A stretch of DNA of 32,111 nucleotides, from positions 1 to 32,111 of the forward strand of contig NZ_JALJRB010000038.1 in assembly GCF_022968795.1 (NCBI RefSeq), in the 5' to 3' direction. The notes under the pieces are model-generated. The model ran no database searches. It was given only the letters and a program-made list of their open reading frames with translations, and was not told the origin of the DNA. This DNA is from Desulfatitalea alkaliphila (GTDB lineage Bacteria; Desulfobacterota; Desulfobacteria; Desulfobacterales; Desulfosarcinaceae). Shown piece after piece: positions 1-32,111 of this stretch; the first letter of the stretch is position 1; every line of letters starts with the position of its first letter. The position numbers were made by a program, and so were the translations under genes.

Positions 1-265
1 GGTCAAGGGCAAACTCTTGCACTTCGTGCAGTGTGCCCTCAAAGTCTGCAACAGCCGCGTGCAGCTTTTCGAGTCGCTTAGTGCGGTTGGCACGGTCTGG
101 TTGTTTGCCCATTGCGCAATCACAGGCGAAGCGGACTTCTTCTATTAGGGTTTCGGGCTCCGGTAGGCCACGAAATGCCAGGCGCAACGCCTCGATTTCA
201 TCGGCAGTAAACCTAACCCGATAAAATCGACCAATGTCGCGTTTGATCGACACTATTTTCGCCAA
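1..265 (-). CDS. Hypothetical protein of the integrated element, 3' end outside the window
   Basis: An open frame on the minus strand runs without a stop off the left edge, so the C-terminus is missing. The start chosen is TTG at 265-263, because a GGGAGGTGG ribosome-binding site lies just upstream at a good distance. An in-frame ATG at 283-281 would place that site inside the gene. The visible protein begins MAKIVSIKRDIGRFYRVRF and is charged and Glu/Arg-rich, with one CDC (Cys-Asp-Cys) motif. I do not recognise the family. It sits just downstream of the integrase on the same strand, so it is probably cargo or an accessory gene of the island. Confidence 0.55.
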   Translation of the reverse strand, partial: MAKIVSIKRDIGRFYRVRFTADEIEALRLAFRGLPEPETLIEEVRFACDCAMGKQPDRANRTKRLEKLHAAVADFEGTLHEVQEFALD

Positions 266-357
266 ATGGCCACCTCCCGTCATGGCCCCTGGTGGTTACT
301 CGGGGCAGGCCGGCCAGGAAAACCGGCTTTTCGGTGCGGACGCCAGCTCCGAATGCG

Positions 358-1668
358 TTATGCCTGTTTCACCACTTGCAGCACTGTGGCGACTTCCCCC
401 GGCTGCTCAATACCGGCTTGCTCCAATATCCACGCTTCAACCTTTGTGTGCCACATGCGCAGCAGGTCAAGCGGCCGGCGCCGGTAATGTTTTTCAGCGG
501 TTGCGCTCGGCTTGTGGCCCATGATTTGAGCGACCACCCCGGCGGGCACTTCCACCCATTCGCTCAAGGTGCCAAAGGATCGCCGCAGACCGTGCAGGGT
601 CAATCCCTCGATCCCTGCCGCAGCGATGGCCCGGTTGTGGGGAATCCTTGGCTCCTCAAGGCGCCCGGACGCGGCTTTAGGCGATGAAAACACCCAGGCA
701 TTGCGTCGGGGCAAAGGCGTCAGCAGGGTCTTTAAATAAGGCGTCAACGGGATTGTACGCTCGCCGTCCACCTTGTCGTGGATGGTCATGCTATTCCATC
801 GAAAATCCAGATCGTCCCAACGAAGTCCGGCCAACTCATTGCGCCTAGCACCGGTCAACAACAAGGCTTGAAGGTACGCGGCCATGGCGGGGTTGGACAG
901 TCCCCGCACGGCCCCGAACCATGCGTTTAGTTGTTCCCGCTGCAAGCAATCATCCTTCACCCCCCGCTTAGGGAGGGTGTCGCGCTTGGTTCTCGTGCTG
1001 CATGCGTCCGTTGATGCCATCCCGGCATAATCGGGGTGTGTGGCGCACCAGTTGATAAACGCCCTTAGGGCATCAAAGGCAATGCGCGTTTGTGTGCCCC
1101 GCTTAGCGGCTTCGGAGCTGGCCCATGCCTTGACCTGCTCCGGGGTTACTTCGGCCAGCCTCAAGCCCATCAGGGGGGCAAGAGCTCCGGGCTTGGTCTT
1201 ACCCTTGCCGCGCCGCTTTTTCTCGCCGCCGGGGCTTGCCGCCCGCTGATGGTCGGCAAGATGGCGCTCACTCCATTTGGGGGCCCGGTCTTCGATATAC
1301 GCGGCCCACGCTTGGGCGACGGTGGCTTTCTCCCGTTGCGCCTCGGCCTGCTGCCGGGCGGTGTCGGCCACGGTGCGCTGCTTATCAAGGCGGGGGTCGA
1401 TGCCTTTGTCGATCAGGCCTTGAAGACGGCGGCCCTCCTGGCGCGCCCCTGGTGGGTCCGCTGAATCAATGGACCATGTCCGAACATCGCCAATCCTGAT
1501 TCGAATTGATTTACCGGCCAAACGGGATTGAAAAATGAACACCTTAGCGCTAGCGGTCGCCCGCACTCCCAGGCCGGGCACCACGCTGTCCCATAAAAAG
1601 GCTTGTTTGGTATGGGTCGGACATTCGAAGTCCCGAATGCGGCCCGCCGTAAGCTTTATTTGCGCCAT
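358..1668 (-). CDS. Tyrosine-type site-specific recombinase (integrase)
   Basis: A 436-residue integrase that would cut and rejoin DNA at the tRNA attachment site to insert or excise the element. The N-terminal 60 residues resemble the arm-binding domain of P4/prophage-type integrases, with a GLGVRATASAKVFIFQSRL segment. A core-binding domain follows at about 115-215 and the catalytic domain at about 240-410. The catalytic set is complete: Arg275 in TGARRNE, Lys299 in HDKVDGERT, His359 and Arg362 in HGLRR, His385 in MGHK and the nucleophile Tyr395 in EKHYRRR. The gene reads away from the attachment site at 1967-2011, about 300 bases upstream of its start. That is the usual arrangement for a tRNA-targeting island. 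Length and motifs give no sign of decay. Confidence 0.93.
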   Translation of the reverse strand: MAQIKLTAGRIRDFECPTHTKQAFLWDSVVPGLGVRATASAKVFIFQSRLAGKSIRIRIGDVRTWSIDSADPPGARQEGRRLQGLIDKGIDPRLDKQRTVADTARQQAEAQREKATVAQAWAAYIEDRAPKWSERHLADHQRAASPGGEKKRRGKGKTKPGALAPLMGLRLAEVTPEQVKAWASSEAAKRGTQTRIAFDALRAFINWCATHPDYAGMASTDACSTRTKRDTLPKRGVKDDCLQREQLNAWFGAVRGLSNPAMAAYLQALLLTGARRNELAGLRWDDLDFRWNSMTIHDKVDGERTIPLTPYLKTLLTPLPRRNAWVFSSPKAASGRLEEPRIPHNRAIAAAGIEGLTLHGLRRSFGTLSEWVEVPAGVVAQIMGHKPSATAEKHYRRRPLDLLRMWHTKVEAWILEQAGIEQPGEVATVLQVVKQA

Positions 1669-1682
1669 TTTGCCCCCCTCTT

Positions 1683-1809
1683 GCTTACAGCGCTTACACG
1701 ATGTTGACCTTCGGGCGTGAAATCCGAAGTTCCATTTTTTGATGGCCGGTCAAAATCCCGAGGGTCATAGTGCACAAAAGTGCATATACCGTGTAAGCGC
1801 CATGTAAGC
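1683..1809. repeat. Four TGTAAGC motifs in two inverted pairs upstream of the integrase
   Basis: GCTTACA occurs at 1683-1689 and 1692-1698. Its reverse complement TGTAAGC occurs at 1792-1798 and 1803-1809. The two clusters are near mirror images, separated by about 95 bases of AT-richer DNA. They lie between the integrase start and the attachment core, where integrase arm sites, excisionase sites or an operator controlling the integrase would be expected. The repeats are directly visible; their role is inferred from position. Confidence 0.6.
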
Positions 1810-1966
1810 ACATTTTTACAATATTCGTCAACTGAAATGTGTTGATTGACGGCGGGCAGGTAAGGCTCAGGGTGGGTTTTATATCTTGTTTTTCCATGGT
1901 ATTTTCAACACGCATCAACTCGTTTCAATCTGTTCCCCGATTGGGCGAAAATGCCATTTGAGCGGT

Positions 1967-2011
1967 CTCATAACCCGAAGGTCACAGGTTCAAATCCTGT
2001 CCCCGCTACCA
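1967..2011 (+). other. Attachment site (attR): 3' half of a tRNA-Met(CAT) gene
   Basis: The segment carries the anticodon loop CTCATAA, the anticodon-stem 3' strand CCCGA, a variable loop, a T arm (ACAGG, TTCAAAT, CCTGT) and the acceptor 3' strand ending in ACCA. The CCCGA strand, implying a run of G:C pairs, suggests initiator tRNA. Upstream of the anticodon loop the DNA cannot form the D arm or the acceptor 5' strand, so this is a fragment and not a working tRNA gene. A tRNA 3' end next to an integrase is the classic scar of island insertion. By this geometry the element lies to the left, the intact tRNA is outside the window, and host DNA begins at about 2012. Confidence 0.8.
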
Positions 2012-2440
2012 AAAAAATGCCAAGGGGTGGCGGTGACCAAAGCCGTGCCCCTTTTCTTGTTGGGATTGCGCTGTTCACAGCTCACGAGGGCAGCCGCAAA
2101 AAATTGCAAAATCTGCCCGTCTGTGCACGGATGGTTCCGCAACCCCATCGCCTCACGCGCACCGGCGGTACCGAGGGGATGTATAGGAAGAAGATCGTTT
2201 CAACGTCACCCATGCCGGCGATATGGCCATTCCAGGCCTCGAACCTTTGTGGCGCGCCGTTTTCGAACGTTTTCCGAAACACCGTGTCAATCCTGCCATG
2301 GGTTGGACTCCAACAAGATGCCGGTACCGCCGCACGCCCCTCCACCGGCACGATGAATGCATATCTCCGGGACTTTACAGTTGAACGGCAGTCTTTCCGC
2401 CCACGGCGGCAAATCGATCCCCCAATACACAACGGTCGTG
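2012..2440. other. Intergenic stretch between attR and the protease gene; no supported gene
   Basis: Several short open frames cross this region on both strands, but none has a convincing ribosome-binding site or recognisable protein. No clear promoter or terminator was found. It presumably carries the promoter of the downstream three-gene module. Confidence 0.4.
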
Positions 2441-3274
2441 ATGCGTAGACAATTCCTGTTGTACATAGTGGCGTTCCTCTTGTGCGCCCTTTTTCTCTTG
2501 TACGGCTGTTTCGCTCCAAGCGCATTGATACACAAGGAGGATCTTGCCGACATCGATACCCGACTGGCGGAGATGGATGCCGGCCTCCATGAACATGCCG
2601 AACACCTGGAACTTTTGACAAACCTGTTGGAACAGCAGGCGGCCATGCTGGAACAGCAAAAGCGGCTGATGATGCTGGACATCGAACAGAACACCCGCTC
2701 CTTCGAGTATTTGGAAGAGGTGATCAAACAGCATCAATCCGAAACCCGCCGGCGATTAGCGTTTCTCGGCGGCAGCGGGGCAGCGGAATCCAATCCGACC
2801 AACGGGACACCGGCTTTCGCCACCGACAAGCTGTTGGTGGGAGGGATCGAAAAGGTACGACTCACACCGCCCGGACGCCTGTTTCATGCGCGTGTCGATA
2901 CCGGCGCCACCACCTCCTCGTTGGATGCACGGGACATCACCCCCTTCGAACGAAACGGCAGCCCCTGGGTGCGCTTCAAAATCAAGGACCCGGAGCAGGA
3001 CACCCTTTACGAACTGGAAAAGCCGGTGGCCCGCCGGGTCCGCATTCTGCAAGCCAGCAGCGACGAAGCGGACCGCCGCCCCGTGGTCAAACTGCAGATC
3101 CATGTGGGTCCCGTTGCCCTGATCGAAGAGTTCACCCTGGTGGACCGCACCCACTTGGATTACCAGGTGCTGATCGGACGCAACATCCTGCGGGATCTGA
3201 TGGTGGTGGACGTGGCGCGCAAATTCGTGGTGCCCATGCCTGAAAAGGGCCTCAACGGAAACAGCACGCCATGA
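2441..3274 (+). CDS. Membrane-anchored RimB-type retropepsin-like aspartic protease (Zn_protease/DUF785 family)
   Basis: The start chosen is ATG 2441, because the protein then begins MRRQFLLYIVAFLLCALFLL, a clean membrane segment or signal ending at a Cys (LLYGCF) that could be a lipobox. An earlier in-frame ATG at 2357 only adds a polar leader. A Glu/Gln-rich coiled coil covers about residues 35-100 (277 in total). The catalytic domain follows, with the retropepsin-like active-site motif ARVDTGATTSSLDAR and, near the C-terminus, the second conserved element VLIGRNILRDLMVVD. These proteases are known from comparative genomics to travel with RimK-like ATP-grasp ligases and inactive transglutaminases, as here. 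The stop overlaps the next start (ATGA). Substrate unknown; catalysis probably occurs outside the cytoplasm. Confidence 0.85.
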   Translation: MRRQFLLYIVAFLLCALFLLYGCFAPSALIHKEDLADIDTRLAEMDAGLHEHAEHLELLTNLLEQQAAMLEQQKRLMMLDIEQNTRSFEYLEEVIKQHQSETRRRLAFLGGSGAAESNPTNGTPAFATDKLLVGGIEKVRLTPPGRLFHARVDTGATTSSLDARDITPFERNGSPWVRFKIKDPEQDTLYELEKPVARRVRILQASSDEADRRPVVKLQIHVGPVALIEEFTLVDRTHLDYQVLIGRNILRDLMVVDVARKFVVPMPEKGLNGNSTP

Positions 3275-4785
3275 AAATCAAGCCCTTTTACCTAGTGGTC
3301 GCGCTGCTGATCGTCGCCGGCATCAGCCTGGCCTGGATCCGGCACGCCCAATTGCACATTCCCTTGCGGCCCGGACAGACCAAGCCGGTTTGGCTGATCG
3401 AGGCGCGCATCGATTTCGTCGCCCATGGCAACCCGGTGACGGTAAGTCTCGATCTTCCCGACAACCCGCCGGGGTTTCGCTGCGTCTCCGAGCAGGCGGC
3501 TTCCCTGGGATATGGCTTCACCATCGTTGACGGCGCCACCGGCCGCCGGGCGGAGTGGACCCGCCGCCATGCCGCCGGCCCGCAAACGCTTTATTTCAAG
3601 TTGCAGATGGTTCCCGACGACACGGAAGCTGCACCTGAAACCCCCACCCCGACGCCGGAAGCGCCGGCCACGGTCTACTGGCACGAGCTCCAGGCCACCG
3701 CCGCCCAGCAGGTGCTGGACCTGGCCTATGAACGCTCCAGCAGCCCCATCAGTTTCGCCCGCGAACTGATTCGCCAATTGAACGCCGACCCGCCGGATCA
3801 GAACGCCGCCCTGTTGCTGGACGAATACCCGCTGCCCGATCTGTTGCGGCGCCTGCTCAACCAGGCCGGTATCCCGGCCCGCATCTCCCTGGGACTGGAA
3901 CTGGAAGATGCCCGCCGCTACCAAAACCTCAAACCGGTCCTGGAAGTCTTTGACGCGCCCCATTGGGTGCCCATCAATGAAAACAGCGGTGCCCACGGGT
4001 TGCCCGAAAACCTGCTGTTGTGGCACCGGGGCGGCCAATCTTTGTTGGATGTGACCGGTGGCCAGCGCTCGGACATCCGCTTCTCCATGATCCGCCAAAC
4101 CATGCCTTCCATGGATCTGGCCCGGCTGCAGTTCGATGGCGGCGGCCTCTCCCGTTTCAGTCTGCACCACCTGCCCATCGAAGAGCAGAGCGTCTTCAAG
4201 CTTTTACTGCTGCTGCCCGTGGGCGCCCTGGTGGTCACTTTCATGCGCTTGATCGTCGGCGTGCGCACGGCCGGCACTTTCATGCCGGTGCTCATTGCCC
4301 TGGCCTTCTTGCAAACCACCCTGCTTCCCGGCCTGGCCGCCTTTCTGGGCATCGTCTCCATGGGGCTCGTGCTGCGCGGTTACCTCTCCCGGCTCAATTT
4401 GCTGATGGTGGCCCGGATATCCACCTTGATCGTGCTGGTGATCTTCCTGGCCTCCGTTGTCAGTGTGCTGGGCTACGAGCTGGGTGTCCAGGTGGGGCTG
4501 ACCCTCACCTTCTTTCCCATGGTGATCATCGCCTGGACCATCGAACGCATGAGCATCCTCTGGGAGGAGGAAGGCAGCCAGGAGGTGCTGGTACAAGGAT
4601 TCGGCAGCCTCTGTGTGGCGATCATCGCCTATCTGCTGATGCGCATCGCCATCGTCGGCCACCTGGCCTTCAACTTTCCCGAAGTGCACCTGGTGCTCCT
4701 GGCGTTGATCCTGCTGATGGGACAGTACACCGGCTACAAGCTGACCGAACTCAAGCGGTTCGGCGTCATGGGAGACCAACGGTAG
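3271..4785 (+). CDS. Inactive transglutaminase fused to seven membrane helices
   Basis: A 504-residue membrane protein. An N-terminal anchor (about 5-25) is followed by an extracytoplasmic region. That region contains a Pro/Thr linker (about 115-130) and a transglutaminase-like fold (about 150-290). From about residue 305 a block of hydrophobic helices, consistent with seven spans, runs to near the C-terminus. This is the architecture of the 'inactive transglutaminase plus 7TM' family. I see no convincing Cys-His-Asp triad, so it more likely binds a peptide than crosslinks it. It overlaps the protease gene by ATGA and ends one base before the ligase start, so the three genes are probably co-translated and may act as one complex. 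The family's biochemical role is not established. Confidence 0.85.
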   Translation: MKIKPFYLVVALLIVAGISLAWIRHAQLHIPLRPGQTKPVWLIEARIDFVAHGNPVTVSLDLPDNPPGFRCVSEQAASLGYGFTIVDGATGRRAEWTRRHAAGPQTLYFKLQMVPDDTEAAPETPTPTPEAPATVYWHELQATAAQQVLDLAYERSSSPISFARELIRQLNADPPDQNAALLLDEYPLPDLLRRLLNQAGIPARISLGLELEDARRYQNLKPVLEVFDAPHWVPINENSGAHGLPENLLLWHRGGQSLLDVTGGQRSDIRFSMIRQTMPSMDLARLQFDGGGLSRFSLHHLPIEEQSVFKLLLLLPVGALVVTFMRLIVGVRTAGTFMPVLIALAFLQTTLLPGLAAFLGIVSMGLVLRGYLSRLNLLMVARISTLIVLVIFLASVVSVLGYELGVQVGLTLTFFPMVIIAWTIERMSILWEEEGSQEVLVQGFGSLCVAIIAYLLMRIAIVGHLAFNFPEVHLVLLALILLMGQYTGYKLTELKRFGVMGDQR

Positions 4786-4786
4786 C

Positions 4787-5740
4787 ATGTGGCATTCGGC
4801 TCCTCACCTGCGCCGGCAGGGCGTATTGGGCATGAACCGCCGCAATGTGGCCTACATCAGCCGATACAACCCGCGTTCCAAGTACCCGCTGGTGGACAAC
4901 AAGCTCAAAACCAAATTGCTGGCGGAAAAGTTCCACCTGGCAACGCCGTGCCTGCGCGGCGTCATCGAATACCAATACGAGATCGCCGCCTTCCAGGAGA
5001 CGGCCGACCGGCTGGACGGATTTGCCATCAAACCGGCCAAGGGCGCAGGCGGCAAAGGTATCCTGGTGGTCACCCATCGCCGGGACGGACAGTTCGTGAA
5101 ATCTTCGGGCCGCAGCGTGGACATCCGCCACATCCGGCACCATCTCTCCAACATCCTCGCCGGCCTCTACTCGCTGGCCGGCACGCCGGACGTGGCCATT
5201 ATCGAGGACCTGATCCGCAGCGACGAAATGTTCGCCGCCCTCTCCTTTGCGGGAGTCCCCGACATCCGCATCATCGTCTTTCGCGGCTACCCGGTCATGG
5301 CCATGCTGCGGCTGTCCACCAGCGCCTCCGACGGCAAGGCCAACCTGCACAAAGGCGCCGTGGGCGTGGGTTTGGACATCGCCAGCGGACGTTCCCTGCA
5401 TGCGGTGCAGTATGCCCGGCGCATCACGCACCACCCCGATACGAACACGCCCCTGGACACCATCGCGGTTCCTGACTGGCGCGATCTGCTGATCCTGGCG
5501 GCGCGCAGCTTCGAAATGACAGGTCTCGGCTATATCGGCGCCGACCTGGTGGTGGACCGGGACCGTGGGCCGATGCTGCTGGAGCTCAACGCACGGCCGG
5601 GGCTTTCCATCCAGATCGCCAACGGAGCCGGCCTGCTGCCTCGTCTGCAAACCATCGAAAAGCTGGACCGGGATCTGTCACCGCCCGCCGAAGAACGAGT
5701 CGCCTTCGCCATGCAAGTCTTCGGCAGCGATAACCCGTGA
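4787..5740 (+). CDS. RimK-like ATP-grasp ligase (alpha-L-glutamate ligase-like family)
   Basis: A 317-residue cytoplasmic ATP-grasp enzyme expected to form an amide or peptide bond from a carboxylate and an amine using ATP. Visible ATP-grasp elements are FAIKPAKGAGGKGILVV (the glycine-rich ATP loop, about 80-100) and the Mg/ATP-binding MLLELNARPGLSIQIANGAG near the C-terminus. The start at 4787 keeps the N-terminal RRQGVLGMNRRN segment, which I recall as typical of this family; ATG 4832 is an alternative. It starts one base after the upstream stop, so it is the third gene of the module with the anchored protease and the 7TM protein. The acceptor and the amino acid added are unknown. Confidence 0.85.
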   Translation: MWHSAPHLRRQGVLGMNRRNVAYISRYNPRSKYPLVDNKLKTKLLAEKFHLATPCLRGVIEYQYEIAAFQETADRLDGFAIKPAKGAGGKGILVVTHRRDGQFVKSSGRSVDIRHIRHHLSNILAGLYSLAGTPDVAIIEDLIRSDEMFAALSFAGVPDIRIIVFRGYPVMAMLRLSTSASDGKANLHKGAVGVGLDIASGRSLHAVQYARRITHHPDTNTPLDTIAVPDWRDLLILAARSFEMTGLGYIGADLVVDRDRGPMLLELNARPGLSIQIANGAGLLPRLQTIEKLDRDLSPPAEERVAFAMQVFGSDNP

Positions 5741-6172
5741 CGGTCTGCCGCAGAAACCTTGCCCAACCCTTCCTCGAAGACCCGGCCGACACAAAATTCT
5801 GCTTGACAGATCCCCTTTAAAAAGCCTACCGCTCAATAAAGAGAGGGAATGCAAACGGCAAGCAAACAGGTGGGTGCCCTTCCGGCAATGGTGGGGTACG
5901 GTTTCCATCCGGCACGCGACGGCGCTACAGTCGTTAGACATGACCGTAGGGTCGTGCAGCGTGGGGCGACAGCCCTTGGATTGGCCGCACAAAACCGCTG
6001 CAGGATGGGCAAATGTCAGGCTTCCCGGAGGCCCGGTGCTGTTCTTCCGACGCTACCGCACCCTGCCCGCGCATGGCGATGCGCCCGAGCCAAAAGCAGC
6101 TGAACCCGTTTCGGCCATCACGCCCCGCTCTACACCATCTTTCTTACAACTCATTCACTTCAGGAGGCAACG
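5741..6172. other. Long intergenic leader before the secreted hydrolase; no supported gene
   Basis: A TTGACA at 5803-5808 could be a -35 element, but the best -10 at the right distance is poor. A GAGAGGG sequence precedes ATG 5849, which opens an 84-codon frame with an Arg/Ala-rich, low-information product; I do not call it a gene. The rest, up to the AGGAGG before 6173, may be a long 5' leader. I could not match it to a riboswitch class. Confidence 0.35.
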
Positions 6173-7354
6173 ATGCAACGACACCGATGGTCCACGATCT
6201 TCCTCTTCACTCTCTTGTGCGTCTTCTTTCTTGCCGGCAACGCACTCGCCAAAGGCCCCAAAGCCAAACCTTTCATTCCCGACCTGGCAGACGAATGGAC
6301 CATCGTTCGACCGGCCGAGCGCTATCCCGACTTCCAGTTCAAAGGGTTGGCGCCGGCGTGCTCCAACGGCCCCGATGCCGAAAGCGACGAATTCTTCTTC
6401 TTCGTCAAGGGCGGTGACGTGAACAATCTGGTGGTCTATTTTCAAGGGGGCGGTGCCTGCTGGGATGGACTGACCTGCCTGGGATACAAGCCTTACACCC
6501 AGGATTGTACGGTGGACGACAACCCCGTCAACTACGGTGGCATGTTCGATTTCCAAAGGCCGGACAACCCCTTCAAGGAGTGGTCCTTCGTCTTCATTCC
6601 CTACTGCACCGGCGACATCCACTGGGGTGCGCAAGATACGGACTATATCTTTGAAAGCCCCTTCGGGCCTTTGGCAGGCACCATCCAACACCGCGGGTTC
6701 GTCAATTTCCAGGTGGTGCTGCAATACATCACCGACACCTTCGCCAAACCCGACAAGATCTTCGTCACCGGTTCGAGCGCCGGTGCCTACGGCGCCCTGG
6801 GCGGTTTCCCCTGGATCAAGGAAGCCTTCCCCAAGGCCCACGTCACCTTGCTGGGCGACGCCGGCATGGGCATCAACCCCGCCGAATACATGCAACTCTC
6901 CCGGGCCAACTGGAACACTCAATACCCACCGTGGCTCTTATACGGCGAAGAGGATCATCCCACGGTAGCGAACTTCTGGACCCGCGTGGCCGACGCCTAC
7001 CCCCGCAGCAAAATCGGCGAATTCACCAATGCCTGGGACGAAGTCCAAATTATGTTTTACGGGCTTATTTATGCCACCATGGGTCTCGAACCGCCGTTTA
7101 GCGTACCCTACGATTGGCATGTGCGGATGTGGCAAGGCCTGGATGACAAGGCCGAACAAGGCAACTACCGGTATTACGTCGCCGACGGAGTAGCGCACAC
7201 CATCCTGGCCACCGACCTGTTTTACACGGAATCCTCCGCGCAGGGCATCCCCTTTCTGAGCTGGCTCGATGCCATGGTGAAAAACCAGGGCGGCACCAAC
7301 GGCCGGGGCGCCATGCCGTGGCGCAATGTGGCCTGCGAGGATTGCCGCGAATAG
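6173..7354 (+). CDS. Secreted pectinacetylesterase/NOTUM-family serine hydrolase
   Basis: A 393-residue alpha/beta-hydrolase-like esterase. The first 26 residues form a signal peptide ending GNALA, so it is exported. An AGGAGG site lies six bases before the ATG. Family features in order are the oxyanion-hole motif QGGGACW at 91-97, the nucleophile motif GSSAG at 200-204 (Ser202), an acidic region GDAGMG at 228-233, and His342 in DGVAHT as the likely catalytic histidine. Several Cys residues (C97, C102, C112, C145) could form disulfides. The family removes acetyl or acyl groups from polysaccharides (plant and bacterial members) or from Wnt proteins (animal NOTUM). The substrate here is unknown, and no sugar-utilisation genes lie nearby. 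The gene is followed by its own terminator. Confidence 0.85.
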   Translation: MQRHRWSTIFLFTLLCVFFLAGNALAKGPKAKPFIPDLADEWTIVRPAERYPDFQFKGLAPACSNGPDAESDEFFFFVKGGDVNNLVVYFQGGGACWDGLTCLGYKPYTQDCTVDDNPVNYGGMFDFQRPDNPFKEWSFVFIPYCTGDIHWGAQDTDYIFESPFGPLAGTIQHRGFVNFQVVLQYITDTFAKPDKIFVTGSSAGAYGALGGFPWIKEAFPKAHVTLLGDAGMGINPAEYMQLSRANWNTQYPPWLLYGEEDHPTVANFWTRVADAYPRSKIGEFTNAWDEVQIMFYGLIYATMGLEPPFSVPYDWHVRMWQGLDDKAEQGNYRYYVADGVAHTILATDLFYTESSAQGIPFLSWLDAMVKNQGGTNGRGAMPWRNVACEDCRE

Positions 7355-7375
7355 CGGCCTCCCAATCAATGCACC

Positions 7376-7412
7376 AGGGGGGGGGATGCATTCAAAGGCA
7401 CCCCCCTTTTTA
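7376..7412 (+). terminator. Rho-independent terminator after the secreted hydrolase gene
   Basis: A run of G followed by ATGC forms a stem with GCACCCCCC (one bulged A), loop ATTCAAAG, followed by a run of five T. It begins about 22 bases after the hydrolase stop. Confidence 0.75.
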
Positions 7413-7473
7413 TTGCTTTAACCCTTTTCCGCAGTATCCCGAGTCCCTTGTCCCATCGCCGCGGTAGCTTTCG

Positions 7474-7625
7474 ATACCGGTAGGAATCATAATAATGGAA
7501 ACATTGTTCGATATATTCGAATTTCATACCTCACCGGTATTCAATTCAACAAATTGTAATTATTGATTTATATAGAATATACCACCATTTCCGTTGACAC
7601 ATTGGCGCGGTTCTGCGCATATAAT
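7474..7625 (+). promoter_or_regulatory. AT-rich control region upstream of the TRAP binding-protein gene
   Basis: ATACCGGT at 7474-7481 and ACCGGTAT at 7533-7540 form a perfect 8-bp inverted repeat. The partial palindrome TTCGA/TCGAA (7507-7521) lies between them. Downstream are TTGACA at 7594-7599 and TATAAT at 7620-7625. Their 20-base spacing is too long for a normal promoter, but GCATAT at 7617-7622 would give 17 bases. The region stands out as AT-rich in a GC-rich window. A regulator site is inferred. Confidence 0.45.
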
Positions 7626-7700
7626 CAATGAATCGCTTTCAGTTAATGCCAATTGATCTTCACCCCCTATTCCAACACCTATCTTCCATGGAGGTCCGTT

Positions 7701-8744
7701 ATGAGAAACCAGATCGTTGCACTGCTTGGCATATTGGCGCTGACCGCAGGGCTGGTCGCCGTCGTCGACACCGGCACCACCCAGGCCAAGGATGTGATCA
7801 CCTGGCGTCTACCGCTGCACCACACCACCACCTCTTCCCCGGTTTACGAGCACAGCATCCTGCGCATCGCCAACCTGGTCAAGGAGCGCAGCGACGGCCG
7901 TTTCATCATCGAGCCCTATCTGGCCGGCACCTTGATTCCCGGCACCGAGATCTTCAACTCGGTCAAACGGGGCATGGTGCCCATCGGACACACCACCCCG
8001 GCCTACGACATGGCCCAGGTGCCCCTTTTCAATATCGTGGCCGGTTTGCCGATGAATTTCGGGGCGGTCTGGGAAGGCGCTTACTTCTTCAAGTGGCTCG
8101 GGTTCGAAGAGATGGTGCGGGAGGAGGTCCTCAAGAAACACGGTATGCTGTTCTACTCGGATCGGGTTTACACCACCGAACTCTCCTTGAAAAAGCCGGT
8201 GCGCACCTTTGACGATTTCAAAGGGCTCAAACTGCGCTCATCGGGGATTCTACAGAAATACCTCACCTCCATCGGAGCCGCGGCCTCCATGATTCCCGGT
8301 GGCGATATCTACGCCGCGCTGGCTTCGGGCATGATGGACGGCGCCCACTGGGGGGCGGTACAAGGCAGCTATGCCATGAAGTTCTACGAGATCAACAAGT
8401 ATCACCTGCGCCCCGCGCTGAACGTCGCCGCCACCGACATCTGGCTGATCAACAAGCGAGCCTTCGACCGCCTGCCCGAAGATCTGCAGGAGATCCTGCA
8501 CACGACCCTGGAAGAGCACTTCTGGCCGCGCACCAATCAATACATGTACCAGGAAGAGCTGATGCTCCAGAAAGCCATCAAGGAGCACGGCGTGACTTTG
8601 CTGACCATGCCGCCGGAAGAGTTCAACAAGATGCAGACCGCCGCCCTGAAGATCTGGGACGAAGTGGCAGCCATCTCCCCCGAGTGTGCCAAAGCCGTGG
8701 AGATGCTCAAGGATTTCAACCGCAGCATGGGGCGCATCGATTAG
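7701..8744 (+). CDS. TRAP transporter substrate-binding protein (DctP family)
   Basis: A 347-residue periplasmic binding protein. The start ATG 7701 follows GGAGGT at 7690-7695; upstream in-frame ATGs lack a site. Residues 1-32 are a signal peptide ending at about TQAK. The DctP fold is supported by the conserved ligand-arginine region GLKLRSSG and by IPGGDIYAALASGMMDGAHWG, both typical of the family. It would capture a small organic acid for import by a DctQM membrane pair, but no DctQ or DctM gene is present in the window. It is therefore an orphan, and either works with a distant transporter or acts as a sensor. No clear terminator was seen before the riboswitch promoter. Confidence 0.88.
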   Translation: MRNQIVALLGILALTAGLVAVVDTGTTQAKDVITWRLPLHHTTTSSPVYEHSILRIANLVKERSDGRFIIEPYLAGTLIPGTEIFNSVKRGMVPIGHTTPAYDMAQVPLFNIVAGLPMNFGAVWEGAYFFKWLGFEEMVREEVLKKHGMLFYSDRVYTTELSLKKPVRTFDDFKGLKLRSSGILQKYLTSIGAAASMIPGGDIYAALASGMMDGAHWGAVQGSYAMKFYEINKYHLRPALNVAATDIWLINKRAFDRLPEDLQEILHTTLEEHFWPRTNQYMYQEELMLQKAIKEHGVTLLTMPPEEFNKMQTAALKIWDEVAAISPECAKAVEMLKDFNRSMGRID

Positions 8745-8851
8745 AAGTTGGCCGGGTGGACGAGTTAGGCGCCGCTGCCCACCTTGCACTCCTTTCCAAC
8801 GGGGCAAGCCCCAACTTGGTTTTTGTGCATAACCGCATTTTACAATTCATC

Positions 8852-8881
8852 TTGACAGTCGAAAGGGGACCCAATTATAGT
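8852..8881 (+). promoter_or_regulatory. Sigma-70-type promoter of the riboswitch-controlled AOR operon
   Basis: TTGACA at 8852-8857 and TATAGT at 8876-8881 are 18 bases apart. Transcription would begin near 8888, shortly before the first riboswitch helix. Confidence 0.7.
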
Positions 8882-8904
8882 CTGCCCAAAAATTGCAAGG
8901 ATGC

Positions 8905-9081
8905 ACGGCCCTGCGGTGCCCTGAGAGGGGCTTAAAACGGGAAACCGGTGAAAATCCGGTGCGGACCCGCCGCTGTCATCGGGGACGAAGCCCGCAATAT
9001 GCCACTGATCCGACACCAAACGGATCGGGAAGGCGCGGGGAGTAGGTCGATCCGAAAGCCAGAAGACCTGCCGAAGGCCGT
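8905..9081 (+). ncRNA. Cobalamin (B12) riboswitch
   Basis: The class hallmarks occur in order. The closing helix P1 is ACGGCC (8905-8910) with GGCCGT (9076-9081). Core segments include GGTGCC, CTTAAAACGGGAA, the conserved GGTGAAAATCCGGTGCGGAC, CCCGCCGCTGT, then CCACTG and CGGGAAGGCGCGGGGA. The 3' B12 box AAGCCAGAAGACCTGCC lies at 9056-9072. It binds adenosyl- or methylcobalamin in the known class. A strong terminator begins 20 bases later, so control is probably by premature termination when B12 is present. The downstream genes are a ferredoxin and an AOR-family enzyme, an unusual target for this riboswitch. Confidence 0.93.
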
Positions 9082-9101
9082 TTTGATCTTGGTGAGAAGG
9101 T

Positions 9102-9142
9102 AAATCCCCAAGCTGATACTTATCAGTTTGGGGATTTTTTTT
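9102..9142 (+). terminator. Riboswitch expression-platform terminator
   Basis: AAATCCCCAA-G-CTGATA pairs with TATCAG-T-TTGGGGATTT to give a stem of about 17 bp with one G-T pair and a very tight loop. An eight-T run (9135-9142) follows. It lies between the B12 box and the ferredoxin start at 9210, the right place for an attenuator. Confidence 0.88.
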
Positions 9143-9209
9143 GGGCCTGACGGTGCCGCGCAAGTAATCGTTTTTGAACTCATTTCCATTGCAGCCGGAG
9201 GAGAAACGA

Positions 9210-9518
9210 ATGACCAATGCAATCAACATCAAAATCATTGCCGATAACTGCCGGGGCTGCCGTCGATGCCAGCTGGCCTGCTCATGGCACGATCCGGGAC
9301 CGCTCAACCCGCGCCTGGCCGGGATCACAATTCTTCGGCTGGACGATGGGGCAACCGACTATCCATTGATCAACATGGAGTGCCTGGAACGCTTTTGCGG
9401 CAAGCAGAACCGCCGGCCCGAAGACGCAACCATCGATAGAATCACGCCGGCATGTGTCGATGCTTGTCTGTTCGGCGCACTCGAGTGCCTGCCGATGGAG
9501 GAGAACGCGAATGAGTAG
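9210..9518 (+). CDS. Small ferredoxin-type iron-sulfur protein paired with the AOR
   Basis: A 102-residue protein with a four-Cys cluster motif CRGCRRCQLAC (Cys14, 17, 20, 24). A second, irregular set lies at Cys58, 63, 82, 86 and 93. The first set is typical of ferredoxin subunits encoded beside AOR-family enzymes; the second cluster is likely but not standard in spacing. ATG 9210 follows GGAGGAG at 9197-9203; an earlier TTG at 9174 has no such site. It probably carries electrons to or from the oxidoreductase encoded next, with which it overlaps by eight bases. Confidence 0.82.
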   Translation: MTNAINIKIIADNCRGCRRCQLACSWHDPGPLNPRLAGITILRLDDGATDYPLINMECLERFCGKQNRRPEDATIDRITPACVDACLFGALECLPMEENANE

Positions 9519-11406
9519 CAATAAATGGTACGGCTGGACAGGAACCATCCTCGAGGTCGATCTGACCCACCGCACGGTCAGGAAAAGGGATCTATCCGAG
9601 GCGGCCGCGCATCTTTATCTGGGACAGGCCGGCGTCAATGCCAGGATCTTGTATGATCGAACCTGCGCCGCCCTCTCACCTTACAGCCCCGAAGCACCCC
9701 TTATTTTCGGTGTGGGCCCGCTGGCGGCCACCCTGGCCCCTTGCTCGGGAAGGTTTTCGGTCACCTTCAAATCGCCCCTTACGGGAATTTTCGGCGATTC
9801 CAACTGCGGCGGTCATTGGGGACCTGAACTCAAATTGGCCGGATATGATCACATGGTCATCGTGGGCAAAGCGGACCGGCCGGTTTATCTCTGGATCGAC
9901 AATGATCGGGTAGAGATTCGCGACGCTCGTGCCATATGGGGCGAAACGACCTGGCAAACCGAGGCGCTGATCAAGGCGGATATACAGGAACCGACGGCGC
10001 AGGTGGCCTCCATCGGACCGGCCGGCGAAAACTTGGTGCGTTTTGCAGCGATCATCTGCAACCAAGCGCGTGCGGCCGCCCGTTGCGGCCCCGGAGCCGT
10101 CATGGGATCGAAAAACCTCAAGGCGATCGCCGTGCGCGGTGACCGGGGCGTCCGGATTGCCGACAAGATCGCCTTCAAGGATGCCGTGGATGAGGCCGTC
10201 GCGGCGATTTTGGCCGACCCGCTCTACGAATCCGCGAAGGCCTACGGCACCCTGGCCATCACCGGACTGGCCCAGGCCCTGGGTTTCCTGCCGACCCGCA
10301 ATTTTCAGAAGTCCACCTTCGAAGGGGCCGACAAGTTGAGCGGAGAAACTTTTCTGAAGCGCTACGGCACCAAGCACAAGGGCTGCTACAACTGCCCCAT
10401 CGCATGCAGCCGGTATTATCAAGTGTCGGAGGGCCCATATGCGGCCACGCGGGGGGAGGGGCCGGAGTATGAAAGCGTCACGGCACTGGGGGCCAAGTGC
10501 GGTAACGACGACTTCGATGCCATTCTGCATGCCAACACCCTGTGCAACCAACTCGGGTTGGATACCATTTCCAGCGGCAACACCATCGCCTGGGCAATGG
10601 AGTGCTACGAAAAGGGCATCCTGAACCCCGCCCGGCTCGATGGCATCCAATTGTGCTTCGGCAACGACAGTGCAATGATTGCCATGCTTGACAAGATCGC
10701 CTTCCGCAAGGGCATCGGCGATCTGTTGGCCGATGGCCCGCTGATGGCGGCACGGCGGATCGGCGGCGGTGATTTCGTCGTCCACAGCAAGGGGCTGGAC
10801 TATCCGGCGGTGGACATCAGAGGCACCAAAGGCATGGCCCTCTCTTTTGCCGTGTCGCCGCGGGGCGGCGATCATCTGAAAGGGCTGTCGCTGTACGAGG
10901 TGGCGCCGGATATCTACAGCAGTGACATCCTCAGTCAGACGGGCATCCGGGTTACGGACCGGTACTGGCTCCGTTATGAAACAAAAGCCGAGCTGATGTG
11001 CTGGCATGAAAACTGGCACTGCGTCGTCGACGCTTTAGGGCTTTGCAAATTAGAAGGCATCGCCTTGAAGCCGATGCTGCCGGGCCATTTTCAGCGAATG
11101 CTGTCGGCGGCGACCGGGTGGGATTTATCCATCAAGGCGCTCGAGCAAATCGGGGAACGGATATGGAACCTGGAGCGTCTGTTCAATGTACGTGAGGGCC
11201 TGAATCGAAAAGACGATCTGCCCCCTCGACGTCTGCTCGATGAGCCCATCGCAACGGGACCGGCCAAAGGCGAACGGCTTGATAGGGAGAAGTTCGAGGC
11301 GATGCTCAGCAGATATTATGAACTGCGGGGATGGAATCCGGAAACGGGGAGGCCGACCAAGGAAAAGTTGCGCGAATTGGGCCTGGCACAAGGATTGTCA
11401 CAGTAA
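9511..11406 (+). CDS. Aldehyde:ferredoxin oxidoreductase-family tungsten enzyme
   Basis: A 631-residue AOR-family protein, expected to hold a tungsten (or molybdenum) bis-pyranopterin and one [4Fe-4S] cluster and to interconvert aldehydes and carboxylic acids. The N-terminal domain shows FGDSNCGGHWGPELKLAGYD and IGPAGENLVR, typical pterin-contact regions. The cluster ligands are Cys292, Cys295 and Cys299 in CYNCPIAC, with Cys512 in LGLCKLEG. Length matches the family. ATG 9511 has GGAGGAG upstream, inside the ferredoxin gene, and overlaps its stop, so the two are co-translated. The operon lies behind a B12 riboswitch and its terminator. The aldehyde or acid substrate cannot be read from sequence. 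Confidence 0.9.
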   Translation: MSSNKWYGWTGTILEVDLTHRTVRKRDLSEAAAHLYLGQAGVNARILYDRTCAALSPYSPEAPLIFGVGPLAATLAPCSGRFSVTFKSPLTGIFGDSNCGGHWGPELKLAGYDHMVIVGKADRPVYLWIDNDRVEIRDARAIWGETTWQTEALIKADIQEPTAQVASIGPAGENLVRFAAIICNQARAAARCGPGAVMGSKNLKAIAVRGDRGVRIADKIAFKDAVDEAVAAILADPLYESAKAYGTLAITGLAQALGFLPTRNFQKSTFEGADKLSGETFLKRYGTKHKGCYNCPIACSRYYQVSEGPYAATRGEGPEYESVTALGAKCGNDDFDAILHANTLCNQLGLDTISSGNTIAWAMECYEKGILNPARLDGIQLCFGNDSAMIAMLDKIAFRKGIGDLLADGPLMAARRIGGGDFVVHSKGLDYPAVDIRGTKGMALSFAVSPRGGDHLKGLSLYEVAPDIYSSDILSQTGIRVTDRYWLRYETKAELMCWHENWHCVVDALGLCKLEGIALKPMLPGHFQRMLSAATGWDLSIKALEQIGERIWNLERLFNVREGLNRKDDLPPRRLLDEPIATGPAKGERLDREKFEAMLSRYYELRGWNPETGRPTKEKLRELGLAQGLSQ

Positions 11407-11421
11407 TCGGCGCGCATACCT

Positions 11422-12693
11422 TCAAGTGAGACGGGCATTGCCGGGCGCCGCACCCGGTCGCAGCAAAACGGCAATGGCCATACCGATCACGATCAGCAGC
11501 AAACCGATGGCAAAGGGCACGGTGTAGCGGCCGGTGGCGTCGTAAAGGGCGCCGGCCAGGTTGGGACTGATGGCGGCGGTCAGGGTGACCAGCGGTGTGG
11601 TCCAGCCGATGATGCGCCCGTAGTGGGTCCGACCAAAAAAAGATCCCAGCATATTGGGTACCAGGACAAGCATGCCGCCGAAACCGATGCCGGTAAAAGC
11701 CGAATAGAGGTAAACGGCATACATCCCCCCGGCGTGCAGCAGACTCACGATGCCGGCGCCCATGCAGCCCAGGAAGAAAAGGGCCAGGTGGCGCCCCTCG
11801 AAGCGCATGCCCAGCAAACCGCTCAGCAAGCGCCCGATGATGCTGAAGCCCAACATCATCCCCAAGCCGGTGGCTGCGGCCAGAGGGGAGTACCCCAGAT
11901 CCTGCAAATAGGCGACCTGGTGGGTGCTGAGCATATTGAGCACAAAGAGGATGATGGCGAAAAGAGAGGTGATCATCCACAACGCCGGCGCGCGCAGTGC
12001 CTGGCCCACCTCCCAATCCTTCTCCGTGTGGTACACCCGCACCCGTGTCTTGGATCCACCCGCTGGCCGAGGCGGATCCGCCACCACGCCGTCGGGGGTC
12101 TGGCCCACATCCTCCGGCCGCCCGCGGACGATCAGGCCGCCGCCCAGCACGCACACCACCAGGTGAAAGAGCGCCAAACCCACCCATGCCCAACGCCAAC
12201 CCAGGTTGCCGATCATGGCGCTGATCAACGGCGGCATGAAGAAACCGCCCAAACCACCGGCGGTGAACAGCAAGCCCATGGCCATGGAGCGTTTGCGGAT
12301 GAACCAGTTGTTGATCACTGTGGTGATGGGAATGAACTCGCCGAAAGCGATGCCGACGCCCGCCATGATCCCGAAAAAGAGATGGATGTGCCAGATGGCG
12401 CTCACCTGGGACATGCCCAGCAGGCCCAGGACCACGACACAGTTGCACAAGACGATGTTGCGACGCGCGCCGAATCGCTCGATGGCCATGCCGGCCAGGG
12501 GGCCGAGCAGTCCGCCGACGATGAAAAAGAGGGCATAGGGCCCGGAGATGGCCGAGCGGCTCCAGCCGAAAGCCGATTCCATGGCCGGCAGAAATACGCC
12601 GTAGGCATAGGTGGTGGTGCCGCAAATGCTGCCGTAGACCAACATCAGCCCCACCAGGTTGATCCACCCGTAGAATCGTTTATCTTCGCTCAA
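11422..12693 (-). CDS. Major facilitator superfamily transporter (monocarboxylate/OFA-like)
   Basis: A 423-residue protein with about twelve hydrophobic helices and a polar central loop at about 195-230. The MFS loop 2-3 signature appears as GPLAGMAIERFGARRN. The N-terminal KRFYGWINL and overall pattern resemble the oxalate/formate antiporter and monocarboxylate transporter group, so an organic anion is a reasonable guess. The start is TTG 12693, preceded by AGAGG about 11 bases upstream; no ATG fits better. It ends only 15 bases from the AOR stop in convergent orientation. A link between the MFS substrate and the AOR is possible but unsupported. Confidence 0.85.
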   Translation of the reverse strand: MSEDKRFYGWINLVGLMLVYGSICGTTTYAYGVFLPAMESAFGWSRSAISGPYALFFIVGGLLGPLAGMAIERFGARRNIVLCNCVVVLGLLGMSQVSAIWHIHLFFGIMAGVGIAFGEFIPITTVINNWFIRKRSMAMGLLFTAGGLGGFFMPPLISAMIGNLGWRWAWVGLALFHLVVCVLGGGLIVRGRPEDVGQTPDGVVADPPRPAGGSKTRVRVYHTEKDWEVGQALRAPALWMITSLFAIILFVLNMLSTHQVAYLQDLGYSPLAAATGLGMMLGFSIIGRLLSGLLGMRFEGRHLALFFLGCMGAGIVSLLHAGGMYAVYLYSAFTGIGFGGMLVLVPNMLGSFFGRTHYGRIIGWTTPLVTLTAAISPNLAGALYDATGRYTVPFAIGLLLIVIGMAIAVLLRPGAAPGNARLT

Positions 12694-12866
12694 GTGCAGC
12701 GGCGCCTCTTTTATTAAAAAGGGTTGGGTTCGGCGACCGTTTCGCGCCGAGGTGCCGATCTTCTATGCTTACCAGATGAAATTGAACCGGACAACGCCTG
12801 AATGGCAACGGTCCGCCCATTGGGAAGAGAGGTGGTCGCATGGGGAGAAGCCCTTGCGGATGTTTG

Positions 12867-13100
12867 CTACGGCCGCCCGATGGCGTTGCGCAGGGCCGTC
12901 ACCTCGGTGGCTTCGGCAATACCGACAGTGTGATTTAGCAAACACCGGGTATCCATTCGCATACAACCGTCGCACAGACAGACCTGAACCGTCAACTCGC
13001 CGATCTTCAACCGGCGCACGTGACTGGCCGTATGCTTTTCGCAGGCATAGCAGGGGATGTCCAGTGTACGGGGCAGATTTCTCGACTCTTCTTCGATCAT
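12867..13100 (-). CDS. Small Cys-rich, probably zinc-binding protein
   Basis: A 77-residue protein with CYACEKH at about 17-23 and CLCDGC at about 41-46, spaced like a two-knuckle zinc-binding fold, followed by a short helical tail. The ATG is preceded by GAAGGA at a normal distance. I do not recognise a named family. Its motif-bearing reading frame and start site favour a real gene over chance. Confidence 0.6.
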   Translation of the reverse strand: MIEEESRNLPRTLDIPCYACEKHTASHVRRLKIGELTVQVCLCDGCMRMDTRCLLNHTVGIAEATEVTALRNAIGRP

Positions 13101-13477
13101 TGTGCAAATCCTTCGCTGTCATGCCGATCCGGCCGCAGATGCCTGTCAGGCTATACCGGCCGGGCCGCTGCTCTGAGCTGCCCTCATCAGAGCAACATGC
13201 ATGCCACCCACCCAAAACCGCCCCGCGACGCCCTACCGCCATAGCAAAAGGGAATAAATGGCCCCCATCTCGAAGCGGTTGTTCTCTATGAATATGATAG
13301 GCCGACCGACAGCGCGCCTCTCACTTTGATCGACACCAACGCCTAAGCGCACAACCCCATCCCATGGGAAACAACATCGATTGAAAAGGTCAATCATAGA
13401 AACGACTCCGGGAACCCGCCACCCCCCGGTCCGCCATTTCTCCTGCCAACCACCACGCGCCGTGGCGCTGCCACCGC
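13101..13477. other. Intergenic region between two minus-strand genes; one hairpin, no supported gene
   Basis: It holds a perfect 8-bp inverted repeat TGCTCTGA (13170-13177) and TCAGAGCA (13188-13195) with a 10-base loop and no T run on either strand. The remainder shows no coding signal I trust. Confidence 0.4.
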
Positions 13478-14788
13478 CTACAACCGCCAGTAGGTGATCT
13501 TGTGGGTCGCGGCCTCCTGTTGGCTGTAGACGCTCTTCACATCCACCACGATGGGGTGACCGTTGGTGCACAAGGCGGCCAGCCGTGCCAGGCCCATCTC
13601 CCGGTAGGTGCGATGCATCACGGCCAACACCACGGCATCGGCCCCCTGCAGAACATCCAGGTCCACCAAATCCAGCCCGTAGTGTTCCAGCGCCTCCTGC
13701 GCATCTGCCAGCGGATCGTGGACCATCACCTCCACCCCGTAGTCCCGCAATTCGCGCACGATGTCCACCACGCGGGTATTGCGCAGATCGGGCACATCCT
13801 CTTTAAAGGTGATGCCCAACACCGCCACCTTGGCCCCTTTTACGGGTTTGCCGCTGTGGATCAGCAGCTTGACGGCCTTCTCGGCAATGTATTTGCCCAT
13901 GTGGTCGTTGATGCGCCGACCGGCCAGGATCATTTCCGGATGGTAGCCGAGGGATTCGGCTTTGAAGGTCAGATAATAGGGGTCTACGCCGATGCAGTGA
14001 CCGCCCACCAGACCGGGGCGGAAAGGCAGGAAATTCCATTTGGTGCCGGCGGCTTCCAGCACCTCCAGGGTACTGATGCCCATGATGTCGAAGATCATGG
14101 CCAGCTCGTTCATCAGGGCGATATTCAAGTCCCGCTGGGTGTTTTCAATCACCTTGGCCGCCTCGGCCACCTTGATGCTCGAGGCCCGGTGGATGCCGGC
14201 GGCCACCACCTGCCCGTAGACCTGCACCAGCAGGTCGGCCGTGGCATCGTCGGAGCCGGAAACGATTTTGACGATCTTGTCCAGGGTGTGCACCTTGTCG
14301 CCCGGATTGATCCGCTCGGGGGAATAGCCCACCGTGAAGTCGCGCCCGAAGGTCAGCCCGGAGGCCTGCTCCATCAGGGGCACGCACACCTCTTCGGTGG
14401 CGCCGGGATAGACCGTGGATTCGAACACCACGCAGGTCCCTTTTTGCAGATGGCGCCCGGCGGCGGTCGAAGCGCCCCGCAGGGGGCTCAGATCAGGGAT
14501 GTTGTATTGGTCGATGGGCGTGGGCACGGCCACGATAATCAGGCGACAGCGGGCCAAGTCGGACGCGTCACTGGTGAAGGTCACACCGCAGCGCGCCAGC
14601 AGATCGTCCGCCACTTCCAAGGTGCGGTCATGGCCGTTGCGCAACTCATCGATGCGCTTCGCTTGCATGTCGTAGCCGACCACCTCGAAGTGGTCCGCCA
14701 GATGGACGGCCAGGGGCAACCCGACATACCCCAGGCCTACGACGGCAATGCGGTCTTGCCGGCTGTTCAAGCTTTCAAAGGTCACCAT
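13478..14788 (-). CDS. UDP-N-acetylhexosamine/UDP-glucose 6-dehydrogenase family (TviB/WbpO-like)
   Basis: A 436-residue NAD-dependent nucleotide-sugar dehydrogenase that oxidises C6 of a UDP-sugar to a uronic acid for polysaccharide synthesis. The NAD-binding motif VVGLGYVGLP is at about 17-25. The conserved Lys207 region IKVAEAAKVIENTQRDLN and the catalytic Cys265 in GGHCIGVDPYYL are intact. A C-terminal UDP-binding domain includes GITFKEDVPDLRNTR. KRIDELRNGHDRTLEV resembles the TviB/WbpO branch (UDP-GlcNAc or UDP-GalNAc) more than plain UDP-glucose dehydrogenase. I chose ATG 14788, with AAGGAC upstream; the frame is open to 14881. No other polysaccharide gene is nearby, so it may serve a remote cluster. 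Confidence 0.88.
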   Translation of the reverse strand: MVTFESLNSRQDRIAVVGLGYVGLPLAVHLADHFEVVGYDMQAKRIDELRNGHDRTLEVADDLLARCGVTFTSDASDLARCRLIIVAVPTPIDQYNIPDLSPLRGASTAAGRHLQKGTCVVFESTVYPGATEEVCVPLMEQASGLTFGRDFTVGYSPERINPGDKVHTLDKIVKIVSGSDDATADLLVQVYGQVVAAGIHRASSIKVAEAAKVIENTQRDLNIALMNELAMIFDIMGISTLEVLEAAGTKWNFLPFRPGLVGGHCIGVDPYYLTFKAESLGYHPEMILAGRRINDHMGKYIAEKAVKLLIHSGKPVKGAKVAVLGITFKEDVPDLRNTRVVDIVRELRDYGVEVMVHDPLADAQEALEHYGLDLVDLDVLQGADAVVLAVMHRTYREMGLARLAALCTNGHPIVVDVKSVYSQQEAATHKITYWRL

Positions 14789-14884
14789 GGTGTCTCTGTC
14801 CTTCATCATCAGGGAGGTTGGCGGGAAACAATCGGCAACGCTTATAACAAAAACAGGACCCGCAACACAAGCGCGGCGCACCTT

Positions 14885-15637
14885 TCAAGATTTGGTCACC
14901 GGTTTCGTTCCCGGTTTGAACGGCGGCGTCTCTTTGGGCAAATGACGCAACAGGCGTTCCCTTTCGGCGGGGGTCAGATGGCGCCAGGCGCCCTCGGGCA
15001 GGGACCCGAGGTGAATGCCGTCGATGCGCACCCGGTGCAGCCGCTTCACCTTGTGGCCCAACTGCTTGACCATGCGCCGGATCTGCCGATTGCGGCCCTC
15101 CTGCAGAACGATGCGGAAACGGCGGCCGCTCAAACGCCGCACGCGGGCCGGACGGGTGCGGCTGCCCAGAATCGGCATGCCTTCGGCCAATTGGCGCAGC
15201 TGGTCATCCATGATGGGCTGCTGCACGGCCACTTCGTACTCTTTCTCGTGATCGAAGGAGGGGTGGGAGAGCTGGTGGTGCAGCCGGCCATCATTGGTGA
15301 GCAAGAGCAGGCCGGTGGAGTCCAGGTCCAGGCGGCCGATGGGGTAGATGCGCGTCGGCAGATCCACCAAGCCCACCACCACCGGCCGGTCGCCGTGGCG
15401 GCAACTGCTGATGAAGCCCTTGGGTTTGTGCAAAGCCAGATAGATCTTGCCGGGAGCGGCCTTCACGGGCCGACCGTCCACCTCCACCCGGTCCTGCTGC
15501 GGGTCCACCTTGGTGCCCGGCACGGTCACCACCCGACCGTTGACCCGCACCCGGCCGGCGGCGATAAAGGTCTCGCCCTGGCGACGGGAGCACACACCGG
15601 CCTCGGAGAGCCACTTCTGTAAACGGATTTGCACCAT
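14885..15637 (-). CDS. rluB: Ribosomal RNA pseudouridine synthase (RluB/RsuA family)
   Basis: A 250-residue cytoplasmic enzyme that isomerises uridine to pseudouridine in rRNA, by family in 23S helix 89 for RluB. An S4 RNA-binding domain fills residues 1-60 (RLQKWLSEAGVCSRRQGETFI). The catalytic domain carries Asp104 in GRLDLDSTGLLLLTNDG. Later motifs such as EGRNRQIRRM are also typical. The C-terminus ends in a basic Lys/Pro tail. It starts three bases after the argJ stop, so the two are probably co-transcribed. The exact uridine target (RluB, RluE, RluF or RsuA) cannot be settled by eye; RluB is the best guess. Confidence 0.85.
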   Translation of the reverse strand: MVQIRLQKWLSEAGVCSRRQGETFIAAGRVRVNGRVVTVPGTKVDPQQDRVEVDGRPVKAAPGKIYLALHKPKGFISSCRHGDRPVVVGLVDLPTRIYPIGRLDLDSTGLLLLTNDGRLHHQLSHPSFDHEKEYEVAVQQPIMDDQLRQLAEGMPILGSRTRPARVRRLSGRRFRIVLQEGRNRQIRRMVKQLGHKVKRLHRVRIDGIHLGSLPEGAWRHLTPAERERLLRHLPKETPPFKPGTKPVTKS

Positions 15638-15640
15638 GCA

Positions 15641-16840
15641 TCAGGACCGGTAATCGGCGTTGATTTTGATGTAGTCGATGGAAAGGTCGCAGGTCAACAT
15701 GGCGGCTTGACCCGCTCCCTGCTGCAGGTCGATGGTAACGGTGAATTCCGGTTGCTGCATCACCGCCGTCACTTGGTCTTCGGCCGCCTGACCGCATCCG
15801 GCGCCGTCCTTGACCATCTGCACGCCGTCGAAAAAGATCGCCACCCGTCGCGGGTCAAAATCCACCCCGGCACGGCCCGCGGCAGCCACGATGCGGCCCC
15901 AGTTGGCATCCTCCCCGAAAAAGGCGGTCTTGACCAGGGGTGAATGGGCCACGGTGTCGGCGATGCGCATGGCATCCTCCGCTGACGGCGCGCCCTGCAC
16001 ACGGATCGCCACGACCTTGTTGACCCCCTCTCCATCCTTGACCAGCAGACGGGCCATATCCATCAGCAGCTCATTGAGCACCGCCTGGAACACCGCTTGC
16101 TGCTCGACCGTGCGCACTTCGACGCCCGAGACACCGTTGGCCATGATCAGGACCGTGTCGTTGGTACTGGTGTCGCCGTCGATGGTGATCCGGTTCAGGG
16201 AACGTTCCACTGCCGGCCGCAGCATGGTCTGCAGCCCGTCGGCCGGCACGGCGGCGTCGGTGCACACAAAACAGAGCATGGTGGCCATGTCGGGGCGGAT
16301 CATGCCGGCCCCTTTGGCCGTGGCCAACACCGTGAACGGGCGTCCGTCCAACATCCCCTGCCGCACCATCAACTTGGGCACCTTGTCGGTGGTCATGATG
16401 GCTTGTGCAAAATTGTTGAAGCCGTCCGGCCCCAATTCCCGCACCAGGGCCGGCATGGCGTCCCGCACCTTCTCGATGGGCAACGGTGCGCCGATCACGC
16501 CGGTGGAAGCCACCATCACCGCCTCGTCATCCAGCCGCAACCCGTCGGCAGCAGCGGCGGCCATGGCCGCGGCATCCGCATCGCCCTGACCACCGGTGCA
16601 GCAATTGGCGTTGCCGGCGTTGACCACGATGGCCTGTCCGGCACCGGCCGCCACCCGGGCCTTGGTCAAGGTCACCGGCGCGGCGGTCACCCGGTTGCGG
16701 GTGAACATACCGGCCACGGTGGCCGGCACCAAACTGTATATCAGCCCCAGGTCGAGGGCGTGCTTCTTCTTGATCCCGGCCGCCATCCCGGCGGCATGAA
16801 ACCCGGGGCATTGCAATGCTGTGTCCACATCCACCTCCAT
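15641..16840 (-). CDS. argJ: Bifunctional glutamate N-acetyltransferase / ornithine acetyltransferase
   Basis: A 399-residue ArgJ that moves acetyl from N-acetylornithine to glutamate, recycling acetyl groups in arginine synthesis. The precursor self-cleaves before a conserved threonine, visible as Thr187 in the motif KGAGMIRPDMATML. Other hallmarks are NAGNANCCTGG and ASTGVIG. The start is uncertain: ATG 16840 has a weak upstream site, while GTG 16828 follows GGAGGTG and may be the true start. The frame is open to 16891. The gene heads a likely operon with rluB and perhaps the UDP-sugar dehydrogenase. A promoter is visible upstream. Confidence 0.93.
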   Translation of the reverse strand: MEVDVDTALQCPGFHAAGMAAGIKKKHALDLGLIYSLVPATVAGMFTRNRVTAAPVTLTKARVAAGAGQAIVVNAGNANCCTGGQGDADAAAMAAAAADGLRLDDEAVMVASTGVIGAPLPIEKVRDAMPALVRELGPDGFNNFAQAIMTTDKVPKLMVRQGMLDGRPFTVLATAKGAGMIRPDMATMLCFVCTDAAVPADGLQTMLRPAVERSLNRITIDGDTSTNDTVLIMANGVSGVEVRTVEQQAVFQAVLNELLMDMARLLVKDGEGVNKVVAIRVQGAPSAEDAMRIADTVAHSPLVKTAFFGEDANWGRIVAAAGRAGVDFDPRRVAIFFDGVQMVKDGAGCGQAAEDQVTAVMQQPEFTVTIDLQQGAGQAAMLTCDLSIDYIKINADYRS

Positions 16841-16873
16841 GAAAAACGGGCTTGATAGAACTGCTGAAGGCCC

Positions 16874-16902
16874 TAAATGATGCAATTGCAATCAAAAGTC
16901 AA
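16874..16902 (-). promoter_or_regulatory. Promoter of argJ
   Basis: On the minus strand TTGACT (16902-16897) and CATTTA (16879-16874) are 17 bases apart. The palindrome TGCAATTGCA (16881-16890) lies in the spacer and could be an operator. Transcription would start about 25 bases before the ATG. Confidence 0.5.
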
Positions 16903-16980
16903 TTCGACAGTTAATCATTTTCAGCAAACCGGGTTCCATGCTACATACCGTGGCAGCTTATGAAACGAGGAGCGATTGCC

Positions 16981-17169
16981 ATGCGCCTGAATGCCTTGAA
17001 TTTTCAATGTCCCCATTGCCGGACCGCCCTTGCGCTGCACCGCACCTGACGGCAGATACGCTGGCGCTGCATGGACTGCGGCCACCTATACGACCTGAGC
17101 GACCTGCTCGACCAACTGGATGAACGTATGGAAGCGGCCCTGGGCGGCTTCATCAGCGACCGCTTGTGA
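16981..17169 (+). CDS. Dual-CxxC small selenoprotein with in-frame TGA (probable Sec)
   Basis: A 62-residue product if TGA at 17047-17049 (codon 23) is read as selenocysteine. Before it lies MRLNALNFQCPHC with one CxxC. After it the same frame continues RQIRWRCMDCGHLYDL with a second CxxC, then an acidic helix to a normal stop. The ATG follows GAGGAG at 16967-16972. The protein is a zinc-ribbon-like or redox pair of CxxC motifs with Sec between them, matching what I know as the 'dual CXXC motif small (seleno)protein' family. Just after the TGA a short hairpin can form: GCAG 17052-17055 with CTGC 17067-17070, inner CG/CG, loop CTGG. This would fit a bacterial SECIS. The gene ends ten bases before the AEC permease gene. 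The alternative is a nonsense-mutated gene. Confidence 0.72.
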
Positions 17170-17179
17170 GTCTGGTGGG

Positions 17180-18103
17180 ATGATCGTCCAACACCTCTTT
17201 CCCGTCTTTGCCCTGATCCTGCTGGGGGTGGCGCTCAAACGGCTGCAAATGACCAACGCCGACTATCTGGCCACCACCGACCGACTGGTCTACTACGTCT
17301 TCTTTCCCGTTTTGCTCTTCTGGAAAATCGGCGGCGCCGATCAGACCTTCACCCCCGCGGCGCTGCGTTTTCATCTGGCCGTCATGCTCTCGGTCATCGC
17401 AGTCTACGTGCTCAGCGCGCTCTACATCCGCCTGCGCCCAGTGCCGGACTTCCAGGCCGGCACCTTCTCCCAAACCTGCTACCGCTTCAACACCTACGTG
17501 GGCATGGCCGTCATCCTGAGCCTCATGGGCGAGTCGGGGGTGGCCCAGTTCGGCATTCTCATCGGGCTGGTCATCCCCCTGATCAACATCCTGGCGGTAG
17601 CCACCCTGGTGTGGTTCTCCGGCCGACCGGCCACCTGGCGCAGCCGACTGCGCACCACCGCGGTCTCCATCGTCACCAACCCCCTGGTCTTGGGTTGTGC
17701 CGCCGGCCTGGTTTATGCCCGCTGGATCAACACCTTTCCCCGCTTCATCGACAACACCCTCTCCCTGGCGGCGGCCCTGACCCTGCCCCTGGCCCTCTTT
17801 TCCGTGGGCGGCAGCCTGACCCCCCGCACCTTGACGCAGCACTTCCGGCCGGCCCTGGCGGGCGCCCTGTTCAAACTGCTGCTGCTGCCGGCGGTGGGCT
17901 ACGGCATCATGCGCTTGCTCAACGTGGGCGACCCCTTTTTCTTCATCGGGATGATCTTTTTCGCCCTGCCCACATCCACCGCCATTTACGTCCTTTCTTC
18001 CCAGTTGGGCAGTGACACCCAGTTGGCCTCGGCCGCCATCCTGCTTTCCACCGCCCTCTCCTTCGGTTCTCTCTCCCTGGTGTTGTGGTGGTTCCATGGA
18101 TAG
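17180..18103 (+). CDS. AEC-family transporter (auxin efflux carrier / malonate permease type)
   Basis: A 307-residue integral membrane protein with about ten hydrophobic spans in two halves, as in the AEC superfamily. Characteristic segments are the N-terminal PVFALILLGVALKR, VFFPVLLFWKI, and the C-terminal ALPTSTAIYVLSSQLG. The family includes malonate and other carboxylate carriers; the substrate here is unknown. ATG 17180 is preferred because it begins the first membrane helix and follows GGTGGG. The stop overlaps the truA start by several bases, so the two are translationally coupled. Confidence 0.85.
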   Translation: MIVQHLFPVFALILLGVALKRLQMTNADYLATTDRLVYYVFFPVLLFWKIGGADQTFTPAALRFHLAVMLSVIAVYVLSALYIRLRPVPDFQAGTFSQTCYRFNTYVGMAVILSLMGESGVAQFGILIGLVIPLINILAVATLVWFSGRPATWRSRLRTTAVSIVTNPLVLGCAAGLVYARWINTFPRFIDNTLSLAAALTLPLALFSVGGSLTPRTLTQHFRPALAGALFKLLLLPAVGYGIMRLLNVGDPFFFIGMIFFALPTSTAIYVLSSQLGSDTQLASAAILLSTALSFGSLSLVLWWFHG

Positions 18104-18851
18104 GACCTTCAAGCTGGTCATAGAATACGACGGCACCGACTACTGCGGCTGGCAGCGCCAGCCCAACGGCCGCACCATTCAGCAGACCATCGAAGATGCC
18201 CTGGCCCGCATGACCCGCCAGGCGGTGGTCTTGACCGGATCGGGGCGCACCGATGCGGGGGTCCACGCCCTGGGTCAGGTGGCCCATTTTTCCTGCGATA
18301 CCACCATCGCGCCCGAGGCATTGCAGAAGGGACTCAACAGCCTGCTGCCCGACGACATCGTCATTCGGGCCTGCCAACCGGCGCCGATCGGTTTTCACGC
18401 CCGTTTTGACGCACATGGGAAGACCTACCGCTACACCATCCGCAACACACCGCTGCCGGCCGCCATCGGCCGCCAATACGCCTGGTGGATCCGCTCACTT
18501 CTGGACACGGCGGCCATGACCGCCGCCGCCGCCCACCTGGTGGGCCGTCACGACTTTAAAAGCTTCGAAGCCGCCGGCAGCCCCCGCGCCCATACCATCC
18601 GCCACATCAGCCATGCCGAAGTGCGCTGCGACACACAAGGCATCGTCACCATCGATGTCACCGCCGACGGTTTTTTGCGCCACATGGTGCGCAACATCGC
18701 CGGCACCCTGGCCGCCGTGGGTCGCGGCAAGCTGCCGTCGGAACAGATACCCGCCTTGCTGGACGCCCGCGACCGCACCCTGGCGCCGCCCACCGCCCCG
18801 GCCCACGGCCTGTGCCTGATAAAAGTGCTCTATAGCGAAGAAGGGAAGTAA
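18096..18851 (+). CDS. truA: tRNA pseudouridine(38-40) synthase
   Basis: A 251-residue TruA that forms pseudouridine at positions 38-40 of the tRNA anticodon arm. The catalytic Asp53 lies in GSGRTDAGVHALGQVAHF. Other TruA signatures are YDGTDYCGWQRQPNGRTIQ near the N-terminus, KTYRYTI in the middle and GFLRHMVRNIAGTL in the C-terminal half. ATG 18096 sits inside the end of the permease gene, whose stop is 18101-18103. Length is normal. Confidence 0.95.
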   Translation: MDRTFKLVIEYDGTDYCGWQRQPNGRTIQQTIEDALARMTRQAVVLTGSGRTDAGVHALGQVAHFSCDTTIAPEALQKGLNSLLPDDIVIRACQPAPIGFHARFDAHGKTYRYTIRNTPLPAAIGRQYAWWIRSLLDTAAMTAAAAHLVGRHDFKSFEAAGSPRAHTIRHISHAEVRCDTQGIVTIDVTADGFLRHMVRNIAGTLAAVGRGKLPSEQIPALLDARDRTLAPPTAPAHGLCLIKVLYSEEGK

Positions 18852-18908
18852 AACGCCTCAGCGCCGGCCGACCGATGGAAGGCGCGCAGGTACCGACCAC
18901 ACCGCTTC

Positions 18909-19346
18909 TCAGGGCTGGGCAATACGCCTGAGCGAGGTACGTGCATTTTTCAGGCGGTTCACATCGATTTGCGGAACCCTGTCGAGCTTCTGTCGAATCA
19001 TGACGGCATCGGCGGGCGCCAGCACGGCTCTGGCCTGCAGGTGCTCGGTAAGATTGGCAATCTGCACTTTGGTGGCATCGAAACCGGCTACGGCCTGCTG
19101 CACTTGCTCTGCCACTTCCTCGGTCGCCGCGGCGGTCTTCATGATTTGATCCCGCAACAACTCCAGGTCGAATCCCGGACCGGCCACCTTGATGGTGGTC
19201 CACTGGGACATGCCGATCAGCACCAGTCCGATAAGGGTCACCATGATGCCGCCGGCGGGAAACTCCTTTTTCAGGAGGAAAACCACCACCGCCGTCAGTA
19301 TCAACAGACCGCCGGCAACTATCCCTACAAGGGTCACGATTGACAT
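18909..19346 (-). CDS. Small two-helix membrane protein of unknown function
   Basis: A 145-residue protein. ATG 19346 has GAGGAGG seven bases upstream. Two hydrophobic helices (about 5-25 and 31-48) are joined by a short loop KKEFPAG. A soluble, Gln/Glu/Ala-rich helical tail (about 60-145) follows that could form a coiled coil. I do not recognise the family; the layout suggests a membrane-anchored helical scaffold. It is convergent with truA, 57 bases from its stop. Confidence 0.65.
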   Translation of the reverse strand: MSIVTLVGIVAGGLLILTAVVVFLLKKEFPAGGIMVTLIGLVLIGMSQWTTIKVAGPGFDLELLRDQIMKTAAATEEVAEQVQQAVAGFDATKVQIANLTEHLQARAVLAPADAVMIRQKLDRVPQIDVNRLKNARTSLRRIAQP

Positions 19347-19662
19347 GATGAAGCCTCCTCGATGATTGGGGACGGTTCGATTATGTTGCACGGTGCTGCT
19401 GTTTGCCGGGCGCGCTTGAAGCCACAAGATGGAGAAAGGATATTGCAACGGGGTGCGATGCGCAACCGACCTGCCTTTGGAGATGTGTCTGAGGACACAA
19501 TGGTTCAATAATCGACCGGATGAGAAATTATGTCAATCGCAGACATCGGATCAAGCTGGACAGGATTCGCCGCTGGGCGCGGCACAAGTTTCCAGGGTCC
19601 GCCAACAGGGGGTCACGGCAGGCCCCTGCAAGGGGCCCGCCCCTTTCTTCTTTCGTGACCGT
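19347..19662. other. Intergenic region with a large nested hairpin next to the FMN-protein stop
   Basis: GGCCCCT (19621-19627) and AGGGGCC (19631-19637) form a perfect 7-bp stem with a 3-base loop. Around it GGTCACG (19611-19617) pairs with CGTGACC (19654-19660). It lies two bases past the stop of the FMN-binding gene and may help end that transcript, though there is no T run on the minus strand. The rest should carry the promoter of the small membrane protein; no clear match was found. Confidence 0.5.
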
Positions 19663-20751
19663 TCAGAACCTCCCCAGCACCACTTCGGAAGGATCGAGGA
19701 TGCCGGCGCTCACCAGTGCCCGCTGATAGGCGGTGGACTCCCGCGACATGCGCACCGTCGCCCCCGAAATGGTGTCCACCGAGTCCTGCGCCGTGCGGGT
19801 GGCGCCGGAAACCGCATCGGCACCGAACACATTGTCGGCATTGATGGCCCTGCGATAACGTGGAATGGACCAGTCCACCAGCGATTCGACCTCGGTGGCC
19901 TTCTTGCCCTTCAGGTAAGCGGCAATGGCGCGATAGTTGCCGTCCCACCCACCGGTACCGAAATAGCCATAGCGCACCGCCAGCGGTTGGGGTCGGCCGG
20001 CTTGGAATTGCACCCCCAGCGCTTGCAGAAAGGACCTGACCGTGGAAAATTCCGTGATCCCCTTGAAGATTCCCTCACGGTAAATGCTGTCGGACCAAGT
20101 GTCCATGTTCAGCGGATTGCGGTCCGCCAAGGCCTGCCAATTGTCGGGCTTCAAATAACCCGAGCCCGACGTGCGCACGGTGGGCACCCAATGGCCGCTG
20201 CCGATGGTCAGCTCGGACAGAACGGTATCGAAATCGAATTGCGCATCCAACTTCAATTCGAATTGATAACGCGTGATCGGGTCCACCAGGGCCGCGGCCA
20301 CGGTGCCGTCGGAGTTGACCGCCACTGCATAAAAGGACATCAAGTCCACCGTGTAAACGGTGAACATGGAAGTACCGTTTTGCCCGGGTACCGCCGGTCG
20401 GGGGTCGGTATCGAAATCCACGGCCACATAAGCGTTGCCGCTCTGGCGCGTGGTCCAGAAACCGTCGACCTTAACGAAGAAACGCATTTTCAAGTCCGTA
20501 ATGGTTGCCTCATCATCAAGGGTGAGAATGGCTTCGATAAACTGATCGGCCTCCGCCAGAGGCGTCCCCGCTGCTTCACCGCGCCAGGAATAGCCCACAT
20601 ATTGTCCTTTGAGGGATTTGGTCGGCGTTTCCCCTCCTCCCTCACCGCCGCCACCGCCGACACCGGCGGCCATGAGCGCAAGAGGGGCCAGAAAAATCAT
20701 CGAAAAGGCGATTGTCAAGACGATCCGGGATGACATATGACGTATCTTCAT
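19663..20751 (-). CDS. Exported FMN-binding-domain protein with two tandem flavinylation motifs
   Basis: A 362-residue protein with an N-terminal signal segment ending near LMAAG, followed by a glycine-rich stretch (GVGGGGGEGGGE), so it is probably periplasmic. The C-terminus has DAVSGAT (312-318) and DTISGAT (326-332). Both fit the Dxx(S/T)GAT consensus at which ApbE attaches FMN to the final Thr through a phosphoester bond. Having two within 20 residues is odd. ATG 20751 has AGGAG upstream. It is transcribed divergently from a fumarate-reductase-type flavoprotein, which suggests a shared redox pathway. No ApbE gene is in the window. The middle of the protein has no recognisable domain. Confidence 0.75.
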   Translation of the reverse strand: MKIRHMSSRIVLTIAFSMIFLAPLALMAAGVGGGGGEGGGETPTKSLKGQYVGYSWRGEAAGTPLAEADQFIEAILTLDDEATITDLKMRFFVKVDGFWTTRQSGNAYVAVDFDTDPRPAVPGQNGTSMFTVYTVDLMSFYAVAVNSDGTVAAALVDPITRYQFELKLDAQFDFDTVLSELTIGSGHWVPTVRTSGSGYLKPDNWQALADRNPLNMDTWSDSIYREGIFKGITEFSTVRSFLQALGVQFQAGRPQPLAVRYGYFGTGGWDGNYRAIAAYLKGKKATEVESLVDWSIPRYRRAINADNVFGADAVSGATRTAQDSVDTISGATVRMSRESTAYQRALVSAGILDPSEVVLGRF

Positions 20752-20840
20752 GGATTGATCTCCTGTATTCTGTGATGGATAAAGGCCGACAGGCATGGCG
20801 ACAACCCGTTGCCCTCTCGAACGTTGCGGTTTTGTGTTTC

Positions 20841-20869
20841 AAAATAATGTTCGCGCGCTTTGCTGTCAA
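20841..20869 (-). promoter_or_regulatory. Promoter of the FMN-binding protein gene
   Basis: On the minus strand TTGACA (20869-20864) and TATTTT (20846-20841) are 17 bases apart in the divergent intergenic region. Transcription would start near 20834, leaving a leader of about 80 bases. Confidence 0.65.
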
Positions 20870-20921
20870 AGATGAGACGGCGAGAGCCCTGCACCACGAC
20901 ATCTAAAGCTGGAGGAGAAAC

Positions 20922-22517
20922 ATGGACGCCGACGTCATCATCATTGGAGCCGGCCTGGCCGGCATCATGAGTGCGCATGCGGCTTGTGAACAAGGGGCCC
21001 GCGTGCTGTTGCTGAGCCGCAAGGCCGTGGGCCTGGCCGGCAATTCCGCCATTTCCAACGGCATCTTCGCCGGGCCCACCCGTGACTACCCGCCGGATGC
21101 CTATGTCCGTGAAACCATCGCCATCGGCGCGGGGCTCAACAGTCGATCCCACGTGGAAACGGTGGCGCGGGAGATCGGTCCCGTCATCGATCGGTTGCGC
21201 GCCGCGGGCTGCGCCGTCGCCGAAAGACGCGACCATTACATGGTGCCCCCCGAACGCCCGGATCGCATTCCGGGAATGACACTGATGCAACGCATGGCGG
21301 CAAGCGTGAAAGGACTTCCCGGACTCACGGTACGAACAGGCTTTCACGTGCTGGACATCGTCACCAGGGAAGGCCGGGTCCAGGGTGTGACGGGGATCGA
21401 CAAACAAGGCCGTGGCAGGGTGTTATGCGCTCCGGCGGTCATCCTGGCCTGTGGCGGGGCGGGGGCTCTCTATCGGCGCAACGACAATCAAAAAAGGGCC
21501 TGGGGCCAGGGGTATGCCATGGCCCTCAGGGCGGGGCTCGAACTGCGGGACATGGAGTTCGTGCAGTTCTACCCCTTTGTGCACGCCCAGCCCGGCGTCA
21601 CACCCATCCTGCTTTATCCCCCTCTGCCAACCAACGCCCGCCTGATCGATGAATCCGGCCAGGATGTGGCCACCCGATGGGGCCTGGGCAACTTGAACGC
21701 GTTGATCCTCAAAAAGCGGGACGAATTGTCGGCCCTGATCCATAAAGAAATGGAGAAGGGACCGATCTACATGGATTACCGGGACGTGCCGCCGGCCGAA
21801 TGGGAACGCCCACCCTTGGCCATGCTGCAAAAGCTGAGGTTCGATTTCCGAAGCAAGCCCTTTGCCGTGGCGCCGGCGGTTCACTTCTGCATGGGCGGCA
21901 TACCGACCGCCCCGGACGCTCAAACCGCCCTGCCCGGTCTGTTTGCCTGCGGCGAGGTGGCCTGGGGCCTGCATGGCGCCAACCGCCGGGGCGGCAATGC
22001 GCTGTCCGAATGCCTGGTTTTCGGCCAGATGGCCGGAACCCGGGCCGCCAGCTGGGGATTGTCCAACCCCTTGCCTGACGCCACTACAGGAGAAGCACCG
22101 CCCGACCCGCCGCGATCGGACAACGAAGCCGAGAACAGCCGTTTGCGCGCCCTTGGCAAGGATCTGCGGGAGGTCGCCTGGCGCCACGCGGGCATTGTGC
22201 GGCACGCGGAAGGAATGGAAAAGGGCATGGAACGGCTGGGTCAAATCCAGAGCGATCTGAATGCAACGACCCCCACGACCCTCGACGGCACCATCAAACG
22301 GTGGGACCTGCTGGGCGGCTGCCTGGTGCTGCGAACCATCCTCGCCACCGGCATTGCCCGCCGGGAAAGCCTGGGCAGCTTCAAACGCCGCGACTTTGCC
22401 GACACCCCGGCGCAAAGCCGCTTCGGCAATTCAGCGGCCCGCTGCGATGGAGCGAACGGAAGAATAGCGGTCACTTTCGTGAATCCGGATACGGTTGAGG
22501 ATCAGATCACCACATAA
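20922..22517 (+). CDS. FAD-dependent oxidoreductase of the fumarate reductase/succinate dehydrogenase flavoprotein family
   Basis: A 531-residue flavoprotein. The N-terminal dinucleotide-binding motif is VIIIGAGLAGIMSAHAA. Later hallmarks are HFCMGGI (the family's substrate-site His and GG), LFACGEVAWGLHGANRRGGNALSEC and a C-terminal helical region at about 400-470. At the position where FrdA/SdhA carry a histidyl-FAD, the sequence is NSAISNGIFAG without the His, so FAD is probably non-covalent, as in L-aspartate oxidase. There is no signal peptide. GGAGGAG lies six bases before the ATG. The gene diverges from the exported FMN-binding protein and overlaps the end of the radical SAM gene on the other strand by 16 bases. 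The substrate is unknown. Confidence 0.85.
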   Translation: MDADVIIIGAGLAGIMSAHAACEQGARVLLLSRKAVGLAGNSAISNGIFAGPTRDYPPDAYVRETIAIGAGLNSRSHVETVAREIGPVIDRLRAAGCAVAERRDHYMVPPERPDRIPGMTLMQRMAASVKGLPGLTVRTGFHVLDIVTREGRVQGVTGIDKQGRGRVLCAPAVILACGGAGALYRRNDNQKRAWGQGYAMALRAGLELRDMEFVQFYPFVHAQPGVTPILLYPPLPTNARLIDESGQDVATRWGLGNLNALILKKRDELSALIHKEMEKGPIYMDYRDVPPAEWERPPLAMLQKLRFDFRSKPFAVAPAVHFCMGGIPTAPDAQTALPGLFACGEVAWGLHGANRRGGNALSECLVFGQMAGTRAASWGLSNPLPDATTGEAPPDPPRSDNEAENSRLRALGKDLREVAWRHAGIVRHAEGMEKGMERLGQIQSDLNATTPTTLDGTIKRWDLLGGCLVLRTILATGIARRESLGSFKRRDFADTPAQSRFGNSAARCDGANGRIAVTFVNPDTVEDQITT

Positions 22518-23776
22518 GAACGGGATCGGGCCCACTGCCGCAGCCGGTTCGGCAGCCACTCCGCCAATCCCCGCGCCAAATAAAAACGGGGTTGCAGCAG
22601 ATCGTCACCAGCCGCCAACCGGCCTTCCGCGAAGGCGGTGGCGGCCAGCGGCGTACCGGGGTAGATGCGGATACCGGCGGTGAGCTGCAGTGCCTCCAAA
22701 CCAAGCCCATCGGCAAAGGCCAGGCTCTCCTCCACCGTGTCGCGGGTTTCACCAGGCGCGCCGAAGAGGAGAAACCCCATCCGTTCGATGCCGTGGTCGG
22801 CACACAACTCGGATGCATGGCGCACCTGATCCGGCTCGAAACGCTTGCCCAAGCTGCGCAGCACCGACACACTGCCGCTTTCGAACCCCATGCTGACCGA
22901 CCGGCAACCGGCGGCGGCCATCGCTGCAATCAGCTCCTGGTTCACAGTGGCGGGATAGAGAATGCAGCGCCACACCATGTCCAAACGCCGTTGAATGATT
23001 TGGCGGCACAACGCCAAGGCATAGCCGTTGGGCAGGTTGAAGGTATTGTCCACGAAGTAGAAGTGCTTGAAACCGGCCGCCACCCACCCGGCGATCCACT
23101 CCACCACCCGTTCCGGCGAGTGCTTGCGCAGCCTTGTGCCCTCGATGCGCGGTGTGGAACAGTAACTGCACCGCAACGCACAGCCGCGCCGGGTCTGCAC
23201 CGGGATCCAAGTGGTTTGGTCCTGCGGGGCCGAAGACACGAGCATGTCGTGTGCCGGCAGAGGCAGTCGATCCAGCGTGTCACAATGGGCCCGTGGCTGC
23301 CGCGGCACCCGGCCGGGCAGATACACGCCCGGCAAATCGGACACATCACGGCCCTCCGCCAATCGTGCCAACAACGCCGGCATGCCCACTTCACCCTCGC
23401 CGGCGATGCCCATGTCGGCCCCCAGGTAGGCAAGGGCGCTCGCGGGAAAGATGCTGTACCCGGCCCCGCCCACCACGATGGGCGCCGACGACGCATCGCG
23501 GCAAGCCGCCACCACCGACTTGACCTTTTCCAGCAGAAACTGGGTCGCCTCCCGTTTCTGGTCGTCAATGTTGCGCACCGAAACACCGATGCATGCCGGT
23601 CGGAAGGACCCGATGGCATCCGCCGGCGCCGTCCGCGCCTCCTTGCCGGACATCAGGTCGAGCAGCGCCACCTGGTGACCGGCCTGCCGGGTGGCTTCGG
23701 CCACACAGGCCACCCCCAGCGGCATCACCGGCATATTCAACGCTTCCGTATTGGCGGAGATGAAAAGAACTTTCAA
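22502..23776 (-). CDS. Radical SAM protein with N-terminal B12-binding-like domain
   Basis: A protein of about 424 residues. The N-terminal 150 residues form a cobalamin-binding-type Rossmann domain (KVLFISANTEALNMPVMPLG; PIVVGGAGYSIFP). A radical SAM core follows with the [4Fe-4S] motif CALRCSYC, Cys at about 199, 203 and 206. Such proteins are often methyltransferases or ring-forming enzymes, but the reaction is not predictable here. TTG 23776 is chosen because AAAGG lies at a good distance; GTG 23803 is the other option. No DxHxxG-type B12-ligand motif is evident, so cobalamin binding may be base-off without a His ligand, or lost. Confidence 0.85.
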   Translation of the reverse strand: MKVLFISANTEALNMPVMPLGVACVAEATRQAGHQVALLDLMSGKEARTAPADAIGSFRPACIGVSVRNIDDQKREATQFLLEKVKSVVAACRDASSAPIVVGGAGYSIFPASALAYLGADMGIAGEGEVGMPALLARLAEGRDVSDLPGVYLPGRVPRQPRAHCDTLDRLPLPAHDMLVSSAPQDQTTWIPVQTRRGCALRCSYCSTPRIEGTRLRKHSPERVVEWIAGWVAAGFKHFYFVDNTFNLPNGYALALCRQIIQRRLDMVWRCILYPATVNQELIAAMAAAGCRSVSMGFESGSVSVLRSLGKRFEPDQVRHASELCADHGIERMGFLLFGAPGETRDTVEESLAFADGLGLEALQLTAGIRIYPGTPLAATAFAEGRLAAGDDLLQPRFYLARGLAEWLPNRLRQWARSRSYVVI

Positions 23777-23872
23777 CGGCCTACCTTTCGCTGCGACCCG
23801 CACACCCTAAACATTCCAATGCGATGCTCTATCCGCTCATATCTTACCACGGATCCACGAAGGCGTGTTGGC

Positions 23873-25150
23873 CTACTCGAGCCTTGCCAGCGCCTCGCCG
23901 CGCTTGGGTTCGGCCTGCCAGTCGGCCCAGCGCAGTTTCGCGAAGAATTTCTGCAGATCGCGATCCATCCGCATCAGCGGGCTCTTGTCCAGCGCCTTGA
24001 GTCGTTCGGCCACCTTGCGCCGTTCGTCGATGATCTCCCGGCGCTGCTGTTCGTAGAAGCCTTCGAGGGTTTCCAATGCGCGTTTGGTGCGGAACTGGTC
24101 CCTGAGAATGCCGGCATCCTTTTGGCCCTCCTCGTACCATCCCAGAAAGCCCCGCGGCAGATCGGCAATGCCCGTGATGGTGGAGTACCCGGCCAGCCCG
24201 GAAACCACATCCGTGGGAATAGAGTTGGACCAGTTGATGTAGTTCTTGAGAATGGACTTGAAAACGTTGACCGACAAAATATTGCGCAAGTCGGCCAATT
24301 GGGTCTGCACTTCGGCCAGGGCGTCGTTGCAGATGGTGTACAACGCCTTCCACTTGTCCATCATGAACTGCATCTCATAACGTTGCAGCATGGCGTCGTC
24401 GGTGGGCAAACCTTGGAAAACGACGGTGGTGTCCAGGCGCTTCTTGCGGATCATTTTGCCCAGATCGCCGACTTCGGTCCGGATGGTGCCGATCTGCTTG
24501 CGGGCCAGGGCGAACTGGCCGTCGAGCAGGTTTTGGGAGGCCTCGTTCATATAGTGGTCCAGACGCTCCAGGGTGCCGCGCAAACGGAAATTTTCGGTTC
24601 TTGAAGCCTGCATGTACCGTGTATTGAACCACCCCGCCGTGGGGAGGGAAATCCAATACTCCGAGGCTTTGGGGGTTTGCTTGGGCACCGGTTGCTCCAC
24701 CCAGCGATGGGTGGGGGCGCCTCCCGACCCGGATTCTTCGAGCAAGGTGCGGTAACGCACCAGGGTGGTGCTCAGTTGTGCCTTGATCCGGCCATCGGGC
24801 TGCAGCCGGCCCTCGATCACGCCGAGGTATTCGCCGATCACCACCGGGCCACCGGGAGGATGCTTGCTGTAGCCGGCCGGCGCAATGGCGTGCATGACGG
24901 AGCGCTGTTCCGCCTTGAGCACCCCATTGCGAAAAGTGCCCGTTAATTGGTAACGCATCTCGATCCGGGTCTCGCCTTTGCCCGGTTGGGCCGCGCCCTG
25001 GGTCACCGACGTCCATGCGCCCGTGACCCGTTCGCCGTCGAAGTGGTACACCACCGCATCCTGCTGCACATTCTCCATCTGGAGGGCGGGAGACACCTCC
25101 ACCGAAAACCGGCGCGGCAGGTCGGGCCGGTTCGCTTGAGCAACGGCCAA
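23873..25150 (-). CDS. Exported protein of unknown function, main frame (signal peptide out of frame)
   Basis: A 425-residue frame from TTG 25150. It begins with a beta-rich region (about 10-150: DAVVYHFDGERVTGAW, TRIEMRYQLTGTF) that may bind a ligand. A long helical, Lys/Arg/Glu-rich region (about 185-425) follows. The true start is probably ATG 25217, where AAAGGAG sits upstream and a good signal peptide begins, but that start is one base out of frame. Removing one T from the T5 run (minus strand, 25164-25168) would join them into one protein of about 447 residues, with the signal ending AALAVAQA. I do not recognise the family. It precedes the radical SAM gene by about 96 bases on the same strand. 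Confidence 0.6.
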   Translation of the reverse strand: MAVAQANRPDLPRRFSVEVSPALQMENVQQDAVVYHFDGERVTGAWTSVTQGAAQPGKGETRIEMRYQLTGTFRNGVLKAEQRSVMHAIAPAGYSKHPPGGPVVIGEYLGVIEGRLQPDGRIKAQLSTTLVRYRTLLEESGSGGAPTHRWVEQPVPKQTPKASEYWISLPTAGWFNTRYMQASRTENFRLRGTLERLDHYMNEASQNLLDGQFALARKQIGTIRTEVGDLGKMIRKKRLDTTVVFQGLPTDDAMLQRYEMQFMMDKWKALYTICNDALAEVQTQLADLRNILSVNVFKSILKNYINWSNSIPTDVVSGLAGYSTITGIADLPRGFLGWYEEGQKDAGILRDQFRTKRALETLEGFYEQQRREIIDERRKVAERLKALDKSPLMRMDRDLQKFFAKLRWADWQAEPKRGEALARLE

Positions 25151-25217
25151 CGCCGCGGTATTTAAAAATCAACAAGACAACCAGGGATGTCAACATTCGC
25201 ATGCAAGACAACGGCAT
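25151..25217 (-). pseudogene. Out-of-frame start and signal peptide of the preceding gene
   Basis: ATG 25217 follows AAAGGAG and encodes MPLSCMRMLTSLVVLLIF before leaving the main frame at the five-base homopolymer. Read with four bases in place of five, it continues as LNTAALAVAQA, a complete signal peptide with an AQA cleavage site. This is a genuine frameshift, a sequencing error or a slippery site. Confidence 0.55.
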
Positions 25218-25489
25218 GGGATCTCCTTTCAGCCCCCGATGGCATTTTCATTTCACAGCGGTTATTCATGCATCATCGGCAGATGGATGAAAAACATGAG
25301 CCGTGTCGGGCCGTCCAACCCCGACCGCCGCGGGATATCCAACGCGATCATCCATTATGGCACAGCCGGCACCGGTGTCTTGAGAGCGTTCTCAGCGCCG
25401 AACAACAACCCTTCGCGGTACGCCACCGATTGGGTTATAATCCAACATGGCGTTCCATTTTCGGCAAGATCCGACAAGGAGAAATAGGC

Positions 25490-26134
25490 ATGACCGATCT
25501 GAAGACCATCCGACAAAGAGCGACCGAACTGGCCCGGCGGGATTGGGACCTACCCGCCATCACGGCCCGTTTCAAAGACATGGTGGACCACGGCATCCCC
25601 CGTCAATCAATGGCACCGGCCGACCTGATCCGCGAAAAGGAGGCGTTTCTGGACAAGGTCCAGCACAACGCGGAACAGTACTGCTATCTGACCCGCAGCT
25701 GCGCCAAGGGATCCGCCTTGGCCCTTTTGGAAGCCTTCGGCCTGGGCAACATGGAGATCATCCGGGCCCTGGCCCCCTTTCCAGGTATGTGCATGTCGGG
25801 TGGTCTGTGCGGCCCCGTGACCGGCGGGCTGATGGCCATCGGGCTCTATTTTGCCGATGACGACCCGGCCGACGTCGCCAACACCGCTCACTATGCCGCC
25901 GGCAGGCAATACCTGCAGCGATTCGAAGCCGCCTTCGGTAGCCTTTTATGTCCGGACATCCAAAAATTGCTGCTGGGAAAAGCCTACGACCCCTTCGCCG
26001 GACCGGACGAACGCGACGCCTTCAACCGATCCGGCGCCCGGGAAAAATGCCCGGTCGCCCCCGGCCTGGGCGCCCGCATGGCGGCGGAAATCATCATTGA
26101 GGGCATGGAAAAGCAAAACCGCCCTCATGCTTGA
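25490..26134 (+). CDS. C_GCAxxG_C_C family redox-type protein
   Basis: A 214-residue protein of the family named for its cysteine/glycine motif. Visible parts are SCAKGSALALLEAFGLG (about 66-82), GMCMSGGLCGPVTGGLMAIG (about 95-115) and two later Cys in LLCPDIQ and EKCPV. The family is thought to bind a metal or take part in redox reactions, but its function is not established. ATG 25490 follows AAGGAG at 25476-25481. The N-terminal 50 residues are helical and carry a DMVDHGIPRQSMAPADL segment. It stands alone between two minus-strand units. Confidence 0.8.
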   Translation: MTDLKTIRQRATELARRDWDLPAITARFKDMVDHGIPRQSMAPADLIREKEAFLDKVQHNAEQYCYLTRSCAKGSALALLEAFGLGNMEIIRALAPFPGMCMSGGLCGPVTGGLMAIGLYFADDDPADVANTAHYAAGRQYLQRFEAAFGSLLCPDIQKLLLGKAYDPFAGPDERDAFNRSGAREKCPVAPGLGARMAAEIIIEGMEKQNRPHA

Positions 26135-26164
26135 TGGTCGTGGGCATGAATCGGCAACGCGACG

Positions 26165-26185
26165 GGAGGGGTGAAGCACCCTTCC
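26165..26185. terminator. Possible bidirectional terminator hairpin
   Basis: GGAGGGGTG pairs with CACCCTTCC (9 bp including one G-T) around the loop AAG, between the convergent C_GCAxxG_C_C and RND genes. There is no T run on either side, so strength is doubtful. Confidence 0.35.
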
Positions 26186-26251
26186 GGCAAGGCGCGGCAG
26201 GCGAGGGGTTGTTCACGGATTGCCCTATCGCAAACCCGGCGGGAGTCGCCA

Positions 26252-29200
26252 TCAGGTTGCCTTGGGGGTGCCCTCCGCGGTGATCTTCATCAGCAATGGA
26301 ACAATCACCAAAGTAAACAAGGTGGAGGCCAGGATCCCGCCCACGATCACCGTGGCGAGGGGCGAAAAGCGCTCGGACCCCACCGCCAGCTCCAATGCCA
26401 GCGGCAGCATGCCGGCGACGGTGGAAAGGGCCGTCATCATGACCGGACGGAATCGGGCGACCACGGCATCTTCCAGCGCCCTATCGATGGATGCGCCGGC
26501 TGCCAGCCGTTGCAGGACGAACTCCACCAGGATGATGCTGTTGTTCACCACCACCCCCACCAGCAGAATGATGCCCAGCAGGGCCGGCATGGAGACATAC
26601 TTACCGGCCACCAACAGGCCCGCGGCGACACCGATGAATTGCAGCGGCACGGCCGACATGACCACCAGGGGGCGTCCCAATGAACGGAACTGCACCACCA
26701 GCAGCAGATAGACCGCCAGGGCGCTCATGGCCAGGGCGCGCAGCAAGCGGCCTTGCGCCTCGGCCATATCCCGTTGCTCGCCGGTGATCACTGCACTGTA
26801 GCCAGGCGGCAAGGCAAGCGCGTCCAGCGCCCGATCCGCCTCGGCCACGATGTGCGAGAGCGGTCTTTGGCCGGTGACCCAGGCCCGCACTTCCAGGGTG
26901 CGGCGAAAATTCTCGCGGGAAATGAGCCGGGGCCCGAAAGTCGGTTGGAAGGCGGCGACCTCGGCCAGGGGGACGGCGGCACCGTCGGTGCCGATGAGCA
27001 CCACCTCTTCGAGCCCTTCCCGGTGGCGACGGTCGGTATCCAGGTAGCGCACCACCACGGTCAGGTCGCGCAAACCGCTTCGTCGATAAGGCGTGACGGT
27101 CTGCCCGTCCAGCGCCCGCTGCACATCACGGGCGATGGCGGTGCCGCCGAGGCCCACTTCGGCGGCCCGCTCCCGATCGATGACCACACGCATTTCGGGA
27201 CGATCCAAGGCCCAGTTTTTATACGGATCGCGCACCCCTGAAATGTGGTGCAGCAGAACCGCCACATCGTCGGCCAACGCGTCGAGGCGCTGGATATCCG
27301 TGCCGCTGATCTCGACCACCACGGGCGCCGAGGTGGTGGGACGCGCCGTTCCGCCCTGCTCCTGAAAAACGGCCAGGGTGATGCCGGGCAGTCGACGTGT
27401 CTTCTCCCGCACCCGATCCATGATGGTCCATTGGGAATCGGCCCGCTTGTTGCGCGGCGAGAGATCCACGCTGATTTCGGCCTGGTGCGTGTCCATGGCA
27501 CCACGGCCGCCCAGATAGCGCGCACCCTGTTCATAGCCGATGCGGGTGCTGACGGCCGTTACAGCCGGTTCCGCCAGCAACGTCTTCTCGATGACCGCCA
27601 CGGTGGCCTGGGTTTCATCCAGGGCGGTGCCGGGCACGGTGTCCACCAGCACCCGAAAGCTGCCCGAATCGAAACGGGGCAGCATTTCACTGCCGCCAAG
27701 ACGCAGCGTCACCAGGCTGCCGGCCAAGAGCACCACGGGCAGCGTCAGAGCCAGCACCGGATGGCGCAGCCCTGTGGCCAACAATCCCAGATAGATGTCG
27801 CGCACGGCGACCACCATTGTGTCAAAGGGCGCAAGCAGGCGATCCAACAAACTCGGCCGGCCTGCCGGCCGGGTCCAGGTAGCGGCGATCAGGGGGACCA
27901 CAGTCAGCGAGACGACCAGGGAAGCGGAAAGGGCGAAGACCAGTGTCAAGGCCAACGGTCGGAAAAGCTGGCCGACGAACCCCCCCAAGAGGGTCAGCGG
28001 CAGCAAAACAGCCAGCGTGGTCAGGGTGCCGCCGGTACTGGGCAATAAGATTTCACCGGTGCCCTCGATGGCCGCCCGACGAGGCGACAAACCTTGCTCC
28101 AAACGGCGGTGAATGTTCTCCAGCACCACAATACTGTCATCGACCAACAGGCCGATGCCCAGGATGATGGCCGACATGGTGACCATGTCCAATTGCAGCC
28201 CGGCCGCCTGCATCATGGCAAAGGTGGCAAGAAATGAGATGGGAATGGAGGCGGCCACGATCATTGATTGGCGGGCATCACCGAGAAACAGCAGCACCAC
28301 GATGACGGTCAGGGCGATGGCGCTGAGCACCGTGGCGGTCATGCTGTTGATCACCACCCGGGTAAAGGCCGAATCATCTTCGGCCATGGCGAAATCCACA
28401 TCGGGGGCGGTTTGTCGCAGTTCTTCGAAGACCTTCATCAGTCGGTCGGCCACTTCGACGGTATTGGCTTCGTCCCGTTTGAGGATCTGTACGGCAATGG
28501 CGGCCCGACCGTTGTGACGATAGGCCGCACGCGGCTCACCGGCGACAAAGCGCACCTCGGCCAGATCGGACAGGCGCAGCAGATGTTCACCGCGTCGCTG
28601 GACCACCAGGTCCGCCACGTCCGCCGCGCCGGTCAGCGGTGTGTCGAATCGCACGACGGACTCCCGGTTGCCCTGCCGGAGCCGCCCGCCCGCCTCGGTC
28701 AGGTTCCAATTGCGCAGCACGGCGACCACTTGCTCCTGGGTCACGCCGTGACTGGATAGTTTGTCCCGCTGAAGCTGCACCTCCAACTGCAGTTGATGAG
28801 CACCGATCACGTCCACGGCGGCCACTCCGGGCACCAGGTTGAGGCGGTCCCGGATGCGGTTCTCCGCCAAATCGCGCAACTCAGCCAATGGAACGGTTGC
28901 GCTGGTCAGCGCCAGGGTGACAATGGGACGCGCAGCGGACGAAAACTCCTGAATCTGCGGCTCCCCCATGGTGGCGGGCAGGTCGGCGCGGATACGGTTG
29001 ATGGCGCTTTGCACGTCCACCGCGCCGGTGGCGCTGGAAGCGCCGTAATGCAGTTCCACCTCGACCACCGACAACCCTTCCTGGCTGGAGGAGCGAATGG
29101 CGCGCACATCATTGATGCCGGCGAATTCCTCTTCCATCAACTTGCTGACGTTTTGCTCCACGTCCTCGGCGGCCATTCCCGGATAGGGCGTGATCACCGT

Positions 29201-29338
29201 CACCATGGGCGGATCGGTGTCGGGAAACAGTTGCACCGGCAGTTGGTAACGTGCGTCTATGCCCAGCAACAGAACCGCCGCCAAAACCGCCAGCACGGCA
29301 TGGCGGTGATCGAGAATCCAGCGGGGAAAGCCGTTCAT
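26252..29338 (-). CDS. RND-family multidrug efflux permease (AcrB/MexB type)
   Basis: A 1028-residue inner-membrane pump with the standard 12-helix, two-half layout and two large periplasmic domains. The proton-relay Asp pair is visible in GIGLLVDDSIVVLENIHRRL in helix 4, with the matching helix-10 region LLGIILLVGVVVNNSIILVEF. This points to the hydrophobe (HAE-type) branch and not the metal branch. Length is normal. The start overlaps the adaptor stop by ATGA. It would act with that adaptor and a TolC-like channel encoded elsewhere, since no outer-membrane factor gene follows. It is regulated with the TetR gene. Confidence 0.95.
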   Translation of the reverse strand: MNGFPRWILDHRHAVLAVLAAVLLLGIDARYQLPVQLFPDTDPPMVTVITPYPGMAAEDVEQNVSKLMEEEFAGINDVRAIRSSSQEGLSVVEVELHYGASSATGAVDVQSAINRIRADLPATMGEPQIQEFSSAARPIVTLALTSATVPLAELRDLAENRIRDRLNLVPGVAAVDVIGAHQLQLEVQLQRDKLSSHGVTQEQVVAVLRNWNLTEAGGRLRQGNRESVVRFDTPLTGAADVADLVVQRRGEHLLRLSDLAEVRFVAGEPRAAYRHNGRAAIAVQILKRDEANTVEVADRLMKVFEELRQTAPDVDFAMAEDDSAFTRVVINSMTATVLSAIALTVIVVLLFLGDARQSMIVAASIPISFLATFAMMQAAGLQLDMVTMSAIILGIGLLVDDSIVVLENIHRRLEQGLSPRRAAIEGTGEILLPSTGGTLTTLAVLLPLTLLGGFVGQLFRPLALTLVFALSASLVVSLTVVPLIAATWTRPAGRPSLLDRLLAPFDTMVVAVRDIYLGLLATGLRHPVLALTLPVVLLAGSLVTLRLGGSEMLPRFDSGSFRVLVDTVPGTALDETQATVAVIEKTLLAEPAVTAVSTRIGYEQGARYLGGRGAMDTHQAEISVDLSPRNKRADSQWTIMDRVREKTRRLPGITLAVFQEQGGTARPTTSAPVVVEISGTDIQRLDALADDVAVLLHHISGVRDPYKNWALDRPEMRVVIDRERAAEVGLGGTAIARDVQRALDGQTVTPYRRSGLRDLTVVVRYLDTDRRHREGLEEVVLIGTDGAAVPLAEVAAFQPTFGPRLISRENFRRTLEVRAWVTGQRPLSHIVAEADRALDALALPPGYSAVITGEQRDMAEAQGRLLRALAMSALAVYLLLVVQFRSLGRPLVVMSAVPLQFIGVAAGLLVAGKYVSMPALLGIILLVGVVVNNSIILVEFVLQRLAAGASIDRALEDAVVARFRPVMMTALSTVAGMLPLALELAVGSERFSPLATVIVGGILASTLFTLVIVPLLMKITAEGTPKAT

Positions 29339-30471
29339 GGCCGGTCTCCGATGGTAACCGCGACACCGTCCACCAGGGCCGGATGCGGCGTAAGAATGAC
29401 CTCATCGCCCGGCGCCAGGCCCGTTTCGATCACAACCCGCCCCTGGTATTCCGGTCCCGTGGTCACCGGCCGCCGTCGGGCGACATCCTTTTCGACCGTA
29501 AAGACATAACGTTCCGCATCGCGCCGGTGCACGGCCTCGACGGGCAAGACCAGCACCCGGTCCCGCTGGAAAATGCGCAGCCGCACCACTGCTTCCATGC
29601 CGGGTGGCGGGTGACCGCTGCCCGCGGGCAGTACAATCTCGGCCAAGGCGCCACGGCCGGGCGTTTGCAGTGCGGGATGAATCCGGTCCACTTGGCCTCG
29701 CATCACCCGGTCCAGGATCGACACATGGATCTCGGCCGGTGTGCCTTGTGCAATCTGCGGCACATCCTTCTGCGCAATGGCGAATACCACCTTGACCGTG
29801 CTGGTGTCGATCAGTTCCACCAGCGCCCGCCCCGGCGCGGCCATATCGCCGGTGAACACGAAAAGGTGTCCCACCACACCGTCGAAGGGGGCTTCAATCC
29901 GTGCGTAACCGCGTCTGGTTTCGGCCACCCGCAGCGCCTGGCGGTTCTCTTCGCGGGCGGCCTGCAGGGCTTCCACCCGGGTACGCGCCTCATCGACCTG
30001 TTCTTCGGTGGCGGCTGACGCGGCGAAGAGTTGCCGGCGGCGTTGGAGCAGCTTCTCGGACAATGCCAGCTCGGTGGCAACGGCGCGCTGCGCGGCTTGC
30101 AGCCGTTCGATTTCGCGCCCCAGCTCCTCATCATCGAGTCGCACCAGCAGATCACCGTGCCGCACCACCTGCCCGGTGCGCACCGGCAGCGCGACGATGC
30201 GGGCGGTCAATCGGCTTTGCAACACCGCCTCTCTTTCAGCGGCAATGGTGCCCGGATAGCGTTGCCAGCGTTCAAAGGGTTGGAGGGACAATCGCATGGT
30301 CGCCACGGCCGGCGGCGCGGTTTCTTCCGGTGCGGGCGGATCCAGCGCCACTTGCAGGCGGGCCGCTGCTTTTATGCCGATCCAGGCACCCGTCAGCAGC
30401 ACCACAAGCAATACCACCGCCTTCTGCTTGACGCTGAGTAAGGGCTGCTTCTTACCTACGGATTGGTTCAT
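29335..30471 (-). CDS. RND efflux periplasmic adaptor (membrane fusion protein)
   Basis: A 378-residue adaptor. An N-terminal membrane anchor (QKAVVLLVVLLTGAWIGIKAAARL, about 18-42) is followed by a lipoyl/biotinyl-like half (VLQSRLTARIVALPVRTGQVVRHGDLLVRLDD), a helical hairpin (about 125-180) and beta-barrel and membrane-proximal domains. This is the usual MFP order. ATG 30471 is preceded by GGAGG; the frame is open to 30486. The start overlaps the TetR stop (ATGA), and the stop overlaps the pump start (ATGA), so the three proteins are made from one message. Confidence 0.93.
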   Translation of the reverse strand: MNQSVGKKQPLLSVKQKAVVLLVVLLTGAWIGIKAAARLQVALDPPAPEETAPPAVATMRLSLQPFERWQRYPGTIAAEREAVLQSRLTARIVALPVRTGQVVRHGDLLVRLDDEELGREIERLQAAQRAVATELALSEKLLQRRRQLFAASAATEEQVDEARTRVEALQAAREENRQALRVAETRRGYARIEAPFDGVVGHLFVFTGDMAAPGRALVELIDTSTVKVVFAIAQKDVPQIAQGTPAEIHVSILDRVMRGQVDRIHPALQTPGRGALAEIVLPAGSGHPPPGMEAVVRLRIFQRDRVLVLPVEAVHRRDAERYVFTVEKDVARRRPVTTGPEYQGRVVIETGLAPGDEVILTPHPALVDGVAVTIGDRP

Positions 30472-31100
30472 TTTGCCTCCTCGCACCCACCGTGGCCTGG
30501 TTTGGCCATACCGCGACGCAACATGGCGAACAACGGCGCGGCCTGTTGCCGCATCAGTTCCGGACGGCCGGCCATCATCGATTGCATGACCAGCCCCTGA
30601 ACAGCGCCGATCAACAGTGTCGCAGCGGCACGGTTGTCGACTTCGGCCGCCACCTCGCCCGCGGCCTGGCCCGCCGCGATTAAGACGGCGATGCGTTGGC
30701 CGTAGCGCCCCATCAGGTCCCGCGCGATCTGTTTGGCCGCCGAATCCTCCGCGCGTTGCAGTTCACCGAACATCATGCGCGGCACCCCTGGGTGGTCGGC
30801 GACAAAGGCGATGTGCGCCAGGAACATGGCTTCCAAAGCCGCCAGGGGCGAAGCCGTCTGCCGCGAGGCCTTGTCAACGCTGTCCAGCAGACGTTTGGCC
30901 ACCCAACCCATAACGCTCTCCCAAATGGCATTTTTATCTCTGAAATGACGGAACAAGGCCCCCTGGGTGAGGTGCATGTGCTTGGCAATGGCCGCCGTCG
31001 TGATCTCGCTGGGGTTCTGCTGCGCCGCCAGCTCGATGACCGCCTTGACGGTGGCGATCCGACGCTGTGCGGCCGGCAGATGTTTGGTTGTTGCCGGCAT
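30468..31100 (-). CDS. TetR-family transcriptional repressor of the efflux operon
   Basis: A 210-residue regulator. The helix-turn-helix is at about residues 32-55 (TTAAIAKHMHLTQGALFRHF), typical of TetR, followed by a helical ligand-binding domain. ATG 31100 has GGGAG upstream. It is the first gene of the operon and overlaps the adaptor by ATGA, so it is probably self-regulating. A perfect palindrome lies 25 bases upstream of the start. The inducer is unknown; it is probably a substrate of the pump. Confidence 0.92.
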   Translation of the reverse strand: MPATTKHLPAAQRRIATVKAVIELAAQQNPSEITTAAIAKHMHLTQGALFRHFRDKNAIWESVMGWVAKRLLDSVDKASRQTASPLAALEAMFLAHIAFVADHPGVPRMMFGELQRAEDSAAKQIARDLMGRYGQRIAVLIAAGQAAGEVAAEVDNRAAATLLIGAVQGLVMQSMMAGRPELMRQQAAPLFAMLRRGMAKPGHGGCEEAK

Positions 31101-31124
31101 TTCGCTACTCCCTCCCACTGATCG

Positions 31125-31148
31125 ATGTTAGTAATTAATTACTAACAT
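31125..31148. promoter_or_regulatory. TetR operator palindrome
   Basis: ATGTTAGTAATT (31125-31136) is followed directly by its exact reverse complement (31137-31148), a perfect 24-bp palindrome, AT-rich in a GC-rich context. It lies just upstream of the TetR start, where it would cover the promoter. Size and symmetry fit a TetR dimer site. Confidence 0.8.
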
Positions 31149-31244
31149 AATGGGCAACCGATGCGCCGTCAAGGGATGGCAGTACCTTTCGGCAGTTGGC
31201 ATGTAAGAGATTTGTGACCGACCCCCACCGGCGGATGGGAAACG

Positions 31245-31883
31245 CTATGCGGATAGCGCTTGCGCCAAAGCGCGCCCCATTTGCCGGGCCTGCTGCATCA
31301 CCGCCTCTTGTGTTTTGACCTTGGCCCGGTCAAACACCCCGAACACCGGCAACTCAGCGATGATTTGGTAGCCCAGCGCTTCCAGCGGATAGCGCAGGGC
31401 CTCCAAAGTGAACCCCATGTCCGCCGCATCGGGCTGCTCACAGATCGCGGCCAGAACGGCTTTGCGGCCCTGCCCGGCCAGACGGCTCGACCAGCCCCTG
31501 GGGCGATGGTCGTTGAAATCATAGAAACAGTAGAGCCGATCGATGAAGGCTTTCATCCAGGCGGTGATATTGTAGGTGTGTGTCGGCGAAACCAGTACAA
31601 GCCCTTGTGCGGCGAGGAAATCAGGATAAATGAGCGTCATCCCGTCCTTCAACCCCTTGCACACCCCTGTCTTGCGGCATTTTTCGCACCCGATGCACCC
31701 CTGGTACTGGTAGTCACGCAGCTGCACGCCGCGTGAGCGAACGCCGCAATCAGCGACGCCTTTGAGGATTTGCCTGACAAGGACATCCGAATTCCCTCCC
31801 TTGCGGGGACTGCCCGCCACGCCCAGCACGAAGGCATGCGGGATGTCGGCATGGCCACGATTTCGGAAAACAGTTTCGCTCAC
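31245..31883 (-). CDS. Iron-sulfur flavoprotein / NADPH-dependent FMN reductase-like
   Basis: A 212-residue flavodoxin-fold protein. The FMN phosphate loop is GVAGSPRKGGNSD (about 21-33). The compact cysteine motif is at Cys63, 66, 69 and 75 (GCIGCEKCRKTGVC), spaced CX2CX2CX5C as in the iron-sulfur flavoprotein (Isf) family, which binds FMN and [4Fe-4S]. Further flavin contacts are SPTHTYNITAWMKAFIDR. GTG 31883 is preferred because AAAGGAGG lies six bases upstream; the frame is open to 31970 without a site. The family handles electrons from ferredoxin, for example in oxidant defence; the exact role is unknown. Confidence 0.85.
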   Translation of the reverse strand: MSETVFRNRGHADIPHAFVLGVAGSPRKGGNSDVLVRQILKGVADCGVRSRGVQLRDYQYQGCIGCEKCRKTGVCKGLKDGMTLIYPDFLAAQGLVLVSPTHTYNITAWMKAFIDRLYCFYDFNDHRPRGWSSRLAGQGRKAVLAAICEQPDAADMGFTLEALRYPLEALGYQIIAELPVFGVFDRAKVKTQEAVMQQARQMGRALAQALSA

Positions 31884-32111
31884 AACAGACCTCCTTTGAG
31901 ATAAGCATTCAAACGCCGATGCCACAATAATACGCAATCCCCCGATTGTGGCCACAGAAATCAAGATCAAAGTCGGGATCGAGATCGCATTGCAAAAGAC
32001 CGCCCGGGCATTTTCAACTTCGCCGCCCGGTATCTGTTGAACAGGGCGACGGGTGTAGGATTGAGGCCGCTTTGGTGAAATACCTCCTAACCTTCGGCCA
32101 CCGGCAACCAG

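Follow-up and report, generated by a model that had tools for sequence, protein, structure and literature searches.

According to our analysis, the window, a stretch of 32,111 nucleotides of DNA from the sulfate-reducing bacterium Desulfatitalea alkaliphila that represents one entire contig of a 5.07-Mb genome in 98 contigs, holds a small gene whose internal TGA very probably codes for selenocysteine (Sec), as judged from comparison with related sequences. That codon 23 is Sec and that the gene belongs to the family NF041197/OS_HP3 is a joint claim of which we are highly confident. The 62-codon frame starts with an ATG at position 16981, extends to 17166, crosses an in-frame TGA at 17047 to 17049, and encodes MRLNALNFQCPHCRTALALHRTURQIRWRCMDCGHLYDLSDLLDQLDERMEAALGGFISDRL. 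The original prediction had described a frame intact across this TGA with a normal stop at its end, a CxxC on either side, and a ribosome-binding site upstream; each of these was found, as the frame is closed by a TGA at 17167 to 17169, the CxxC pairs occupy residues 10 to 13 and 30 to 33, and GAGGAG precedes the start codon (Table 1). A scan for promoters and terminators returned one promoter-like site at 16852 to 16881, against a mean of 0.3 in shuffled sequences, and no terminator.

Table 1. Features of the selenoprotein gene and its neighbours, in positions of the window
Feature	Position	Strand	Remarks
Selenoprotein gene, NF041197 (OS_HP3)	16981..17169	+	62 codons plus stop
Ribosome-binding site GAGGAG	16967..16972	+	Read from sequence; 8 nt 5' of ATG
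First CxxC (CPHC), presumed zinc knuckle 1	17008..17019	+	Its two Cys do not vary across 36 aligned sequences
In-frame TGA, very probably Sec, residue 23	17047..17049	+	TGA in relatives; Cys in the column of 26/26 stop-free rows
Predicted bacterial SECIS hairpin	17066..17082	+	Stem 17066-17071/17077-17082, loop 17072-17076, invariant G 17073
Second CxxC (CMDC), presumed zinc knuckle 2	17068..17079	+	Encoded within the SECIS hairpin
Mem_trans (auxin-efflux-carrier type) permease, downstream	17180..18103	+	ATG 10 nt after the selenoprotein stop
truA-type tRNA pseudouridine synthase, downstream	18096..18851	+	Overlaps the permease end
argJ, divergent upstream neighbour	15641..16891	-	

The database search proposed with the original prediction led to a named selenoprotein family. 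With Cys written for Sec, the product matched positions 1 to 53 of the 53 of the NCBIfam profile NF041197.2 (CxxC_Se_CxxC, "dual CXXC motif small (seleno)protein") at 61.6 bits, above the curated cut-off of 40, and it has the arrangement by which members are recognised, a pair of CxxC motifs flanking a Sec or Cys; when the genome was searched with the TGA left inside the gene, the score was 51.9 bits. A 2026 review (PMC13188914) equates NF041197 with the hypothetical protein OS_HP3, lists its motif as RxU and credits it to Zhang and Gladyshev 2007, and OS_HP3 is also listed in PMC9312934. The window gene shares with this family the whole profile, the Sec between two CxxC and the R-x-U as listed in PMC13188914; nothing essential differs, although the window copy has Ser, and not Cys, before the C-terminal DRL. 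This kind of gene is therefore already catalogued and not new, and of the predicted "hidden selenoprotein gene" the selenoprotein stands whereas "hidden" was overstated, since the family is both in print and in NCBIfam. The further expectation, that the gene would escape standard gene callers, is only partly right, because the NCBI library has an NF041197 model, yet OS_HP3 of Desulfosarcina widdelii PP31 is the one known selenoprotein reported as missed by deep-Sep (PMC12013277). No function is given in the passages on OS_HP3 in PMC13188914, PMC9312934, and PMC12013277, and among the papers found that pair selenocysteine with a zinc ribbon, no title concerns the NF041197 family.

The deep-Sep paper of 2025 (PMC12013277) also describes a protein DW, which PMC13188914 files under NF041197 as well. 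The window gene resembles it in being a Sec protein with the same filing but differs in motif, which is listed as GxU for protein DW and is RxU here. Among the sequences scoring under the NF041197 cut-off, we observed a sister group of 12 loci, each having one TGA and the motif GxU, and six of the 12 genomes concerned also hold an over-cut-off member (five Sec forms and one Cys form). Going by its motif, this sister group may be the published protein DW. Three other loci under the cut-off (L139, L142, and L143) have a first pair of the form CxC, not CxxC, followed by R[RK]USG and a hairpin past the TGA, and share the same C-terminal CDR.

The reading of the TGA as Sec is carried mainly by comparison among genomes. 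The gene is present in 48 of the 60 genomes searched (own genome included), each with one row containing a single TGA, and the first 30 loci read all have U at one shared column; the nearest relatives by protein (nine loci) are from Desulfatitalea and from Desulfobacteraceae/Deltaproteobacteria MAGs. Across the phylum, 395 genomes (own included) were searched with the NF041197 model, which matched in 112 and scored above its cut-off in 88, yielding 89 over-cut-off rows, of which 62 contain one TGA and 27 are free of stops. In all 26 stop-free rows that cover the TGA column, the residue is Cys; the 27th (G425) spans only profile positions 17 to 53, past the Sec column, and was left out of this count. 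Sec and Cys forms occur even within a single genus (g84 of family f76, genomes G099 and G352). A TGA in relatives together with Cys in the same column of homologues, known as Sec/Cys exchange, typically marks a selenoprotein, and the deep-Sep paper relies on it as well (PMC12013277); the combination of a conserved in-frame TGA with Cys homologues, by which bacterial selenoproteins are recognised, is what we found here.

Below the cut-off, L149, the one read of the two stop-free rows L149 and G444:C134, also has Cys in the Sec column. In the 60-genome search, genomes G045 and G031 each contain a second, weaker, stop-free row; these two paralogue rows (L150 and L151) carry Arg, not Cys, at the corresponding place and belong to a different, weaker-scoring group.

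Since TGA ordinarily terminates translation in this code, and without Sec the product would have only 22 residues, the codon could in principle be a nonsense mutation, leaving either a pseudogene or a gene for a 22-residue peptide plus leftover sequence. We regard this as extremely unlikely, given that the TGA is kept across families, that stop-free relatives have Cys in its column, and that the hairpin described below is kept. Moreover, the codons 3' of the TGA are under purifying selection, with a pN/pS of 0.37 compared with 0.49 for the codons before it (11 sequences, the window and 10 near relatives), values that indicate conservation of the frame far beyond chance. The original prediction held that close relatives lacking the second half of the frame would favour such a mutation; when checked, the relatives keep it.

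The original prediction also pointed to a short, SECIS-like hairpin just past the TGA, and this feature proved to be kept in the TGA loci and not in the Cys forms. It is formed by GCUGCA and UGCGGC around the loop UGGAC, which begins 22 nt past the TGA. The bSECIS criteria given in PMC13188914 are an upper stem of 4 to 16 bp, an apical loop of 3 to 9 nt with a G in its first two positions, a distance of 16 to 37 nt between loop and UGA, and a minimum free energy of at most -7.5 kcal/mol; the window has a stem of 6 bp, a 5-nt loop with G second, a distance of 22 nt, and -8.2 kcal/mol for the segment 17064 to 17084 (z -1.40; 14/200 shuffles at least as good). Folding of 17047 to 17090, as had been proposed, gave an energy of -12.7 kcal/mol, which was not unusual (z -0.40; 69/200 shuffles at least as good). 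Taken by itself, the hairpin thus appears ordinary in energy, and what argues for a SECIS is comparison rather than the single sequence. Rfam returned four matches near the TGA, all far under their gathering scores, and these were rejected.

For this comparison, 46 distinct Sec loci were aligned gap-free from the TGA, with the stem in columns 20 to 25 and 31 to 36. The set combines 35 of the 48 TGA rows of the 60-genome search with 11 of the 62 over-cut-off TGA rows of the phylum; genome G039 occurs in both sources, and identical stretches were counted once. Loci with any other residue in the column of the Sec/Cys set would be flagged as missing, and only two were flagged, L097, which has the TGA and was left out of the Sec set owing to a distance limit, and L113, which was left out for the same reason and is a repeat of L067. 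In the Sec loci, 96.0% of the 276 stem cells pair, against 17 to 53% when the partner is slid, and RNAalifold predicts five of the six stem pairs from the same alignment. Cells changed on both sides number 11, compared with a shuffled mean of 1.6, and the stem covariation score is 0.288, compared with a shuffled mean of 0.191 and with 0 of 500 shuffles as high. Only two stem pairs change on both sides, a number not above that of shuffles (135/500), so that the covariation comes from the two outer pairs.

The same columns behave differently in the 26 Cys loci, where 59.6% of cells pair, no better than in shuffles. At least five of the six pairs form in 45/46 Sec loci versus 4/26 Cys loci (p 1.8e-13, which is indicative only, as the sequences are related), and the loop G is present in 46/46 versus 15/26. 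The constraint is visible also in codon choice, as TGC is used for 89/92 cysteines of the second CxxC, compared with 60/92 of the first, in Sec loci (p 2.7e-8, again indicative only for related sequences), while the Cys loci present no such contrast between the pairs (41/52 versus 38/52). Synonymous divergence among the 11 sequences, the window and its 10 near relatives, is 0.35 in the SECIS codons and 0.67 in the remaining part after the TGA.

The genome encodes the machinery for Sec, with bit scores of 605.2 for selA, 379.6 for selB, 367.2 for selD, and 73.5 for tRNA-Sec, all above cut-off, and ARAGORN, independently of the tRNA model, called a tRNA as SeC(tca). The original prediction had asked for selA, selB, selC, and selD and counted their lack as favouring a nonsense mutation, an objection that does not apply here. 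The cut-offs are less than fully specific, as among 14 well-known control genomes selB and selD each pass in two, selA in one, and the tRNA model RF01852 in five. We considered the association of the family with selA as evidence for Sec and dropped it, since selA is found in most phylum genomes tested, whether they carry the family or not: 52 of 54 TGA-form genomes (of 61 with over-cut-off TGA rows), all 26 Cys-form genomes, and 71 of 80 genomes (of 283) without a match.

Both selA misses, G101 and G064, belong to genus g50. In these two genomes and G136 of the same genus (67, 79, and 62% complete for G101, G064, and G136, respectively), neither selA nor SepSecS, the other known route to Sec-tRNA, was found over cut-off (0/3 each), whereas tRNA-Sec was detected in all three and selB in G064 and G136 but not in G101. 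Incomplete assemblies may account for the missing selA and SepSecS, which are otherwise unexplained. Genome G064 has two full-length selB matches over cut-off, one of which lies 54 bases from a second tRNA-Sec-like gene (G064:C163:452-2487); a like pair occurs in G136 (C258). The selD of the window's own genome (G000:C16:32576-33502) itself has an in-frame TGA and is probably a selenoprotein too.

Readthrough of TGA is known in other cases, so that a full-length protein could arise without Sec, by insertion of Trp or by leaky termination. Such decoding is scarcely credible for the window gene, considering that the over-cut-off stop-free rows have Cys, not Trp, in the column, that the gene's own end is a TGA, and that the gene has a SECIS-type hairpin and the genome the Sec machinery. 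Conserved TGA, Cys column, kept hairpin, and machinery together uphold the claim of the original prediction that the TGA is decoded as Sec. SelB with Sec-tRNA would then read the UGA at 17047 as Sec owing to the hairpin.

An AlphaFold2 model of the protein, built from 10 sequences and showing no metal, is of moderate quality (pLDDT 74.4, pTM 0.52) and places strands at residues 16 to 21, 26 to 30, and 36 to 38, a helix at 39 to 58, and Sec 23 in a turn at 22 to 25. The predicted arrangement most likely corresponds to a zinc ribbon in which Sec occupies the hairpin turn separating the two Cys pairs. Foldseek returned 248 matches against the PDB at E <= 10, none of them at E <= 0.001; the first was ZifS of Thermus thermophilus, and RNA polymerase subunits made up the majority of the best 50 of the 248. 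In predicted fold, the model thus weakly resembles the RNA polymerase zinc ribbons (RPC10/C11 and RPB9) and ZifS. Pfam zinc ribbons remained under their cut-off (best 22.3 versus 25.4 bits), and a profile search of solved structures gave 39 mostly short matches at E <= 1, with the putative cytoplasmic protein 2jrp as the best (E 1.9e-05).

Across 36 sequences, R21, D47, and E51 are nearly invariant, as are the four Cys and the Sec/Cys column. A Cys precedes the C-terminal [DN]R in 37 of the 44 Sec loci scored (L003 and L014, truncated by contig ends, were left out), and it is this residue that is Ser in the window copy. Together, the two CxxC pairs probably coordinate a single zinc ion, which would leave Sec, or Cys in other members, in the β-hairpin turn as an exposed, reactive selenol, with the C-terminal Cys perhaps as its optional partner. 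On the basis of the ribbon model with Sec in the turn, the conserved residues, and the C-terminal Cys, we infer a small thiol/selenol redox or electrophile/metal-responsive protein, a role that has about an even chance of being the correct one. Alternatively, as Sec is surrounded by four invariant Cys in a sequence that resembles a zinc ribbon, it could serve the zinc site as a ligand of the metal or in a structural capacity, instead of forming a redox centre. This we deem unlikely, though worth keeping in mind, as four Cys are already enough to bind one zinc and the model puts Sec in the turn between strands, not at a CxxC.

The genomic neighbourhood, as read from the sequences, suggests no firm partner for this putative redox protein. 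Among 41 loci, clusters of argJ, permease, and truA genes occur within about 8 kb in 15, 12, and 16 cases, respectively, and all of these occurrences fall within a first batch of 21 (window included), from the order of the window. In that order, the gene usually has argJ and truA nearby. A partnership with TruA, or with tRNA or ribosome modification, could be proposed from the truA and argJ counts. However, the truA cluster is absent from the second batch of 20 loci, two of which (L114 and L115) are of the window's order, and other genes adjoin there (alaS, asd, and others, read by eye), which weakens a functional linkage via truA and makes such a partnership improbable.

Elsewhere in the window, a strong cobalamin riboswitch (124 bits) lies at 8897 to 9089 on the plus strand and precedes a short frame, Cys-rich and ferredoxin-like, and a long one resembling an aldehyde ferredoxin oxidoreductase, an unexpected pairing in which the frames were named by reading. 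At 25484 to 26131 (plus strand), a frame without internal stop encodes a putative redox protein of the C_GCAxxG_C_C family, Sec forms of which are listed in PMC13188914. A phage-type integrase with an Arm DNA-binding domain is encoded near the contig end (361 to 1668, minus strand), and no tRNA genes were found within the window.

TFIIS-type zinc ribbons insert an acidic tip, and by analogy the Sec-tipped hairpin might enter RNA polymerase or the ribosome at its active site or channel. We hold this to be very improbable; if true, the inserted selenol would let anaerobes sense redox state or electrophiles in transcription or translation. The gene offers a clean comparative confirmation of a stop-like codon as Sec, in which the second CxxC and the SECIS would share the same bases. 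With no function given in the literature passages on it and a member missed by a published predictor, the NF041197 family makes a good small target for biochemistry.
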